Source: Maritimibacter sp. 55A14
GTDB taxonomy: Bacteria > Pseudomonadota > Alphaproteobacteria > Rhodobacterales > Rhodobacteraceae
Assembly (NCBI RefSeq): GCF_003122205.1
Contig: NZ_QEYE01000007.1
Coordinates: 62,001 to 126,000, forward strand
Length of the DNA stretch: 64,000 nucleotides
Direction of reading: 5' to 3'
The number at the start of each line of letters is the position of its first letter. The stretch's first letter is position 1. The position numbers and the translations under genes are program-made. Under the pieces are notes generated by a model. That model saw only the letters and a program-made list of their open reading frames with translations, ran no database searches and was not told the origin of the DNA. Shown here in pieces: positions 1 to 64,000 of this stretch.

Positions 1-482
1 TCATGGCGGGGTTCGGCGTCTATCTCTGCATCGAGAAGGTGCAGCAATCCTTCTGCCTTGCGGCGGGGCGCATCGGGGTGGTGAGCGTGCTCGCCTGGTG
101 CGAGGTGGCGCTCGGCGCGGCGCTGATCCTGGCGGCTTCGCGCTTCGGGCTGACGGCGCTGACCGCGGGCTTCGTCGCGGCCTTCCTGATCGTTTGGGTC
201 TTCCGCTTCCGCAATGTCGCGGCGATTGCCGGTGTACCGGTTCGCGCTCTGGCCGGGGTCCATCTGCCGCCGATCCTGGGCGCGCTGGTGATGGCCGGGG
301 GGGTATTCTGGCTGCGGGCGCAGATGACGGGGTTGCCGCTGGCCGCGCAGGTCGGGCTGGGAACGCTGGCCGGGATCGCGATATTCGGCGGATACGCGGC
401 GCTTTTCCTGCGCGTCCGGCTGCGGCTGGTGGCGCGGTTCGCCGGGGCGGGGGCCGCGCCGGGTGCCGGGGAGGCGGGGTAG
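1..482 (+). CDS. Polysaccharide/oligosaccharide flippase, C-terminal part (5' truncated by window)
   Basis: The open frame enters from the left edge (bases 1-2 finish an upstream codon; the ATG at 3 is internal) and stops at TAG 480-482. The visible ~159 residues are almost entirely hydrophobic, with about four membrane segments and a short basic tail after the last one. This looks like the last third of a Wzx/MATE-type lipid-linked glycan flippase. Identification rests on topology and on the epimerase and glycosyltransferase genes that follow. Another polytopic EPS membrane protein, such as a polymerase, is possible. Confidence 0.5.
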   Translation, partial: MAGFGVYLCIEKVQQSFCLAAGRIGVVSVLAWCEVALGAALILAASRFGLTALTAGFVAAFLIVWVFRFRNVAAIAGVPVRALAGVHLPPILGALVMAGGVFWLRAQMTGLPLAAQVGLGTLAGIAIFGGYAALFLRVRLRLVARFAGAGAAPGAGEAG

Positions 483-795
483 TGTGGCGGAACCGGATCT
501 CACCGCTTTGAAACGGAGTGATATCGGCCCCTTTTTCCCCGGATCGCGTGCGATCCGGTTCGCGCCCGACCCCACCCTCGGGGCCGGGCGCGACCCTCTG
601 TTGCGTCCCGGCGACAATCGGACACGCCGCCGCGCCCTGTTGGCGGCTGCGCAACAATGGCCTGCGGCCCGTGTCCGCTTTGCAAGGGCCGGGGGCGATC
701 CCCCCGCCGTTTCCGGCATTTGACCGCGCGCGGCGCGGCCGGTCATGCTATAGCTCGGGCGGGTATTTCGATTCAGGTTTCTCGGGGTGAGACAC
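483..795. other. 313-bp intergenic region with a GC-rich palindrome and a possible promoter
   Basis: I see no credible coding frame here. Positions 539-558 form a perfect inverted repeat (CCGGATCGC-GT-GCGATCCGG). A smaller GGGGG-CGAT-CCCCC dyad lies near 691-704. TTGACC at 720-725 followed by CATGCTATAGC at 744-754 could be an alphaproteobacterial promoter for the epimerase gene, but the spacing to a good -10 is uncertain. No T-run follows the 539-558 dyad on either strand, so a terminator is not clear. Confidence 0.35.
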
Positions 796-1767
796 ATGCA
801 TATTCTGGTCACGGGCGGCGCCGGGTTCATCGGCTCCCATCTTTCCGAACGGCTGATCGCGGACGGCCATACCGTGACCGCGCTCGACGATCTCTCCACC
901 GGGCAGGTGTCGAACCTGGCCGGGATCATGGGCCATCAGGGCTTCGAGTTCATCGAGGGCACGATCCTCGACCGGCCCTTGGTGGCTGAGCTGGTGGCGC
1001 GCGCCGACAAGGTTTTCCACCTGGCCGCCGCCGTGGGCGTCAAGAAGATCATGGAGGAGCCGAGCCGCTCGATCCTGACCAATGTCGCGGGCACCGAGAA
1101 CGTGCTGGACGCCGCACTCGCCGACATGACGCATACGTTCGTCGCCTCGACCTCCGAGGTCTATGGCAAGACCACCAAGTTTCCGTTCAGCGAGGATGAT
1201 GACCTGACCATCGGGGCGACGAAGAACCTGCGCTGGTCCTATGCCTGCGCCAAGACGCTGGACGAGTTCCTGGCGCTCGCCCATGCCCGCGAAACCGGCC
1301 TGCCGGTGACGGTGTTGCGCTTCTTCAACACCACCGGGCCGCGCCAGACCGGGCGCTATGGGATGGTGCTGCCCAATTTCGTCAAGGCCGCGCTGGAGGG
1401 CCGGCCGCTCATGGTGCATGGCACGGGCGAGCAGTCGCGCTGTTTCGGGCATGTGCGCGACGTGGTCGATGCGCTCTGCCTGCTGATGGAAAACCCCGCC
1501 GCCCTGGGCGAGGTCTTCAATATCGGCACCGATCGGGAGGTGACGATCCGGGGTCTGGCCGAACAGGTGATCACGGCGACGGGGTCAAGCTCGGGCATCG
1601 AGCTGGTGCCCTATGCGCAAGTCTACCCGGAAGGGTTCGAGGATATGGAGCGCCGCCTGCCCGATGTCTCGAAGCTGGAGCGCGTGACCGGCTTCCGTCC
1701 GACGACGCCGCTTGAGCGGATCATCGAGGACATCATCGCAGATATGCGCCAGCCCGCGGAAGTGTGA
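796..1767 (+). CDS. NAD-dependent sugar-nucleotide epimerase/dehydratase (extended SDR)
   Basis: 323 residues. The N-terminal Rossmann motif GGAGFIG (residues 7-13), the S-T-S-E-V-Y segment near 118-123 and the catalytic Y149-x3-K153 pair mark an extended short-chain dehydrogenase acting on a nucleotide sugar, such as a UDP-hexose epimerase or UDP-glucuronate decarboxylase-like enzyme. The exact substrate cannot be read. I chose ATG 796 over the in-frame GTG at 787 because the fold begins directly at MHILVTGG and GGGGTGAG lies upstream. The stop TGA overlaps the GTG start of the next gene, so the two are translationally coupled. It probably supplies a sugar donor to the neighbouring glycosyltransferases. 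Confidence 0.85.
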   Translation: MHILVTGGAGFIGSHLSERLIADGHTVTALDDLSTGQVSNLAGIMGHQGFEFIEGTILDRPLVAELVARADKVFHLAAAVGVKKIMEEPSRSILTNVAGTENVLDAALADMTHTFVASTSEVYGKTTKFPFSEDDDLTIGATKNLRWSYACAKTLDEFLALAHARETGLPVTVLRFFNTTGPRQTGRYGMVLPNFVKAALEGRPLMVHGTGEQSRCFGHVRDVVDALCLLMENPAALGEVFNIGTDREVTIRGLAEQVITATGSSSGIELVPYAQVYPEGFEDMERRLPDVSKLERVTGFRPTTPLERIIEDIIADMRQPAEV

Positions 1768-3230
1768 CCGCCATGCGGGAGCGGCGGCAATCGGGACGCG
1801 ACCATTTCTGGCTGGCGGCGCTCCTGGTGCTGGCGGCGGCGCTGCGGCTGCCGGGCCTGAACGCGCCGCTCTGGTTCGACGAGATCGTGACAATCCAGAC
1901 GCATCTCACCCTGCCCTGGGCGGAGATGATGCAGGACTACTCGATGAACCACCATTACCTTTTCAGCCTGCAATCCAAGGCGGCGGCGGCGCTGTTCGGG
2001 ATGGAGATCTGGGCGATCCGCCTGCCGGCCTTCCTTTTCGGCGTGGCCACCGTGGGCGCGATCTGGTGGCTGGCGCGACAGGTCGCGGGGCCGGTCACGG
2101 CGCATCTGGCGGGCTTCCTGACGGCGATCTCCTATCACCAGGTCTGGTTTTCGCAGAACGCGCGCGGCTACACCGAACTGGCGTTCTGGAGCACGCTGGG
2201 CATGATCCTCTTCCTGCGCGGGATGGAGACGCCGCGGCGCGCGGTCTGGATCGGCTATGGCGTGACGCTGGCGGCGGCGGTCTGCACCCATCTGACCGGG
2301 GCCTTCTTCTTCGCCGCGCAGGGGCTCGTCTGGCTGGGTGCGGTGATCTGGCTGGCGGCCCGCGGAAGGCTCGGGCGCGGGCAGGTGGGGCTGCCGCTTC
2401 TGGGCTACGTGCTGGGCGCGGCGCTGACGCTGGCCTTCTATGCCCCGGTGCTGCCCGGCGTGCTGGAGACGGTGCAGACCGTTTCGGGCACATCCGCCGT
2501 CGACGTGATGCAGGAATATCAGAACCCGCTCTGGACTGTGGTGGAGGGGGTGCGCACCGCGCTCGGCGGGACCGGGCGGCTTGCGCCCTTCCTCGCCGCG
2601 GCGGCGGCTTTGACGGCGCTGGTCGGGATCGCGGCGACACAAGCCCGCGCGCCGCTCTTCGCGCCGGTCGTGGTGGTGCATATCGCGCTGACGATCGGGC
2701 TGCTGACGGCGGTCGGTATGCGGGTCTGGCCGCGTTTCTTCTTCGCCGATATCGGTTTCCTGACGATCTTGGCCTTCTGCGGCGCCTCGGTCATCGCCGG
2801 GGCCCTGGCGCGCGGCGTGGGGCGGCCGCAGGCGGGCGGCGGCCTTTTCGCGGTGCTGGTGGTGGGTATGATCGGCGTCTCCGCGCTGCTGCTGCCGCGC
2901 AACTACACGATGCCCAAGCAGGACCTCGCCGGGGCCTACAGCTTCGTCGAGGCAACGCGGCGCGAGGGTGAGCGGGTGATCTCGGTGGGATATTCGGGAC
3001 CGATCTTCACCGGCTTTTTCGGCGCCGACTGGGGCAATGTGAACGCGCCGGAGGAATACGCGCAGGCGATGGCCGCGCCGGGCCCGGTCGCGGTCGTGGT
3101 GCCGTTTCCCGAACGCTCCTTCCGGGCGATCCCGGCGCTGGACGAGGAGCTGGGCGAGAGCCTGCGGATCGAGCGCATCCTGCGCGGCACGCTGGGGGAC
3201 GGGAACATCATCGTCCTCAGGCGCGACTGA
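1764..3230 (+). CDS. GT-C membrane glycosyltransferase (GT39/ArnT-like)
   Basis: 488 residues with about ten membrane helices and the acidic D39-E40 pair in the first extracytoplasmic loop (LWFDEIVT), typical of PMT/ArnT-type transferases that use polyprenyl-phosphate sugars on the periplasmic side. A soluble C-terminal domain follows the last helix. The GTG start at 1764 overlaps the preceding TGA (GTGA). An ATG at 1773 is the alternative. It sits between a sugar-nucleotide epimerase and an FAD oxidoreductase in one transcription unit. The acceptor is unknown: lipid A, a lipid-linked oligosaccharide or a protein are all possible. Confidence 0.75.
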   Translation: MTAMRERRQSGRDHFWLAALLVLAAALRLPGLNAPLWFDEIVTIQTHLTLPWAEMMQDYSMNHHYLFSLQSKAAAALFGMEIWAIRLPAFLFGVATVGAIWWLARQVAGPVTAHLAGFLTAISYHQVWFSQNARGYTELAFWSTLGMILFLRGMETPRRAVWIGYGVTLAAAVCTHLTGAFFFAAQGLVWLGAVIWLAARGRLGRGQVGLPLLGYVLGAALTLAFYAPVLPGVLETVQTVSGTSAVDVMQEYQNPLWTVVEGVRTALGGTGRLAPFLAAAAALTALVGIAATQARAPLFAPVVVVHIALTIGLLTAVGMRVWPRFFFADIGFLTILAFCGASVIAGALARGVGRPQAGGGLFAVLVVGMIGVSALLLPRNYTMPKQDLAGAYSFVEATRREGERVISVGYSGPIFTGFFGADWGNVNAPEEYAQAMAAPGPVAVVVPFPERSFRAIPALDEELGESLRIERILRGTLGDGNIIVLRRD

Positions 3231-3231
3231 C

Positions 3232-4764
3232 ATGGCAGATATCGTCATCGGTTCCGGCCCCGCGGGCGTGTCGGTGGCGCAGGCTTTGCTGGCGCGCGGG
3301 CGCGAGGTGGTGATGCTCGACGGCGGCAAGGTGCTGGAGGACGCGGCCCGCGCCCGGCGCGACGCGATTGCCGCCACCGCTCCCGAGGACTGGACCGACG
3401 CGGCGCGCGACGCCTGGCAGGCGCCGCAATTCGACACGCCCGACGGGCAGGTGCGCCGCTACGGCTCGGATTTCGCGATGGAGCCCGGCGTGACCACGCT
3501 GAGCGACCCGGACGGCTTCGCGCTGCGCGCCTCGCGCGCAGTCGGGGGGCTGTCGAACCTCTGGGGGGCGGCGGTGCTGCCCTACCGCACGGCCGACCTG
3601 GCAGGCTGGCCGGTGACGGCCGAGGCGCTGGCCCCGCATTACCGCGCCGTGGCCGGGTTCATGCCGGTGGCCGGGCGTGCCGACGATCTGGAGGCGCTGC
3701 TGCCCGCCTTCCCGATGGAGGGCCGCCGCCCGCTGCCGCCCTCGCCGCAGGCGGAGGTGCTGCTGGCGCGGCTCGATGCCGCGCGCGCGGCGCTGGCGGG
3801 AATGGGCGTTCATGCCGGGGCCGGGCGGCAGGCGGTGGATGCGGAGTGCCGGCAATGCGGGCAATGCCTGCATGGCTGCCCTTGGGGCCATATCTGGTCG
3901 GCCGCCCGCACGGTGGCGGAGTTGCGCGCGCGGACCGGCTTCACGCACCGTCCCGGCCCGCCGGCGCAGGGCTTCGCGGAGACAGCGGAGGGCGTCGAAG
4001 TCACGCTCGAAGACGGCACGAGGCTGGCCGGCACGCGGCTTTTCATCGCCGCCGGCGTGCTGGAGACGGCGCGGCTTCTGCTGGCCTCCCACCCCGGCGG
4101 CGCGGGGCGGCTGCGGCTGAGGGAGAGCGGCTATTTCTTCCTGCCCGCGCTGCACCGCTGGCGCGCTAAGCGGCGTCCCGACGCGCCGCCCTTCACCACC
4201 CTGCCGCAGGCCTTCGTGGAGATCGACGACCCTTCGGTTTCGCCACATCTGGTCCATGCCCAGCTTTACACCTGGAACGCCTTCTACCCGCGCGACCTGG
4301 TGGCGAGCTACGGCGCGAAACTGCCCGGATCGGCGCCGCTCTGGCGGGCGCTGGCGCGGCGGTTGATCGTGGCGCAGGTCTTCCTGCATTCCGACCATTA
4401 CGCGGCGGTCGACGTGACGCTGGCGCCCGACGGGCGGCTTGCCGCCACGGTCGCGGCCGATCCCGGCACCGCGCTTGTGGCGAATGCGGCGACCGCGCGG
4501 CTGGGCCGGGCGCTCGGCCACGCGGGGCTGAGCACGCTTGGATTCGCCCGCCGTCCCGGTGCGCCGGGGTCCAGTTTCCATGTCGGGGGCTCGGTCCCGA
4601 TGGCAAGCGATCCCGCGCCGGGACAGGCCGACCGGCTGGGCCGCCCGCAGGGGCTGGGCCGCGTGCATCTGGTCGATGCCTCGGTGCTGCCGTCGATCCC
4701 GGCCACGACCATTACCTTCAGCGTGATGGCCAACGCGCATCGGATCGGGACCGAGGCGCCCTGA
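3232..4764 (+). CDS. GMC-family FAD oxidoreductase with a ferredoxin-like cysteine motif
   Basis: 510 residues. The dinucleotide-binding motif G7-x-G9-x2-G12 starts the protein. The C-terminal GMC segment has SSFHVGGSVPM and then VDASVLPSIPATT...ANAH, carrying the usual active-site histidines. Inserted mid-protein is C206-x2-C209-x2-C212-x3-C216-P, a pattern that would bind an iron-sulfur cluster and resembles the cluster-bearing FAD-glucose dehydrogenase type more than ordinary choline-dehydrogenase-like enzymes. There is no signal peptide. It starts 1 bp after the glycosyltransferase stop, so it is part of the same unit and probably oxidises a sugar or lipid-linked sugar. The substrate is unknown. 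Confidence 0.75.
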   Translation: MADIVIGSGPAGVSVAQALLARGREVVMLDGGKVLEDAARARRDAIAATAPEDWTDAARDAWQAPQFDTPDGQVRRYGSDFAMEPGVTTLSDPDGFALRASRAVGGLSNLWGAAVLPYRTADLAGWPVTAEALAPHYRAVAGFMPVAGRADDLEALLPAFPMEGRRPLPPSPQAEVLLARLDAARAALAGMGVHAGAGRQAVDAECRQCGQCLHGCPWGHIWSAARTVAELRARTGFTHRPGPPAQGFAETAEGVEVTLEDGTRLAGTRLFIAAGVLETARLLLASHPGGAGRLRLRESGYFFLPALHRWRAKRRPDAPPFTTLPQAFVEIDDPSVSPHLVHAQLYTWNAFYPRDLVASYGAKLPGSAPLWRALARRLIVAQVFLHSDHYAAVDVTLAPDGRLAATVAADPGTALVANAATARLGRALGHAGLSTLGFARRPGAPGSSFHVGGSVPMASDPAPGQADRLGRPQGLGRVHLVDASVLPSIPATTITFSVMANAHRIGTEAP

Positions 4765-4772
4765 GCGCCGCT

Positions 4773-6050
4773 TCAGACCTGCCGCGTGCCGGTCTCGAAT
4801 GCCCCGCCCTCCAGCGCGCGAGCGAGCGCCCGGTCGCCCTTGGCATCCGCCGCGCGGGCCAGCGTCGAGCCATAGGCCGCCAGCACCTTGTCCTCGCGCC
4901 ATATCTCCTCGAAGGCGTGGCGGGCGGCGCGGCCCTGCATCTCGCGCGCGCCCTCGCCATGCTGCAGCGCGCGCATCGCGCCGGTCAGCTCGTCGCGTGT
5001 CTCGAAGAGCTTGCCGCCGCCCGCGCGTTCCACGATCTCGGGGAAGGGGCCGAGCCGCCGCGCGATCACCGGGGTGCCCAGGCGGAAGCTTTCGATCAGG
5101 ATGATGCCGAAGGTCTCGTAGCAGACCGAGGGCACGATCAGCCCCAGCGCGCCGCGGTAATAGGCGTTGAGTTCGTCGAGCGATTTGCGCCCCAGGAAGC
5201 GGATGCGCGGATTGCCCGTCGCCTGCTGTTTGAGCGTCGTCGCATAATCGCCGTCGCCCAGGATCAGCAGGTCGGCATCCGGGTAGTCGTCGAAGGCGGG
5301 GAAGACGTCCTGCAGCCCCTTGATCTTTTCCAGCCGCCCGACGAAGAGGAAATAGGGCCGCGGATGCGGGGCCGGGTCGGGCAGGGCGGTCTGGTCCAGA
5401 TCGGGCAGGAAATAGGGCAGCACCGTCATCTCCTGCCGCAGTCCGAACTCGCGGTGCTTGGCGCGGCTGAATTCGCTCTTGGCCACGATCAGGTCCACCT
5501 CGTCGAGCTGCCGGTCGAGATAGCCGGTATAGCGCCAGAGCTGCGGCGGGCGTTTATGGGCCAGCACGCAGCGCAGGCATTCGCGGCGGTCGCACAACTC
5601 GCGCCCGTGCCGCCAGAGCACATGGGTCGGGCAGACGAGCCAGTGCTCATGCGCCTCGTAGAGCTTCAGCCCCTCCCCGACCGACAGGATCCCCGGCCCG
5701 CCGACCAGCGAAATGTTGTTGTGCCAGACGATGTCGTATCGCCCCTCCGCCACGATCTGGCGGATGCGCCGGGCATGGACGACGTTGCGGCCAAGCTGCT
5801 GGGTCAGCAGGTTCGCGACCATGCCATGTCGGCTGCGCAGCCCGATGGCGCGCACCCCGTCATCGGGTACCGCCGCCGACACGGGCGGCAGGCCGCCGAG
5901 CGACAGATAGGCATCCTCGTCATGGACCACGGTCACGTCATGGCCGCGCGCCGCCAGCGCCTGCGCCATGCGCTGCACACCCACCGCGTCGCCGCCGAAG
6001 GACCAGGGCGGATAGAAGGTGGTGAACATCAGGATGCGCAGCGATTTCAT
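4773..6050 (-). CDS. Glycosyltransferase family 4
   Basis: 425 residues with a GT-B layout. The N-terminal acceptor domain begins KSLRILMFTTFYPPW with a glycine-rich GGDAVGVQR loop. The C-terminal donor domain has FVGRLEKIKG and the E-x7-E signature in ETFGIILIE, followed by GTPVIARRLGPFPEIV. I chose ATG 6050 because a GGGGGAG ribosome site lies 5 nt upstream; longer in-frame starts add a low-complexity Arg-rich stretch. It is convergent with the GMC oxidoreductase gene and shares the host's high GC. Donor and acceptor sugars cannot be deduced. Confidence 0.85.
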   Translation of the reverse strand: MKSLRILMFTTFYPPWSFGGDAVGVQRMAQALAARGHDVTVVHDEDAYLSLGGLPPVSAAVPDDGVRAIGLRSRHGMVANLLTQQLGRNVVHARRIRQIVAEGRYDIVWHNNISLVGGPGILSVGEGLKLYEAHEHWLVCPTHVLWRHGRELCDRRECLRCVLAHKRPPQLWRYTGYLDRQLDEVDLIVAKSEFSRAKHREFGLRQEMTVLPYFLPDLDQTALPDPAPHPRPYFLFVGRLEKIKGLQDVFPAFDDYPDADLLILGDGDYATTLKQQATGNPRIRFLGRKSLDELNAYYRGALGLIVPSVCYETFGIILIESFRLGTPVIARRLGPFPEIVERAGGGKLFETRDELTGAMRALQHGEGAREMQGRAARHAFEEIWREDKVLAAYGSTLARAADAKGDRALARALEGGAFETGTRQV

Positions 6051-6215
6051 CGGTCTCCCCCGGCGCGGCCTCGCCATCGCTTCACCTGATACCAGCAAAG
6101 CGGCGCTCCGGTGACAGAAGCCCGCCGGAATTTGGCGCCGGTGTTGCGAAGTTGCTGCAACGCGGCCGCGCGGGCGCGCGCGGTCGGCGTAGGAGAGCTT
6201 CCGCCGCGCGCATGG

Positions 6216-7499
6216 CTAGCGTCTGACCGGGGTCCGGAACGATTCCAACGCCGCCGAGGGCCAGAACAGGATTGCGGCCATTAGTGCCAGCATTACGATG
6301 CTTTTCGCGGATGTGAGAAATATGAGGTCACCCTGGCTCAACGGCATCAATGCCTCGACCACCTGTTTCAGAATCAAGAAGTTCTGTAGCGGCGCGGCGA
6401 GGATTGCCAACGCCACCAGCGCGACGACGGTCCGCGGGAAACGATCATGCCGCGCAAGGAAATGCGCAAGTGGAATGAAAAATATCATCAGATAGTGCGA
6501 CCAGACGACCGGCGAGAAGGCCAAGGCGGCCAGCACAGAAAGCAAGATAGCCATGCCGCGTTGCGCATGAGGCGCAGCTTCGATGCGCGACAGGCGCCAC
6601 ATGAGAGCCACGATCCAGCCCACGATCGCAAAACGCAGCAACAAGCTGACTAATTGAAGCCTTTCCGAAGGCAATGCTCCGACGTTGTATTCGGAAGGAG
6701 TAATAGCCATCGGTTCGATCCATGCGAACATGTGGCTGTTAAAATAGGGAATACCCAGAATAGCGCCCGCGCGTTCGCGCATCAGATTGAGAAAGTCCAG
6801 ATTTACCTGCCAACCCGCTACAAGAACTGAAAAGCATATCGCCGTTAGCCCAATGGCAAGCGACCAGAACCGGAAAGGCCAGGGGGCGAACAAGAACAGG
6901 AGACACGCACCGGGGGCGAACACAGGTTTGATCAGAACGATCGCAGTGTATAGGAGCGCCGTAAGTCCGAAACGATCCCGCTCGAAGGCGATGAGTGCCA
7001 GAACGAACATCAAGAATACCGCAGGTGTTGTCTGGCCGCCGACCTGAAAAACGGTCCAGAACGGTTGAAACATCATTGCCGCGGCAAAGAAGAGAGCAAA
7101 GAACTCGGCCTTCTTGTACGGTGTTTCCCAGTGAGGCGGTCGATTTCGATAATAGAGCAGACCGAGGCCGCAGAACATGCAAACCGCACCCAGGGTCATG
7201 AAACTCAATGCGGCGGGGATCGGCTCCAAGATACCAAATGGAGCGAATAGATAGCTGCTAACGGGCGCGCTGAAAAACAGCATGTTGCCGAACGGGGGCT
7301 GCCCGTCGATGGATGCCATTGGATCGTAGAGAGTGTTCAACTCTCCATGCCACGCCTTGCGGCCGGCATCGTAGAAATTGGCGAAGTCGAGACCCAAGCC
7401 GCGATGGTCCAGGATGGCGTAAATCGTGGCGCCCAGGATCGCCATCATGCAAAGGCACCCGAATGCTCTGAGCAAGGCCGGAAATATCGCCACGGTCAT
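6216..7499 (-). CDS. GT87-family membrane glycosyltransferase (DUF2029)
   Basis: 427 residues with about ten membrane helices. The N-terminal loop after the first helix reads GLDFANFYDAGRKAWHGE with downstream LYDP, the signature region of GT87 (mannosyl/arabinofuranosyl-type transferases using polyprenyl-phosphate sugars). An AGGGGAGG ribosome site is 3 nt from the ATG. It is the last of a four-gene minus-strand operon and follows the SDR gene by 15 bp. Base composition is clearly more AT-rich than the genes to its right on the minus strand, which suggests transfer. With the upstream UbiA homologue it likely consumes a lipid-phosphate sugar in the periplasm. Confidence 0.7.
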   Translation of the reverse strand: MTVAIFPALLRAFGCLCMMAILGATIYAILDHRGLGLDFANFYDAGRKAWHGELNTLYDPMASIDGQPPFGNMLFFSAPVSSYLFAPFGILEPIPAALSFMTLGAVCMFCGLGLLYYRNRPPHWETPYKKAEFFALFFAAAMMFQPFWTVFQVGGQTTPAVFLMFVLALIAFERDRFGLTALLYTAIVLIKPVFAPGACLLFLFAPWPFRFWSLAIGLTAICFSVLVAGWQVNLDFLNLMRERAGAILGIPYFNSHMFAWIEPMAITPSEYNVGALPSERLQLVSLLLRFAIVGWIVALMWRLSRIEAAPHAQRGMAILLSVLAALAFSPVVWSHYLMIFFIPLAHFLARHDRFPRTVVALVALAILAAPLQNFLILKQVVEALMPLSQGDLIFLTSAKSIVMLALMAAILFWPSAALESFRTPVRR

Positions 7500-7514
7500 T
7501 CACCTCCCCTGATG

Positions 7515-8519
7515 TCAGGCGGCATCGGAATTCCTCTGTTCGTTCTTGTATGCTAGATATGCCGCCAGAAGCAGTTCGTTGTCCGACTGTGTCGGAGTCC
7601 AGCCGAGATCGCGTTTCACCGCAGTCGTATCGAGCGAAACTTCGAGATTGGCGATCTCAAATTGCTCCGGGTCCATGGGTGCGATTTTCACGAGATTCAT
7701 TGCTCTCAGAAGCCCCTTGGTCACTCCGGCTGGGGTTCGGATCAGTCGGGAGGACGATCCGGTCTCTGAAAGGAAGGCAGACAGCAGATCATACACCTCC
7801 GGCGTGTTGTCGTTTCCCAGATTGTAGGTCGCTGATGGACATCCCTTTTCTGCGGCTAGGAGTGCTGCGCGCGCGCAGTCGGTCACCGAGACGAATTGAA
7901 ACCGGTTCGTCCCCGGTCCGATCAGCGGAATAGGCCGGCCGGCATCGACGGCGCGGAAAAGCAGCTCGAATATTCCCAGTCTACCGGCGCCAAGGATCAG
8001 CCGCGGACGGAAAATCGTGCAGGTCACGTCGCCGTCGCGGACAGCTTTCGAGATCAGGTTCTCGGCCGCAACCTTTGATCGGCCATAGGGGCCGAACGGG
8101 CGGAATGGATGGGTTTCCGTTCGTGGAACCTCCAATGAGGGGCCGTACACCATGTCGGTGCTCCAGAATATCAATTTCCGGTTGCCGTTCGCCTTCATCC
8201 ATTTCAGAACCTCCGCAGTCCCATCTACCGCGCAGCGGCGGAAGAATTCGTCGCGACCAAATCGCGGGCGGTTGGGAGTTATGAGTCTGGTCGCGAGATG
8301 ATGAACGACATCTTCTGGTCCCAGTTGGAGCGAGGAAAGCGTCCCAGGAACGGCAATATCAGCGTGAAGGGAAACGACCCGAGCCCGTTCCTTTACGGGG
8401 TAGGCTTCGAAGGATTCGGGCAGGTCGACCACCACAATCCTTGCACTTCCCTGCTCCTCCAGCAGCCGTCGCGTTTCCCGCCCCACAAATCCGTTGCCGC
8501 CAATCAATACGTGTTTCAT
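7515..8519 (-). CDS. NAD-dependent epimerase/dehydratase (extended SDR)
   Basis: 334 residues. The Rossmann motif GGNGFVG (residues 7-13), a WSTDMVYG serine/threonine segment and PYGRSK (Y-x3-K) are visible. An AAGGG ribosome site precedes ATG 8519. It is the third gene of the operon, 18 bp after the SMR-type transporter gene and 15 bp before the GT87 gene. Given the neighbours, it may modify the lipid-linked sugar made by the UbiA-type enzyme, or make the nucleotide sugar that feeds the pathway. It is longer than the classical SDR DprE2, so equivalence is not claimed. Confidence 0.75.
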   Translation of the reverse strand: MKHVLIGGNGFVGRETRRLLEEQGSARIVVVDLPESFEAYPVKERARVVSLHADIAVPGTLSSLQLGPEDVVHHLATRLITPNRPRFGRDEFFRRCAVDGTAEVLKWMKANGNRKLIFWSTDMVYGPSLEVPRTETHPFRPFGPYGRSKVAAENLISKAVRDGDVTCTIFRPRLILGAGRLGIFELLFRAVDAGRPIPLIGPGTNRFQFVSVTDCARAALLAAEKGCPSATYNLGNDNTPEVYDLLSAFLSETGSSSRLIRTPAGVTKGLLRAMNLVKIAPMDPEQFEIANLEVSLDTTAVKRDLGWTPTQSDNELLLAAYLAYKNEQRNSDAA

Positions 8520-8537
8520 CTCGACCCTTCTGCCGCA

Positions 8538-8906
8538 TTAGCTCCGTGCGAGAACGATGGTGCCCACCACAATGATCACAATGCCAGCAATGCGTTGAAG
8601 GCCGACATCCTCACCCATCACGAAATAGCCCCAAGCTGCTACAATGGCATATGCCAAGCTTATAAAGGGGAAGGCAAAGCTTACATCAAAGCGGGATAGG
8701 GACATTAAGTGGGTGCCCATACTTATGGTCATAGTCAGAAGACCAAAAATAACAAACGGGTTGGTGGCAGCGGTTAGGAAAAGTGTAAGAGTTTTCGCTG
8801 ATGAAAACTCCGCCTTACCGACCTGAGTCATGCCAGCTTTCATCAAGAGTTGGGAAACGGCGTTGAGTAAAACCGTTATGAGAATGAAGACAAAGTATTT
8901 CGACAT
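8538..8906 (-). CDS. Small SMR/EamA-type membrane transporter, possible lipid-linked sugar flippase
   Basis: 122 residues with four predicted helices. The N-terminal NAVSQLLMKAGM segment and the C-terminal GIVIIVVGTIVLARS are typical of the small multidrug resistance and ArnE/ArnF-like families. A GGAG ribosome site lies upstream of ATG 8906. It is tucked between a UbiA-type prenyltransferase (24 bp upstream) and an SDR gene. In such a setting ArnE/F-like proteins move polyprenyl-phosphate sugars across the inner membrane for GT-C enzymes. The conserved SMR glutamate is not obvious in the first helix, which fits a flippase rather than a drug/proton antiporter. Confidence 0.65.
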   Translation of the reverse strand: MSKYFVFILITVLLNAVSQLLMKAGMTQVGKAEFSSAKTLTLFLTAATNPFVIFGLLTMTISMGTHLMSLSRFDVSFAFPFISLAYAIVAAWGYFVMGEDVGLQRIAGIVIIVVGTIVLARS

Positions 8907-8930
8907 CTATTACAACTCCACTCAGCGGCT

Positions 8931-9896
8931 TCAGGGGATTCGCATATCCCGCACGACGCTATGGTCCATCAGATATTGAATGGCTGGGATTTCGACGAAG
9001 AAGAGGACTCCCACGAGCCCGCAAAGAAAAACCACATAGGAAAGAAAACGAGGGTTCAGGTATAGCTTCTCGGGGTTCATCGCGACCGAAGCAGGTTGCA
9101 GGGCGATCTTTAAATACCACGCAAAGAGTAGCGCAAAAAAGGGAAACGAAATCAGGAACTCGATCTTGTATTTGATCAGAAATATGCCCATAAAAAACAC
9201 GGACGTGAGTGCATAGAAAAAAGCTGAAAGAAGCAAACTTTCTTCGGTATACACACCAAATGACCGACGGTAACGGCCCGCCCGCTCGGGATCTGCGATC
9301 ATACGGTACTCGGCGTAGCGCTTGATCGCCATCAGGTACGCTCCGCCCATCCAGTAGCATATTAGCAACGATGAGGGAGGCAGGATTATCGGCGTAGCCG
9401 CTGCCCAGCCCAGAATCAACCGAAGTGGATTGTTGACAGATTCAGACAGGACGTCGAGATACACTTTGTCCTTGGTTCGGATCGGCTCGACATTGTATAT
9501 CAAACCCATGCCGAGCAAGGCGAGGCCGGCGTAGAAGAACATCGGATAGAGCGTTGTCGCCAGCGCCAGACCCAGACCAGCAAGCGCGAAGTACTGCAAC
9601 ATTACATAGGACAAACGAATCTTGCCCTGCGCAGTCGGTCGCGCCGACTTCGTCGGATGGTGCCGGTCGAACTTTCCGTCCAGGAACTCGTTGATAGTGT
9701 AGTTGGCGGATGCAATCAGACAGGTCGCGGCGATTCCAACCGCAAGCCCCAGCAGGCTGCCCGCACCGAGATCATCGTCAATGACAAATGCCAGTGCTGC
9801 GCCTGGCAGCATGAAGATGTTCTTGAGCCAGTGATCGGGGCGCGCGATGGCAGCGTAGTTGCGTGCGCTCGCCCGTAGATGTACCAAACTCTCCAT
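8931..9896 (-). CDS. UbiA-family prenyltransferase, decaprenyl-phosphate phosphoribosyltransferase-like
   Basis: 321 residues with about eight membrane helices. The first polar motif is NYTINEFLDGKFDRHHPTK followed by ARPTAQGKI. The N-x-x-x-x-E-x-x-D/D-R-x-H-P-T-K-x-x-R-P pattern resembles mycobacterial DPPR synthase (Rv3806c) more than quinone-pathway UbiA. A second loop reads YNVEPIRTKDKVYLDVLSES. I chose ATG 9896; the upstream extension to a TTG at 9950 adds an unconvincing Cys-rich stretch. It heads the four-gene operon and is divergent from the acyltransferase. Predicted role: attaching phosphoribose (or similar) to polyprenyl phosphate at the inner membrane. Confidence 0.7.
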   Translation of the reverse strand: MESLVHLRASARNYAAIARPDHWLKNIFMLPGAALAFVIDDDLGAGSLLGLAVGIAATCLIASANYTINEFLDGKFDRHHPTKSARPTAQGKIRLSYVMLQYFALAGLGLALATTLYPMFFYAGLALLGMGLIYNVEPIRTKDKVYLDVLSESVNNPLRLILGWAAATPIILPPSSLLICYWMGGAYLMAIKRYAEYRMIADPERAGRYRRSFGVYTEESLLLSAFFYALTSVFFMGIFLIKYKIEFLISFPFFALLFAWYLKIALQPASVAMNPEKLYLNPRFLSYVVFLCGLVGVLFFVEIPAIQYLMDHSVVRDMRIP

Positions 9897-10096
9897 TGTT
9901 TCGCAGCATCCCAACCCATCGTGCCCAGTACATAAATGGTTACTGCACAATCAAAGCCGCGTCTATAGTTTGGCACTTGCGCACAGCGATTCATGGTCAG
10001 CAGGAGTTAATGGCAAAGAATCCCGGTAACCTTAGAGGAGTTAGAAACAGTTGAGCGCAATTATATTACAGTGCTGGCATGCAAGCGGGAGGCGAT

Positions 10097-12079
10097 ATGA
10101 GGCATCGCAGTGAAATCGACGGGCTCCGGGCTGTCGCAGTCGTGCCTGTGATCCTATACCATGCCGGATTCGGAGCGTTCGGCGGAGGCTATGTCGGGGT
10201 GGACGTCTTCTTCGTGATCTCCGGCTATCTGATTACCGGTATCATCTTGGATGATCTACAGCGCGGCAGATTTTCAATTGCGAATTTTTATGAACGTCGG
10301 ATGCGGCGCATTCTGCCTGCGCTTTTTCTCGTCATGTTTTTCTGCATAGCTGCGTTCTGGTTCATAATGCTTCCGGAACAGTTTTCGGATTTTTCGCAAA
10401 GCCTGGTCGCCACATCTGTTTTCGCTTCTAATGTCCTTTTCTGGCAAGAGAGCGGTTATTTTGCGGCCGCCAACGAATTCAAGCCACTCCTTCACACTTG
10501 GAGTCTCGCCGTTGAGGAGCAGTTCTATCTGTTTTTCCCCTTGATGTGTCTTTTGTTTTGGCGCCATCGGAGTCACACCCTCGTTTGGATCACTCTAGCG
10601 GTCATGTTCGCGAGCTTTGCGCTTTGCGAAATGGCTTGGCGAACTTATCCCCGTGCGAACTTCTATCTGGCTCCAACCCGAATTTGGGAACTTTTCGCGG
10701 GCTCGATTTGTGCGCATTTAATGATAGTGAATCGTTTTAAAGGCAACGCCGTGCTGTCTTTGATGGGGTTGGGAATGATCCTTGCTTCCGTCTTTTTGCT
10801 TGACAGTTCTGTGGGTTACCCGTCGAAATATGCACTTCTGCCTGTCGTCGGCACCGTGCTTGTTATCCTGTTCTCCGCGCCCGATGAGATGGCCGGGCGG
10901 TTACTCTCGATCCGTCCGCTGGTCTGGATCGGTCTTGTTAGTTACAGCGCCTATCTCTGGCACCAACCGATATTTGTTTTCGCTCGAATGGCGTCTCTGA
11001 CCTGGCCGACGCCCGAGAAAATGTTTGTGCTGTCGGCTCTCACCTTCCTTCCCGCCTATGTGAGCTGGCGCTTCGTCGAACAGCCGTTCCGGCGTGCTGA
11101 TCGGAGTATTTTCAATACGCGCCCGCGGGTCTTCGCGTTCTCGGCGGTAGGCATTTTAGGATTTGTAGTTCTCGGAACAGTGGGAGTCGTCGGGAATGGC
11201 CTGCCGTGGCGCATCGACTACGGCCGGGTCGCGGCGCTGCTCGCCTATCAGGAGTTCTCCTATCCCGAGCGCGACACGTGCTACCTAGTGAGGGAGGAGT
11301 TCCCAAGCGACACACAGATCGCGGATTGCGCGGCCGACGCTGATCGGCCGGCAGATGCAATATTCATTGGTGACAGCCATGCGGACGCATTGAACTACAC
11401 GCTTGGGAGAGCCCTGTCTGCGCAGGGACTCAACATGGCATTCACGGGAACGGAAAGTTGCCCACCAGTCATTGGATTTGTCCGGCAAGCGCCATACTAC
11501 GATTGTGATAAGAAGCTCCGCACGCTCCTCGTTCAGGTTCTGTCCAGCCCCGCGCAGTATGTCATCCTGCACGCGCGATGGTCCTATTATCTGGATGTTG
11601 AGCCCTTTGCCAACGGCGTTGGCGGTACCGATGGGGAGAATGGTGCGCTAACTCCGTTGACAGACATGAGGCGGCGAACGATTAGTGACGCCTATGCAGA
11701 TTTTGCGGAAAAGCTGGCGGAAGAAGGCAAAACGGTAGTTCTGATCTATCCTATACCCGAAGCTGGTTGGGATGTGCCCATGCATCTGGCCAAAATGGTG
11801 CTAAGAGGCATGGATGATCGCCCTCGGCTTTCGATCCCATACGATGCCGTTCTTCAGCGCAACGCTTCAGTGATCGAGGTCTTCGATTCGATTCAACAGG
11901 AAAGGATAATCCGGGTGCGGTCGGGTCTGGTGTTCTGCGATCCTGGTGCGAACAGGTGTTTTCAAGAGAGCGAATCCAACATTCCCCTCTATCGCGATCC
12001 AGATCACCTAACACACGAAGGGGCGGAAATGCTTGCGGCGGAGGTCGTGAGGCAGATGTTCCCGCCGAACGAGGGCTAG
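10097..12079 (+). CDS. Acyltransferase-3 / SGNH-domain O-acetylase (OafA-like)
   Basis: 660 residues. It starts RHRSEIDGLRAVAVVPVILY with the classical AT3 N-terminus and about ten helices to residue ~370. A soluble SGNH domain follows, with G-D-S427-H (IFIGDSHADA) and D634-P-D-H637 as nucleophile and Asp/His partners. GGGAGG lies 4 nt upstream of ATG 10097. Proteins of this architecture O-acetylate surface polysaccharide or LPS sugars: the membrane domain passes acetyl from acetyl-CoA to the periplasmic SGNH domain. It is divergent from the UbiA operon and shares its AT-rich composition. Confidence 0.88.
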   Translation: MRHRSEIDGLRAVAVVPVILYHAGFGAFGGGYVGVDVFFVISGYLITGIILDDLQRGRFSIANFYERRMRRILPALFLVMFFCIAAFWFIMLPEQFSDFSQSLVATSVFASNVLFWQESGYFAAANEFKPLLHTWSLAVEEQFYLFFPLMCLLFWRHRSHTLVWITLAVMFASFALCEMAWRTYPRANFYLAPTRIWELFAGSICAHLMIVNRFKGNAVLSLMGLGMILASVFLLDSSVGYPSKYALLPVVGTVLVILFSAPDEMAGRLLSIRPLVWIGLVSYSAYLWHQPIFVFARMASLTWPTPEKMFVLSALTFLPAYVSWRFVEQPFRRADRSIFNTRPRVFAFSAVGILGFVVLGTVGVVGNGLPWRIDYGRVAALLAYQEFSYPERDTCYLVREEFPSDTQIADCAADADRPADAIFIGDSHADALNYTLGRALSAQGLNMAFTGTESCPPVIGFVRQAPYYDCDKKLRTLLVQVLSSPAQYVILHARWSYYLDVEPFANGVGGTDGENGALTPLTDMRRRTISDAYADFAEKLAEEGKTVVLIYPIPEAGWDVPMHLAKMVLRGMDDRPRLSIPYDAVLQRNASVIEVFDSIQQERIIRVRSGLVFCDPGANRCFQESESNIPLYRDPDHLTHEGAEMLAAEVVRQMFPPNEG

Positions 12080-12284
12080 CCCGGAAACGCAGGCGGTCCG
12101 CTCAAGCCAGAAATGCAGGGACAAGGCCCGGCGATTGCATGAATTCGGACCGTGGTCCGACATCAGGTGTGGTGCGTGAGCGTTCTCTGATCTGGAGCAT
12201 GGTAGGCGCATGAATGGATTGAACCGGCAGGTGCAGGGCCGGCTCACTCAGCTGGAACCGAACGGACCCGCGGCGCGCTTCGAA

Positions 12285-12510
12285 ATGCGGCGCAGGTCAG
12301 CGTGCAACGGCCGCGTCTCCTCCGCCAACGCGGCGTCGTGGTACGGCGTCGCGCACGGGGCGTTCTCGCGCATCTCCGATGGTGCGCGCGGCTCGGACCC
12401 CGGTGACGAAGACATGGCCGCCAAGCCGTGCGGAGGTTCGGCCCCCCCCTCCATCGCGGTCTCGATGATCTCTGGCAGGGACGACCGTATCCTGCACGGG
12501 CGCCGCCAAG
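12285..12510 (-). pseudogene. Collapsed sulfotransferase relic (internal deletion)
   Basis: Read on the minus strand, fragments match the intact sulfotransferase at 48234-49271: GGHVFVTG from its N-terminal PAPS-binding region, followed almost at once by EPRAPSEMRE and DAALAEE from its C-terminus. About 730 bp of the intact gene is missing between the two parts, with the junction near 12401, and the two parts are in different frames. In the intact gene both breakpoints lie in CCAGCCC, so deletion between short repeats is likely. It lies in the 574-bp gap between the acyltransferase and the antitoxin, in which I see nothing else except the antitoxin promoter. Confidence 0.75.
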
Positions 12511-12605
12511 AGCCGGGTCAGCTTTCAAGGGCAGGCATGCGATAGCGATCCTGCGAACCGGAAAACCATTCGTTGCGGTCAGGCTGTCTTAAAGAAGACC
12601 GTATA

Positions 12606-12649
12606 TTGCCAATTGGCCTCATAATGGATATATAATGCCAAAAGGAGAG
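12606..12649 (+). promoter_or_regulatory. Promoter, operator palindrome and RBS of the Xre/RES toxin-antitoxin operon
   Basis: TATAAT at 12631-12636 with TTGCCA at 12606-12611 (19-bp spacer) forms a candidate sigma-70 promoter. A perfect 10-bp palindrome GCCAATTGGC (12608-12617) overlaps the -35 hexamer and is a plausible autoregulatory operator for the antitoxin. GGAGAG at 12644-12649 is 4 nt from the antitoxin ATG. Confidence 0.55.
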
Positions 12650-12653
12650 TCCA

Positions 12654-13064
12654 ATGGCACTTCAACCGGTCATAACCCGCGCGCCGAATTTCATCCCCGA
12701 CCGGATTACCGATGAGGAAGGGGGGGCGATGCTGCGCGCCGTCCTCAACCTGTTCCGAAAATGGGAGATCACGGACGACGAGGCCGCGGTTCTGCTCGAT
12801 CTCCCGGTCCGCACCTACCGGCGCTGGAAAGCCGGTCAGCCGGGGCGGCTCGATCGGGACAAGAAAGCGAGGCTGTCCAACTTACTGGGCATCCACAAAG
12901 CGCTTCGTATCATCTTTGTCGAACCGGGCCGAGCCTATGCCTGGATCAAGGCGCGAAACGAGGCATTCGGCGGTTGCTCGGCACTTGAGGTCATGCTCGG
13001 CGGCGAACTGACCGATCTCATGCGCGTTCGCCGCTATGTCGATGCGGAGCGCGGGGCTTGGTAG
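12654..13064 (+). CDS. Antitoxin, Xre/MbcA/ParS family (RES-type toxin partner)
   Basis: 136 residues. The N-terminal half carries a helix-turn-helix-like segment (ITDDEAAVLLDLPVRTYRRW), and the C-terminal half has the Xre/MbcA/ParS toxin-binding pattern (LLGIHKALRIIF, then W and NEAFGGCSALEVML). Position and size fit the antitoxin of RES-domain toxin-antitoxin modules, which neutralises the toxin and represses the operon. It overlaps the toxin start by 7 bp. The perfect palindrome in its promoter supports autoregulation. It sits at the right edge of the AT-rich glycan block. Confidence 0.88.
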   Translation: MALQPVITRAPNFIPDRITDEEGGAMLRAVLNLFRKWEITDDEAAVLLDLPVRTYRRWKAGQPGRLDRDKKARLSNLLGIHKALRIIFVEPGRAYAWIKARNEAFGGCSALEVMLGGELTDLMRVRRYVDAERGAW

Positions 13065-13774
13065 CCGACACGACCGGAATTCCGGTCAACCCCGTTCACT
13101 GGGAGCGCGCCGTCAGGATCATCCGCAGCGTTTACCCGCCGATTGACCTTTTCGAGGACATTGCCGAACCGGAGGATTGGCCCCTGCTCATCTCGGCCGA
13201 GCAGAAGACCAACCCGAGGCTCATGGAAACGATCGGCAATATCGACCTGGTTCCTGCCGGGCGGCGGGTCGGCGGGCTGGGGGCAAGTTACCTGATGGCG
13301 CCGTTCACCCATACCTGCCCGGATCGGCCAAGCCGCTTTTCGGATGGCCGGCTGGGCGTTCTCTACATCGCGCGTGATTTCGAGACCGCCGTCCACGAGA
13401 CCGCCCATCACCATGCGCGTTTCATGGCGGCCACGGACGAGGCGCCGGGCTGGGTATCGCAATTCCGCGAACTCCGGGTGGATGTCGATGCGGCCTTGCA
13501 TGACCTCCGTGGCAACACCCCGGCCTTTGAAGGGGTGCTCGATCCCGCGAACTATGCACCGGCGCAACGACTGGCCGCGGCGCTGCGGGACGCGGGTTCG
13601 GACGGTGTCGTTTATCCAAGCGTGCGGGGGGAGGGGGATTGCGTCGGGCTCTTCTATCCCGACCTCGCGCACGACCCCATCCAGGGCCGTCACCTCGACT
13701 ATCACTGGAACGGAACACGCGTCGATCTCATCCGGGATGCGACGACGGGGGATGTATTCCGTATCGTGGACTGA
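13058..13774 (+). CDS. RES-domain toxin (NAD+-degrading)
   Basis: 238 residues with the RES fold pattern: the N-terminal arginine region near PSRFSDGRLGVLYIA, then D-F-E-T-A-V-H-E-T with the conserved glutamate, and VVYPSVRGEG with the conserved serine. These give the family its R-E-S name. Characterised members (MbcT, Res) are NAD+ phosphorylases or glycohydrolases that arrest growth. The best start is TTG 13058, because the frame has no ATG or GTG before residue ~55 and translational coupling to the overlapping antitoxin is expected. Confidence 0.88.
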   Translation: MVADTTGIPVNPVHWERAVRIIRSVYPPIDLFEDIAEPEDWPLLISAEQKTNPRLMETIGNIDLVPAGRRVGGLGASYLMAPFTHTCPDRPSRFSDGRLGVLYIARDFETAVHETAHHHARFMAATDEAPGWVSQFRELRVDVDAALHDLRGNTPAFEGVLDPANYAPAQRLAAALRDAGSDGVVYPSVRGEGDCVGLFYPDLAHDPIQGRHLDYHWNGTRVDLIRDATTGDVFRIVD

Positions 13775-13956
13775 GAGGATCGGGACCCGGCAGACGCCTC
13801 GGAGCGGGTTTCAACCTTTCCGCCCTGCACATACTTCGCTCCGGCTGCCGAAAGTTTATGCAGATGCCGGAAATTTCGGCAATGCCTGCCGGGGCAGAGC
13901 TTGTTTCCCGCGAAAGCCGCTTGCCGAGATCCGTCGCGCGCGCCAATCGGTGGTCC

Positions 13957-14541
13957 ATGGGCGCGAAACTTACAGTCGTCGTGGTCGAGGAAGATCGTGA
14001 TCGGGCCATCGCGATCGTGGATGCGTTGAAGGACACTATCGACTGCGACGTGATCGTGATTGCGGATGCCAGCGGTCTGGCCCGAAAGATCGCGGCACAT
14101 GCACCGGATATCGTGCTGATAGATATCGACAACCCCACACGGGACATGCTGGAGGAACTGACCCTGGCCTCCGGTCCGCTGGAAAGGCCGGTGGCCATGT
14201 TCGTCTCTGGCGCGGCGGGAGGACTGGCGCAGGCCGCGATCGAGGCGGGCGTGTCGGCCTATGTGGTGGACGGGCTGTCGCCCGAACGGATCAAGCCGGT
14301 GATGGACACGGCCATCGCGCGGTTCAGCATGGTGCGCCAGATGCGGACCGAACTGGCCGAGACCCGCCGCGCGCTGGAAGAACGCAAGGTCATCGACCGC
14401 GCCAAGGGGCTGTTGATGAAGGCAAAGGGCATCGACGAAGAAGCAGCCTACGCATTGCTGCGCAAGACGGCGATGGATCGAGGGCGCCGGGTGGCCGATG
14501 TCGCCGAAGCTCTGGTCACGGCGTCGGGGCTGCTGGGATGA
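13957..14541 (+). CDS. nasT: NasT, ANTAR-domain nitrate-response antiterminator
   Basis: 194 residues. A receiver-like domain begins KLTVVVVEEDRDRA and includes VLIDIDNP. The C-terminal ANTAR domain (~130-190) has ERKVIDRAKGLLMKAKGIDE and ALLRKTAMDRG. NasT binds hexaloop hairpins in leader RNA to prevent termination once nitrate frees it from NasS. ATG 13957 gives the family length; an in-frame ATG at 13858 would add 33 residues before the receiver fold. The stop overlaps the nasS start (ATGA). The nrt leader downstream has a matching hairpin. Confidence 0.9.
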   Translation: MGAKLTVVVVEEDRDRAIAIVDALKDTIDCDVIVIADASGLARKIAAHAPDIVLIDIDNPTRDMLEELTLASGPLERPVAMFVSGAAGGLAQAAIEAGVSAYVVDGLSPERIKPVMDTAIARFSMVRQMRTELAETRRALEERKVIDRAKGLLMKAKGIDEEAAYALLRKTAMDRGRRVADVAEALVTASGLLG

Positions 14542-15713
14542 AGACGGTCCGGCTTCCTGTCGCCTTCATGCCGCTGGTCGACGCGGCGCCGCTGATCATC
14601 GCGCAGGAGATGGGGTTTGCCGAAGCCGAGGGCATCTCGCTGGACCTGATCGCCGCGCCGTCCTGGTCTTCGGTGCGTGACATGCTGGCCTTCGGCCGCG
14701 TGGATGCGGCGCATCTGTTGTCGCCGGTTCCGGTTGCCATGGCGATGGGGCTTGGCGGGGTGTCCACGCCCATCTCGGCGGTGTCCGTCCTTTCGGTCAA
14801 CGGTAATGTCATCGGCGTCGGCTGCGCGGTCGAGGACAGGCTGCGGGCGAGCGGCCATGCGTTCGATTTCTCCGATCCCGTCAGGGCGGCGGAGGCCCTG
14901 GCCGAGGTCCGGTCCGGCCCGCTGACCTTTGGTGTCCCGTTTCCGTTCTCCATGCATGTCGAGCTATTGCGCTACTGGTGCGCGGGAACGGCACTGGGGG
15001 CGGGCGGGATCGAGATTCGCACGGTGCCGCCGCCGCTGATGGCCGACGCGCTGGTCGCGGGCGATATCGATGCCTTCTGCGTGGGCGAACCCTGGGGCTC
15101 GGTCGCGGTGGATCAGGGGGCAGGCGCCCTGCTGTTGCCCGGCCGGGCGATCTGGGGCTTCGCGCCCGAAAAGGTGCTGGCGGTCCGCACCGACTGGGCC
15201 GAGACCGAGCCCGACCTGCTGGGCCGGCTGATGCGGGCGGTGTGGCAGGCCGGGCGCTGGCTGTCGAAGCCTGAAAGCCGCATCACCGCCGGGGAGATCC
15301 TGTCACGCAAAGCCTATCTGGACGTGGCCCCGGAACTGATCGACCGCGCCTTGTCCGGGCATCTGACGGTTTCCGGCCGGGGAGAGCAGCGCTGCGTCGA
15401 AACTTTTCTGGAGTTTCACCGGGGCGCTGCGACCTTTCCCTGGCGCAGCCAGGCGAAATGGATCGCCCGCCGGCTCGGCATGGCGCACGGGCTGGAAACG
15501 GCAGGGGCACTGGAGGAGGTGGCGCGCGTCTTCCGGGCTGATCTGCACCGTCGTCACCTGGCCGTGGCAGGCAGCGATCTGCCCGGCGCGTCGGAAAAGG
15601 TCGAAGGCGCGATTCGGCACGCCACGCCGGTCGCGTCGGCGCGCGGGGGGTTGAGTCTGCTGCCGGACGGGTTTTTCGATGGATGTATTTTTGATCCATC
15701 GGAGCATGTGTGA
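14538..15713 (+). CDS. nasS: NasS, cytoplasmic nitrate/nitrite sensor (CmpA/NrtA-like)
   Basis: 391 residues of the nitrate/bicarbonate-binding protein fold (LPVAFMPLVDAAPLIIAQEM at the start, CVGEPWGSVAV in the second lobe). It lacks a signal peptide, which separates the sensor NasS from the exported binding protein NrtA encoded next. NasS sequesters NasT in the absence of nitrate and releases it when nitrate binds. It is coupled to nasT by an ATGA overlap, so stoichiometric production is likely. It is followed by a 253-bp leader before nrtA. Confidence 0.9.
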   Translation: MKTVRLPVAFMPLVDAAPLIIAQEMGFAEAEGISLDLIAAPSWSSVRDMLAFGRVDAAHLLSPVPVAMAMGLGGVSTPISAVSVLSVNGNVIGVGCAVEDRLRASGHAFDFSDPVRAAEALAEVRSGPLTFGVPFPFSMHVELLRYWCAGTALGAGGIEIRTVPPPLMADALVAGDIDAFCVGEPWGSVAVDQGAGALLLPGRAIWGFAPEKVLAVRTDWAETEPDLLGRLMRAVWQAGRWLSKPESRITAGEILSRKAYLDVAPELIDRALSGHLTVSGRGEQRCVETFLEFHRGAATFPWRSQAKWIARRLGMAHGLETAGALEEVARVFRADLHRRHLAVAGSDLPGASEKVEGAIRHATPVASARGGLSLLPDGFFDGCIFDPSEHV

Positions 15714-15811
15714 CCGTTTTTTGGGCGCCTCGCCGCGCCACATGCGGTCAATCGGCCCGAAGACCTGTATTTCGGCTTGGCGGAATTGCTGCGCTGCGGC
15801 ATCATCTGCGT

Positions 15812-15863
15812 ATCGGCCTGCAACGGGGTGGGCCGATCCGAAATTCTCCCAATGACAGGGAAA
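15812..15863 (+). promoter_or_regulatory. Candidate ANTAR (NasT) RNA target in the nrtA leader
   Basis: 15812-15837 folds into a 10-bp stem (seven Watson-Crick pairs, two G-U wobbles, then a closing C-G) capped by the hexaloop AACGGG. A at loop position 1 and G at position 4 are the ANTAR-recognition bases. About 9 nt later a shorter TCCC/GGGA stem (15847-15861) carries loop AATGACA, again with A1 and G4 if the last A is bulged. Further GC-rich stems follow at 15887-15903 and 15929-15948, the latter with a TCCTCC loop. Neither has a strong T-run, so the terminator is not certain. Confidence 0.55.
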
Positions 15864-15966
15864 TCCTGAGCAAGGCCGCTCGCGCACCGCCGATATTCGG
15901 CGGGATGTGCAGTGGCCATTTTGCGTTTGCCCGGCTCCTCCGCCGGGCGCAACGAAAGGACAGACG

Positions 15967-17334
15967 ATGAGAAAGCTCCTCCTCGGCCTTGCCGCCTCAA
16001 CCGCGCTGGCAAGCCCGGCCTTCGCCGAAATGCTCGACCTGGAGAAGGACGAGCTCACCTTCGGCTTCATCAAGCTGACCGACATGGCCCCGCTCGCCGT
16101 GGCCTATGAACAGGGGTATTTCCTCGACGAGGGGCTCTTTGTCACGCTGGAGGCGCAGGCCAACTGGAAGGTTCTGCTCGACGGCGTGATCGGCGGGCAA
16201 CTGGACGGCGCGCATATGCTGGCCGGGCAGCCGCTGGCCGCAACCATCGGTTTCGGCACCGAGGCGCATATCGTCACGCCGTTTTCCATGGACCTGAACG
16301 GCAACGGCATCACCGTGTCGAACGAGGTCTGGGAGAAGATGTTGCCGCATATCCCCAGGATGGATGACGGCCGCCCGCAGCACCCGATTTCGGCCGAGGC
16401 GCTGGCCCCGGTGGTCGCGGAATACAAGGCCGAGGGCAAACCCTTCAATATGGGGATGGTCTTTCCGGTCTCGACCCATAATTACGAGCTGCGCTACTGG
16501 CTGGCCGCCGGCGGTCTGCATCCGGGCTATTACAGCCCCGAGAACGTGACCGGGCAGATCGGCGCCGATGTGTACCTCTCGGTCACTCCGCCGCCGCAGA
16601 TGCCCGCCACGCTCGAAGCCGGAACCATCCATGGCTATTGCGTGGGCGAGCCGTGGAACCAGCAGGCGGTGTTCAAAGGGATCGGCGTGCCGGTCATCAC
16701 CGATTACCAGCTTTGGAAGAACAACCCCGAGAAGGTGTTCGGGATCACCGCAGGGTTCGCCGGGGAGTATCCCAACACCACGCTGGCCGTGACCAAGGCG
16801 CTGATCCGCGCGGCGATGTGGCTGGACGAGAACGACAACGCCAACCGTCCCGAGGCGGTCGAGATTCTCAGTCGTCCGGAATACGTGGGCGCCGATTACG
16901 AGGTGATCGCCAACTCGATGACCGGCTTTTTTGAGTTCGAGAAGGGCGACAAGCGCGACATTCCCGATTTCAACGTCTTCTTCCGCCACAACGCGACCTA
17001 TCCCTTCTACTCGGACGCTGTCTGGTACCTGACGCAGATGCGGCGCTGGGGCCAGATCGCCGAGCCCAAGCCGGACAGCTGGTATGACGAGGTGGCGCGC
17101 TCGGTCTACAAGCCCGAGATCTATCTCGAGGCCGCGCGTCTGCTCGTCGATGAGGGTCTGGCGGATGAAGCCGATTTTCCCTGGAACAGCGACGGCTACA
17201 AGGCGCCGACACGGGCCGCCGATATCATCGACGGCATTCCATACGATGGCCGCGCGCCCAACGCCTATCTCGACAGCTTGCCCATTGGCCTGAAAGGCGA
17301 ACAGACTGTCGTCGGCACCGAGGTCGAAGGCTGA
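15967..17334 (+). CDS. nrtA: NrtA, periplasmic nitrate-binding protein of ABC importer
   Basis: 455 residues. A signal peptide ends at ASPAFA (residue ~20), followed by the NrtA/CmpA fold ([45 protein letters not shown]). It captures nitrate in the periplasm for NrtB/NrtCD. ATG 15967 is preceded by AAAGGA, and the signal peptide starts there. It is the first structural gene after the NasT-responsive leader. The 109-bp gap to nrtB contains a stable hairpin. Confidence 0.92.
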
Positions 17335-17351
17335 CCCTTCCGAAACAGGAG

Positions 17352-17372
17352 GCCCCGGATCAGGTCCGGGGC
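17352..17372 (+). other. Intercistronic hairpin between nrtA and nrtB
   Basis: A perfect 8-bp stem GCCCCGGA/TCCGGGGC with loop TCAGG, followed by GCGTTTC. Stems in this position after a binding-protein gene usually stabilise the upstream mRNA or partly terminate, keeping the binding protein in excess of the permease. The weak T-run argues for partial rather than full termination. Confidence 0.6.
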
Positions 17373-17443
17373 GCGTTTCACCAGGATACCGCGCTCCGGG
17401 CACCACGGACCCAGGGCCTCTCCCTCAACCCGAGGAAAGCCAG

Positions 17444-18526
17444 ATGACAACCGCCGATCCCGAATTCGCCAATGCCGAGGCCAGGGAGGCGCGCCGCGCG
17501 CGGCTCTTTACCCGCATCAACGCCGCCGACAAATGGTTCCAGGTCCTGGGGCTGAGCTGGCTCGCCCCGGTACTCAAGGCCGCCGCCGGCGACAATCCGC
17601 GAGCGCAGATGAAGGAGATATGGCGGCTGCTGGCAGTGCCGCTTCTGGCCATCTGCGCCTTTCTTTTGCTCTGGGGCACGCTGGCACCCAGGGTGCAGAC
17701 ATCGCTCGGCGCCGTGCCGGGCCCTGCGCAGGTCTGGGTGGAGGCCGTAAGCCTGCACGGGGACGCGCGTGCCAAGGCCGCCAAACAGGCCAAGTTCGAG
17801 GCCATGGTCGATAAGCGGAACCAAAGATACATCGACGCGGGCCAACCCGAAAAGGTCAAAGACGTCGCCTATACCGGTGCGCCCAGCTACTACCAGCAGA
17901 TCTGGACCTCGATCCGGACCGTGTTCTTCGGCTTTCTGATCGCCACCGCCGTGGCCGTGCCGCTGGGCATCGCGGCGGGCCTGTCGCCTACGGCCAATGC
18001 GGCACTGAACCCGCTCATCCAGATATTCAAGCCGGTCTCGCCGCTGGCGTGGCTGCCTATCGTGACGATGATCGTCAGCGCGGTTTACGCCACCAATGAC
18101 GGGATGTTCTCCAAGTCGTTCCTGATCTCGGCCATCACGGTGACGCTCTGCTCGCTCTGGCCCACGCTCATCAATACCGCGCTTGGCGTGGCCTCGATCG
18201 ACAAGGATCTGGTCAACGTCTCCAAGGTGCTCAAGATGAACACCTGGACCAAGATCACCAAGCTGGTGCTGCCCTCGGCGCTGCCGCTGATCTTCACCGG
18301 GCTGCGCCTGTCGCTCGGCGTGGGCTGGATGGTGCTGATCGCCGCCGAGATGCTGGCGCAGAACCCCGGCCTGGGCAAATTCGTCTGGGACGAGTTCCAG
18401 AACGGCTCCTCCTCGAGCCTGGCCAAGATCATGGTGGCGGTCTTCACCATCGGGATCATCGGCTTCCTGCTCGACCGGGTGATGTACGCGCTGCAATCGC
18501 TCTTCACCTTCACGAACAACCGGTGA
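17444..18526 (+). CDS. nrtB: NrtB, nitrate ABC transporter permease
   Basis: 360 residues. About six membrane helices lie in the C-terminal two thirds, with the BPD-type EAA loop region near KVLKMNTWTKITKLVLPSAL. A long N-terminal cytoplasmic extension (~60 residues) and a periplasmic insert after the first helix (HGDARAKAAKQAKFEAMVD) are present, as in many alphaproteobacterial NrtB proteins. It forms the channel for nitrate delivered by NrtA. The stop codon overlaps the GTG of the ATPase gene. Confidence 0.92.
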   Translation: MTTADPEFANAEAREARRARLFTRINAADKWFQVLGLSWLAPVLKAAAGDNPRAQMKEIWRLLAVPLLAICAFLLLWGTLAPRVQTSLGAVPGPAQVWVEAVSLHGDARAKAAKQAKFEAMVDKRNQRYIDAGQPEKVKDVAYTGAPSYYQQIWTSIRTVFFGFLIATAVAVPLGIAAGLSPTANAALNPLIQIFKPVSPLAWLPIVTMIVSAVYATNDGMFSKSFLISAITVTLCSLWPTLINTALGVASIDKDLVNVSKVLKMNTWTKITKLVLPSALPLIFTGLRLSLGVGWMVLIAAEMLAQNPGLGKFVWDEFQNGSSSSLAKIMVAVFTIGIIGFLLDRVMYALQSLFTFTNNR

Positions 18527-20211
18527 GTGCCATGAGTATTCTCAGGTTCGACAACGTGACCAGATCGTTCGGCGAAGGCACGCACAGGACGGATGTGCTC
18601 AAGGGCATTGATCTCGACGTGCAGGAGGGGGAGTTCCTCGTCATCCTCGGATTTTCCGGCACCGGCAAGACGACGCTGGTCAACCTGATGGCGGGACTGG
18701 ACAACCCCAGCAAAGGCCGCGTCACCTACAAGGGCGCGCCCATCACCGGTCCGGGACCAGAACGCGGGGTGATCTTCCAAAGTTATTCGCTGATGCCCTG
18801 GCTGACGGTGAGCGGCAACGTGGCGCTGGCGGTGGATACGGTCTTTCCGCGGCTCAGCAGGGCCGAGAAGGCCGCGAAAGTGGCGCAATACGTGAAGATG
18901 GTCGGGCTTTCCCATGCGGCCACGCGCCGGCCCGCCGAGCTATCGGGGGGCATGCGCCAGCGGGTCAACGTGGCGCGCGCGCTGGCCATGAGCCCTGAGA
19001 TGCTGCTGCTCGATGAGCCGCTCTCGGCACTCGATGCGCTGACGCGCGCCAATCTCGCCGACGAGATCGAGCGTATCTGGGAGGCGGACAAGAAGACCTG
19101 CGTGCTGATCACCAACGATGTGGACGAGGCGATCATCCTTGCCGACCGGATCATCGCGCTCAATCCCGACGGCACGCTGGGGCAGGAGTTCAGGGTTGCG
19201 ATCCCCCGCCCGCGCGACCGCTCGGCCATGAATTCGGACGAGACGTTCAAGCGCCTGCGCGCCGATGTCACCAAGTACCTGATGGATGTGGGGATCGAGG
19301 CCCGGGTCGAGGGCACGCGGCAATTGCCGGATGTTACCCCGATCCATGGCGTGCCCACGGCGGTGAAGGATGCGCAGACCGGTCTGATCGACGAGCGGTT
19401 CCTCGACTTCTCGCAGCTTCACAAGGTCTATCCCACGCCCAAGGGGCCGCTCACGGTCGTCGAGGATTTCGACCTCAAGATCGACCGGGGCGAGTTCATC
19501 TCGCTGATCGGCCATTCCGGCTGCGGCAAGTCCACGGTGCTGACCATGGCCGCCGGGCTCAACGAGATTTCCAAGGGCGCGATCAAGCTCGATGGCCGCC
19601 ATGTGGAGGGCGCCGATCCGGAGCGCGCGGTGGTGTTCCAGTCGCCCAACCTCTTTCCGTGGCTCTCTGCCAGGGAGAACGTCGCTATCGGGGTCGACAA
19701 GGTCTACCCCCGAGCCAGTCAGGCCGAACGTCAGGATGTGGTGGAATACTACCTCGAACGCGTGGGGCTGGCGGATGCGATGGACAAGCCCGCATCGGAG
19801 CTGTCGAACGGAATGAAGCAGCGCGTGGGCATCGCGCGGGCCTTCGCGCTCAGCCCCAAGCTGCTCCTGCTCGATGAGCCCTTCGGAATGCTCGACAGCC
19901 TCACCCGCTGGGAATTGCAGGAGGTGCTGATGGAGGTCTGGTCGCGCACAAGGGTGACGGCGATCTGCGTCACCCATGACGTGGACGAGGCGATCCTGCT
20001 GGCCGACCGGGTGGTGATGATGACCAACGGGCCGCAGGCCACGATCGGCAAGATCACATCGGTGGAACTGCCGCGCCCGCGCACCCGCAAGGCGCTGCTG
20101 GGGCATCCCGATTACTACGCCTACCGGCAGGAGGTGCTCGATTTCCTCGAAGAATACGAACACGGCGCAAAGCCCCGGACACCGGCCCCAAGGGCTCTGG
20201 CAGCGGAGTGA
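18523..20211 (+). CDS. nrtC: NrtCD, fused tandem ABC ATPase of the nitrate importer
   Basis: 562 residues containing two complete ATPase domains. Domain 1: Walker A GFSGTGKTT (43-51), signature LSGGMRQRV, Walker B MLLLDEP. Domain 2: Walker A GHSGCGKST (330-338), signature LSNGMKQRV, LLLLDEP. A linker of about 60 residues separates them, so one polypeptide supplies both nucleotide-binding sites, whereas cyanobacteria use separate NrtC and NrtD. There is no NrtA-like regulatory domain. GTG 18523 overlaps the nrtB stop (GTGA); ATG 18532 is an alternative start. Confidence 0.92.
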   Translation: MSAMSILRFDNVTRSFGEGTHRTDVLKGIDLDVQEGEFLVILGFSGTGKTTLVNLMAGLDNPSKGRVTYKGAPITGPGPERGVIFQSYSLMPWLTVSGNVALAVDTVFPRLSRAEKAAKVAQYVKMVGLSHAATRRPAELSGGMRQRVNVARALAMSPEMLLLDEPLSALDALTRANLADEIERIWEADKKTCVLITNDVDEAIILADRIIALNPDGTLGQEFRVAIPRPRDRSAMNSDETFKRLRADVTKYLMDVGIEARVEGTRQLPDVTPIHGVPTAVKDAQTGLIDERFLDFSQLHKVYPTPKGPLTVVEDFDLKIDRGEFISLIGHSGCGKSTVLTMAAGLNEISKGAIKLDGRHVEGADPERAVVFQSPNLFPWLSARENVAIGVDKVYPRASQAERQDVVEYYLERVGLADAMDKPASELSNGMKQRVGIARAFALSPKLLLLDEPFGMLDSLTRWELQEVLMEVWSRTRVTAICVTHDVDEAILLADRVVMMTNGPQATIGKITSVELPRPRTRKALLGHPDYYAYRQEVLDFLEEYEHGAKPRTPAPRALAAE

Positions 20212-20215
20212 ACCC

Positions 20216-22648
20216 ATGACAGAGAAACTCGTCGTCATCGGCGCCGGAATGGCCTCGGGCCGCGTGATCGAACATCTGATCGAGGCCGATCCGGACGCCT
20301 ACGACATCACCCTTTTCAACGCCGAGCCGCGCGGCAACTACAACCGCATCATGCTCTCGCCGGTGCTGTCGGGCGACAAGACCTATGCGGATATCGTCAC
20401 CCATGACGATGCCTGGTACGCCGCGCATGGCGTCACCTGCCGGTTCGGCGAACACGTGGTCCGGATCGACCGAGAGGCGAAGCTGGTCGAAGGCCAGAAC
20501 GGTCCTGTGCCCTATGACAAGCTGATCATCGCCACCGGCTCCGCCCCCTTCATCATCCCGGTTCCGGGCAAGGACCTGCCGGGCGTGATCACCTATCGCG
20601 ATCTCGACGACACCAACGCCATGATCGAGGCTGCCGGCAAGGGCGGCAAGGCGGTGGTCATCGGCGGCGGATTGCTGGGGCTGGAGGCCGCCGCTGGCCT
20701 GTCCGAGCGCGGCATGGACGTGACCGTGCTGCACCTGATGGGTCACCTGATGGAGCGTCAGCTTGACGAGGCCGCGGGCTACCTGCTCCGCAAGGATCTT
20801 GAGGGCCGGGGCATCACCATCAGGACGCAAGCCTCGACCAAGGCGATCCTGGGCGAGGACCGGGCCGAGGCGGTGCTGCTGGAAAGCGGCGAGACACTGG
20901 GCGCCGATCTGGTCGTCATGGCTGTGGGCATCCGCCCCGAAACACGGCTCGCCACCGATGCCGGGCTGGAGGTGGCGCGCGGCATCGAGGTGAACGCGCA
21001 GATGCAATCGCTGACCGATCCCGACATATATGCAGTCGGGGAATGCGTCGAATTCGACGGGCATCTCTTCGGTCTGGTCGCGCCGCTCTACGATCAGGCC
21101 AGGGTTCTGGCGCGGTCCCTCCTGGGCGAGCCGGATGCCTTTGTCGTCCGCGACACCGCCACCAAGCTCAAGGTCACCGGCTGCGACCTCTTCAGCGCCG
21201 GTGATTTCGCCGAAGGCGAGGGGCGCGAGGACATCGTGCTGCGCGATCCCGCCCGTGGCATCTACAAACGGCTGGTCATCGAGGATGACCGGCTGGTGGG
21301 GGCCGTCATGTATGGCGACACCGCCGACGGCAATTGGTTCTTCGGCCTGATCAAGGACGAGACCGGGATCGAGGAGATGCGCGAGACGCTGATCTTCGGC
21401 CCGGCCTTTCAGGGGGAGGGCGCCGCGGACCCTCTCTCAGCCGTTGCAGCATTGCCGCCTGAGGCGGAGATCTGTGGCTGCAACGGCATTTGCAAGGGCA
21501 CCATCGTTCAGGCCATCGAAGGCGGGGCCGCTGACCTCGGGGCGATCCGCGCACAGACCAAGGCGAGCGCCTCCTGCGGCACCTGCACCGGTCTGGTGGA
21601 GCAGCTTCTCCAGGTCACGCTGGGTGACGAATTCCAGATGCCGACGGCGCAGCCCGTCTGCGGCTGCACCGACCTTTGCCATGAGGACGTCCGCCGGCTG
21701 ATCAAGTCACGGGAACTGAAATCGCAGCCCGCGGTCTGGCAGGAACTGGGCTGGAAGACGCCCAATGGCTGCCATGTCTGCCGCCCGGCGGTGAATTTCT
21801 ACCTGCTGGCGGACTGGCCGCTTGAGCACCAGGACGACCCGCAATCGCGCTTCGTCAACGAACGCAAGCACGCCAATATCCAAAAGGACGGCACGTTTTC
21901 CGTCGTGCCGCGCATGTGGGGCGGGATCACCAACCCGCGCGAGCTGCGGGCCATCGCCGATGCGGCCGAGAAATACGACGTGCCCACCGTCAAGGTCACC
22001 GGCGGGCAGCGCATCGACCTCCTGGGCGTCAAGGGCGAAGACTTGCCCGCGATTTGGGCCGATCTGAACCGTGCGGGGCTGGTGTCGGGACATGCCTATT
22101 CCAAGGGGCTGCGCACGGTGAAGACCTGCGTCGGCACGGATCACTGCCGCTTCGGCACGCAGGACAGCACCGGGCTGGGGATCAGGCTGGAACAAATCCT
22201 GTGGGGATCGTGGACCCCGCACAAGGTCAAGCTGGCGGTCTCGGGCTGCCCGCGCAACTGTGCCGAGGCGACCTGCAAGGATGTCGGTATCGTCTGCGTG
22301 GACTCGGGTTATCAGGTGGGCGTCGGCGGCGCGGCGGGCATGGATGTGAAGGAAACCGAGCGGCTGGCGGACGTGGCCACGGAGCAGGAGGCCATCGACG
22401 TGACCGTGGCCTTCGTCCAGCTTTATCGCGAGAACGCCAGGTATCTGGACCGGCCCTACAAATGGCTGGCCAAGGTCGGGCTTGACTGGGTGCGGGCGCG
22501 CGTTGCGGACCCTGGCGAACGCGCCCGCCTGATCGAGGCGTTCGAGCTGTCGCAATCCATCTATCGCAAGGACCCCTGGGCCGAGCACGCCAAGAAGGCC
22601 GATCGCTTCCGGCCGCTCGCCGACCTGACGCTGGAGGCGGCGGAATGA
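20216..22648 (+). CDS. nirB: NirB, NAD(P)H-dependent assimilatory nitrite reductase large subunit
   Basis: 810 residues. An N-terminal FAD/NAD(P)H domain (KLVVIGAGMASGR; second nucleotide motif VVIGGGLLGLEAA) is followed by two BFD-like [2Fe-2S] segments (CGCNGICKGTI...CGTC and CGCTDLCHEDV...CHVC). The C-terminal sirohaem/[4Fe-4S] domain has C638-x5-C644 and C678-x3-C682. It reduces nitrite to ammonium in the cytoplasm. GGAG precedes ATG 20216. It overlaps nirD by ATGA. Confidence 0.95.
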   Translation: MTEKLVVIGAGMASGRVIEHLIEADPDAYDITLFNAEPRGNYNRIMLSPVLSGDKTYADIVTHDDAWYAAHGVTCRFGEHVVRIDREAKLVEGQNGPVPYDKLIIATGSAPFIIPVPGKDLPGVITYRDLDDTNAMIEAAGKGGKAVVIGGGLLGLEAAAGLSERGMDVTVLHLMGHLMERQLDEAAGYLLRKDLEGRGITIRTQASTKAILGEDRAEAVLLESGETLGADLVVMAVGIRPETRLATDAGLEVARGIEVNAQMQSLTDPDIYAVGECVEFDGHLFGLVAPLYDQARVLARSLLGEPDAFVVRDTATKLKVTGCDLFSAGDFAEGEGREDIVLRDPARGIYKRLVIEDDRLVGAVMYGDTADGNWFFGLIKDETGIEEMRETLIFGPAFQGEGAADPLSAVAALPPEAEICGCNGICKGTIVQAIEGGAADLGAIRAQTKASASCGTCTGLVEQLLQVTLGDEFQMPTAQPVCGCTDLCHEDVRRLIKSRELKSQPAVWQELGWKTPNGCHVCRPAVNFYLLADWPLEHQDDPQSRFVNERKHANIQKDGTFSVVPRMWGGITNPRELRAIADAAEKYDVPTVKVTGGQRIDLLGVKGEDLPAIWADLNRAGLVSGHAYSKGLRTVKTCVGTDHCRFGTQDSTGLGIRLEQILWGSWTPHKVKLAVSGCPRNCAEATCKDVGIVCVDSGYQVGVGGAAGMDVKETERLADVATEQEAIDVTVAFVQLYRENARYLDRPYKWLAKVGLDWVRARVADPGERARLIEAFELSQSIYRKDPWAEHAKKADRFRPLADLTLEAAE

Positions 22649-22974
22649 GCTGGATCGACATCGGACATATCGACGAGGTGCCGCTGCACGGAGCGCGGAT
22701 CGTCAAGACGCGGGCGGGCTGCATCGCGCTTTTCCGCACCGCCGAGGCCGAGGTTTTCGCGGCCGCCGACGCCTGCCCGCACAAGGGCGGGCCGCTCAGC
22801 GAGGGGATCGTGCACGGCCAATCCGTGACCTGTCCGCTGCACAACTGGGTGTTCGATCTCAATACGGGCCAGGCGCAGGGCGAGGACGGGCGCATCGCGA
22901 CCTACCCGCTTAGACTGGAAGAGGGCCGTATCCTCCTCGACGGCGCGGCGCTCGACAAGCGGAGAGCGGCATGA
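22645..22974 (+). CDS. nirD: NirD, Rieske-type small subunit of nitrite reductase
   Basis: 109 residues, one Rieske-like domain. Both ligand pairs are complete: C44-P-H46 and C63-P-L-H66, which would allow a [2Fe-2S] cluster; enterobacterial NirD lacks these ligands. It is translationally coupled to nirB. Immediately after its stop the sequence runs into an inverted-repeat element that separates it from nasA. Confidence 0.92.
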   Translation: MSWIDIGHIDEVPLHGARIVKTRAGCIALFRTAEAEVFAAADACPHKGGPLSEGIVHGQSVTCPLHNWVFDLNTGQAQGEDGRIATYPLRLEEGRILLDGAALDKRRAA

Positions 22975-22991
22975 CCCGGTGCCGCAGTCAT

Positions 22992-23225
22992 GGGGGCGCT
23001 GCCCCCAAACCCCCAGGATACTTGAACAAGTATGATGGAGGAGAACTCTCCACCCCCGCCGCGTGGTGCATCGGGGATGGAGAGCCATCACACTTGGCGG
23101 TCATCGGCGTCCCCGCCTGTACCGCAACCACAAGACTGTCGGGGAACAGTGAAGAACCGATTAACATCATACTTGTTCAAGTATTCCGGGGGAGTCGCCC
23201 GCAGGGCGACGGGGGCAGCGCCCCC
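22992..23225. repeat. 234-bp intergenic inverted-repeat element between nirD and nasA
   Basis: Both ends carry GGGGGC(A/G)-type 15-mers (22992-23006 and, inverted, 23211-23225), a run of C/G, and the dyad ATACTTG-AA/TT-CAAGTAT (23018-23033 and 23169-23184). The two ends are therefore imperfect inverted copies of each other. The right arm also holds a GTCGCCC-GCA-GGGCGAC hairpin. The 135-bp centre has no credible coding capacity. It resembles the palindromic intergenic repeats common in Rhodobacteraceae, or a MITE. It ends 11 bp before the nasA start and so occupies its ribosome-binding region. Confidence 0.75.
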
Positions 23226-23236
23226 CGGATCCGGCC

Positions 23237-25849
23237 GTGACCGCGCGCTCGACCTGCCCCTACTGCGGTGTCGGCTGCGGCGTGCTGCTGCGCGCGGACG
23301 GGCAGGGCGGACTTGACGTGCAGGGCGATCCCGATCATCCGGCCAATTTCGGGCGGCTCTGTTCCAAGGGCTCGGCCTTGGGCGAAACCGTGGGGCTTGA
23401 GCAGCGGCTGTTGGTCCCCCGCGTGAACGGGCGGGAGACGGGCTGGGACGATGCCCTGCAACGCGTTGCCGACCGGTTTGCCGGGACCATCGCGAAAGAC
23501 GGGCCGGACAGCGTGGCCTTCTACGTCTCCGGCCAGTTGCTGACCGAGGATTACTACGTCGCCAACAAGCTGATGAAAGGGTTCATCGGTTCGGCCAATA
23601 TCGACACGAATTCGCGGCTCTGCATGGCCTCTTCGGTGGCCGGGCACAAGCGCGCCTTCGGCACCGATACCGTGCCTGGCACCTACGAGGATCTCGACGC
23701 GGCCGATCTGGTGGTGCTGGTCGGCTCGAACCTCGCCTGGTGCCACCCGGTGCTCTACCAGCGTCTGCTGGCCGCGCGGAAGGCCCGTGGCACGAGGATC
23801 GTCGTCATAGACCCGCGGCGCACCGCTTCCTGCGATGGGGCGGACATGCATCTGGCCCTCGCACCGGGCAGCGACGTGGCGTTGTTCAATCGCCTTTTTG
23901 CGGAGATCTGCGAACGGGGCGCGCTGGACGACGCGTATCTTTCGCATTGCAACGGGTTCGATGAAACGCTGGATGCCGCGCGCAATGACGACATGTCGGC
24001 GACCGGCCTGAGCGACGCGCAGATCGCGGCGTTCTGTCGGCTCTGGATCGGCACCGAAAGGGTGGTGACGATCTTCAGCCAGGGCGTGAACCAATCGACG
24101 TCGGGCTCCGACAAGGTGAACGCCATTCTCAACTGCCATCTGGCAACGGGGCGGATCGGCAAGCCGGGCTGCGGACCCCTGTCCGTCACCGGACAGCCCA
24201 ACGCGATGGGCGGGCGCGAGGTGGGCGGGCTGGCCAACACGCTGGCCTGTCATCTCGATCTGGAAAATGCCGATCACCGTGCCGCGGTGCGCGATTTCTG
24301 GGGGGCGCCTTCGGTGCCGGATGGGCCGGGGCTGAAGGCTGTGGACATGTTCCGCGCCGTGGGCCGCGGGCGGGTCAGGGCGCTCTGGATCATCCATACC
24401 AATCCCGCCGTTTCCATGCCCGAGGCGGATGCGGTGCGCGACGCGATCGCGGCCTGTCCCTTCACCGTCGTCAGCGATATCACGGACCGGACCGACACCG
24501 CCCGGCTGGCCGATGTGCTGCTGCCCGCCACGGCCTGGGCAGAGAAGGACGGCACCGTCACCAATTCCGACCGCACGATCAGCCGGCAGCGCAAGGTTCT
24601 GCCCGCGCCGGGACAGGCACGCCCGGATTGGGAGATCCTGGCGGATGTCGGGCGGCGCATGGGGTTCGGCGCGGTCTTCGATTACGATGGCCCCGCCGCG
24701 ATCTTCCGTGAACATGCCGCGCTTTCCGGCATCGCAGGCCGGTTTGGGCGGGATTTCGATATCTCGGGTCTGTCGAGATTGACCGACGCCGCCTATGACG
24801 CTTTCGAGCCGCGCCGCTGGCCGATTGCCCAAGGGCGCTCGGGCGGCCGGTTCTTTGCCGACGGCGCCTTCTTCCATCCCGATGGCAAGGCGCGCCTGCT
24901 GCCGGTCAAATGGAAGCCCCCCGCCGCACGGACGGAACCGCGCTATCCATTCCGGCTCAATACCGGGCGGCTGCGCGACCAGTGGCACACCATGACGCGC
25001 ACGGCGCTCAGCCCGCGGCTGTCGGCGCATATGGCGGAGCCGTTCCTGGAACTTCATCCCGCCGATGCCGGGCGCCTTGGTATCGCGTCCGCCGATCTGG
25101 TGCGCGTGACCAGCGCTGTCGGTGCGGCCATCCTGCGTGCCCGGATCACCGATGCCGTGCGGCCCGGTCAGGTGTTCGCGCCGATGCATTGGACCGGGGA
25201 AACCGCACCCTCGGCCCGGATCGACGCCCTGGTGGCGGCGGCCACCGACCCGCTCTCCGGCCAGCCGGAAAGCAAGGCGGGTGTCGTCGCGGTCGCGCGA
25301 TATGCCGCCGCCTGGTACGGGTTTGCCGTCTCCCGCGACGCGATGACGCCGGGAGCGGATTACTGGGCGCTGGCTCGCACCCGCAGCGGATACCGCGCCG
25401 AACTGGCGGGCAGCGCACCGGTTCGGGACTGGGAAGCGGAGGCAAGGCGCCTTTTCGGCAGGCCGAACGCCGAGGTCGCGTCCCTGCTCGATGCAAAGCA
25501 GGGCACCGCGCGGATCGTTCTGCATGAGGGGCGCGTGCTGGCGGGGGCGCTTTACGTGTCCTCGCAACCCGTGGCGGTCAAGCGCGACTATCTTGCGACC
25601 CTGCCCGGAACCGAGGCGGCGGGCGCGTTTACGGGTCGGCCACCGGCGGACATGCCCAATCCGGGTCCGGTTCTGTGTTCTTGCTTCGGTATCGGGATCA
25701 ACACCATCGTGCAGGCCGTGGAAGACCAGGGGCTGATGTCCGTGGACGCCATTGGCGCGGCGCTCGGCGCGGGCACGAATTGCGGCTCGTGCCGGCCCGA
25801 GATCGCGGAATTGCTGCAAGGCATTCGGACGCGGGAGGCAGCGGAATGA
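23237..25849 (+). CDS. nasA: NasA, assimilatory nitrate reductase catalytic subunit
   Basis: 870 residues of the molybdopterin oxidoreductase family. The N-terminal [4Fe-4S] motif is C7-x2-C10-x3-C14...C42-S-K-G. The molybdopterin-guanine-dinucleotide domains follow, and a C-terminal BFD-like [2Fe-2S] module has C814-x-C816 and C849-x2-C852. It reduces nitrate to nitrite in the cytoplasm. No dedicated flavoprotein partner (NasB/NasC type) is encoded nearby, so electrons may come from ferredoxin or another reductase. The GTG start at 23237 has no clear ribosome site, because an inverted-repeat element ends just upstream. Confidence 0.95.
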   Translation: MTARSTCPYCGVGCGVLLRADGQGGLDVQGDPDHPANFGRLCSKGSALGETVGLEQRLLVPRVNGRETGWDDALQRVADRFAGTIAKDGPDSVAFYVSGQLLTEDYYVANKLMKGFIGSANIDTNSRLCMASSVAGHKRAFGTDTVPGTYEDLDAADLVVLVGSNLAWCHPVLYQRLLAARKARGTRIVVIDPRRTASCDGADMHLALAPGSDVALFNRLFAEICERGALDDAYLSHCNGFDETLDAARNDDMSATGLSDAQIAAFCRLWIGTERVVTIFSQGVNQSTSGSDKVNAILNCHLATGRIGKPGCGPLSVTGQPNAMGGREVGGLANTLACHLDLENADHRAAVRDFWGAPSVPDGPGLKAVDMFRAVGRGRVRALWIIHTNPAVSMPEADAVRDAIAACPFTVVSDITDRTDTARLADVLLPATAWAEKDGTVTNSDRTISRQRKVLPAPGQARPDWEILADVGRRMGFGAVFDYDGPAAIFREHAALSGIAGRFGRDFDISGLSRLTDAAYDAFEPRRWPIAQGRSGGRFFADGAFFHPDGKARLLPVKWKPPAARTEPRYPFRLNTGRLRDQWHTMTRTALSPRLSAHMAEPFLELHPADAGRLGIASADLVRVTSAVGAAILRARITDAVRPGQVFAPMHWTGETAPSARIDALVAAATDPLSGQPESKAGVVAVARYAAAWYGFAVSRDAMTPGADYWALARTRSGYRAELAGSAPVRDWEAEARRLFGRPNAEVASLLDAKQGTARIVLHEGRVLAGALYVSSQPVAVKRDYLATLPGTEAAGAFTGRPPADMPNPGPVLCSCFGIGINTIVQAVEDQGLMSVDAIGAALGAGTNCGSCRPEIAELLQGIRTREAAE

Positions 25850-25926
25850 CCCTGTCGGGTCGGGGGCCGGTCGAGATTGCCGTGGATCAGATCACGCGAG
25901 GTGTCGGGCTCGATTTCCGGGTTTAG
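25846..25926 (+). CDS. 26-codon ORF overlapping the nasA stop
   Basis: An ATG at 25846 overlaps the nasA TGA (ATGA) and reads 26 codons to TAG 25924-25926, ending GVGLDFRV. Translational coupling is possible and the codon use is host-like. I do not recognise the peptide. It may be the stump of a lost downstream nitrate-assimilation gene or a chance frame. Confidence 0.25.
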   Translation: MTLSGRGPVEIAVDQITRGVGLDFRV

Positions 25927-25953
25927 TCCTGCGCGGCCCTGGGGTACTGATAC

Positions 25954-26589
25954 GTGACCGTCAACCTTGTGACCGTATTCGTGACCGATCCTCAGGACAG
26001 CAAGTCAGACCATATTTCCCGGACGCTCTCGATGGGGATCGTTCGCGGTGAGTTGCAGCCGGGTGAAAAATTGCGGCAGGACCATATTGCCCGGAAGTTC
26101 GGGGTCAGCCATGTGACGGTGCGCGAGGCCCTGCTGCGGCTTGCGGCGCACGGGTTGGCCAGAAGCCTGCCGCGCCGGGGGATGTGCGTCTCGCCACTGG
26201 ACCGGAACACGATAGACGAGTTGCGCGTGATGCGTCAGGCGCTGGAACCTGCCGCGCTCCTGCACTCGGTCCCGAAACTGACCGCCGCCCAGATTGCCGA
26301 GGTGCAGGATATCCACGCGCAATGCGAGGCGTCGGCTACGGCCTTCGAATGGGAAGAGACCAATCGCAGGTTTCACATGGCGATCATTGCCGGTTGCGGC
26401 ATGCCGCGCCTGACCGAGGAAATCCATAATCTGCAGCTTCTCTATGCGCGCCATTTCTTCGCCAGGCATGCGGATCGCTGGAAGCCGCGCTCCGATCCCG
26501 ATCACGGGGCGATCATCGCCGCCATTCACGATCGGGACGCGGTGCGGGCCGGCACAATCATGCGCCGTCACCTGTCGAGGCAGGCCTAG
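25954..26589 (+). CDS. bioR: GntR-family regulator, probable biotin repressor BioR
   Basis: 211 residues. An N-terminal winged helix-turn-helix (GELQPGEKLRQDHIARKFGV, HVTVREALLRL) is followed by a C-terminal FCD-type helical domain (ETNRRFHMAIIAGC). It faces the biotin operon. The bioB promoter carries a perfect TTATCGATAA, the published alphaproteobacterial BioR box (TTATMKATAA), plus a near-perfect second box, so assignment as BioR is well supported by context. The GTG 25954 start is uncertain; other in-frame GTGs follow. Its stop overlaps the bioC stop in CCTAGG. No BioR box is seen before its own start. Confidence 0.8.
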   Translation: MTVNLVTVFVTDPQDSKSDHISRTLSMGIVRGELQPGEKLRQDHIARKFGVSHVTVREALLRLAAHGLARSLPRRGMCVSPLDRNTIDELRVMRQALEPAALLHSVPKLTAAQIAEVQDIHAQCEASATAFEWEETNRRFHMAIIAGCGMPRLTEEIHNLQLLYARHFFARHADRWKPRSDPDHGAIIAAIHDRDAVRAGTIMRRHLSRQA

Positions 26590-27359
26590 GCCCGCTTGCG
26601 GGCGATGACCAGGACCGGATTGTAGGAGAGCGGGACGCGGCCCGAGGAGGCGCCGAAGGTCCGAACGTATCGCTCGTTGAAATCCTTGAGCGTGTGCCGT
26701 GTCCAGATACGCGATGCCGTGGCGTTCACGCCGGTCTGCCGCAGATGTTTCAGAACCTGCGTTGGGTTCTCGAACCACATCCGGCGGTGCTCCTGCCTGA
26801 CGTCCAGCACGTCGAGCGCGTCCCCGCCGCCTGAGCGGATTGCGCCTGCCATCGCTTCCGGTTGGCACAGTCCGGGGGCCCGTGCGGTTGACCCCAGATC
26901 CCGCAATTCGCGGAACTGATCCGTCCCGAACCCGGAGATCGCCAGCCATCCGCCCGGCGCAAGACACCGCGCCGCCTTCTTCATGAACGCCTGCGGGTCA
27001 TCCAGCCACTGGATCGTCGAGGCGGACGCGATCAGATCGGGCGCATCGGGCCAGGCCACTGTCCGGGCATCCCCCGGAAGGAAGCGGGCCCCCGCGGCGT
27101 GCGCGACATCGGCCGCCTCCGGCAGCAGATCGTTGAGGGTGAGCGAGGATATCGTGAAACGCCGCAGCAGTGCCTGGGTCAGGTGCCCGGTGCCGCAGCC
27201 GATTTCGAAGGCGCGACCGAAGGTTTCCGGCGCGCCCAGTTCCGACAGCCGCCGCGCCAGGTCGTCGGCAATGCGGGCCTGTTCGCACGCGCGCGCGTGA
27301 TAGCTGGGGAAACTGCGGCTGAAACTGCGCTGTGCCCGCCGGGCCACGAAACCGTTCAT
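26586..27359 (-). CDS. bioC: BioC, malonyl-ACP O-methyltransferase
   Basis: 257 residues, SAM-dependent methyltransferase. Motif I is AFEIGCGTGHLTQALL, followed by TLNDLLPEAA, FLPGDA and ASTIQWLDDPQ. The N-terminus (VARRAQRSFSRSFPSYHARA) matches BioC proteins. It methylates malonyl-ACP to start pimeloyl synthesis through the fatty-acid pathway. It is the last gene of the operon; its ATG 27359 overlaps the bioG stop (ATGA). Confidence 0.88.
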   Translation of the reverse strand: MNGFVARRAQRSFSRSFPSYHARACEQARIADDLARRLSELGAPETFGRAFEIGCGTGHLTQALLRRFTISSLTLNDLLPEAADVAHAAGARFLPGDARTVAWPDAPDLIASASTIQWLDDPQAFMKKAARCLAPGGWLAISGFGTDQFRELRDLGSTARAPGLCQPEAMAGAIRSGGGDALDVLDVRQEHRRMWFENPTQVLKHLRQTGVNATASRIWTRHTLKDFNERYVRTFGASSGRVPLSYNPVLVIARKRA

Positions 27360-27976
27360 GCAAACCACTCCTGCCAGTGCTGGTCCGGCGCGAAGGGTTG
27401 GTGCGATGCCGGAATGCGCCGGATGGCCTCGGCGTGGTCCCGCCACGCGGCCTCTTGCGCGGAGGCCGGAACGATCCGGTCCTGCGCCGAAATCCAGACG
27501 CGGTCGAAGCGCGTCTCCGGTGCCGGGCCGCGGTCGGCAATGGCGCGCAGTTCCGCCTGGGCCGCGGCCATGTCGATCGCGGGGACCGGTCCCTTGTGGC
27601 CCGCGCGCCGGCAAAACCGCGCAAAGCTTGCCGTGCTCAGCCCGTCGGCGGTCGCCGTCACGATCTCGGGTGCGATCCCCTTGCGCTCATCGGCCGGAAA
27701 GAGCGTGCCGTTGACTGCCGCCAGCCGGACCGGCCGGAGCCCGCTGGCCGAAAGCCAGTGCCCGGCCGCGGCCACGCCGAAGGAATAGGCCAGAAGGCGC
27801 ACGCCGTCGTAGGCGGCCGTCTGCGGCAGCGGGTCGTCGAGCGCGGTGTAATCGTCCACAACAAGCACATCGCCCGCGCCCGCAAGCCCCGCGAAGGGCA
27901 TCGGCCCGAGACCCCAGCCGGCGAAGACCAGCGTCAGCTCCGCACGCCCCGCCCGTGCCAGCCAGTGATGTCTCAT
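27356..27976 (-). CDS. bioG: BioG, pimeloyl-ACP methyl ester esterase (DUF452)
   Basis: 206 residues of the BioG/DUF452 alpha/beta-hydrolase group. LVFAGWGLGPMPF is near the N-terminus, LLAYSFGVAAAG holds the nucleophile (S-F-G), and FDRVWISAQDRIVPA the acid region. It removes the methyl group installed by BioC to release pimeloyl-ACP for BioF. BioG replaces BioH or BioZ in some lineages. Both ends overlap neighbours by ATGA, which supports tight operon coupling. Confidence 0.85.
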   Translation of the reverse strand: MRHHWLARAGRAELTLVFAGWGLGPMPFAGLAGAGDVLVVDDYTALDDPLPQTAAYDGVRLLAYSFGVAAAGHWLSASGLRPVRLAAVNGTLFPADERKGIAPEIVTATADGLSTASFARFCRRAGHKGPVPAIDMAAAQAELRAIADRGPAPETRFDRVWISAQDRIVPASAQEAAWRDHAEAIRRIPASHQPFAPDQHWQEWFA

Positions 27977-29259
27977 CCCGCCTCCCGGACCAGGGCGACC
28001 ATGGCGGCGGTGACGCGGCTCAGGTCGTCGGGCGCGATGACATAGGGCGGCATGCAGTAGATGTTGCGCCCGAAGGGCCGCAGCCAGACCCCGGTCTCGG
28101 GCGCCCGCCGGTGGGCGACACGCGGGTCGACCCGGTCCCGCATCTCGATCACGCCGATGGCGCCGAGCACCCGCACATCCGCCACCCCCGGCAGGCCGCG
28201 CGCCGGGGCGAGTTCATCGCGCAACTGCGCCTCGATAGCTGCCACCCGGCTCTGCCAGCCTTGATCCTCCAGCAACTCCAAGCTGGCGGTCCCGGCCGCG
28301 CAGGCCAGCGGGTTGGCCATATAGGTGGGACCGTGCATGAACACGCCTGCGGCGCTCTCCCCGATTTCGCGTGCCACCGCTTCGGTCGCCACCGTCGCGG
28401 CAAAGGAGATATGCCCGCCGGTCAGCGCCTTGCCGAGGCAGAGGATGTCCGGGATCACGTCGGCATGGTCGATTGCGAACATCCGCCCGGTGCGGCCGAA
28501 GCCGGTGGCGATCTCGTCGAAGATCAGCAGCACGCCATGGGCGTCGCACAGGGCCTTCGCGCCGCGCAGCCAGGCGGGATGATAGAAATACATGCCGCCC
28601 GCACCCTGCACGACGGGCTCGAGGATCAGCGCGGCGATCCGATCGCCTTTCTCCGCCAGCAGGCGCTCGAGGGCGGCCAGACCGTTCTGCTGCGGGTCGT
28701 CCGGCCAGTCCTCGCCCAGATCCACGGGCGGGCACGGCAGGAAGTGCTGGATCGAGAGCGCCCCGCGAAAGAGACCGTGCATGCCGTTCACCGGGTCGCA
28801 GACGCTCATCGCCTTCCATGTGTCGCCGTGATAGCCGCCGCGAATGGTGGCGAACTCGGTCCTGGTGTCGCGGCCGCGGGCCATCTGGGCCTGCACCGCC
28901 ATCTTCAGCGCCACCTCGACCGCCACCGATCCGCTGTCGCAATAGAAGATCCGGTCGAGCCCGCGCGGTAGCATGCCAACTAGTTTACGGCCCAGTTCGA
29001 TGGCCGGGCCATGGGTCAGGCCGCCGAACATCACATGAGGCATCCGGTCCAGCTGCCGCTGCATTTCCGAAACGATCCGGGGGTGACGATGGCCGTGAAT
29101 GGCGCACCACCAGGACGACATGGCGTCGATCATGCGGGTGCCGTCCTCCCGCGTCAGCCAGACCCCTTCGGCCCCCGTGATCAGATGCATCGGGCCGGGG
29201 TCGGCGACATTCGTGTAAGGATGCCAGAGGTGGCGGGCGTCGAACTTCAGCGGGGTCAT
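27973..29259 (-). CDS. bioA: BioA, adenosylmethionine-8-amino-7-oxononanoate aminotransferase
   Basis: 428 residues, fold-type I class III aminotransferase. It begins LKFDARHLWHPYTN. SSWWCAIHGHRHP and FYCDSGSVAVEVALKMA form the PLP phosphate region, LLIFDEIATGFGRTG holds the cofactor aspartate, and DILCLGKALTGG the catalytic lysine. It converts KAPA to DAPA with SAM as amino donor. ATG 29259 overlaps the bioD stop. Confidence 0.93.
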   Translation of the reverse strand: MTPLKFDARHLWHPYTNVADPGPMHLITGAEGVWLTREDGTRMIDAMSSWWCAIHGHRHPRIVSEMQRQLDRMPHVMFGGLTHGPAIELGRKLVGMLPRGLDRIFYCDSGSVAVEVALKMAVQAQMARGRDTRTEFATIRGGYHGDTWKAMSVCDPVNGMHGLFRGALSIQHFLPCPPVDLGEDWPDDPQQNGLAALERLLAEKGDRIAALILEPVVQGAGGMYFYHPAWLRGAKALCDAHGVLLIFDEIATGFGRTGRMFAIDHADVIPDILCLGKALTGGHISFAATVATEAVAREIGESAAGVFMHGPTYMANPLACAAGTASLELLEDQGWQSRVAAIEAQLRDELAPARGLPGVADVRVLGAIGVIEMRDRVDPRVAHRRAPETGVWLRPFGRNIYCMPPYVIAPDDLSRVTAAMVALVREAG

Positions 29260-29888
29260 AGCGCGCCCCGTATCGCAGTTTGTATGGTGCCTGTGTCGAT
29301 GGCGTCGAAGGCGCGGGCCAGGGTGGCGGGTGTCAGCTCGGCCAGCGGGTCCAGACGCCCCAGATGCGGCACCGAAAACATCTCGGCGATGGTCTCTTCC
29401 ACTTCCGGTTCGGGCGGTCCGTTGAAGGCGACCCCGGCCACCGGGCAGCCCGCATTGCGCAGCGCCATGAGCGACAACGCGGTGTGGTTGATCGTGCCCA
29501 GCCGCGTGCGGGCGACCAGGATGACTGGGGTCTGCCAGCGGGCGAAGAGGTCGAGATAGACCGCCTTGCGCGTGAGCGGCACCATCACGCCGCCCGCCCC
29601 TTCCACCACAAGCGGGCCGTCGACCTGCGGCAGCGCCAGCCGATCGAGGTCGATCCGCACGCCCATCTCCTCGGCCGCCAGATGCGGCGAGGCCGGGCGC
29701 CGCAGCCGGTAGGCTTCGGGCAGCACCGGACGGCCCGACAATGCGGCGACGGTCTCGCTGTCCGTCGCCTCGTCCAGCCCGGCCTGAACCGGCTTCCAGT
29801 AAGTCGCCAGAAGCGCGGCGGTCAGGCCGGCGGCAAAGACCGTCTTGCCGACGCCGGTATCGGTTCCGGTGACGACGAGCGGTCTCAT
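29256..29888 (-). CDS. bioD: BioD, dethiobiotin synthetase
   Basis: 210 residues. The P-loop VTGTDTGVGKT lies at residues ~6-16, with YWKPVQAG and VEGAGGVMVPL following. It closes the ureido ring of dethiobiotin from DAPA, CO2 and ATP. It is slightly shorter than E. coli BioD but contains all recognised motifs. ATG 29888 overlaps the bioF stop by ATGA. Confidence 0.93.
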   Translation of the reverse strand: MRPLVVTGTDTGVGKTVFAAGLTAALLATYWKPVQAGLDEATDSETVAALSGRPVLPEAYRLRRPASPHLAAEEMGVRIDLDRLALPQVDGPLVVEGAGGVMVPLTRKAVYLDLFARWQTPVILVARTRLGTINHTALSLMALRNAGCPVAGVAFNGPPEPEVEETIAEMFSVPHLGRLDPLAELTPATLARAFDAIDTGTIQTAIRGAL

Positions 29889-31015
29889 ACGGCCTCCGCC
29901 CGCTGCGCGGCGATAGTGGCGAAGAGCGCGGTGATATCGGCGGCGCCGACATTTCCGGTGATGGAGACCCGAAGCCGCGAGGTGCCGCGCGGTACCGTTG
30001 GCGGGCGGATGCCGCGGACGTCGAAACCCCGTTCCTGCAAATCGCGCGCGCGGGCCATGGTGGCGTCGTCGGCGCCGATGATGACGGGGATGATCGGACT
30101 TTGCAGACCCTCCAGCCCGCACGAGTTCCGCGCCTCTGCATGGGCATGGGCCATGCGCCTGTGCGCATCGCGCAGCAGTTCCGGGAGTTCCTGCAACGCA
30201 CGCAGCGCGGCGCGCAGCACGGCGGCGGTCAGGGGCGACGGGGCGGTGGCGAAGATGAACGGGCGCGCGCGGGCGATCAGCATGTCGATCATCGCCCGCG
30301 GCCCGCAGATCAGCCCGCCCGACACCCCGAGCCCCTTGCCGCAGGTGTGCAGTGTCAGAAGCTCCGCCTTCAGCCCATGCGCCAGTCCCCGGCCCTCGGG
30401 GCCGAACACGCCGGTGGCATGGGCTTCGTCCACCACGAGCACGGCCTCCGCCTCATGCGCCAGTTGAGCCAGGTCGTCGAGGGGGGCGAGATCGCCCTCC
30501 ATCGAATAGACGCTTTCCACGGCGATCCAGACCTGCCCGCGCCCGCCAGCCTTTCGCCAGTCGGCGAGCACCTGCTTCGCCCCGTCGACATCATTGTGCC
30601 GAAAGGCGCGCGCCGCGGCCCGGCCCAGCCGCATGCCCTCGATGGCGCTGGCATGCACCAGCGCGTCATGCAGGATCAGGTCACCGGCGGCGGGCAGGGT
30701 GGCGAAGATCGCCTGATTGGCCTGGAATCCGCCGCCCATGAACAGCGCCGCCTCGGCACCGAAGAACCCGGCGGCCTCGGCTTCCAGGGCTTCATGCTCG
30801 GGATGGTTTCCCCTGAGCAGGCGCGACCCGCCCGCGCCGGGCGGCACGCCCTGTGCCAAAGCCTCGCGCGCGGCCTCGGTCAGCAGGGCCGAGCCGGCCA
30901 GCCCCAGGTAATCGTTGGAGGCGAAATCCAGCCCCGCGCGCGGTTCCAGCCGGCGCAGGCGATGGCGCTGCGCCAAGGCGTCGAGCGCCGCCTCGAACCG
31001 GGCGGCAGCGGTCAT
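29885..31015 (-). CDS. bioF: BioF, 8-amino-7-oxononanoate synthase
   Basis: 376 residues, alpha-oxoamine synthase family. [13 protein letters not shown] and [19 protein letters not shown] are near the N-terminus, [12 protein letters not shown] binds PLP, and [13 protein letters not shown] holds the Schiff-base lysine (in place of the usual TLSK-type motif). It condenses pimeloyl-ACP with alanine. ATG 31015 overlaps the bioB stop (ATGA). Confidence 0.93.
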
Positions 31016-31982
31016 TCGGCGGCGTCCGCCTTGATCTGGACCTCCGCTTTCATCGGCGTGATCCCCAGCCTGGAAAGAAGCGCCATGTCGCTGTTTTCCT
31101 CCGGGTTCGCGGCGGTCAGCAGTGTCTCGCCCACGAAGATCGAATTCGCCCCGGCAAAGAAGCACAGCGCCTGCATTTCGTCGCTCATGTCGCTTCGCCC
31201 GGCCGACAGGCGGACATGCGCGCGCGGCATCATGATCCGGGCCACGGCGATGATGCGCACGAAGTCTATGGGATCGACCGGCTCGGCCTCGGCCAGCGGT
31301 GTGCCTGGTTGTGGCATCAGCATATTGATCGGCACCGAGTCGGGCGGCGCCGGCAGGTTGGCGAGCGACACCAGCATGTCGAGCCGGTCCGCAGTCTCCT
31401 CGCCCATCCCCAGGATGCCGCCGGAGCAGACCTTGATGCCCGCTTCCTGCACCCGGTTCAGCGTGTCGATCCGGTCTGCGAAGGTTCGGGTGGTGATGAC
31501 TTCCGGGTAGAAGCGCTCGGATGTGTCGAGATTGTGATTATAGTAATCGAGCCCGGCCTCGCGCAGTTGCACCACCTGCGTGTCGTCCAGCATGCCCAGC
31601 GTCATGCAGGTTTCCATCCCCAGCGCCTTGACCCCCTCGACCATGGCCACGAGCGCGTCCATGTCACGGGATTTCGGTTCGCGCCAGGCCGCCCCCATGC
31701 AGAACCTCGTGGCCCCGGACTCGCGCGCCGCGCGGGCTTGGGCGAGGACGCGCTCGACCTCGATCAGCTTCGAGGCGGGCAGTTGCGCGCCGATTGCGAG
31801 CAATAGGCGCAGTCCTCGGCGCAGCCGCCGGTCTTGATCGACAGCAGGCGCGACATCTGGACCTTGTTTGGGTCGAAATGCGCGCGATGGACCGTCTGCG
31901 CCTGGTAAAGCAGGTCCATCAGCGGCTGGTCATAGAGCGCCGTCGCGCCCTCGTGGGTCCAGGTCGTACATATGTCTCGCAT
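31012..31982 (-). pseudogene. bioB: bioB (biotin synthase) interrupted by a frameshift
   Basis: The first frame (31982 down to TGA at 31764) encodes the BioB N-terminus, including the radical-SAM motif C54-x3-C58-x2-C61. It then runs into CPPRS and stops. A second frame, open from ~31803 to 31012, continues the protein ([32 protein letters not shown]) to a normal C-terminus. The break lies at 31770-31800, right after the SAM cysteines, and looks like a loss of 3n+1 nt, perhaps 10. It is the first gene of an otherwise intact operon. A real mutation or a sequencing/assembly error are both possible. Confidence 0.85.
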
Positions 31983-31983
31983 T

Positions 31984-31993
31984 TTATCGATAA
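31984..31993. promoter_or_regulatory. BioR operator box 1 at the bioB start
   Basis: TTATCGATAA, a perfect palindrome and an exact fit to the BioR consensus TTATMKATAA, ends 1 nt upstream of the bioB ATG. Binding here would cover the start region of bioB. No clear ribosome site lies between it and the ATG, so bioB may be leaderless. Confidence 0.8.
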
Positions 31994-32024
31994 TATTTCC
32001 ATATGAGCCGCGCCTCGTGATTTC

Positions 32025-32034
32025 TTATCGATTA
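32025..32034. promoter_or_regulatory. BioR operator box 2
   Basis: TTATCGATTA, one mismatch from the perfect box, 31 bp from box 1. Paired BioR boxes before bioB are known in related bacteria. This copy also ends 1 nt before a plus-strand ATG (32036), mirroring the geometry of box 1 and bioB. Confidence 0.65.
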
Positions 32035-32035
32035 A

Positions 32036-32308
32036 ATGAAAAACTTCAACACTTCATTAGGCGGCAATTTAATCAACGCCACCGACACTGCCTTCGCCCG
32101 CGTGGACCGGTCGGCGCGACGCCGGTACGGCGCAAGGGTGCTCTGGCAGCTATTCGCGCAGATGTTCGTCAAAGGCGGTTCCGACCCTAGACGTTATCGC
32201 CTTCTGCATGTTTTCATGGGACCGGCAGCCGCAGGAGGCTTGTATCGACATGCGGCGCTGCCGGCGATCCGCTGCCGGGTGGACGATCTGGAAACAGGGG
32301 CGCCCTGA
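32036..32308 (+). CDS. Unrecognised 90-codon ORF divergent from bioB
   Basis: Open from ATG 32036, placed directly after BioR box 2. I do not recognise the protein. The N-terminal third is AT-richer (KNFNTSLGGNLINATDTAF), and the rest is Arg-rich with no clear domain. No ribosome site is visible. It could be a small BioR-controlled gene, a truncated gene, or chance; the 330-bp region from bioB to the next gene otherwise shows only the BioR boxes. Confidence 0.2.
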   Translation: MKNFNTSLGGNLINATDTAFARVDRSARRRYGARVLWQLFAQMFVKGGSDPRRYRLLHVFMGPAAAGGLYRHAALPAIRCRVDDLETGAP

Positions 32309-32312
32309 ATAC

Positions 32313-34076
32313 ATGGAACATCGGTTCGTTTTCCTGCTTCCCGCCGCTGTCGCAATTGCCCTCACGGTCATGCCGGCTTTCGCCTCGTGCATCACGCCGG
32401 ACAGTGAAGCCCCGTCCGATCGGGACTGGAACCAGCTCAGGGAGGAAATCGCCGGCTTCGCTCCGCTCGAAGAACCGGGCCTCAGGGTCGGTGCGCAGCG
32501 CGTTTTTCGGCTCAGGCCGGAGGGAGATGCCAGTACGCGGGATGCGCTTCTTGCCCGCCTTTCGGACATGGCACCTCGCATCGAGGAGCTTCAACGCTCC
32601 ATGGTCATCGAGCCCCGCCGTGCGGTTGTGCTTGTGGAAAGCCACACCGATGGTTTCGACGAATCCATGGCCTTCACCTATTGCGCTGAAAACGGCGAAT
32701 CCCACTGGTTGGAAGAGAACATCGACGGCTTGGACGCATTGCCTGCGGGAACCTGCCTTATTGTCATGTTCCCCGACCGCATCGGCGGATCACGGTTGTA
32801 TGACTTCGACCTCGCGCACGAGTGGATGCACACGATGCAGAGGGACGCCTTCGGCGAGGCGTATGGGGACGAGGCCTGGTGGCGCGAAGGATCGGCGGAC
32901 TGGTTCGCCCACAAGGTTGTACCGGCCGCAACCGAGCGCGACCATGTGATCGAACGTTTCTTCACGCAGCAGCAGAGCTGCGAATTGCCCGACCACAGCT
33001 ACGATGCCCAGGTGTTCTTCTTCTGGGGCGAACCTCTCTTCGGTCTCCCCTGGGTTTTTGAACTTGGCTTTGCAAGCGGAGATTATCTTCGGCAGGCGGA
33101 ACAGGCTGCCGAGCTCCTGCCGCCCGGACGCTGGCTCGATTGGGCCGTGGCTCAGGCGGAGGAGGCGATCACGATGCCGGACGGGCGGCCGCTCCCGGAG
33201 CAGGTGCACAAGCCGGCCATCGACCTTGGGCGCGAGTGCCGGGCGACGATCACCGGTCCCGCGCTTTCGGTTCAGGTCAGGGAAGTGTCACTGCCACCGG
33301 AGATGGGCGGGACATTGCAGATCGAGGCCGGCGAAGCGCAAGTGGCTCTTCGGGGCGTCGATGGCGACTGGAGCCGGGCGACGGGCAGTACCGGGATCGC
33401 ACCACCTCCTTCGCCGTTCACGCTTGCCGCGATCTCTCCGTCAGGGGCAGACTTGTCAGTCGATCTGTCAGCCGGGACCGCGACGCCCAGTGGTTGCAAG
33501 TGCTTTGTCGGGCGCTGGATCGAACGTCCAACCGCCGGTCCCGAGGATCAGCTCGATGGCGCACGTGAAGCGCTGGACATGCTTGGCGGGATGGGCATCG
33601 GCGAGGAGCAGACCCGTGACGCCGCCGATTTCCTGGCCGGGGCCGTGCTCCGCGACAGTTTCCGCTTTCGGAATGAATTTGCAGAACTGGCCGCCGAGGT
33701 CCGCTACGATCAGAGTGGGCCGGTCCTGACAATCGGACCAGACGGAAGCTTCCAAATTGACGACCCGCATATCATCTCCCGCGAGGACGTCAGAATTGAT
33801 TACCGGGTGTACAGGCATTCCGGCGCTTGGCACGACGAGAATGGCCGTTTGGAACTCGACATCGCGACATTCACCTTCGACGGCATTGTGGAGGGCCCCA
33901 ACTCGGATGGCCCGCAGCCCATTACCGATGAGGTGACCTCCGCTTCGGCATCGGCTTTCACTGGCGGCGGCGGAAACTGGCGCGCGGCATGCCACGGCAA
34001 CCGCCTGACCCTGATGCCGTGGGAACCTCCGGGCCATACCCCGGCGGGAACGGCGGTGGAATTAGTAAAACACTGA
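32313..34076 (+). CDS. Putative secreted zinc metallopeptidase with M1-like motif
   Basis: 587 residues. A hydrophobic signal (FVFLLPAAVAIALTV...AFA) ends near residue 24. H169-E-W-M-H173 is followed exactly 18 residues later by E192 (in EGSADWF), the HEXXH-X18-E zinc signature of gluzincin peptidases. The C-terminal half shows no domain I recognise. I chose ATG 32313 because the signal peptide starts there. It is followed 30 bp later by a DUF4892/OmpA-type gene, so both may act at the cell envelope. Substrate unknown. Confidence 0.6.
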   Translation: MEHRFVFLLPAAVAIALTVMPAFASCITPDSEAPSDRDWNQLREEIAGFAPLEEPGLRVGAQRVFRLRPEGDASTRDALLARLSDMAPRIEELQRSMVIEPRRAVVLVESHTDGFDESMAFTYCAENGESHWLEENIDGLDALPAGTCLIVMFPDRIGGSRLYDFDLAHEWMHTMQRDAFGEAYGDEAWWREGSADWFAHKVVPAATERDHVIERFFTQQQSCELPDHSYDAQVFFFWGEPLFGLPWVFELGFASGDYLRQAEQAAELLPPGRWLDWAVAQAEEAITMPDGRPLPEQVHKPAIDLGRECRATITGPALSVQVREVSLPPEMGGTLQIEAGEAQVALRGVDGDWSRATGSTGIAPPPSPFTLAAISPSGADLSVDLSAGTATPSGCKCFVGRWIERPTAGPEDQLDGAREALDMLGGMGIGEEQTRDAADFLAGAVLRDSFRFRNEFAELAAEVRYDQSGPVLTIGPDGSFQIDDPHIISREDVRIDYRVYRHSGAWHDENGRLELDIATFTFDGIVEGPNSDGPQPITDEVTSASASAFTGGGGNWRAACHGNRLTLMPWEPPGHTPAGTAVELVKH

Positions 34077-34106
34077 CTTGGTTTGATAATTTAAACTGGA
34101 TGGATC

Positions 34107-34997
34107 ATGAAACTTGTAATCAATCTGATAGTAATCGTGTGTGCCACCGTGTTGAGCGGCGGCGCCCTGGCCCAGGATGTTGAAGGCGCGTCCGATCACC
34201 CCGCCTTCGGCCGGTTCGAGGGCACCCAGATCACGCTGTTCGAGAAACTCGACTACGATTCACAGCGAATTCTCATTCGGACCGATCCGGAGGAATACTC
34301 GAATGCGGAGGGTGCTGTGACACGCGTGGTCTACAGCGTGCCTGACGGGGCGTCGATTCTGCAGATCGCCCGGAGCTACGAGGAAAAGCTCACCGATGAA
34401 GGGTTCGACGTGCTTGTCAGTTGCATCGACCGCGAGTGCGGTCGCGGCAACCTGACGCGCCTGCGGGAAACGGTGTGGCGCAAACTGCTCAACAACAAGA
34501 TGGGAATTCTCACCGTGGCGCGCGAAGACGGCGGTTCGGCCCTGCAGGCCCAGATCACCATCGCACCACGCTGGATCAATGTGAACATCGTGGAAAGTGC
34601 GGCTTTCGAGAACAGGATGCTCGATGCGGCGGCAATGGCAGAGAGTATCTCGGAAACCGGTCGCGTCGCGCTTGACAACATCTATTTCGACTTCAACGAA
34701 GCAACGCTCACTTCTGAGTCCGCCGACGCACTCACTGAAATGGCCCGGCTGCTTTCGGATAATCCCGATGTCGATGTCTACATTGTCGGCCATACCGATA
34801 ATACGGGCGGTTACGAATTCAATATTGATCTCTCGCGCCGTCGTGCGCAGGCGGTTGTCGACGCGCTGGTCGGGCAACATGGTGTGAATTCGGACCGGAT
34901 CGTGCCTGCCGGAGTCGGGCCGCTTGCCCCGGTTGCGTCGAACCTGACAAGCGACGGACAAGCGCAGAACCGCCGCGTGGAACTTGTCCAGAGGTGA
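34107..34997 (+). CDS. OmpA-family outer-membrane/periplasmic protein (DUF4892-like N-terminus)
   Basis: 296 residues. A signal peptide ends at GGALA (about residue 22). The N-terminal region resembles DUF4892, and the C-terminal OmpA-like peptidoglycan-binding domain (~185-296) has DNIYFDFNEATLTSES, VYIVGHTDNTGG, SRRRAQAVVDAL and NRRVEL. It likely anchors to peptidoglycan. The short gap after the metallopeptidase gene suggests co-transcription. Confidence 0.85.
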   Translation: MKLVINLIVIVCATVLSGGALAQDVEGASDHPAFGRFEGTQITLFEKLDYDSQRILIRTDPEEYSNAEGAVTRVVYSVPDGASILQIARSYEEKLTDEGFDVLVSCIDRECGRGNLTRLRETVWRKLLNNKMGILTVAREDGGSALQAQITIAPRWINVNIVESAAFENRMLDAAAMAESISETGRVALDNIYFDFNEATLTSESADALTEMARLLSDNPDVDVYIVGHTDNTGGYEFNIDLSRRRAQAVVDALVGQHGVNSDRIVPAGVGPLAPVASNLTSDGQAQNRRVELVQR

Positions 34998-35381
34998 CCC
35001 GAATCCCTCGTCGTGCCCTGTCGCGCGTTGTCCGGAACGTGCTAAGGCACGGAAATCCGCCGTATGCCTGACGTTACGCCGATATGCCGTACAGAATGCC
35101 CGGCGAGCGATGTCTCGCCAGCCTGTGGCAATGCCCGATCAACCGTTGCGCCTGTTCCGGCCGATTGAAGCGGTGCGGGCGCTTTCCGGCTGGGACATGA
35201 CGGCTGTGCTCCCTGTCTTCAAGCCACATATGAGCCGCCGATGGCAGCGCCTGGAGCGGTCTCGCCAATGACGGTTGCCCTCGGGGAAGCAGCCGTCTAT
35301 TTTTCATCACTTCGGCCCCTGAGCGATTTCTCGTTTCCATGCAAATGATTGGGCCGCAGACCGGGAGTATGGAGCCCCGAC
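34998..35381. other. 384-bp gap before nadA
   Basis: No convincing gene. The only structure I see is a 6-bp stem GGCGAG/CTCGCC with a CGATGT hexaloop at 35102-35119. A GGAG ribosome site for nadA lies at its right end. Open frames here lack domains and start signals. Confidence 0.4.
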
Positions 35382-36434
35382 ATGCTCGACCAGACCGCCA
35401 TCGCCGAGACGCTCGGCGCGCATTACGACCTTGCCCCGTCGCTCGAGGTGGCGGATCGGCTCGGCGATATTTATACACGTATGCGCCGTGTGATGCCGCC
35501 CGGCGACTGGGCCGTTCACGCGCCCTATGTCGAGGCGATCAACCGCCTGAAGAAAGAGCGCAACGCGGTGATCCTCGCGCATAACTACATGACGCCCGAC
35601 ATCTATCACGGCATTGCCGACGTGGTCGGCGACAGCCTGCAACTCGCCATCGAGGCGACGAAGGTCGAGGCGGATGTGATCGTGCAATGCGGCGTGCATT
35701 TCATGGCCGAGACCTCGAAGATCCTGAACCCGTCGAAGACGGTCCTGATCCCGGACATGGAGGCCGGCTGTTCGCTGGCCGAGGGCATCACGCCGGAGGG
35801 CATTGCCGAGATGCGCCGCCGATATCCCGGCGCGCCGGTGGTCACCTATGTAAACACCTCGGCCGAAGTGAAGGCGGCCTCGGACATCTGTTGCACCTCG
35901 TCGAACGCCGCGCAGATCGTCGCGGGGCTGGAGGCCGACACGGTCATCATGGCCCCGGACAAGTACCTCGCGCAGAACGTGGCGATGCAGGTGCCGGACA
36001 AGCAGGTGGTCTGGTATGACGGCTCCTGTATCGTGCATGAGCGCTTCACCGCGCAGGAATTGCGCGAGTTCCGCGGCTGGCAGCCGGACACCCGCATCAT
36101 CGCCCATCCCGAATGCCCGCCCGACGTGGTGGCCGAGGCGGATTTCTCGGGCTCGACCGCCGGGATCATCGACTACGTGACGCGCGAACAGCCGGAAAAG
36201 GCGCTGCTGGTCACTGAATGCTCGATGGCATCGAACATCTCGGATGCGCTGCCGGGGATCGAATTCGTCGGGCCCTGCAACATGTGCCCCCACATGAAGA
36301 AGATCACGCTCGAAAAGGTTCTCTGGTCGCTGCACAGCATGGAGGGCGCGGTGGAAGTCGATGCACAGGTGGCCGAGGGCGCCCGGCAGGCGGTGCAGCG
36401 GATGATCGACCTGTCGCGCCGCCTGCGCGCCTGA
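35382..36434 (+). CDS. nadA: NadA, quinolinate synthase
   Basis: 350 residues. [53 protein letters not shown] and the C-terminal CPHMKK supply the [4Fe-4S] cysteines and substrate residues. It condenses iminoaspartate with DHAP to quinolinate. ATG 35382 has GGAG 8 nt upstream. Only a remnant separates it from nadC, where related genomes carry nadB, so the usual source of iminoaspartate is missing at this locus. Confidence 0.95.
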
Positions 36435-36438
36435 CACC

Positions 36439-36570
36439 ATGCAGAGCATCGCCACCGGCCGGGTGGTCATTCTTGGCGGCGCCCCTGATTGCCGTCCCGG
36501 AACGCGCAGGCGCATGACGCTGGACGAGGCTCTCGCGCTCCGTGCCCGGCTTGAGAAGGAATTCGCCTGA
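36439..36570 (+). pseudogene. nadB: 43-codon in-frame remnant, probably of nadB (L-aspartate oxidase)
   Basis: Between nadA and nadC a short frame begins MQSIATGRVVILGGAP, which looks like the FAD-binding N-terminus of NadB. It passes directly to TRRRMTLDEALALRARLEKE, which fits the NadB C-terminus. The catalytic core (about 470 residues) is gone, but the frame is preserved and its TGA overlaps the nadC ATG (TGATG), so nadC coupling is kept. Assignment rests on position in the usual nadA-nadB-nadC order and on these end sequences. Confidence 0.6.
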
Positions 36571-37418
36571 TGACCTTGCCTCCGTTGCCGGACATGATCC
36601 TCGACCCGCTGGTGCGAAACGCGCTGATGGAGGATCTGGGCGCCTGTGGCGATCTCACCACCCGCACCGTGATCCCCGAAGGCACGCAATACACCGCCCG
36701 AATTCGCGCCCGCGAGCCGGGGGTGGTGTCGGGAATGCAGATCGCCCGCATCGCCTTTCACATGGTCGATCCGACGCTCGAACTGCGGGTCCTGAAAGCC
36801 GACGGCGCACAGGTCGTGGCGGGCGATGTGCTGATGGAGATCGCAGGCGCCGCGAGCGCGATCCTCTCGGCCGAGCGCGTGGCGCTCAACTTCGCCGGGC
36901 GGCTTTCGGGCATCGCGACCCTGACCGCCGCCTTTGTTGCCGAGACGGCGGGCACCGGGGCGCGGATCACCTGCACCCGCAAGACGACGCCGGGTCTGCG
37001 GATCGTCGAGAAACAGGCGGTGCTGCATGGCGGCGGCTTCAACCACCGCCATTCGCTTTCGGACGCCATCCTCGTGAAGGACAACCACATCGCCGCCGCA
37101 GGGGGCATCCGGCCGGTGCTGCGGGCGATCGGGGAACGGGCCTCGCACATGGTCCGGGTCGAGATCGAGGTCGACACGCTGGCGCAGCTCGAGGAAGTGC
37201 TGGCGGAGGGCGTCGCCGATGTCGTGCTGCTCGACAACATGGACACGCCGACCCTGCGCGAGGCGGTGCGGCTGACCGGGGGAGCGCTCTGCCTCGAGGC
37301 TTCGGGCAACATGCGGCTCGACCGCATCGCGGAGGTGGCGGCGACGGGCGTCGACTATATCTCGGCCGGGGCGCTGACCCATTCGGCCCGAACCCTCGAT
37401 CTCGGGCTGGATTTCTGA
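36570..37418 (+). CDS. nadC: NadC, nicotinate-nucleotide pyrophosphorylase (carboxylating)
   Basis: 282 residues of the quinolinate phosphoribosyltransferase fold. [12 protein letters not shown] is near the start, [17 protein letters not shown] and [20 protein letters not shown] form the PRPP/quinolinate site, and [17 protein letters not shown] and ISAGALTHS follow. It converts quinolinate to nicotinate mononucleotide. The start codon overlaps the stop of the preceding remnant. It converges on pabB with a 16-bp gap. Confidence 0.95.
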
Positions 37419-37434
37419 GCCTTGAGCCGCCGGT

Positions 37435-38583
37435 TCATGGCAGCCGGGGCGGCTCCGGGCCGTCGGCGAAACGCGCCTTGAGCAGGCATTCCTCATATTC
37501 CGAGCGCGCATCCGAATCGTAAACGACGCCACCGCCGACATTGAAGGTCGCTTCGCCGTCTGCATGCAGGGTGATGGTGCGGATCGCCACGTTGAACCGC
37601 ATCACGCCTGAGGGGGCGATCATGCCGATGGACCCGCAATAGATGTCGCGCGGTCTGTCCTCCAGCGCGCGGAGGATCTGCATGGCCTTGAGTTTCGGCG
37701 CGCCGGTGATCGAACCGCAGGGAAAGAGCGCCGCGAAGATGTCGGCGATCGTGACGCCGCTTGCCAGTCTTGCCCGCACGCGGCTGACCATCTGGTGCAG
37801 CGTCGGATAGGTTTCGACCCGAAAGAGATCCGGCACACCGAGCGAGCCCAACTCGCAGATGCGCGAAATGTCGTTGCGCAGGAGGTCGACGATCATCAGG
37901 TTTTCCGCCTGGTTCTTCGCGTCGTTGCGCAGGAAATCCGCCAGTTCGGCATCCTCTTGGGGAGTTTCGCCGCGGCGGATCGTCCCCTTCATCGGGTGCG
38001 TCTCGATCCAGCGGGCCTCATCCACCTCGAAGAACAATTCGGGCGAACGCGACAGGATGACGGGCCCGCCCAGATCGACGAGCGCGGCGTAGCGGACCGG
38101 CTGGCGGGCGGTCATCGCGTCGAAGAGCGCCGCGGGCGCGCCATGCCATCGCGCCGAGATCGGAAAGGTCAGGTTCGCCTGGTAGCAATCGCCGGCGCAC
38201 AGATGCCGGTGCACGCGCTCGAAGCGCGGCGCGTAGTCCTCGAACGACCAGTCCGGGCGGATATCCGTTAGCGCGGCACCGGTCCCTTGCGCGGGCGAAA
38301 CCTGCCGCTCTTGCGGGCCATCGAATACGCCCATCAAGACCAGCGGCACGCGGTGTCCGTCCGGCATGTCATCGCGCAACTTCGGCTCAAGGGCAAAACC
38401 GGCCTCGTAGCTCAGGTAACCCGCGCACCATTTGCCTGCCGCCCGTGCGCTTTCAAGCCGGTCAATCGCCCCGGCCACGTCCCCGGCATCGTCGGCGCGT
38501 ATCACCTCGCGCGGGTCTGAGAACATCAGTTCGCGGCCGTCGATGTCGTCGCGCAACAGGATGCTTGGCATGTGCCGTGGCAT
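37435..38583 (-). CDS. pabB: PabB, aminodeoxychorismate synthase component I
   Basis: 382 residues of the chorismate-binding family. CYQANLTFPISA, SRSPELFFEV, THPMKGTIRRG, VDLLRNDISRI, FPCGSITGAPK and YCGSIGMIAPSG are the conserved blocks; P-M-K-G-T-I identifies the aminodeoxychorismate type. It aminates chorismate for folate synthesis with a glutaminase subunit (PabA) not seen here. ATG 38583 has GGAAG upstream; ATG 38571 is a second option. Confidence 0.9.
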   Translation of the reverse strand: MPRHMPSILLRDDIDGRELMFSDPREVIRADDAGDVAGAIDRLESARAAGKWCAGYLSYEAGFALEPKLRDDMPDGHRVPLVLMGVFDGPQERQVSPAQGTGAALTDIRPDWSFEDYAPRFERVHRHLCAGDCYQANLTFPISARWHGAPAALFDAMTARQPVRYAALVDLGGPVILSRSPELFFEVDEARWIETHPMKGTIRRGETPQEDAELADFLRNDAKNQAENLMIVDLLRNDISRICELGSLGVPDLFRVETYPTLHQMVSRVRARLASGVTIADIFAALFPCGSITGAPKLKAMQILRALEDRPRDIYCGSIGMIAPSGVMRFNVAIRTITLHADGEATFNVGGGVVYDSDARSEYEECLLKARFADGPEPPRLP

Positions 38584-38898
38584 GTTCTTCTTCCAGTCCG
38601 AGGCGTGGGGCGTTCCGGATTGCGGGCAACTTTGTCCAGTAGCCATTCGCTCGGCATCGCGAAAGGCCCGATGTGCAGGACCGGGCCATTTTGCGTGCGC
38701 GATCCGGACAAGCGCGGGACCCTGCCGCATCGGAACGCTGTTCTGCCCCGCAATTCACCAGTTCGCAATTGCAGAAATCTGTGCAAAGAATTTCCGGGCA
38801 AAGCCTGACCCAAGGGAAGGAGACGCCTTGAGCGAAACGGCAGGAACCGGATCTCTCGCGCCGCCGGACATTATTGCCCGCAACGGGGGTGTCGGACG

Positions 38899-40062
38899 AT
38901 GACGGACGCGGCGCCCCGCCCGCCCCTGCGGATTATGCAGATGGGCACGCAATTCGGCATGGGCGGCATCACCCGGCACGTGCTGGGGCTGCGCGACTGG
39001 ATGCGCGCCGCGGGCCACGAGGTGACACTGGCGGGCACGGCAGATGTGTGGGCCGGGCCGGAGAGTGAGCCGAACTTCCTGCCGCTGCCCACCCGCTTCG
39101 TGGCGGGCGATGGCGGCGGCATCGCCGCGCGATTGGGGCACACGGCGCGCGCCGCGCTGATCCTGCGGCGCTGGCTGGCGGCGCATCCGGTCGATCTGAT
39201 CCATTGCCACGAATCGGCCCCGGCGCTGGTCGCGCAACTGGCGCGGGCGGGGCGGGGCATTCCGTTGGCCGTCACCTATCACGGCTCCGAGCCGGAGCGG
39301 ATCGCGGCCTTCGGGCGGATTGCGCGGCGCTGCGATCTGGTGATCACGCCCAGCCATCGGTCCGCTGAAGACCTGGCGACCGTGGGCGGCGTGCCGCGTG
39401 ACCGGCTGAAGGTGATCGGGCTGGGCGTCTCGCCCCCGCCCGAGGACAGCGCCGAGGATGTCGCGGCCCTGCGGGCGGAGCTTCTGGGCGACGGCGAGCG
39501 GGTGATCGTGACGTTGGCACGGCTGATGCACCAGAAGGGGATCGACATCCTGATCGACAGCGTGGCGCGGATGCGGCAGACCCATCCGGGCTATCGCTTC
39601 GTGGTGGCGGGCGACGGCCCGGACGAGGAGCGGCTGAAGGCGATGGCGCGCGAGCGGGGGCTTGGCGCGCATCTGAATTTTGTCGGCCGGACCGGGCGGC
39701 CGCATCGCTATCTGCGCGCCGCCGACCTCTTCCTGCTCACCTCCCGCTGGGAGGCGCTGCCCTTCACCATCGCCGAGGCGTTCCAGGCCGGCACCCCCGC
39801 CGTGGCCACCGCCTGTTCGGGCGTGGTGGAACTGATCGACGAGAGCGTGGGCGCGGTGGTCCCCATCGGCGATATCGACGCGATCTGCGCCGCCGTGGCC
39901 GACGTTCTGGGCGACGAGCCGCGGCGGCAGCGCATGGCCGAAGCCGCGCTGGTGCGCAGCCGCGAGGACCGGTTCGATCCCGACTGGGTTCATCGGCAGT
40001 TCGAGAAGACCTATTTCGAGCTCGCCCGGCCCGCGGTGGGAGGGGCCGAGCGCGCGTCCTGA
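38899..40062 (+). CDS. Glycosyltransferase family 4
   Basis: 387 residues, GT-B fold. The N-terminus MQMGTQFGMGGITRHV is the acceptor-side glycine loop. LARLMHQKGIDILIDS starts the donor domain, and SRWEALPFTIAEAFQAGTP carries the E-x7-E motif. It likely adds a sugar to a lipid-linked glycan on the cytoplasmic face. No adjoining genes share its operon: pabB is divergent, and the downstream GT2 is convergent. Confidence 0.88.
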   Translation: MTDAAPRPPLRIMQMGTQFGMGGITRHVLGLRDWMRAAGHEVTLAGTADVWAGPESEPNFLPLPTRFVAGDGGGIAARLGHTARAALILRRWLAAHPVDLIHCHESAPALVAQLARAGRGIPLAVTYHGSEPERIAAFGRIARRCDLVITPSHRSAEDLATVGGVPRDRLKVIGLGVSPPPEDSAEDVAALRAELLGDGERVIVTLARLMHQKGIDILIDSVARMRQTHPGYRFVVAGDGPDEERLKAMARERGLGAHLNFVGRTGRPHRYLRAADLFLLTSRWEALPFTIAEAFQAGTPAVATACSGVVELIDESVGAVVPIGDIDAICAAVADVLGDEPRRQRMAEAALVRSREDRFDPDWVHRQFEKTYFELARPAVGGAERAS

Positions 40063-40096
40063 AGCGGGGGCGAGAGGCTGGACCGAAGCGGTGGTG

Positions 40097-40231
40097 ATGG
40101 CCTTTGCGGAAAGGATCGACCTTGCCTCGCGCGGAATCAAGGCCGCAGGCCGCCGCGCGATCGCCGGACCGCCCCGACGGGCTGGCGATGTGGTGACGCT
40201 TGCGCGAAGCCTCGATCTTGTTCGGAAGTGA
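40097..40231 (+). CDS. 44-codon unrecognised ORF in the 260-bp gap after the GT4 gene
   Basis: Open from ATG 40097 to TGA 40229-40231, with host-like GC-rich codons and a basic middle. No domain, signal or ribosome site is visible. It may be a degraded gene end or chance. I see nothing else in 40063-40322. Confidence 0.12.
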   Translation: MAFAERIDLASRGIKAAGRRAIAGPPRRAGDVVTLARSLDLVRK

Positions 40232-40322
40232 CAGGGATAAAGCGCCCTACTCAGACGCCGGATCGCCATCCCGCGGTCTAGCAATCGCGCGGCTCATCTC
40301 CGAACTGGGGCGACCTGCGGCG

Positions 40323-41243
40323 CTACGGCCGCTTGGTGATGTAGCCCCAGACCTCGCCCAGGGTCCAGGCGGTGGTCAGCAGCATCACATAGGGCAGCGC
40401 CTTGAGATAGCGGCCCCCGCGGCCCTTGCTCTTCTGGATGCGGTAATGGCGCAGCCACAGCACCGGCGGGATCAGCGGCCCGGCGGCGATCAGCGCCAGG
40501 CGCTTGCCGGTGCTCTGGTTGCGCACCCGAATTTCGCCGAAGAGCCGGCCCCAATCGAACCGTTCGGGCAGCAACTCGCGGAATGTGGTTTTCGGGCGGC
40601 GGTGATGGACCACGACCTCGTTGGAGAGCAGCAGCTCCTCGCCCCGGTCGATCAGGTACCAGTGCACGATGGGCTCGTGGTAGCGGTCCTTCCACAAGTG
40701 TTTTGTCTCGTCGAGCGCCTTGCGGCTGTAGGTCAGGTTCACATCCGACACCCAGTCGGCCGGGCCGGTCTCGAACGGGCGGCCGTAGCGGCCGAAATCG
40801 GTGACGTAGAAGGCCCAGTTGAGCGTGCTCACCGGCTCCATGCATTCGATGGCGCCGCCGATCACGTTGCGCCCGGTTTCGGCATAGAGCCGCACGATGG
40901 TCCGCGCCCAATCGCCCTGCGGCAGGCCGCGATCCTCCAGGATGCCGATGATGTCGCCCTTGGCGGCGGCCAGCCCGGCAGACCGGCGGCGATCGTAAAG
41001 CTCGTGCTTGCCGGCCTCCGAGGTGATCGCGCGGATCGGGGTGATGGTGCCCAGATCGAGGAAGTTCACCTCCGGGTAAGCTTCGGCATATTGTGCGACA
41101 TCGGCCACGCTGGCGTCATAGGGGACGATCACGTCGAGCGGCGGCGGGTCCTGAAAGGAGTGCACGGCCTCCAGGAAGTCGCGCACATAGGTGCCGCCCT
41201 GCACGATGGTCAGGACAATGGACAATGTGGGGTCTTTGCTCAT
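40323..41243 (-). CDS. Glycosyltransferase family 2
   Basis: 306 residues. The GT-A start is LSIVLTIVQGGTYVRDFLEA. DIIGILEDRGLPQGDWA fills the usual metal-binding D-x-D position with E-D-R. Two hydrophobic C-terminal stretches (LALIAAGPLIPPVLW, YVMLLTTAWTLGE) suggest membrane association. GGGGATG precedes ATG 41243. It follows the Gfo/Idh/MocA gene by 37 bp in one operon, so a modified sugar made there could be its donor. Confidence 0.8.
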   Translation of the reverse strand: MSKDPTLSIVLTIVQGGTYVRDFLEAVHSFQDPPPLDVIVPYDASVADVAQYAEAYPEVNFLDLGTITPIRAITSEAGKHELYDRRRSAGLAAAKGDIIGILEDRGLPQGDWARTIVRLYAETGRNVIGGAIECMEPVSTLNWAFYVTDFGRYGRPFETGPADWVSDVNLTYSRKALDETKHLWKDRYHEPIVHWYLIDRGEELLLSNEVVVHHRRPKTTFRELLPERFDWGRLFGEIRVRNQSTGKRLALIAAGPLIPPVLWLRHYRIQKSKGRGGRYLKALPYVMLLTTAWTLGEVWGYITKRP

Positions 41244-41280
41244 CGGTCATCCCCGTTTCTGGCCGGTGCGCGCAGCGGCA

Positions 41281-42333
41281 TCAGACGATCATGTCCCCGA
41301 GATTCTCCAGCTCCACCGGCTGCCCGGTACGGCTGCTTTCGGGCACGGCGGTGGCGATCTCGATGGCGCGCAACCCGGCATGGCCGTCGGCGCAGCGCAC
41401 CCCGCGTTGGCCGCGCACCAGTTTCAGGAAGTCCTCCAGCTCGCCCGCGAAGGACAGCAGCGCGGTTGACTTCCAGCTTCGCAGCTTCTCGCGCAGCATG
41501 ATCTCGGGATAGAAGTTGCGCAGCTTGGAGGGTTTGCCGCCGGGCTTGTCGAGCGTGATCAGCAGGGTCTGCATCGGCGCGTAGGCGCCGCGCACCATGC
41601 CGTGGCTGCCATAGACCTCGACCGCGCTCTTGTAGCCTTTCCAGTCGGTCCAGGAGGCCTGGTAGATCGCCGGGATACCGTCGGGGTTCTTGAAGATCGC
41701 CACGGCGTTGTCCTCGGACCCCTCGACATTCCACACCCGGTTGCTGCTGACGCCGTAGACGCTGGTGATCTCGCCCAGGATGTGGCGGGCCATGTCGGTC
41801 ATGTGGATGCCCACATCCCAGAGCGCGCCACCCCCCGAATACTGCGCCTGGTATTCCCAGTCATGGGTGAAATGGCCCAGCCCGTCATGGCCGCCATAGA
41901 CCCGGACATGGTCGATCGCGCCGATCTGGCCGGAGCTCACCACATCCTTCACATAGGCGAAGGATGGGTAGTAGCGCATGTTGAACCCGGCGCCCAGCAT
42001 CCGGCCCGCGGATTTCGCGGCCTCCAAGATGCGCTGGCCGCCTTCGACCGTCGGTGCGAGAGGCTTTTCGGTGAGCACGTGAAGCCCGCGCTCGAACGCG
42101 GCCAGGCAGAGTGGTTCGCGCACATGGGCCGGGGTGGAGATCACCACCGCGTCCATCTCCACGCCGAAGAACCGGTCGAGATCGGTGAAGGCGGGTGCGT
42201 CATGGGCGACGGCGACGGCCTTGTGCATCTCCATGTCCAGCACCGCGGCCAGCGTGGTCGCGGGATTGTCGACAATCGTCTGCACGCGCATCTGGCCGAT
42301 CTTCCCGGCCGCGCCGATCACGCCGATCTTCAT
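41281..42333 (-). CDS. Gfo/Idh/MocA-family NAD(P)-dependent oxidoreductase
   Basis: 350 residues. The N-terminal Rossmann motif is KIGVIGAAGKIGQM, the family motif LTEKPLAPTVEGG carries the E-K-P nicotinamide-side lysine, and GGGALWDVGIHMTDMARH holds the catalytic D-x3-H. Members oxidise or epimerise sugars and inositols, including nucleotide sugars in surface-glycan loci. AGGGGCG precedes ATG 42333. It is the first gene of a two-gene unit with the GT2 gene, divergent from the SDR/GT4 pair. Confidence 0.88.
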   Translation of the reverse strand: MKIGVIGAAGKIGQMRVQTIVDNPATTLAAVLDMEMHKAVAVAHDAPAFTDLDRFFGVEMDAVVISTPAHVREPLCLAAFERGLHVLTEKPLAPTVEGGQRILEAAKSAGRMLGAGFNMRYYPSFAYVKDVVSSGQIGAIDHVRVYGGHDGLGHFTHDWEYQAQYSGGGALWDVGIHMTDMARHILGEITSVYGVSSNRVWNVEGSEDNAVAIFKNPDGIPAIYQASWTDWKGYKSAVEVYGSHGMVRGAYAPMQTLLITLDKPGGKPSKLRNFYPEIMLREKLRSWKSTALLSFAGELEDFLKLVRGQRGVRCADGHAGLRAIEIATAVPESSRTGQPVELENLGDMIV

Positions 42334-42513
42334 TACGCCCCTCGCTCAAACTCGTTTGGCACCGCAAGTTCAAGCGCGTGCCGGAATTCGGATCAATCAA
42401 ATTTTGCTGCAATGCGGAATAGCATGCGCGGATGCACTGGGCTAGGCTCGGCTGCGCAACGGTCTGTTGACAGGTGCGGATGATGCGCACAAGGCACGAA
42501 TTACAGGGGTGAC

Positions 42514-43599
42514 ATGCAACGCGAAGATGTCAAGCCATTGGACGGAAAGGCGGTTTTCGTCACCGGCGCGACCGGGTTCATCGGCCGCGCGCTGGTCGAG
42601 GCGCTGCTGGCAGCGGGCGCGCGGGTGACGGTCCTGCTGCGCAGCCGCCACGGCGCGCGCGCGCTCGGCGATCAAGGGGTGCGCGTGCTGACCGGCGGGC
42701 TTGGCGACGGCGCTGCGCTGGCCCGCGGGCTGGCCGGGCAGGCGGTGCTCTTTCACCTGGCCTATGACGTGCGCGCCTCGGGCGACAGCAACCTGGAAGC
42801 CTTTGAAACCCTTTATTCCCAAGCGGTTGACGCCGGGGTGGGGCGGATCGTCCATGCCAGTTCCATCGTCGTCTACGATGGCTGGCCCGATGCCGACCTG
42901 ACCGAGGAAAGCCCGATTTCGCGCCCCGGCGGCGGTCCCTACCGCGCCGCCAAGATGGCGATGGAACGCCGGTTGATCGACGGCCCGCTGCCCGCTGCGA
43001 TCCTGCAACCGACGCTGGTCTACGGTCCGGGCAGCGCGCTCTGGACCGACGGGCTGGCCGATGCGCTGGCGGCCGGAACGGTCGTGCTGCCCGAGCCGGA
43101 GGGGCGCTGCAATGCGGTCTTCGTGGGCGACGTGGTGCAGGCGATGCTGCGCGCCGCGATGCTGGACGATCCGGGGCGCGAGCGGTTCATTGTCTCCGGG
43201 CGGGAAACGGTCGCCTGGTCCGACTTGCTGGGAGGCTACGCGGCGATCATCGGCGCGGGCGGCCTGCGCCATGTCCCGCTGACCGATCTGGAGGCGCGGC
43301 TGGGCCCGGAACCGGATGAGGCGCCACCCGCCGGCCCCTCCGTCGCGGCGCGGATCGGCGCCTGGGGCCGGCACCTGCTGGGGCGCGAGCGGTTCGAATC
43401 GCTGGTCCGCCGCCTGCGCCGGCGGGCAGGCGGGGGCGAGACCTGGCCCGACCGGCACATGCTTACGCTTTACTCCGCGCAGGGGCATTGCAGCATCGCC
43501 CGCGCACAGGCGCGGCTCGGCTACGCCCCCGATTTCACGCTGGAAGCCGGGCTCGCGGCCACGGCCCCCTATCTTAAGGCGCGCCATGGCAAGGGGTGA
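42514..43599 (+). CDS. NAD-dependent epimerase/dehydratase (extended SDR)
   Basis: 361 residues. GATGFIGRALVEALL is the nucleotide motif, HASSIVVYDG and PYRAAKMAME (Y-x3-K) the catalytic elements. A C-terminal extension of ~60 residues follows the usual fold and contains a basic patch (RRLRRRAGGG). It probably makes or modifies a sugar nucleotide for the overlapping GT4 gene (14-bp overlap). Confidence 0.82.
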   Translation: MQREDVKPLDGKAVFVTGATGFIGRALVEALLAAGARVTVLLRSRHGARALGDQGVRVLTGGLGDGAALARGLAGQAVLFHLAYDVRASGDSNLEAFETLYSQAVDAGVGRIVHASSIVVYDGWPDADLTEESPISRPGGGPYRAAKMAMERRLIDGPLPAAILQPTLVYGPGSALWTDGLADALAAGTVVLPEPEGRCNAVFVGDVVQAMLRAAMLDDPGRERFIVSGRETVAWSDLLGGYAAIIGAGGLRHVPLTDLEARLGPEPDEAPPAGPSVAARIGAWGRHLLGRERFESLVRRLRRRAGGGETWPDRHMLTLYSAQGHCSIARAQARLGYAPDFTLEAGLAATAPYLKARHGKG

Positions 43600-44782
43600 A
43601 GGTGGAGTCCATATCGGCGTCGATGCGAGTTCGTGGGAGAACGAGCGCGGTTTCGGGCGGTTCACCCGCAACCTGATCGCCGCGCTTGCCGCGCGCGACA
43701 GCGGCTTCCGCTACAGCCTGCTCTTCGACCAGCCGCCCACGCGGCCGGTGCCCGGCGGGGTGGATGTGGTCGTCGCGGGCTCCGGCCGGTCGATGTCGGA
43801 AGCCTCCAGCGGCGCGGCGGCGCGCGGCGGGGCGGACTTGCTGACGATGATGCGTTCTGCCCGCGGGATGGATTGCGACCTCTTCTTCTACCCGGCGGTC
43901 TATTCCTATTTCCCGCTCCCGGCGCGGCGGCCCAGCGTCGTCTGCTATCACGACACGATCCCGGAACGCTTCCCCGACCTGATCTTTCCCCGGCGGCTGA
44001 ATTTCCGGCTCTGGCAGGCGAAATGCTGGCTGGCGAAGATGCAGGCGACGCGGGTAATGACCATATCGGAGGCTTCCGCGACCGATCTGACGCGCATCCT
44101 GCGCATTCCGCGCAGCCGGATCGACACGATCACCGAGGGCGGGGACGCGGCCTTTCACCCGATCGGGGACACGGAAAGGCTGGCGGCGGTGCGTGCCCGC
44201 CACGCGATCCCCGAGGGCGCGCCGCTGCTGGTCTATCTGGGCGGCTTCAACCGGCACAAGAACGTGCTGCGCCTGATCGAAGCGATGCCGGCGATCCTCG
44301 ACCATGTGCCGGGGCTGCGGCTGGCCATCGTCGGGCGCACCGCCGGCGCGCGCTTCTGGGACAATGTGGAGGAGTTGCAGGCCAGCGCGGCGGCGGATGC
44401 GCGGCGCTCCGGCAGCATCGTCTTCACCGGCGAGATCGACGACGCAGAACTGGCGGAGCTTCTGAACACCGCCGACGCGCTGGTTTTCCCGTCGCTCTGG
44501 GAAGGCTTCGGCCTGCCCGCGCTGGAGGCGATGTCCTGCGGCACGCCGGTCCTGTCGTCGGACCGCGGCAGCCTGCCGGAAGTGGTGGGCGATGGCGGGC
44601 TCTATTTCGACCCGCTCTCGGTCGAGGATCTGGCCGCGCAGGCGGTCCGCCTGCTGACCGAACCGGGCCTGCAGGCCGACCTGGCCGGAAAGGCGCTGGC
44701 GCGCAGCGCGCAATTCGGCTGGGACAAGGGCGCGGCGCTGGCCGAGGAGAGTTTCCGCAGCGCGCTGGGGCGGACGCTATGA
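43586..44782 (+). CDS. Glycosyltransferase family 4
   Basis: 398 residues. HIGVDASSWENERGFGRFTRN is the acceptor-domain start, LVYLGGFNRHKNVLRLIEA starts the donor domain, and PSLWEGFGLPALEAMSCGTP contains the E-x7-E motif. It resembles mannosyltransferases of the RfaB/WbaZ type. ATG 43586 lies inside the end of the SDR gene, so the two are probably coupled. Confidence 0.88.
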   Translation: MARGEGGVHIGVDASSWENERGFGRFTRNLIAALAARDSGFRYSLLFDQPPTRPVPGGVDVVVAGSGRSMSEASSGAAARGGADLLTMMRSARGMDCDLFFYPAVYSYFPLPARRPSVVCYHDTIPERFPDLIFPRRLNFRLWQAKCWLAKMQATRVMTISEASATDLTRILRIPRSRIDTITEGGDAAFHPIGDTERLAAVRARHAIPEGAPLLVYLGGFNRHKNVLRLIEAMPAILDHVPGLRLAIVGRTAGARFWDNVEELQASAAADARRSGSIVFTGEIDDAELAELLNTADALVFPSLWEGFGLPALEAMSCGTPVLSSDRGSLPEVVGDGGLYFDPLSVEDLAAQAVRLLTEPGLQADLAGKALARSAQFGWDKGAALAEESFRSALGRTL

Positions 44783-44970
44783 CGCGGCGGACGCGGTCGG
44801 ACAATCGGGATGCGTCCGCACGTTCCTGATCCCGCCGCCCGGTGCGCCGGCCATGTGACAGCCGCCGGAAGGCTGGCCTTCGCGCCAGTGCAGCCTTATA
44901 GATTCGCCAGGCTTGGGGACAGTGTCCCCGCCAGCAGCCGCGGCGTGGCGGGCATCAGGGAGACCGTGAC

Positions 44971-46071
44971 ATGAGGGTTGGCGACACCCATTACCGTTCG
45001 ATCTGGCACGACGCCGACGCCGACGAGGTGCGCATCATCGACCAGCGCTGGCTGCCGCACGAGTTCCGCGTCGTCACGCTGCGCAGGCTGGAGGACTTCG
45101 CCACCGCGATCCGCGACATGTGGGTGCGCGGCGCGCCGCTGATCGGCGCGACGGCGGCCTATGGCATCGCCGAGCAGATGCGCCGCGACCCCGGCGACAC
45201 GGCGCTGGAGAACGCCTGGCAGGTGCTGCACGCGACCCGTCCGACGGCGATCAACCTGCGTTGGGCGCTCGACGCGATGCGCGAGTTGCTGCGTCCGCTG
45301 GACCCCGCTTCGCGCGCCGAGGCGGCGTTCCCGCGCGCCGCCGCGATCTGCGACGAGGATGTGGAGAACAACCGCAGGATCGGGCAGCACGGGCTGGAGA
45401 TCATGCGCGGGATCGCCGCCGGCAAGCCTATCGGCGAACCGGTGCGGGTGCTGACCCATTGCAATGCCGGCTGGCTGGCCACGGTGGACTGGGGCACCGC
45501 GACCTCGCCCATCTATCACGCGATGGAGGCCGGCATCCCGGTGCATGTCTTCGTCGATGAGACGCGCCCGCGCGGGCAGGGCGCGCTGCTCACCGCCTGG
45601 GAGATGGCCGGGCACGGCGTGCCGCATGACCTTGTGGTGGACAATGCCGGCGGGCATCTGATGCAGCGCGGCGAGATCGACATGGTGATTGTCGGCACCG
45701 ACCGGACCACCGCCGCCGGGGACGTGTGCAACAAGATCGGAACCTATCTGAAAGCGCTGGCGGCGCAGGACAACGGCGTGCCCTTCTACGTCGCGCTGCC
45801 CTCGCCCACGGTGGACTGGACGGTGACAGACGGCCTGTCCGAGATCCCGATCGAGGAGCGCGACGGCCGCGAGGTGACGCATGTGCCCGGCAAGCTCGCC
45901 GATGGCAGCCGCGCCGAGGTGCAGATATCGCCCGACGCGACCCCGACGCGCAACCCGGCCTTCGACGTGACCCCGGCGCGTCTGGTGACCGGGCTGATCA
46001 CCGAACGCGGCGTGTGCCCGGCCTCGGCTTCGGGGCTGGCGGCGCTGTTTCCCGAACACGCCCGGAAATGA
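44971..46071 (+). CDS. mtnA: MtnA, S-methyl-5-thioribose-1-phosphate isomerase
   Basis: 366 residues of the eIF2B-related isomerase family. [35 protein letters not shown] (active-site Cys), [20 protein letters not shown] and [19 protein letters not shown] (active-site Asp) are all present. It converts methylthioribose-1-P to methylthioribulose-1-P in methionine/MTA salvage. A GGGGACA-G-TGTCCCC dyad lies upstream near 44912. The next gene is a fused aldolase/SDR. Confidence 0.95.
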
Positions 46072-46091
46072 AAACCACCAAGGCAGGCAGC

Positions 46092-48152
46092 ATGAAATTC
46101 GAGAACCAGTGGGATGACGCAGCGGCGGCGCACTGCATGGCGCAGGCGGGCGACGATCCGGCGGACCGGCAGCTCGCGCTCAGGGTCTATACCTCGCGCC
46201 TGATCGGACAGAACCCCGATCTTGTCATGCATGGCGGCGGCAACACCTCGGTCAAGCTCACGCGCCGCGACCTCTACGGCAACGAGGTCCGGGTTCTGCA
46301 TGTCAAGGGTTCGGGCTGGGATCTGGGCGATATCGAGGCGCCGGGCCTGCCGGGCGTCCTGCTGGACCCGCTGCTGGAACTGCGCGCGCTCGACGCGCTC
46401 AGCGACGAGGAAATGGTCAACCAGCAACGCCGCAACCTGCTCGACAGCAGCGCGCCCAACCCGTCCGTCGAGACGCTGCTGCACGCCAACCTGCCGCATG
46501 TCTTCGTCGATCACACCCATGCCACCCCGTTCCTGGCGCTGGCCAACCTGCCGGACTTGGACGCAGCGCTGCGCGAGATATTCGGCGACCGCCTGGCGGT
46601 GGTGCCTTACATCCTGCCGGGCTTCGGGCTGGCCAAGGCTGCGGCGGAGGTGTTCGAGACCAATCCGCAGGTCGAGGGCCTGTTGCTGAAGAACCATGGC
46701 CATTTCGCCTTCGGGGCCACCGCCCGCGAGAGCTATGACCGGATCATCGCGCATACCAATGAGGTCTGCGACTGGCTCGCCCGGCGCCGGGGGCCGCTGA
46801 AACCGGCCGCGGCGGTGGCACGCGGGCCTGAGCCGCAGGAGATCCTGCCGGTGCTGCGCGGCCTCGTCGGCGATGTCATGGCGGCGCATCAGAGCAACCC
46901 GGACGCAGCCATGCCGGTGCTCGACCTGCGCGACGGAGCGGAGGTACGGGACTTCCTGGCCAGCCGGGATCTGGCCGACCTGTCGCGGCGCGGGGTCGCC
47001 ACGCCCGATCACGTGCTGCGCACCAAGCGTTTCCCGCTGCTGCTGACCCGCGACGTCCTGGCCAGCGGGCGTGCGGCACTCGCGGGTGCGGTTGAGACCT
47101 TCTTGCAGGACTACCGGGCCTATTTCGACCGCAACGCACCGCGTTTCGGCGGCGCAAAGACGCTGGTCTCGCCGCATCCTTGCGTGGCCTGGATGGAGGG
47201 TCTCGGCCTGGCCGGGATCGGGGCGACCGCCAAGGCCGCCTCCGCCGCCGCCGACCTGGCCGAACAGACGCTGGAGGTGATGCGGGAGGGCGAGGCGGCG
47301 GGCGGCTTCCGGCCCATCGGCGAGGCCGACACGTTCGACGCCGAATATTGGTCGCTCGAACAGGCCAAGCTGGGCAAGGGTGTGCCGCCGGTCCTGACCG
47401 GGCGCGTGGTGCTGATCACCGGCGGGGCGGGGGCCATCGGCCGGGCCTGTGCCGCTGCCTTCGCCGCACAGGGCGCGCAGGTCTTTCTGGTGGACCGCGA
47501 GGCCGCGGCGCTCGATGAGGCGTTGGCGGCGCTCGGCCCGTGGCATGGCGGCGCGGCGATGGACATCACCGAACCCGGCGCGGCGGCCGAGGCGCTGGCG
47601 CGCTGCGTGCGGCGCTTCGGCGGGATCGACATCCTGCTGTCGAATGCCGGTGCGGCAACTTCCGGGGACATGGCTGGGCTCGACGAGGCGGTGCTGCGCC
47701 AGAGTTTCGAGTTGAACTTCTTCGCCCACAACGCCTTTGCCCGCGCCGCGACAGGGGTGATGCGCGCCCAGGGCCGGGGCGGCCAGATCCTGTTCAACAT
47801 CTCCAAGCAGGCGGTGAATCCGGGCCGCAATTTCGGTGCTTACGGTCTGCCCAAGGCGGCGACCTTCTTTCTGCTGCGGCAGCTTGCGCTGGAACTCGGC
47901 CCCGACGGAATCCGCGTCAACGGCGTCAATGCCGACCGCATCCGCTCGGGCCTGTTGACCGGCGATTTCATCGCCGAGCGGGCGGAGGCACGCGGGACCG
48001 ATCCCGACAGCTACATGGCCGGCAATCTGCTAGGCCGCGAGGTCGAGGCGCGGCATGTCGCCAAGGCGTTCACCGACCTTGCAACCAGCGAGCGGACGAC
48101 CGGCCACGTGATGACCGTCGATGGCGGCAATATCGAGGCGGCGCTGCGCTGA
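46092..48152 (+). CDS. Bifunctional class II aldolase / short-chain dehydrogenase
   Basis: 686 residues. The N-terminal class II (RhaD/fuculose-type) aldolase domain has MHGGGNTSVKL, HTHATPFLALANL (zinc His pair) and LLLKNHGHFAFG. The C-terminal classical SDR starts near residue 435: VVLITGGAGAIGRACAAAF, NAGAATSG, S-K and Y-G-L-P-K, ending VMTVDGGNIEAAL. Next to mtnA it most plausibly cleaves methylthioribulose-1-P to DHAP and methylthioacetaldehyde, with the SDR acting on the aldehyde. ATG 46092 has AAGG; ATG 46068 overlaps the mtnA stop and would add 8 residues. Confidence 0.88.
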   Translation: MKFENQWDDAAAAHCMAQAGDDPADRQLALRVYTSRLIGQNPDLVMHGGGNTSVKLTRRDLYGNEVRVLHVKGSGWDLGDIEAPGLPGVLLDPLLELRALDALSDEEMVNQQRRNLLDSSAPNPSVETLLHANLPHVFVDHTHATPFLALANLPDLDAALREIFGDRLAVVPYILPGFGLAKAAAEVFETNPQVEGLLLKNHGHFAFGATARESYDRIIAHTNEVCDWLARRRGPLKPAAAVARGPEPQEILPVLRGLVGDVMAAHQSNPDAAMPVLDLRDGAEVRDFLASRDLADLSRRGVATPDHVLRTKRFPLLLTRDVLASGRAALAGAVETFLQDYRAYFDRNAPRFGGAKTLVSPHPCVAWMEGLGLAGIGATAKAASAAADLAEQTLEVMREGEAAGGFRPIGEADTFDAEYWSLEQAKLGKGVPPVLTGRVVLITGGAGAIGRACAAAFAAQGAQVFLVDREAAALDEALAALGPWHGGAAMDITEPGAAAEALARCVRRFGGIDILLSNAGAATSGDMAGLDEAVLRQSFELNFFAHNAFARAATGVMRAQGRGGQILFNISKQAVNPGRNFGAYGLPKAATFFLLRQLALELGPDGIRVNGVNADRIRSGLLTGDFIAERAEARGTDPDSYMAGNLLGREVEARHVAKAFTDLATSERTTGHVMTVDGGNIEAALR

Positions 48153-48233
48153 GCCGCGCCCGGCGTCACTTGAGCTTCTGGAGCGTGAGGCCCATCTCGT
48201 AGCGCCGGTGCCGGTCGGCCGCGTGCCACGACG

Positions 48234-49271
48234 TTATTTTTCCAACACCTCAACGCCACGTTCCAGACTATTCGCCTCCGCCAGCGTTCGGTGCAACGCC
48301 CGCGCCTCCTCCGCCAGCGCGGCGTCGTGGTCGGGCACCTCGCGCGGGGCGATCTCGCGCATCTCGGAAGGTGCGCGCGGCTCCAGCCCCAGCCGGTCCA
48401 TGAGGCGCGTCCAGATCTCCGGATCGCGGCTCATCTCCTCATGGGGCAGGATGACGATATTTTCGCGGTCCGCCGCAGTGTCGCGCAGATGCTCATGGGC
48501 ACGCAGCCAGACCGTGAGCCAGTAATCGAGACTGTCCGGGTTGCCAGTCGGCCCGCCGCCGAAAAGATAGGGCCGGTGCGTTGCGCCGAACTCGTGATGG
48601 CCGAGCCATGTCATGTAGTTGCGGGTGAAGGCGTCGGCCCCCAGGAACCGCCGGTGCTGCGCCAGCAGGCTGCCGGCGTGTTGCAGCGGATCGCGCAGCG
48701 GCACCAGGAAATGCGCGTCGGGCCAGGCATCGGCCAGCGCGGCCAGCCGCAGCAGGGTGTTGTTGTTCTTCGTGAGGTAGCGCGCGCGGCCGGTGCGCCG
48801 CAGGATCAGCCGGATGTAATCGGCGTAACCGGCGATGGCGGCGGCGCCTGGTTCGTGCGGGCGCAGGCCGTCGGGCCGGATATAGTCGATGTCGCAGACG
48901 ACACGCCAATAGACTTCGTCGAGCGCCTCGGGGCTCTCCTCATTGACCGCGATGCCGTCGCCATGCGCGCGTTCCTTCAACTCCGACCCGCCGCCACCGC
49001 GCGACAGCCGCGCCCAGAGATTGGGCGCCAGCACGAAAGGCATGTCGGCATAGGTGAGCGAGCCGAAGACGCCGGTGGCGTGCAACTCGCGCATCAGGAT
49101 CGTGGTGCCCGCGCGCGCCAGCCCGGTGACGAAAACATGGCCGCCGGGCTCGAAGGGCGGCGCGGATTTCAGGAAGGCGGCGCGCTCGATATCGTGGAGC
49201 ATCTCCGGCAGGACCGGCACGCCGAGCGCCAGCCGGTGCAGCACCCGGTCGAGCGTGGAATAGTCAGACAC
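48234..49271 (-). CDS. Sulfotransferase family protein
   Basis: 345 residues. VFVTGLARAGTTILMREL is the 5'-phosphosulfate binding loop, and FLVPLRDPLQHAGSLLAQH the 3'-phosphate motif, so it should transfer sulfate from PAPS to a carbohydrate or similar. The start is GTG 49271 without a strong ribosome site. It follows a small membrane protein gene by 21 bp. A collapsed copy of the same gene lies at 12285-12510. Confidence 0.82.
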   Translation of the reverse strand: MSDYSTLDRVLHRLALGVPVLPEMLHDIERAAFLKSAPPFEPGGHVFVTGLARAGTTILMRELHATGVFGSLTYADMPFVLAPNLWARLSRGGGGSELKERAHGDGIAVNEESPEALDEVYWRVVCDIDYIRPDGLRPHEPGAAAIAGYADYIRLILRRTGRARYLTKNNNTLLRLAALADAWPDAHFLVPLRDPLQHAGSLLAQHRRFLGADAFTRNYMTWLGHHEFGATHRPYLFGGGPTGNPDSLDYWLTVWLRAHEHLRDTAADRENIVILPHEEMSRDPEIWTRLMDRLGLEPRAPSEMREIAPREVPDHDAALAEEARALHRTLAEANSLERGVEVLEK

Positions 49272-49292
49272 GATCGCCCGGCCAGGGCCGCA

Positions 49293-49544
49293 TCACTCCG
49301 CGGCCTCGTCCGCTTCGGTCTTGGCCTCGCCGCGCCTTTTGCGCAACATGCGCTTGATCGGGTAGTAGAGCACCGCGAAGACGGCCAGGAAGATCGACCC
49401 GACCACGCCGAGAACGGCCGCGATCGCCCCGGCGCCCAGCCCCGGCCCGATATAGGCCAGCGCGGCGGTCGGGCTGAAAACCAACGCCCCGATCAGTGAA
49501 ATTGCGGCAGCACGTTTCTGAAACACGCCAGATCTCCCAACCAT
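49293..49544 (-). CDS. Small membrane protein of glycan/EPS loci
   Basis: 83 residues. A hydrophobic leader (AAISLIGALVFSPTAALA) is followed by AYIGPGLGAGAIAAVLGVVG, one long helix and a basic/acidic tail (KRMLRKRRGE). Short I-G-P-G membrane proteins of this design recur in exopolysaccharide clusters, but no function is established to my knowledge. ATG 49544 was preferred to a TTG 27 nt upstream. It probably shares a transcript with the sulfotransferase gene. Confidence 0.6.
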   Translation of the reverse strand: MVGRSGVFQKRAAAISLIGALVFSPTAALAYIGPGLGAGAIAAVLGVVGSIFLAVFAVLYYPIKRMLRKRRGEAKTEADEAAE

Positions 49545-49814
49545 TGAACCGATTCGCCACCCTCTGCCCAAAGGTTACCGGCTTGCGCTGAACCGGTAAA
49601 CTGACCGTGAGGATTTCCAAGTCCGCGTTGCCGGATTATGCACAATGCGCCCCCAATGCGCCAACCTGCGCAGGATCGGGCGCCAGTCGAGATACGCGCG
49701 AGGCTGGTGGCACTTGCACAATTCGCGCATTCGGCGAGTGCCCGCAAAGATTTGACATGAATGCGAATACTGGCAAGTTGTTGTATACTCTCAAAGCAGC
49801 AGACGGAGTAAGCG

Positions 49815-50408
49815 GTGGATCAGGTGTTCAAGAAATTCAGGGATAACATCTTCCTGCTCTGGCTGGTTCTGGCGGTTCCGTTGCTGTGGCTCGCCTACGA
49901 GCATCTGTTCAATGACATGCGCCGCGGCATGATCTTCTACTGGACCGGCGTCTTCGCGGTGTGGTTCCTGCTGATGGGTCTTGCCGTCACCCCGGTGCAG
50001 CGCCTGTTCCGCGGCCGGGCCTGGCCGCGCTGGTTTCTGAAGCGCAGGCGTTATATCGGCGTCGCCGCCTTCGGTTACACCACCATACACACCTATATCT
50101 GGCTCATGCAGGAACCTTTGCGGGGGGTCCTCCTGAGTTTCACCGAACCGCTGGTGCTCTTCGGCTGGATCGGTCTGTTCATTTTTGCGGTAATGGCCGC
50201 GACGTCCAACGACTGGTCGGTGCGCCGTTTGGGCCCCGGCTGGAAAACCCTTCAGCGGTGGGTCTATCTGGCCGCTCCGCTGACCCTTCTGCATTGGTTC
50301 ATGGCCGAGAAATACCGGGCCGAAACCGTCATCATCTATGGCGGTCTGTTCCTGATTATCGTTCTGCTGCGGCTTGTCATCCGGCGCACGCCCGCGCGTA
50401 GCGCTTGA
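49815..50408 (+). CDS. MsrQ/YedZ-like haem membrane protein (ferric-reductase-like domain)
   Basis: 197 residues, about six helices. LAVTPVQ after the second helix, RRYIGVAAFGYTTIHTYIWL and TLQRWVYLAAPLTLLHWF supply the paired histidines expected for haem b in the ferric-reductase-like family. MsrQ passes quinol electrons to the periplasmic methionine-sulfoxide reductase MsrP, but no msrP is adjacent, so the partner is open. GTG 49815 has GGAG 6 nt upstream. Confidence 0.7.
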   Translation: MDQVFKKFRDNIFLLWLVLAVPLLWLAYEHLFNDMRRGMIFYWTGVFAVWFLLMGLAVTPVQRLFRGRAWPRWFLKRRRYIGVAAFGYTTIHTYIWLMQEPLRGVLLSFTEPLVLFGWIGLFIFAVMAATSNDWSVRRLGPGWKTLQRWVYLAAPLTLLHWFMAEKYRAETVIIYGGLFLIIVLLRLVIRRTPARSA

Positions 50409-50492
50409 GAATCCGGAGTCGGTTCCGGCGGCCCGAATGCGTACCGCGCCCTGAATGCCTGCCCACACAGGCCCTGTGAGCGAGGAATACCC

Positions 50493-52634
50493 ATGCCGGT
50501 GCAAGAGACACGAGGCGATCATTTCCTGCCAGCCTTGCAGGGCCTTCTGCATCGCAGGCGGGCGGCCTGCGCCGCGATGGCCGCGCTGGTCGGTCTTTCG
50601 GTACTGGTGCTGGCCGCGCAACAGATGCTTGGCGGGACCACGCGCGGCCTCGCCTGCTGGTGGCTGGCCGTCGTGGGTCTGGCGTTCATCGTGCTGGGCG
50701 CGCTGCACTGGCGCGGTGCGTTCGCGACGGGGGTTCTGACCGCCGCGCTGATGATCGGCGGCGCGTCGCAGCTCTATGTCACGCAACCGCTCTGGTATCC
50801 GGAGCTTTTTCTGCCGCCGCGCTCGGGAATGGAGACGGTTATGTTCGGCATCGCCGTGGCGCAGGGCGTCCTTGCGGCAGGGGTTCTGGCCGCCAATGTA
50901 GCCTGGTCCGGCCTGCGTCGCTTTCTGTCCACGTTCGGAGTCCTGCCGGTCCTGCTCTTCCTCGTGCTGAGCTGCGCCTTCACGGTGTCCCTGTTGGACT
51001 ATCTGCGGCTCGACAATCTTCTGCGCTTTCGGCTGCAACTGGCCGCCGGCGGCGGGCTTGGCCTGATCAACCTGCTAACCATCGCGGCCATCGCCGTGAC
51101 CGCGCCGGATGGGGTCCGGCTGCCGCGCGGGCGGGGTGCCGTATGGCTGCTGACCGCGTTCTCCTTCGTTGCCACGCTCCTTCTCGCCTGGTTCGCGTTC
51201 GAGAGGGTCATGCACGTGCAGGACGAACTGGCCTATCTTTTCCAGGCGCGCAGCTATGCCGGTGGCGTGCTCGAGCTTCCGGCCCTGCCCGAGGCCGCGC
51301 GGGCGGCTTTCGAGCATTACCTGCTCGACACGCATGAGGGGCGCTGGATTTCGGTCTTCACCCCCGGCTGGCCCGCGGTGCTGGCACTCGGCGTGCTGGC
51401 CGGCGCGCCCTGGCTCGTCAACCCGGTGCTGGGGGCGTTGTCGATCCCGCTCGCGCATGACCTGATGCGGCGCACCGCCGGAGAGCGTACCGCGATGATC
51501 GGCACGCTGCTGCTTGCAACTTCGCCCTGGCTGATCGCGATGTCGGCCACGCTGATGTCGCACAGTCTGGCTCTCTTTCTCATGCTGGGGGCCTGGTGGC
51601 TTCTGTTGCGGTCGGAAGAGACGCAAGGCGTGCGTGCCCATGCCCTGATCCTCGCGGCCGGGCTTGCCCTGGGCTGGCTCTTTCTGACGCGCAACCTCGA
51701 CGGGCTGCTCATCGGCGTTCTGACCGGCGCCTTTTTGCTCTTCCACACGGATCTGCGCAGGCAACTGCCGCGCGCGATCAGCTACAGCCTGGGCTGCATC
51801 GCGACGGGCGGCTTGATCTTTGCCTACAACCTTCATTTTACCGGGGACGCCCTGCGCACCACCTTGTCGGATTACTACATCCGCACCTGGCAGGGCGGGT
51901 CGAACGCCTTCGGCTTCGGCGGCGGCATTGGCGCCCCGGAAGGTTGGGGCCATATGGAGCTTCTGCCGCTCGACCATTCGCCCTGGGAGGGATTCGTCAA
52001 CACGCTCAACAACATCTCGGCGCTGCACACCGATTTCATGGGCTGGGGGATCGGATCGCTGGCGCTGGTCTGGGCGCTCCTGATCTGGGGGCGCAAGACG
52101 CGCGCCGACTGGGCGATGGCGCTGGTCGTCGTCACCATTGCCGTGGCCCACGCCTTCTACTGGTTCGCCGCCAGCTATTATGTCGGCCCGCGCTACTGGT
52201 TCCTGGTGATCGCGCCGCTGGCCTATCTCTCCGCGCGCGGGTTCCAGGTGCTCCGCTCCCGGCTGGACGCGGAAGGTGTTGCCGGCGGCGCGCGCGGGCT
52301 CAACACCGCGCTCCTGGTGCTGTGCCTTTTTTCGGTGACCGTCTTCCTCAGCTACCGGGGCGTGACGCGTTACCACGATCACCGCGCCTATGACGATCAT
52401 TACAGGCATCTCGCCCTGCCACAGACGGAAGGCACCGCGGCCCCGCTGATCCTGTTCAAGGCGACACGGCAGGCATCCTCGGCGCTCTTCTTCAACGATC
52501 CGTGGTTTCCAGCGGACAAGCCTGTCTTCGCCCAGGATCTCGGCCCCGAGAGCAACCGCGCGGTCATCGCCGCCTTCCCCGAACGGCCCGTGCTCTACTA
52601 CGACGAGGCGACCGGGCGCTTCACCCGTCGATGA
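50493..52634 (+). CDS. Large polytopic membrane protein, GT39-like glycosyltransferase candidate
   Basis: 713 residues with about 14 membrane helices and a short soluble C-terminus. An acidic motif after the sixth helix or so (VQDELAYLFQARSYAGG) and FTPGWPAVLALG resemble the D-E region and substrate loop of GT-C transferases. The sugar donor would then be polyprenyl-linked. I cannot assign a substrate. It precedes a small membrane protein by 72 bp. Confidence 0.6.
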   Translation: MPVQETRGDHFLPALQGLLHRRRAACAAMAALVGLSVLVLAAQQMLGGTTRGLACWWLAVVGLAFIVLGALHWRGAFATGVLTAALMIGGASQLYVTQPLWYPELFLPPRSGMETVMFGIAVAQGVLAAGVLAANVAWSGLRRFLSTFGVLPVLLFLVLSCAFTVSLLDYLRLDNLLRFRLQLAAGGGLGLINLLTIAAIAVTAPDGVRLPRGRGAVWLLTAFSFVATLLLAWFAFERVMHVQDELAYLFQARSYAGGVLELPALPEAARAAFEHYLLDTHEGRWISVFTPGWPAVLALGVLAGAPWLVNPVLGALSIPLAHDLMRRTAGERTAMIGTLLLATSPWLIAMSATLMSHSLALFLMLGAWWLLLRSEETQGVRAHALILAAGLALGWLFLTRNLDGLLIGVLTGAFLLFHTDLRRQLPRAISYSLGCIATGGLIFAYNLHFTGDALRTTLSDYYIRTWQGGSNAFGFGGGIGAPEGWGHMELLPLDHSPWEGFVNTLNNISALHTDFMGWGIGSLALVWALLIWGRKTRADWAMALVVVTIAVAHAFYWFAASYYVGPRYWFLVIAPLAYLSARGFQVLRSRLDAEGVAGGARGLNTALLVLCLFSVTVFLSYRGVTRYHDHRAYDDHYRHLALPQTEGTAAPLILFKATRQASSALFFNDPWFPADKPVFAQDLGPESNRAVIAAFPERPVLYYDEATGRFTRR

Positions 52635-52706
52635 TGGCTGTAACGAACGGCCGAAACGTCCTAGAACGGACAGCAACGGAGGGCGGGCAAGGATGACGCG
52701 GCGCGG

Positions 52707-53078
52707 ATGACCTGGGTTCTGACAATCGTGATAACCGTCCTGCTGGTCGAACTGCTGCTGCGGCTGCCGCTGCTGGCGGAGGCGCGGGCGGTGGCCGCGA
52801 CCGCGCGGCGCGCGGCGCATGTCGTGGGCGCGCGCGGGATATCCGATCACTGGAAGGAAAAGGCCGTGCCCGCCTATGCCGGGCGTATGCTGCGTGCCAG
52901 CCTGATGCTTCTGGTCTGGCTTGGCCTGATCGGGCTGGCGGGCACTGTCCTGACACTCCTCGCCGACAGGCTGGCGCCGGGCACGTCCGGTACGCTGCTG
53001 AGCGGCGGAGGGCTGGCGCTCTCGCTCATCGCCGCTACCGCCCATGTCCTGCTACGGCAGCGCCTTGTCCGCGGCTGA
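52707..53078 (+). CDS. Unrecognised small membrane protein
   Basis: 123 residues with three likely helices (VLTIVITVLLVELLLRL near the N-terminus; LMLLVWLGLIGLAGTVLTLL; GLALSLIAATAHVLL). A charged, mainly cytoplasmic segment ISDHWKEKAVPAYAGRM lies between the first two. I do not recognise the family. It sits between a GT-C candidate and a rhomboid protease, all in the same direction. Confidence 0.6.
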   Translation: MTWVLTIVITVLLVELLLRLPLLAEARAVAATARRAAHVVGARGISDHWKEKAVPAYAGRMLRASLMLLVWLGLIGLAGTVLTLLADRLAPGTSGTLLSGGGLALSLIAATAHVLLRQRLVRG

Positions 53079-53138
53079 TTGCCCACCCGCGACGTGCATG
53101 GCCTTGCCGTCGCCGGCGCGGCGGGCCAAGGCTGGGGC

Positions 53139-53819
53139 ATGAGTACGCAGAAGGATAACGACGCGCCCCGGTCGCGCTGGTCGGCCTGGCTGGCGCATCC
53201 CGCGCCGGTGGTGGCCTTCTTCGTGATCCTGCCCTGCCTGGTCGAACTGACGCTCATCGCGGCCGATCACGGGCTTATCGGCTCGCGGCTCTGGCGCAGC
53301 CTGGCCTATCAGAACGGCGCCTTCTGGCAGGGGCTGCTGGGCAACTGGCAGCCGAACTATGCCGCGCAGCCGGTGCTGATGTTCTTCACCTATCCGTTCC
53401 TGCATGCCGGACTGGTGCATCTGGGCGGCAACATGCTGGTGCTGCTGATCCTGGGCCGGGTCGTGGTCCGGCAGGTCGGGCAGGCGCGCTTTGTGCTGCT
53501 CTATGTCCTCTCGGGCATCGGCGGCGGGCTGGGGCTGGCGCTGCTCAGCGACAGCGTGCATCCGATGGTCGGTGCCTCGGGCGCGCTTTTCGGGCTGGTC
53601 GGCGCCTGGAAGCACCGGGACTGGAGCACCCGGACCCGCCGCGGGCTGACCCGCTGGCCGGTCATTTTCGACCTGATCGGGCTGGTGATCCTGAACGCCG
53701 TCTTCTGGGTGCTGGAGGACGGATTGCTCGCCTGGGAGACGCATCTGGGCGGCTTCGTCACGGGATGGTTGTTCAGCCTGGGGTGGCAAGGAATCGCCCG
53801 ATCAGTAGATTCGCCATGA
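53139..53819 (+). CDS. Rhomboid family intramembrane serine protease
   Basis: 226 residues with about six helices. VGASGALFG contains the catalytic serine S147 (G-x-S-G), and ETHLGGFVTGW the catalytic histidine H202. FLHAGLVHLGGNMLVL supplies the conserved H-x2-N-type region. It cleaves membrane proteins within the bilayer. ATG 53139 follows AAGG/GGGG sites and starts just before the first helix. Confidence 0.9.
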   Translation: MSTQKDNDAPRSRWSAWLAHPAPVVAFFVILPCLVELTLIAADHGLIGSRLWRSLAYQNGAFWQGLLGNWQPNYAAQPVLMFFTYPFLHAGLVHLGGNMLVLLILGRVVVRQVGQARFVLLYVLSGIGGGLGLALLSDSVHPMVGASGALFGLVGAWKHRDWSTRTRRGLTRWPVIFDLIGLVILNAVFWVLEDGLLAWETHLGGFVTGWLFSLGWQGIARSVDSP

Positions 53820-54046
53820 TCCTGCCCAACTTCTGCGCGAATCGGTGATGATCGTTCACTGTATGGAAACAGAGCTGTGGATAAGCGCTTTTCGTTGCCG
53901 CAAAACATCGCACCGCCCGGATTTCGCCATGTTTGTTAATGGAATCCCTTGCGGATTCACGGGTCCGTGATACCTTGGAAATCCGAGGGTGGACCGCTTC
54001 GTGCTTGTTTGGGTTCGTCCTGTACAATTCAAGAGGGGTCTGAGTA

Positions 54047-54565
54047 ATGAAACTAATGAAACTGGCTGGTGTGGCTCTCGCAGCATCGCTGGCATTTGCT
54101 CCGGTCGCCGCGAAAGCCGCCGTCGTGAACATCACCGACGACATCACGGATGCGGTCGCGACCAATGTCTCGATCACCAATCAGAGCGACATTTTCATCT
54201 ACGATGCGTCGCTTCAGAATGTGGTCTCCGGTCAACAGGCGATTTTCACGTTCTCCAACGACACTGGCAGTAACCTGACCCTCGGCGCGGGTCTGCCTGC
54301 CACGGTGAACCCGACCGGGTCCTTCCCGGGCGGCACCCTGTCGTGGAGCGGCGGGACGAGTGTCGCGCTGGAAGGTGGTCAGACCAACACGGTGCTGACA
54401 GCCGGATCGACGGGCACGCTGACCGTCTTCTTCGGTGATCAGGTCGGAAGCTTGGCCAATGTTGATGTGATCGTGTCGCAGGTTCCGTTGCCCGCGGGTG
54501 GCCTCCTCCTGCTGACCGCGCTCGGCGGCATCGGGCTGGCACGGCGCCGCCGCAAGGCCGCGTAA
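54047..54565 (+). CDS. VPLPA-CTERM exported protein (exosortase substrate)
   Basis: 172 residues. A signal peptide (LAGVALAASLAFAPVAAKA) is followed by a Thr/Ser/Asn-rich, low-lysine body without cysteines. The C-terminal sorting tail has VPLPA (146-150), a helix (GGLLLLTALGGIGLA) and an R166-R169 basic cluster. Such tails are recognised by exosortases (XrtD type for VPLPA) and link the protein to EPS production. An AGAGGGG ribosome site precedes ATG 54047, and a strong terminator follows, so it is monocistronic. Confidence 0.9.
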   Translation: MKLMKLAGVALAASLAFAPVAAKAAVVNITDDITDAVATNVSITNQSDIFIYDASLQNVVSGQQAIFTFSNDTGSNLTLGAGLPATVNPTGSFPGGTLSWSGGTSVALEGGQTNTVLTAGSTGTLTVFFGDQVGSLANVDVIVSQVPLPAGGLLLLTALGGIGLARRRRKAA

Positions 54566-54590
54566 CGCCATACCGGCAATCAAGATCTGG

Positions 54591-54622
54591 AAAGGGGCCG
54601 TTCGCGGCCCCTTTCTTTGTTG
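54591..54622 (+). terminator. Rho-independent terminator after the VPLPA-CTERM gene
   Basis: A 10-bp perfect stem AAAGGGGCCG/CGGCCCCTTT with the stable tetraloop TTCG (54591-54614), followed by CTTTGTTG. The A-run on the other side makes it potentially bidirectional, which suits the convergent GT2 gene ending at 54641. Confidence 0.85.
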
Positions 54623-54640
54623 TGGGCAACGCCCGCCCCT

Positions 54641-55525
54641 TCAGATCGGCAGGCCGAGAGACTGGCGCAGCATCCAGACCATCCGCAGGCATCTGAGCCG
54701 CACCAGCGTCGCGACCGCCCGCAGATATTCGCCCGGCGTGTCCAGCTTGCCGCTGAGCAGCACCTTGGGCGTATGCGCCACGGCGCTGGCCGGCATGGCC
54801 AGCCCGCGCAATCCCCAGCGCAGCCGCCGCCCCGGCGATGTCCCGTTGAGTTGGAAGCCCTCGCGCGTCATGCGCTGCCATTTCACCCGCAGCGCGGGCC
54901 AGTCCTGGCGCGAGGGATGGGTGACGCGCAGCCGGTCCTCGTAGACCAGGCTGTAACCGCGGGCCACCGCGCGCATGGTCCATTCGCGATCTTCCGAGAC
55001 GCCGTTGACGAAGCCGCCGATCGCGTCGAAGACATCGCGGCGCGTCACCAGATTGCCAGCGCCGGAAAACCCCTGCACCTCGATATAGCGGCGGAAATTG
55101 AAGGCGAAGATGGCCTCGAACGCTTCGGCGCCGGACCGCGGTGGCGGGGTCTCGTCGAATACGTCCACCCGGCCCCCGACCAGGTCGGCGCGGTCCGCCA
55201 CCTCCCGCGCAACGCTCAGCCAATCATGGTCCGGGACGCAATCCGCGTCGATGAAACAGAGCAGCGGCGCCGTCGTCTCCCGCACGCCGCGATTGCGCGC
55301 GGCGGCGGCGCCCTTTTCCGCCTCCACCAGGAAGCGGACGGCGGGGAAGCGCGCGCGCAGATCGTCGAGCGGTTGGGTGGAGCCGTTGTCCACGACCACG
55401 ATCTCGGCGTCTGTCGTGTCGTTGCGCAGCAGCGCGTCGAGGCAGCGGCCAAGGCGGGTGACGTCGTTGTAATGCGGGATGATGACCGCGGCGTCGGGCC
55501 GGCCCTCAGTAATAGCCGTATTCAT
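54641..55525 (-). CDS. Glycosyltransferase family 2
   Basis: 294 residues of GT-A fold. AAVIIPHYNDVTRLGRCLDA is at the start, IVVVDNGST follows, CFIDADCVP provides the D-x-D metal site, and SEDREWTMRAV the acidic acceptor motif. A hydrophobic C-terminal stretch is likely peripheral. It overlaps the end of the tyrosine-kinase gene by 20 bp and is the last gene of the minus-strand EPS unit. Confidence 0.88.
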   Translation of the reverse strand: MNTAITEGRPDAAVIIPHYNDVTRLGRCLDALLRNDTTDAEIVVVDNGSTQPLDDLRARFPAVRFLVEAEKGAAAARNRGVRETTAPLLCFIDADCVPDHDWLSVAREVADRADLVGGRVDVFDETPPPRSGAEAFEAIFAFNFRRYIEVQGFSGAGNLVTRRDVFDAIGGFVNGVSEDREWTMRAVARGYSLVYEDRLRVTHPSRQDWPALRVKWQRMTREGFQLNGTSPGRRLRWGLRGLAMPASAVAHTPKVLLSGKLDTPGEYLRAVATLVRLRCLRMVWMLRQSLGLPI

Positions 55526-56384
55526 AGCCGTGGGCCCCGCTCGTGTACCGGCACTTGTTCAACACGATGCCCATCACGTTCGTAAGCTCGGCAAGCTGGC
55601 GTTCCGCCACGTCGATCTCGTCCATCGTGGTCTGTTCCGCGGCGGCGATCAGCAGCGCGCAGTCCACGTTCTTGAGGAACCCGTGGCTGTCGTCGCTGGC
55701 CATCAGCGGCGGCGTATCGAAGAACACGAAATCCGGCTCGTAGGTATCCTCGATCTCCGACAGGACCTCGTCCGCCTGTCGGCTTTGCAGAATCTCCGAC
55801 GGATTGCTGACCTCACTGCAGTTCAGCCCGAAAATCACGTTATGGCCATGCCGCAAAGCATGCGCCTGGAACGAGACCCGCCGCGTGAGCACGTCGCCCA
55901 TGCTGTTCTGACAGCGCTGTGCGAGGATGCGCGCCAGCCCCATGCGGCGCAGGTCGAAATCCAGCACCATGGTGCGCTTGTCCTCCTGGCGTCCGAAGCT
56001 GAAGCCCAGATTGGCGGCCGTCGTGCTCTTGCCGCAGGCGCTGTGTGGTGAGACCAGCGCGATGCGCCGCCAGCCGCGTACCCTGGCCTGCTGCGCGATC
56101 TTGGTGCGCAGCATGTCATAGGGTGCGGCTTCCGGGCCACCCTGCAAGGACACCAGACGGTTCTGGATCATTTCCTTTTCGTTGATATGCAGCGGCGCCA
56201 GCACCTTCCAGACCTCAGGCATTTCCACTGGCGTGGCCTGTTTCTCGCGGGGCGGCTCCGGCTTGGCGGGCTCCACCGCCGACGGCTTCGAGCCGTCGCC
56301 GAAGGGCCGCGTTTCGGGTCCGGGCGCCCCTGCCTGTTCGCGTTTGGCGCGGGCCTTTTCCAGTGCCATCTGAAGCCTGTCCAT
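55506..56384 (-). CDS. CpsD/ExoP-type tyrosine kinase / EPS-associated P-loop ATPase
   Basis: 292 residues. A Pro-rich N-terminus is followed by the Walker A region SPHSACGKSTTAANL (K119), Walker A' MVLDFDLRR, FVFFDTPPLM and a tyrosine-containing tail YEYGYY, the usual autophosphorylation cluster of BY-kinases. It works with the Wzz protein encoded just upstream to control chain length and export. GGGAGG precedes ATG 56384. Confidence 0.88.
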   Translation of the reverse strand: MDRLQMALEKARAKREQAGAPGPETRPFGDGSKPSAVEPAKPEPPREKQATPVEMPEVWKVLAPLHINEKEMIQNRLVSLQGGPEAAPYDMLRTKIAQQARVRGWRRIALVSPHSACGKSTTAANLGFSFGRQEDKRTMVLDFDLRRMGLARILAQRCQNSMGDVLTRRVSFQAHALRHGHNVIFGLNCSEVSNPSEILQSRQADEVLSEIEDTYEPDFVFFDTPPLMASDDSHGFLKNVDCALLIAAAEQTTMDEIDVAERQLAELTNVMGIVLNKCRYTSGAHGYEYGYY

Positions 56385-56412
56385 TATGACACCTCCCTCA
56401 TGAGATCCTGCA

Positions 56413-57954
56413 TCACCAGCGCATGCCCAACTTGTCCATGACCCGATCCGCGATCAGATCAAGCGGTTGATAATAGGTATGAACGGCCCACACCGCAGCC
56501 GGTATGCCCACCAGGATCACGGCAACCAGAAGCAGCCGCCGGATGCGGCGCACCATCACCTCGCTTCGGGTCTGGACATAGGGGATCGTGGCGATCGGCC
56601 AGACCTCCAGCTTGTTGATCAGATCCTCGGGCCGGCGCGGCGTGCGGTTGAGGAATTCCAGCAGCAGCACCAGCGCCAGACCCAGCAGAATTCCGAAGGC
56701 GGTGCCGCCGCCGGCGATCAGCATCCGGTTGGGCTTGGTCGGTGCGCTGGGCACGGCAGGCTGTTCGACGACGGAAATGCGCTGCCCGCGCGACATGACC
56801 TCGATCCGCTCCCCGGTGGAGGCCGCCGAGAGCCGCGCGACGGCGGTGTTGTACTGCGCCTGGATGTTGTCGTAGTCGCGTTGCAGATCGTCCAGCGTCA
56901 CGGCGTTCGCCGGCGTCCGCTGGATCGAATCGGTCAGCTTCGCGATCCGCTCTTCCAGCGTCTTCTTCTGGTCCTTGAGCGTGATGAGCTGAGCGTCGAG
57001 CTGCGCAAGCTGGATGTCGAGCGCGGAATTGCCTGTCTGCGTGTTCGACTGCGTCGGCTGCGCGGCCTGCTGGGCGGCCACGGATTCCTCCAGGCTGGCG
57101 ATCCGCGCCCTGAGCAGCTTGATGCGCGGGTTGGTCTCCGAATAAACCACCAGGTCGTTGTTGAGCTGCGCGCGAAGCTGCTGGAGCTGTTGCTCCGCCG
57201 GGCTGAGATTCTGGTTGGCCGTGCCGACGACCTGGCCGGTGGAATTGTAGACCTCCATCAGCTTCTCGCGCTGGCTCTCCAGCGAGAAAATCTGCCGGTC
57301 GATCTGTTCCAGATTGGTCTGGAGCGCCGCCTGCTGCGTTTCGCGGAACGGCAGGCTCGCCGGCAGCGCGTCGGAGTTGTTTTGCTTGAAGGTCAGGATC
57401 GCGGCGCTGCGCTTTTCCAGCGCGTCGCTCAGCCGATCGACCTCCTGCTCGAAAAATTCCAGCGTCTGGATGGCGCGGCCCTTGCGGTATTCCACGTCCT
57501 CCTGCTGGATCTCGGTGAGATACTCGTTGAGCACCCCGGCCGCGTTCTGCGCGGAGATCGCCTCGAAGGAGATCTGCATCAGCGTCGCCTGGCCGCGGCC
57601 CGCGCTGGTGCGGATCTGGGTGCGTGCGCGCATCCCGTCCACGATCTGATCGGGGTTCATGCGGTCCTGGTCGGGCATGACCTTCAGACGGTTCGCAATG
57701 TCCAGCAGGTTGGGCCGCGTCAGCAGGCGCTGCTCGACGATCTGCAACTGTTCCAGCGCCGGGGTCGCGACCGTGCTGGGCGCCAGGTTGGTCGGGATCT
57801 GCGGCGATTCCACGATCAGCCGCATCTGCGAGACATAGGCTGGCGGCAGGGTCTTCGCGACGATCACCGACACGGCGGAGACCACCGTGGCGACGGCCAG
57901 GAAATAGGGCAGCCGCCGGATGAAAATCGACAGGTAAAACCGGATGTTGTCCAT
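56413..57954 (-). CDS. Wzz/GNVR-type polysaccharide chain-length determinant (EPS system)
   Basis: 513 residues. Two terminal membrane helices (FLAVATVVSAVSVIVAKTL and LIAGGGTAFGILLGLALVLL), a large coiled-coil periplasmic domain (~150-360) rich in Q/E/L, and an extra C-terminal helix (LLLVAVILVGIPAAVWAV). This matches the chain-length determinant of exosortase-linked EPS clusters. Its ATG directly abuts the stop of the ATPase gene. The kinase follows after 28 bp. Confidence 0.88.
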   Translation of the reverse strand: MDNIRFYLSIFIRRLPYFLAVATVVSAVSVIVAKTLPPAYVSQMRLIVESPQIPTNLAPSTVATPALEQLQIVEQRLLTRPNLLDIANRLKVMPDQDRMNPDQIVDGMRARTQIRTSAGRGQATLMQISFEAISAQNAAGVLNEYLTEIQQEDVEYRKGRAIQTLEFFEQEVDRLSDALEKRSAAILTFKQNNSDALPASLPFRETQQAALQTNLEQIDRQIFSLESQREKLMEVYNSTGQVVGTANQNLSPAEQQLQQLRAQLNNDLVVYSETNPRIKLLRARIASLEESVAAQQAAQPTQSNTQTGNSALDIQLAQLDAQLITLKDQKKTLEERIAKLTDSIQRTPANAVTLDDLQRDYDNIQAQYNTAVARLSAASTGERIEVMSRGQRISVVEQPAVPSAPTKPNRMLIAGGGTAFGILLGLALVLLLEFLNRTPRRPEDLINKLEVWPIATIPYVQTRSEVMVRRIRRLLLVAVILVGIPAAVWAVHTYYQPLDLIADRVMDKLGMRW

Positions 57955-58809
57955 CTACTCGGTAGTCTCCTGTTCAAGCGATTGGCCGCCGAAGAAAACG
58001 CCGTCGTCTATGACCGACTGGACGACATATTCGGTGACGACCTTCGTTTCGGCGCTCCAGGCATAGAGCATTGAAAAATCGCACAACTGGTTTGTCAGCC
58101 GCGGCACGCCCCTGGTGGTCTTGTGGATGAGCGTGCAGGCATCGGCGTCGAATTCGTCCCCCGTGCCGCCGGCTTTCTGGAGCCGGTGCCGGATATAGCC
58201 GCGCAGCGTTTCCAAGTTCATCCGCTCCAGATGGAAGCTGGCCGCGACGCGCTGTGTCAACTGGCGAAGCTCGGGCTTGAGGATCAGATCCCGCAACTCC
58301 GGCTGGCCGACAAGGATGAGTTGCAGCACTTCATCCTTGTTGGCATTGATATTTGTCAGCATCCGGAGCTCTTCAAGCCCTTCCAGCGACAGGTTCTGTG
58401 CCTCGTCGAAGATCAGCACGACGCGGCGGCCCTCGGCGTATTCGCTGACCAGGTAATCCTGCAATGTCTGGAACATCTGCACATAGCTCGCGCCCCGCTC
58501 TATCGGCACGGAGAGCGCGTTGAGCACCCATTGCAGCAATTCCCCGCGCCCGCCCTGGGCGTTGGAGACCAGCCCGACGGTGACCGACGGTTCCATCTGG
58601 CGCAGCAGGAATTGCAGCAGCGTCGTCTTTCCTGCCCCGATCTCGCCGGTCAGGATGGTGATCGGCGCCCGCGACAGAATGCCGAATTCCAGGATCGAAT
58701 AGCCGCGCTTGTGCTGCGCCGACCAGAACAGGAAGTCAGGGTCAGGCAGCAGAGTGAAGGGCCTCTGGTCGAGACCGAAGAAATCCACGTAGAACCCTGT
58801 CAAGGCCAT
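57955..58809 (-). CDS. ExeA/GspA-like AAA ATPase associated with exosortase EPS clusters
   Basis: 284 residues. It begins FYVDFFGLDQRPFTLLPDPD, the usual GspA-like N-terminus, with P-loop LTGEIGAGKTTLL (K61), Walker B VLIFDEAQNL and a sensor region LILVGQPELRDL. Proteins of this kind are a fixed part of PEP-CTERM-type EPS loci. ATG 58809 is preferred; GTG 58830 would add 7 residues. It leads the minus-strand unit ATPase-Wzz-kinase-GT2. Confidence 0.88.
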   Translation of the reverse strand: MALTGFYVDFFGLDQRPFTLLPDPDFLFWSAQHKRGYSILEFGILSRAPITILTGEIGAGKTTLLQFLLRQMEPSVTVGLVSNAQGGRGELLQWVLNALSVPIERGASYVQMFQTLQDYLVSEYAEGRRVVLIFDEAQNLSLEGLEELRMLTNINANKDEVLQLILVGQPELRDLILKPELRQLTQRVAASFHLERMNLETLRGYIRHRLQKAGGTGDEFDADACTLIHKTTRGVPRLTNQLCDFSMLYAWSAETKVVTEYVVQSVIDDGVFFGGQSLEQETTE

Positions 58810-59463
58810 ATCCCGCAATGCGCCTTCCACCTTTTAAAACCCACCCCGCAAACCATGAGGCCCCTCGCACGCACGGGTCCGGCCCGCACGTCCCCCAATA
58901 CTAACCGGCGCGCTGAAACAGCCCGCCAAGGTTGCGCCGGAATCAGGTGATCTTGCAAGCGCAGCATCCCTTTCGTCCCATAATATGCAGCGATTCTAGG
59001 AGACTTCGAGACAATTCAAAGGCAGAGTCGAGATTGTACCGATGTCTCCAACGAATCGCCCGGCCGCCGCCCCCTCTGCGCCGCCCGGTTGTGACACGGT
59101 ATCAGCTTTCAAATTTCCGAAAACTTGCGACTCACGGACGCATCACAGTATCATCACGGAACAGTGAGCCGGTTAACATGGGTACTGTTGCCGTCTTCGG
59201 GACAATCTTTGGCGAATGCGCCAGTCACATTCTGCTGAATCTTCCCGACTTCCGTCCCAACTTTGCCACATTCCTGGGCGCAAAGGTCGATTTTTATTGT
59301 GTATTTTCAAGAAACAGTGTTTGTTTCCAATATGTTACACGAATTTCACGATTGTGGCGAAATCCAAATAGCGTTTGAGTTTCATCCGTTCTTTGTTAAT
59401 GATTGTTAGAGGGTAGAGCGGTGGTCTTCAGCGTCCGGGACAGGGACGGATCACATAAGTGTT
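58810..59463. other. 654-bp divergent intergenic region of the EPS locus
   Basis: AT-richer than the genes and carrying both divergent promoters. I find no credible gene; the open frame at 58932-59378 has no domain or start signal. TTTGTTAATG at 59392-59401, 63 bp before the priming-transferase ATG, also occurs at 53932-53941 before the VPLPA-CTERM gene and may be a shared control element. GGAACAGTGA with GGTTAACAT lies near 59158-59179. Confidence 0.4.
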
Positions 59464-60186
59464 ATGAGTATGCTGCTGTCGAGGGGAACCACAGTGACGT
59501 TGCACCTTAAGAATATTGCCAACGAAGATGTTGGCGTACCCTCTGCCTTTGGTTTCACCGCCGCGACCAGGCGGTCCGCCACATTCTACGAACAATATGG
59601 CAAGCGTCTCTTCGATCTGTGCTTCGTGCTGCTCTCCGCGCCGATCGTCCTTCCGCTGACGCTGATCCTGGCGCTCGCTGTCCTGCGCGACGGCGCGGCG
59701 CCGTTCTACTGGCAGAAGCGACTGGGCCGGAACGGCAAGACCTTCAAGCTGCTCAAGCTGCGCACGATGGTCCCGGATGCCGACAAGATCTTCCAGGAAT
59801 ACCTGGACGCCAATCCCGAAGCCCGGCGCGAATGGGACCTGACGCAGAAGCTCAAGAACGACCCGCGCGTGACGCTGGTCGGCCGGCTGCTGCGCAAGAC
59901 CTCCATGGACGAGCTGCCGCAATTCTGGAATGTCCTGCGCGGCGAGATGTCCCTTGTCGGGCCGCGCCCGATGATGGTGGACCAGGCGCCGCTCTATCCC
60001 GGCAAGGCTTATTACAAGATCCGCCCCGGCATCACCGGACTGTGGCAGGTCAAGGACCGCAACAACACGTCCTTCATGGCGCGCGCCGGTTACGACACGC
60101 AGTATTATCGCGCCATTTCCCTCATTTCCGATTGCGCTATCCTGCTGAGAACGATTCTCGTGGTGGTTCGCGGCACGGGATATTGA
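59464..60186 (+). CDS. Priming sugar-phosphate transferase (ExoY/WbaP C-terminal type)
   Basis: 240 residues. One membrane helix follows KRLFDLCFVLLSAP. The catalytic region contains FKLLKLRTMVPDADK, DELPQFWNVLRGEMSLVGPR and YYKIRPGITGLWQV. It transfers a hexose-1-phosphate from a UDP-sugar to undecaprenyl phosphate, the first step of EPS repeat-unit assembly. The short ExoY length lacks the WbaP N-terminal helices. It is the first gene of the plus-strand EPS unit. Confidence 0.92.
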   Translation: MSMLLSRGTTVTLHLKNIANEDVGVPSAFGFTAATRRSATFYEQYGKRLFDLCFVLLSAPIVLPLTLILALAVLRDGAAPFYWQKRLGRNGKTFKLLKLRTMVPDADKIFQEYLDANPEARREWDLTQKLKNDPRVTLVGRLLRKTSMDELPQFWNVLRGEMSLVGPRPMMVDQAPLYPGKAYYKIRPGITGLWQVKDRNNTSFMARAGYDTQYYRAISLISDCAILLRTILVVVRGTGY

Positions 60187-60245
60187 GCCCAACCGCCGGC
60201 AGCACCCGCGCGGCAGCGGCTCGCGGTAAATCGGACTGGTGGAAC

Positions 60246-62732
60246 ATGACCCGGATGACAAAACTGGCGGCGACGCTCAAGCGGCTTCTTCTGGTTACGG
60301 CTCTGATGCTGGGTGTGGGACTGCTCAGTGCCTGTGAATCGGCGGAAGAGCGCGCCGAGAAACATTTCCAGACCGGCATGGCCCTGCTGGAAGAGGGCGA
60401 TGTCGAGCGCGCGCTCGTCGAATTCCGCAATGTCTTCAAGCTGAACGGCCAGCACAAGGAGGCCCGCCTGGCCTATGCCCGCGTCGAACGCGAACGCGGC
60501 AATGTGCAGGAAGCCTACAGCCAGTATCTGCGCCTGGTCGAACAGTATCCCGACAACCTGGAGGGTCGCCGCGCCCTGGCTCAGATGGCCCTGCGCACCG
60601 GCAACTGGGAAGAGGTGGAACGCCACGGAAAGGCCGCCGCCGAGATCGACCCGGACGACACGCTGGTGCAGTCGATCAACAACACCGCCGCCTATTTCCG
60701 CGCCGCGCGCGACCGCGACGCCAAGGGCCGCGCCGCCGGCGCCGAGAAGGCGCTGGTCTTGCTGGAAGACAATCCGGGCTTGTACAGCGCCTGGCAGGTG
60801 CGCATCGACGACGCGATCCGCGCCGAGGACTGGACCCGCGCGCTGACGGATATCGACGCCGCCTTCGCCAATGTCGAGGGCGGGGAGCGCGAAAGCCTCT
60901 ATTCCCTGCGGCTGGGGGTCCTGCAGGAACTGGGCGACGTCGCGGCGATCGAGGCGCAGCTCGAGGAAATGCTCGTGGAGTTTCCCGACGATCCGGGGGT
61001 CAAGCAACTCCTGGTGCGGGTCTATGTCTCGCAGGACAAGATCGACGATGCCGAGGCATTCCTGCGCAGCGAGGCCGACCCGGAGGCCGAGGACACCGCC
61101 CCGGTCGAGCAATTGCTGAGCTTTCTGGAAACGTTCCGCGGGCGCGAGGCCGCGATTGGCGAGCTGGACATGATCATCGCAGGCGGCGGACCGAACGAGC
61201 CGCTTTTCCGGGCGTTGCGCGCCAAGCTGAATTTCAATGCCGGCAACGAGCAGGACGCCATCGCCGAGATGGAGGCGATCCTGGAGGGCGCCGAGCGCAC
61301 GCAAACCACCCGCCAGATCGAGGTGGACCTGGCGCGGATGCTCTTTCGCAGCGGCAACGCCGTGGGCGCGCGTGCGCTGGTGGAACAGGTCCTGGCGGAG
61401 GATCGCAGCAATGTCGGTGCGATCAAGCTCAAGGCGCATTGGCTGATCGAGGACGACAAGACGGGCGACGCGATCATCCTGCTGCGCACCGGGCTGGGGC
61501 AGGCGCCGCGCGACCCCGAGCTTTTGACGCTGATGGCGCGCGCGCATGAACGCGACGGCAACCGCCGCCTGATGGGCGAGATGCTGGCGCTGGCTGTCGA
61601 AGCGTCCCGCAACGCGCCCGACACCTCGCTGCGCTACGCCGCGCATCTGGTGCAGGAGGAAAGCTATCTCACCGCCGAGGGGGTGCTGATCGACGCACTG
61701 CGGCTGGCGCCCGCGAACACTGACCTGCTGGCCGCACTCGGCAATGTCTATATCGAGATGCAGGACTGGGGCCGGATCGATTCGGTTGTCTCGTCGCTCG
61801 AAGGCATCGGCTCAGCCGAGGCCAATGTGATCTCGAAGGAACTGACGGCGCGCCGCCTGGCCGCACAGAACCGGACGGAGGAGCTGACCGATTTCCTCGA
61901 CGAGCTGTCGCGCGACCCGGAACTGGGCTCCGGCGCCGGGATCGCGCTGATCCGTACGCTCCTGGCGCGGGGCGATGTGGAAGGTGCGCTGACCCGCGTC
62001 GAGTCGCTGCTCGCGGACGATCCGGGCAATGCCGGGCTGCGCTTCGTGCGGGCCTTCGCGCTCTCGGTCGATGGCCAGACCGAGGCCGCCGACGAGGTCT
62101 ACCAAAACCTGAACGACGAGTTCCCGGAGAACGAACAGTTCTGGATGGCGCGCTACCGCCTCCACACCGCCGAGGGCAACCCGGACCGGGCGCAGAAGGT
62201 GCTTCAGGACGGCCTCACCCGCCTGCCCAAAAGCCTGAACCTGCAATGGGCGCTGGCGGGCGAATTGCAGAAGGTGGGCGACATCGAGGGTGCCATCGCC
62301 GTTTATGAACAGCTCTATGAGCAGAACAGCAATTCCGCGGTGATCGCCAACAACCTGGCCAGCCTGCTCTCGACCCATCGCGACGAGCCGGAGGCGCTGG
62401 AACGCGCCTATCTCATCGCCAAGCGCCTGCGCGGCTCGGACGTGCCGCAATTCCAGGACACGTTCGGGTGGATCGCGCACCGGATGGGCGATAACGACGC
62501 CGCGCTCAACCACCTGCTGCCGGCCAGCGAGGGCATGCCCGGCGACCCGGCGGTGCGCTACCACCTGGCGCGGACCTACGCCGCGCTGGAACAGGACGCC
62601 GCGGCGCTGGAAACCTATCGAAAGGTGATTGAGTTGGTCGATCCGGCCAACCCGCCCGAATTCATGGCCGAGGTCGAGGCGGAGGTCGCCCGGCTCAGCG
62701 CACCCGCCGAGGGCGCCACGGCCACCGAATAA
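60246..62732 (+). CDS. TPR-repeat lipoprotein of the exosortase/EPS system (PrsT-like)
   Basis: 828 residues. A lipoprotein signal ends at LLSAC (C30 modified), and then about 20 tetratricopeptide-type repeats run to the C-terminus. A large TPR lipoprotein beside the priming transferase and Wza is typical of PEP-CTERM-type EPS loci (PrsT). It likely scaffolds periplasmic export or polymerisation. ATG 60246 follows GGTGG. The composition is acidic and host-like. Confidence 0.85.
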   Translation: MTRMTKLAATLKRLLLVTALMLGVGLLSACESAEERAEKHFQTGMALLEEGDVERALVEFRNVFKLNGQHKEARLAYARVERERGNVQEAYSQYLRLVEQYPDNLEGRRALAQMALRTGNWEEVERHGKAAAEIDPDDTLVQSINNTAAYFRAARDRDAKGRAAGAEKALVLLEDNPGLYSAWQVRIDDAIRAEDWTRALTDIDAAFANVEGGERESLYSLRLGVLQELGDVAAIEAQLEEMLVEFPDDPGVKQLLVRVYVSQDKIDDAEAFLRSEADPEAEDTAPVEQLLSFLETFRGREAAIGELDMIIAGGGPNEPLFRALRAKLNFNAGNEQDAIAEMEAILEGAERTQTTRQIEVDLARMLFRSGNAVGARALVEQVLAEDRSNVGAIKLKAHWLIEDDKTGDAIILLRTGLGQAPRDPELLTLMARAHERDGNRRLMGEMLALAVEASRNAPDTSLRYAAHLVQEESYLTAEGVLIDALRLAPANTDLLAALGNVYIEMQDWGRIDSVVSSLEGIGSAEANVISKELTARRLAAQNRTEELTDFLDELSRDPELGSGAGIALIRTLLARGDVEGALTRVESLLADDPGNAGLRFVRAFALSVDGQTEAADEVYQNLNDEFPENEQFWMARYRLHTAEGNPDRAQKVLQDGLTRLPKSLNLQWALAGELQKVGDIEGAIAVYEQLYEQNSNSAVIANNLASLLSTHRDEPEALERAYLIAKRLRGSDVPQFQDTFGWIAHRMGDNDAALNHLLPASEGMPGDPAVRYHLARTYAALEQDAAALETYRKVIELVDPANPPEFMAEVEAEVARLSAPAEGATATE

Positions 62733-62850
62733 GGCCCGGAACCTCCATCCGGGTGCCGAAAATACGCTGCAAATCTGCCGCAGTGATGATGTTTTGTGTC
62801 GGCGACGGATTGGTGCAGAATGGGAAACAGGGTACGAAGGGAGTAACGAA

Positions 62851-63489
62851 ATGGAAAAACTGCAAGCGCGAGCAATGATCAGGTTTCTCTTGAGCTTCCT
62901 TATGGCTTCGGTGCTGGCGACCAGCGCCATGGCCCAGAGTGGCTACCAGATCAAACCGGGGGACGCTCTTCAGATCGAAGTGCTGGAAGACCCCAACCTC
63001 AACCGCAGGGTTCTGATCCTGCCCGATGGCAGTTTCAGCTTTCCGCTGGTGGGCACGGTGCAGGCGGGCGGCCGTTCGGTCGATGCCGTCCGTGCGGCGC
63101 TGACCTCGGGGTTGGCGCCCAATTTCGCGACCGCGCCGACGGTCTTCGTCTCGGTCGCGGCCTTGGCGCCGCCGCCGCTGACCGCGTTTGGCACTGTCGC
63201 CACGGGACCGACCATCGACGCCTATATCATGGGTGAGGTCGGGGCGCCGGGCAAATTGCTGGTAACGCCCGGCACGACAATCCTTCAGATCCTGGCCGAG
63301 GCCGGCGGTCTGACACAATTCGCAGCCTCCAAGCGCATCGAATTGCGCAGGGCTGACCCGGATACGGGTGTGATGAAAAAATATCTTTTCAATTATCGGG
63401 GCACGGGACGGGGCAAGAGCATCAAAGGAAGTACGGAACTTCAGCCCGGAGATGTCGTCGTCGTACCGCAGCGCCGTTTGTTCGAATAA
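62851..63489 (+). CDS. Wza-like polysaccharide export protein
   Basis: 212 residues. The signal peptide ends at TSAMA (about residue 28). A Poly_export domain (YQIKPGDALQIEVLEDPNL, GSFSFPLVGTVQAGG) is followed by an SLBB-type domain (YIMGEVGAPGKLLVTPG, LAEAGGLTQFA) and ends LQPGDVVVVPQRRLFE. No lipobox cysteine is visible, unlike classical Wza. It forms or feeds the outer-membrane EPS channel. AAGGGAG precedes ATG 62851. Confidence 0.9.
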   Translation: MEKLQARAMIRFLLSFLMASVLATSAMAQSGYQIKPGDALQIEVLEDPNLNRRVLILPDGSFSFPLVGTVQAGGRSVDAVRAALTSGLAPNFATAPTVFVSVAALAPPPLTAFGTVATGPTIDAYIMGEVGAPGKLLVTPGTTILQILAEAGGLTQFAASKRIELRRADPDTGVMKKYLFNYRGTGRGKSIKGSTELQPGDVVVVPQRRLFE

Positions 63490-63498
63490 GGAGAGCAA

Positions 63499-64000
63499 GT
63501 GAAAAAACGGCAAGCAAGGCTGTCCTTTATCGTAGCAGGGGGGGCGGCCTGCGTCACGGCACTCTCGCCCGCGATTGGCCAGCAACTGACGACCGGCGGC
63601 ACCACAGCCGCCGGAACCGTCACTCCGGCGCAGCAGCAGCAACAGCAGCAGCAGACGACCACCGGCGTTCCGCAGGGCACTGGCACTGGCCTGACGGTCA
63701 CGCTGGGGCTGGATTCGTCGCTGCGCTATGACGACAATCTGGGGCTCGACGATCCGTCCGACGGCGACACGAAGCGTTTCGAGAACCGGCTGTCGCTCAA
63801 TGTCAGCAGCCTGAAGGCCAATGAACAGCTCCAGTTCGATCTGAGCGGCATTGCCCGCATCGTGGACAAACCCAATACCGGCACCGATGGCGGCGTTTTC
63901 GAAGATCCGTCCGTGGGGCTTTCCTATGCCCGCCAGGGCGCCAACAGTACCTTCCAGGGCAGCGCCAACTACCGCGAGGTCGATCTCGACTTCTTCCGGC
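63499..64000 (+). CDS. Outer-membrane beta-barrel protein of the EPS locus (3' truncated by window)
   Basis: The frame starts at GTG 63499 with AAGGAG upstream, 9 bp after the export-protein gene, and is open to the window end (167 codons). A signal peptide (AGGAACVTALSPAIG) is followed by a Thr/Gly-rich spacer with eight consecutive glutamines. Alternating strands typical of an outer-membrane barrel (LTVTLGLDSSLRYDDNLGL) come next. It resembles the outer-membrane protein that accompanies PEP-CTERM-type EPS clusters. Confidence 0.75.
   Translation, partial: MKKRQARLSFIVAGGAACVTALSPAIGQQLTTGGTTAAGTVTPAQQQQQQQQTTTGVPQGTGTGLTVTLGLDSSLRYDDNLGLDDPSDGDTKRFENRLSLNVSSLKANEQLQFDLSGIARIVDKPNTGTDGGVFEDPSVGLSYARQGANSTFQGSANYREVDLDFFR

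What the first reader, a model, noticed from the sequence alone, without database searches (positions are those of the whole stretch)
54047..64000. Exosortase-type EPS locus with its VPLPA-CTERM substrate; exosortase predicted just outside
A VPLPA-CTERM protein lies beside GT2, tyrosine kinase, Wzz, ExeA-like ATPase, priming transferase, TPR lipoprotein, Wza-like protein and an outer-membrane protein. These genes accompany exosortases elsewhere, so an xrtD-type gene is expected to the right of 64000.
Basis: partly seen in the sequence, partly recalled or inferred. Interest (0 to 1): 0.5.

Follow-up and report, generated by a model that had tools for sequence, protein, structure and literature searches.

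The report
XrtD exopolysaccharide locus with linked rhomboid
This is a standard bacterial gene cluster that makes a surface polysaccharide and sorts tagged proteins to the cell surface; the predicted sorting enzyme is indeed just past the window's edge, and the cluster also carries a second membrane protease that accompanies it in many related bacteria.

Summary
A VPLPA-CTERM protein (54047-54565) sits beside GT2, tyrosine kinase, Wzz, ExeA-like ATPase, priming transferase, PrsT-like lipoprotein, Wza-like and outer-membrane genes. The only exosortase found in the genome, XrtD (TIGR04152, 699 bits, cut-off 400), starts 1,338 bp right of the window's end. Two further VPLPA tails lie elsewhere in the genome, one just below the model cut-off. 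This is the known XrtD/VPLPA-CTERM system, in a Rhodobacteraceae-type bacterium.

Its subfamily (my threshold, 120 bits) is in 60 of 77 genera with the EPS ATPase and 10 of 169 without. Of 51 copies on a contig with the ATPase, 46 lie within 20 kb. It often directly follows xrtD, or sits where xrtD would be. Its presence tracks the EPS module, not XrtD itself. Separately, 24 of 85 VPLPA-bearing genera show no recognisable exosortase.

That the rhomboid processes VPLPA tails is a testable inference only. My literature searches (open-licence papers, listings and passages) showed no description of the link.

The parts
53139..53819 (+). rhomboid intramembrane serine protease of the EPS-locus subfamily (ORF open from 53079; likely start 53139); Ser in GASG, His in ETHLGG
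   Evidence: PF01694 104 bits at this place; best NCBIfam match rhombosortase TIGR03902, 46 bits, below cut-off 84
54047..54565 (+). VPLPA-CTERM protein, 172 aa: N-terminal signal peptide (by eye), C-terminal VPLPA motif, hydrophobic stretch, Arg/Lys tail (putative XrtD substrate)
54641..55525 (-). family 2 glycosyltransferase
55506..56384 (-). CpsD/CapB-type tyrosine autokinase (TIGR03018-like)
56413..57954 (-). Wzz-type polysaccharide chain length determinant (TIGR03007-like)
57955..58830 (-). ExeA/XrtA-system-like AAA ATPase (TIGR03015-like)
59464..60186 (+). undecaprenyl-phosphate sugar phosphotransferase (priming transferase)
60246..62732 (+). PrsT-like TPR lipoprotein (raw ORF over-extended to 59619)
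62851..63489 (+). Wza-like polysaccharide export protein (Poly_export, SLBB)
63499..64000 (+). putative outer-membrane protein, 498 aa, no family match, continues to 64995 outside the window; xrtD follows at 65338-66945 and a right-handed beta-helix protein at 67034-68191

Best explanation
This is the XrtD/VPLPA-CTERM sorting and exopolysaccharide locus of a Rhodobacteraceae-type bacterium. A priming transferase and glycosyltransferases start a lipid-linked glycan; Wzz, kinase and ATPase control chain length; the Wza-like protein, the putative outer-membrane protein and the PrsT-like lipoprotein export it. The VPLPA-CTERM protein enters by Sec and is held in the inner membrane by its C-terminal helix. 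XrtD (conserved Cys200, Arg245, His266) is taken to cut at or near the VPLPA motif and pass the protein to an unknown acceptor for display with the polysaccharide. The rhomboid gene beside the substrate belongs to the module. I infer, not show, that it is a second membrane protease of the system, which cuts VPLPA tails or another membrane protein of the export machine. Shown: gene content, XrtD identity, conserved residues, linkage of the rhomboid to the module. Inferred: all functions, cleavage, acceptor, display, rhomboid substrate.
For: XrtD is the only exosortase found in the genome and scores 699 bits against a cut-off of 400; Cys200, Arg245 and His266 are invariant in 18 of 18 aligned XrtD proteins (their role is recalled). 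VPLPA tails. Most of the same genes surround xrtD in related loci; 33 of 80 loci have xrtD at more than 60% identity within the stretch fetched. In 246 genomes, XrtD and VPLPA-CTERM co-occur 56/4/29/157 (both / XrtD only / VPLPA only / neither), XrtD and the ATPase 57/3/20/166, rhomboid and ATPase 60/17/10/159 (order here: both / ATPase only / rhomboid only / neither), p=6e-31. Of 51 rhomboid copies on a contig with the ATPase, 46 lie within 20 kb. xrtD and rhomboid are adjacent and co-directional (gap -30 to 200 bp) in 19 of 33 xrtD loci. Of 14 plasmid records with this rhomboid, 13 also carry XrtD; of 26 with XrtD, 13 carry the rhomboid (several are near-duplicate strains).
Against: No activity, cleavage site or surface location is shown; no PDB chain matches XrtD by sequence. 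The rhomboid was not found in 14 of 60 XrtD genomes. Given the ATPase, it is no commoner with XrtD (45 of 57) than without (15 of 20, p=0.76). The 120-bit threshold for the subfamily is mine, and scores near it run without a wide gap (144, 132, 126, then 114). The genome searches scored only part of the first-look candidates (at most 12, 32 and 9 per genome), so absences may be misses. The 80 loci were chosen through the ATPase, which biases gene content toward this module. I did not search for wzx/wzy genes; none appeared among the proteins scanned.
Confidence: 0.9

Rival explanations
1. The EPS-locus rhomboid is itself a VPLPA-CTERM processing enzyme, working with XrtD where both exist and in its place where no exosortase exists.
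For: VPLPA tails are in 14 of 20 ATPase-positive, XrtD-less genomes against 15 of 166 with neither (p=4e-9); 15 of those 20 have the rhomboid (two of the 20, G049 and G128, have another exosortase). 24 of 85 VPLPA genomes have no exosortase by PF09721 or over the TIGR04178 cut-off; 11 of these have the rhomboid. Single-contig genome G236 has priming, PrsT, Wza and outer-membrane genes ending in the rhomboid, five VPLPA matches and no exosortase found. The best NCBIfam match of the window protein is rhombosortase, which 34 of 34 aligned members match at E<=0.001; own paralogues score lower, 24-26 bits (one of them scanned as a 141-residue stretch only). The rhomboid is directly beside a VPLPA gene in the window and in Haematobacter pOT1-6.
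Against: 13 exosortase-free VPLPA genomes lack this rhomboid, and their other rhomboids number about as many as in controls (29 in 13 versus 24 in 13). Within XrtD-less, ATPase-positive genomes, rhomboid and VPLPA are not associated (11/3/4/2, p=0.61), nor in the ATPase-negative ones (1/14/8/143, p=0.58). The window protein is below the rhombosortase cut-off. The fit of tails to a rhomboid cleavage consensus (77 of 92) rests on a recalled motif and on a regular expression that already fixes part of it.
Confidence: 0.25
2. The rhomboid trims a membrane component of the EPS export machine (for example a Wzz-type protein) and has nothing to do with VPLPA tails.
For: Rhomboid presence follows the EPS ATPase whether or not XrtD is there; in several loci without xrtD in the stretch it sits directly after the outer-membrane gene; four ATPase-positive, XrtD-less genera (G032, G159, G176, G195) have it without detected VPLPA tails.
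Against: No candidate substrate in the locus was identified; I did not search for one systematically.
Confidence: 0.35
3. The VPLPA gene is only a chance neighbour of an ordinary EPS cluster without exosortase function.
For: The genome has few VPLPA tails (two over the cut-off).
Against: XrtD is in the same cluster; XrtD, ATPase and VPLPA tails co-occur strongly.
Confidence: 0.02

Closest known systems
XrtD / VPLPA-CTERM system (TIGR04152, TIGR03370)
   Same: XrtD over the curated cut-off with fused EpsI-like domain, VPLPA-CTERM substrate, EPS neighbourhood
   Different: A rhomboid gene beside the substrate, in no description that I found; here xrtD is at the far end and followed by a beta-helix gene
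XrtA / PEP-CTERM EPS loci (EpsH system; PMC1569441, passages only)
   Same: Relatives of the proteins that NCBIfam names as XrtA-associated: chain length determinant, tyrosine autokinase, ATPase, PrsT, export protein; PrsT and EpsI are named in the passages read
   Different: The accessory proteins score below the XrtA-model cut-offs; VPLPA rather than PEP motif; upstream of the three VPLPA genes the best match to a recalled sigma-54 consensus is 7 of 10 positions, with no shuffled control
Rhombosortase / GlyGly-CTERM (TIGR03902; PMC3237569 and PMC6219818, passages only)
   Same: Rhomboid protease linked to a tripartite C-terminal tag; closest curated model to the window's rhomboid (46 bits versus 19 for GlpG)
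   Different: Below the cut-off of 84 bits; the neighbouring tag is VPLPA-CTERM; an exosortase is in the same locus

Membership tests
XrtD exosortase | TIGR04152 score over the curated cut-off (400 bits) | tested here: met
   699.4 bits
XrtD exosortase | Conserved Cys, Arg and His of exosortases and C-terminal EpsI-like domain | tested here: met
   Cys200, Arg245, His266 invariant in 18 proteins (role of residues recalled); TIGR02914 126 bits, cut-off 42.8
XrtD exosortase | Cleaves VPLPA-CTERM tails | not testable with these tools
   needs experiment
VPLPA-CTERM substrate | TIGR03370 over cut-off at the C-terminus, plus N-terminal signal peptide | tested here: met
   36 bits, residues 146-170 of 172; signal peptide judged by eye, not by a predictor
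XrtA / PEP-CTERM system | XrtA (TIGR03109) and accessory models over cut-off | tested here: not met
   150 of 208 bits for XrtA; accessory proteins below cut-offs
Rhombosortase | TIGR03902 over cut-off (84 bits) | tested here: not met
   46 bits
Rhombosortase | GlyGly-CTERM (TIGR03501) substrate in the genome | not tested
Active rhomboid protease | Ser-His dyad in a GlpG-like fold | tested here: met
   Ser of GxSG and His invariant in 34 of 34; model pLDDT 92.9 matches GlpG structures, query TM-scores about 0.5-0.6; activity itself not tested

The most novel reading that the evidence does not exclude
A distinct rhomboid protease subfamily is a standard part of the Rhodobacteraceae VPLPA/EPS module and acts as a second, and in some exosortase-free genomes the only, C-terminal sorting enzyme for VPLPA-CTERM proteins, so that one sorting tag is read by two unrelated intramembrane protease families.
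Probability: 0.22. Interest if true: 0.75.

Novelty: new variant of a known kind. Interest (0 to 1): 0.45.

Why it matters
The chemistry of exosortase products is, to my knowledge, still undefined. A genome with about three VPLPA tails, one exosortase and one linked rhomboid is a small system in which to find the cleavage site and acceptor. If the rhomboid shares the tag, it would help to explain how a good part of the VPLPA-CTERM genomes manage without any recognisable exosortase, and would tie surface polysaccharide to two protease families at once.

Tried and rejected
Sigma-54 sites upstream of the three VPLPA genes: best 7 of 10 positions, not convincing (no control). Extra rhomboids as the explanation for exosortase-free VPLPA genomes without the EPS rhomboid: 29 in 13 versus 24 in 13 controls, not supported. 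XrtD-rhomboid association independent of the EPS module: not supported once the ATPase is taken into account. Other exosortases in the 29 VPLPA genomes without XrtD: five have one by PF09721; the other 24 have none by PF09721 and only sub-threshold TIGR04178 matches in five of them. Ten genomes have the rhomboid without the ATPase: in eight (G014, G042, G046, G123, G152, G183, G187, G232) I found no export genes within about 10 kb of it, G236 has it at the end of an export gene set, and G161 beside xrtD; five copies in ATPase-positive genomes (G085, G109, G092, G076, G242) also lie outside the export gene set. A tree of 72 sequences puts the EPS rhomboids on one side of a split (support 0.86), with one long-branch intruder from G004 (L178). 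The second structure job was not used.

Literature searches were judged by titles and abstract starts; they cover open-licence PMC papers only. Passages were seen in PMC3237569, PMC1569441, PMC11980579 and PMC6219818.

Full report
Observation. The VPLPA-CTERM protein at 54047-54565 has its motif, hydrophobic stretch and basic tail at residues 146-170 of 172 (TIGR03370, 36 bits, cut-off 25.35). On the minus strand follow GT2, tyrosine kinase, Wzz and an ExeA-like ATPase. On the plus strand follow a priming transferase, a PrsT-like TPR lipoprotein, a Wza-like protein and a protein without family match (read as outer-membrane) that runs out of the window. The accessory proteins resemble the XrtA-system models but fall below those models' cut-offs.

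The prediction. The window is G000:C67:62001-126000 of a 3.8-Mb, 74-contig genome. A search with the general exosortase model finds one exosortase. Its gene starts 1,338 bp to the right of the window (window coordinates 65338-66945), after the putative outer-membrane gene. It scores 699 bits against TIGR04152, the VPLPA-specific exosortase XrtD (cut-off 400), and carries the EpsI-like domain. Eighteen XrtD proteins from the genome, related loci and plasmids keep Cys200, Arg245 and His266. The genome has two VPLPA tails over the cut-off, one just below it (24.8 bits) and three weaker matches. A right-handed beta-helix protein follows xrtD, and beyond it are cobalamin-type genes (my reading of the translations).

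Relatives. Of 221 confirmed ATPase relatives in named genomes the best 80 were returned; many share the gene order. Thirty-three of the 80 have XrtD at more than 60% identity in the stretch held (some stretches are short). In a panel of 246 genomes of the same family, drawn evenly with a different genus label each, XrtD is in 60, the ATPase in 77 (E<=1e-40; only 2 over the curated cut-off) and VPLPA tails in 85 (counted). XrtD and VPLPA: 56 both, 4 XrtD only, 29 VPLPA only, 157 neither. XrtD and ATPase: 57, 3, 20, 166. These searches scored only part of the first-look candidates per genome, so absences may include misses.

A rhomboid in the module. The gene at about 53139-53819, 227 bp upstream of the VPLPA gene, encodes a rhomboid protease. 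In 34 aligned relatives the Ser of GxSG and the second-motif His are invariant, and the model (pLDDT 92.9) matches GlpG structures. A profile of the 34 finds 71 copies over 120 bits in 70 of 246 genomes and many other rhomboids at 114 bits or less. The bulk of the first group lies at 180-323 bits; four copies at 126-153 bits (G242, G076, G152, G092) are doubtful members. The subfamily is in 60 of 77 ATPase-positive and 10 of 169 ATPase-negative genomes (p=6e-31). Of 51 copies on a contig with the ATPase, 46 lie within 20 kb. Of the lower-scoring rhomboids, three share a contig with the ATPase, all more than 200 kb away (two, and one, G224, that I left out of that script). The rhomboid is found in 44 of the 80 loci. 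In 19 of 33 xrtD loci it directly follows xrtD on the same strand with gaps of -30 to 200 bp; in ten xrtD loci it was not found. In others it follows the outer-membrane gene with no xrtD in the stretch, or sits beyond the kinase/GT2 end as in the window. Copies from these positions fall on one side of a tree split (support 0.86) with one long-branch exception. On plasmids, 13 of 14 records with this rhomboid also carry XrtD, and 13 of 26 XrtD records carry the rhomboid, among 72,556 records; several are near-duplicate strains. In Haematobacter massiliensis pOT1-6 the rhomboid is again next to a VPLPA-CTERM gene. In Roseobacter denitrificans pTB2 and Jannaschia CCS1 p1 it follows the gene after the Wza-like one.

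What it may do. The window's rhomboid matches the rhombosortase model TIGR03902 best, 46 bits against a cut-off of 84; 34 of 34 members match that model at E<=0.001, 13 also a GlpG model. The two other rhomboids of the same genome score 26 and 24 bits, the second scanned only as its matched stretch. Rhombosortase processes GlyGly-CTERM tags in Vibrio cholerae (PMC6219818, passages). A VPLPA tail has the topology of such a substrate (inference). Against a direct partnership with XrtD: among ATPase-positive genomes the rhomboid is about as common without XrtD (15 of 20) as with it (45 of 57, p=0.76). So it belongs to the EPS module. Among XrtD-less genomes, rhomboid and VPLPA tails are associated overall (12/17/12/145, p=2e-5), but not once the ATPase is held fixed (p=0.61 and 0.58).

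Tails without an exosortase. Of 29 VPLPA-bearing genomes without XrtD, 24 have no PF09721 match (E<=1e-3) and no TIGR04178 match over the cut-off. Twelve of these searched again carry 4 to 22 matches each, and the 30 tails inspected, drawn from the best matches, are typical. Eleven of the 24 have the EPS rhomboid and 12 the EPS ATPase. Among XrtD-less genomes, tails are in 14 of 20 with the ATPase and 15 of 166 without (p=4e-9). G236, a single contig, has the priming, PrsT, Wza, outer-membrane and rhomboid genes in a row, five VPLPA matches and no exosortase found. Thirteen of the 24 lack the EPS rhomboid and have no clear excess of other rhomboids. The enzyme for these remains unknown, and the rhomboid reading is a hypothesis only.

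Verdict. The finding is real, its prediction is correct, and the system is a known one. The added value is the linked rhomboid and the exosortase-free VPLPA genomes. I saw neither in the listings of my literature searches or in the passages read; the library holds open-licence papers only.

Noticed in passing
G012, G021, G028, G050, G056, G071, G072, G080, G097, G115, G120, G121, G135, G140, G141, G150, G160, G191, G205, G206, G209, G213, G224, G236: Genomes with VPLPA-CTERM tails (up to 22 matches in the twelve searched again) but no exosortase recognised by PF09721 or over the TIGR04178 cut-off; the processing enzyme is unknown.
   Followed up: partly
window 50493-52634 and 52707-53078: A PMT_2-type membrane protein and a small unknown membrane protein lie directly upstream of the rhomboid; neither had a tblastn hit (E<=1e-4) in the 80 related loci.
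   Followed up: no
L008:4035-5192: Right-handed beta-helix protein directly after xrtD; might modify the polysaccharide.
   Followed up: no
NZ_CP061940.1: A 24-kb record labelled Bacillus velezensis plasmid holds an XrtD-like stretch (56% identity, 3 pieces); possibly contamination or a broken gene.
   Followed up: no
NC_008387.1 (pTB2): A plasmid with dTDP-rhamnose genes carries the EPS module, rhomboid, XrtD and two VPLPA-CTERM genes; it may be one of the 'biofilm plasmids' with a rhamnose operon (recalled; the paper was not held).
   Followed up: partly
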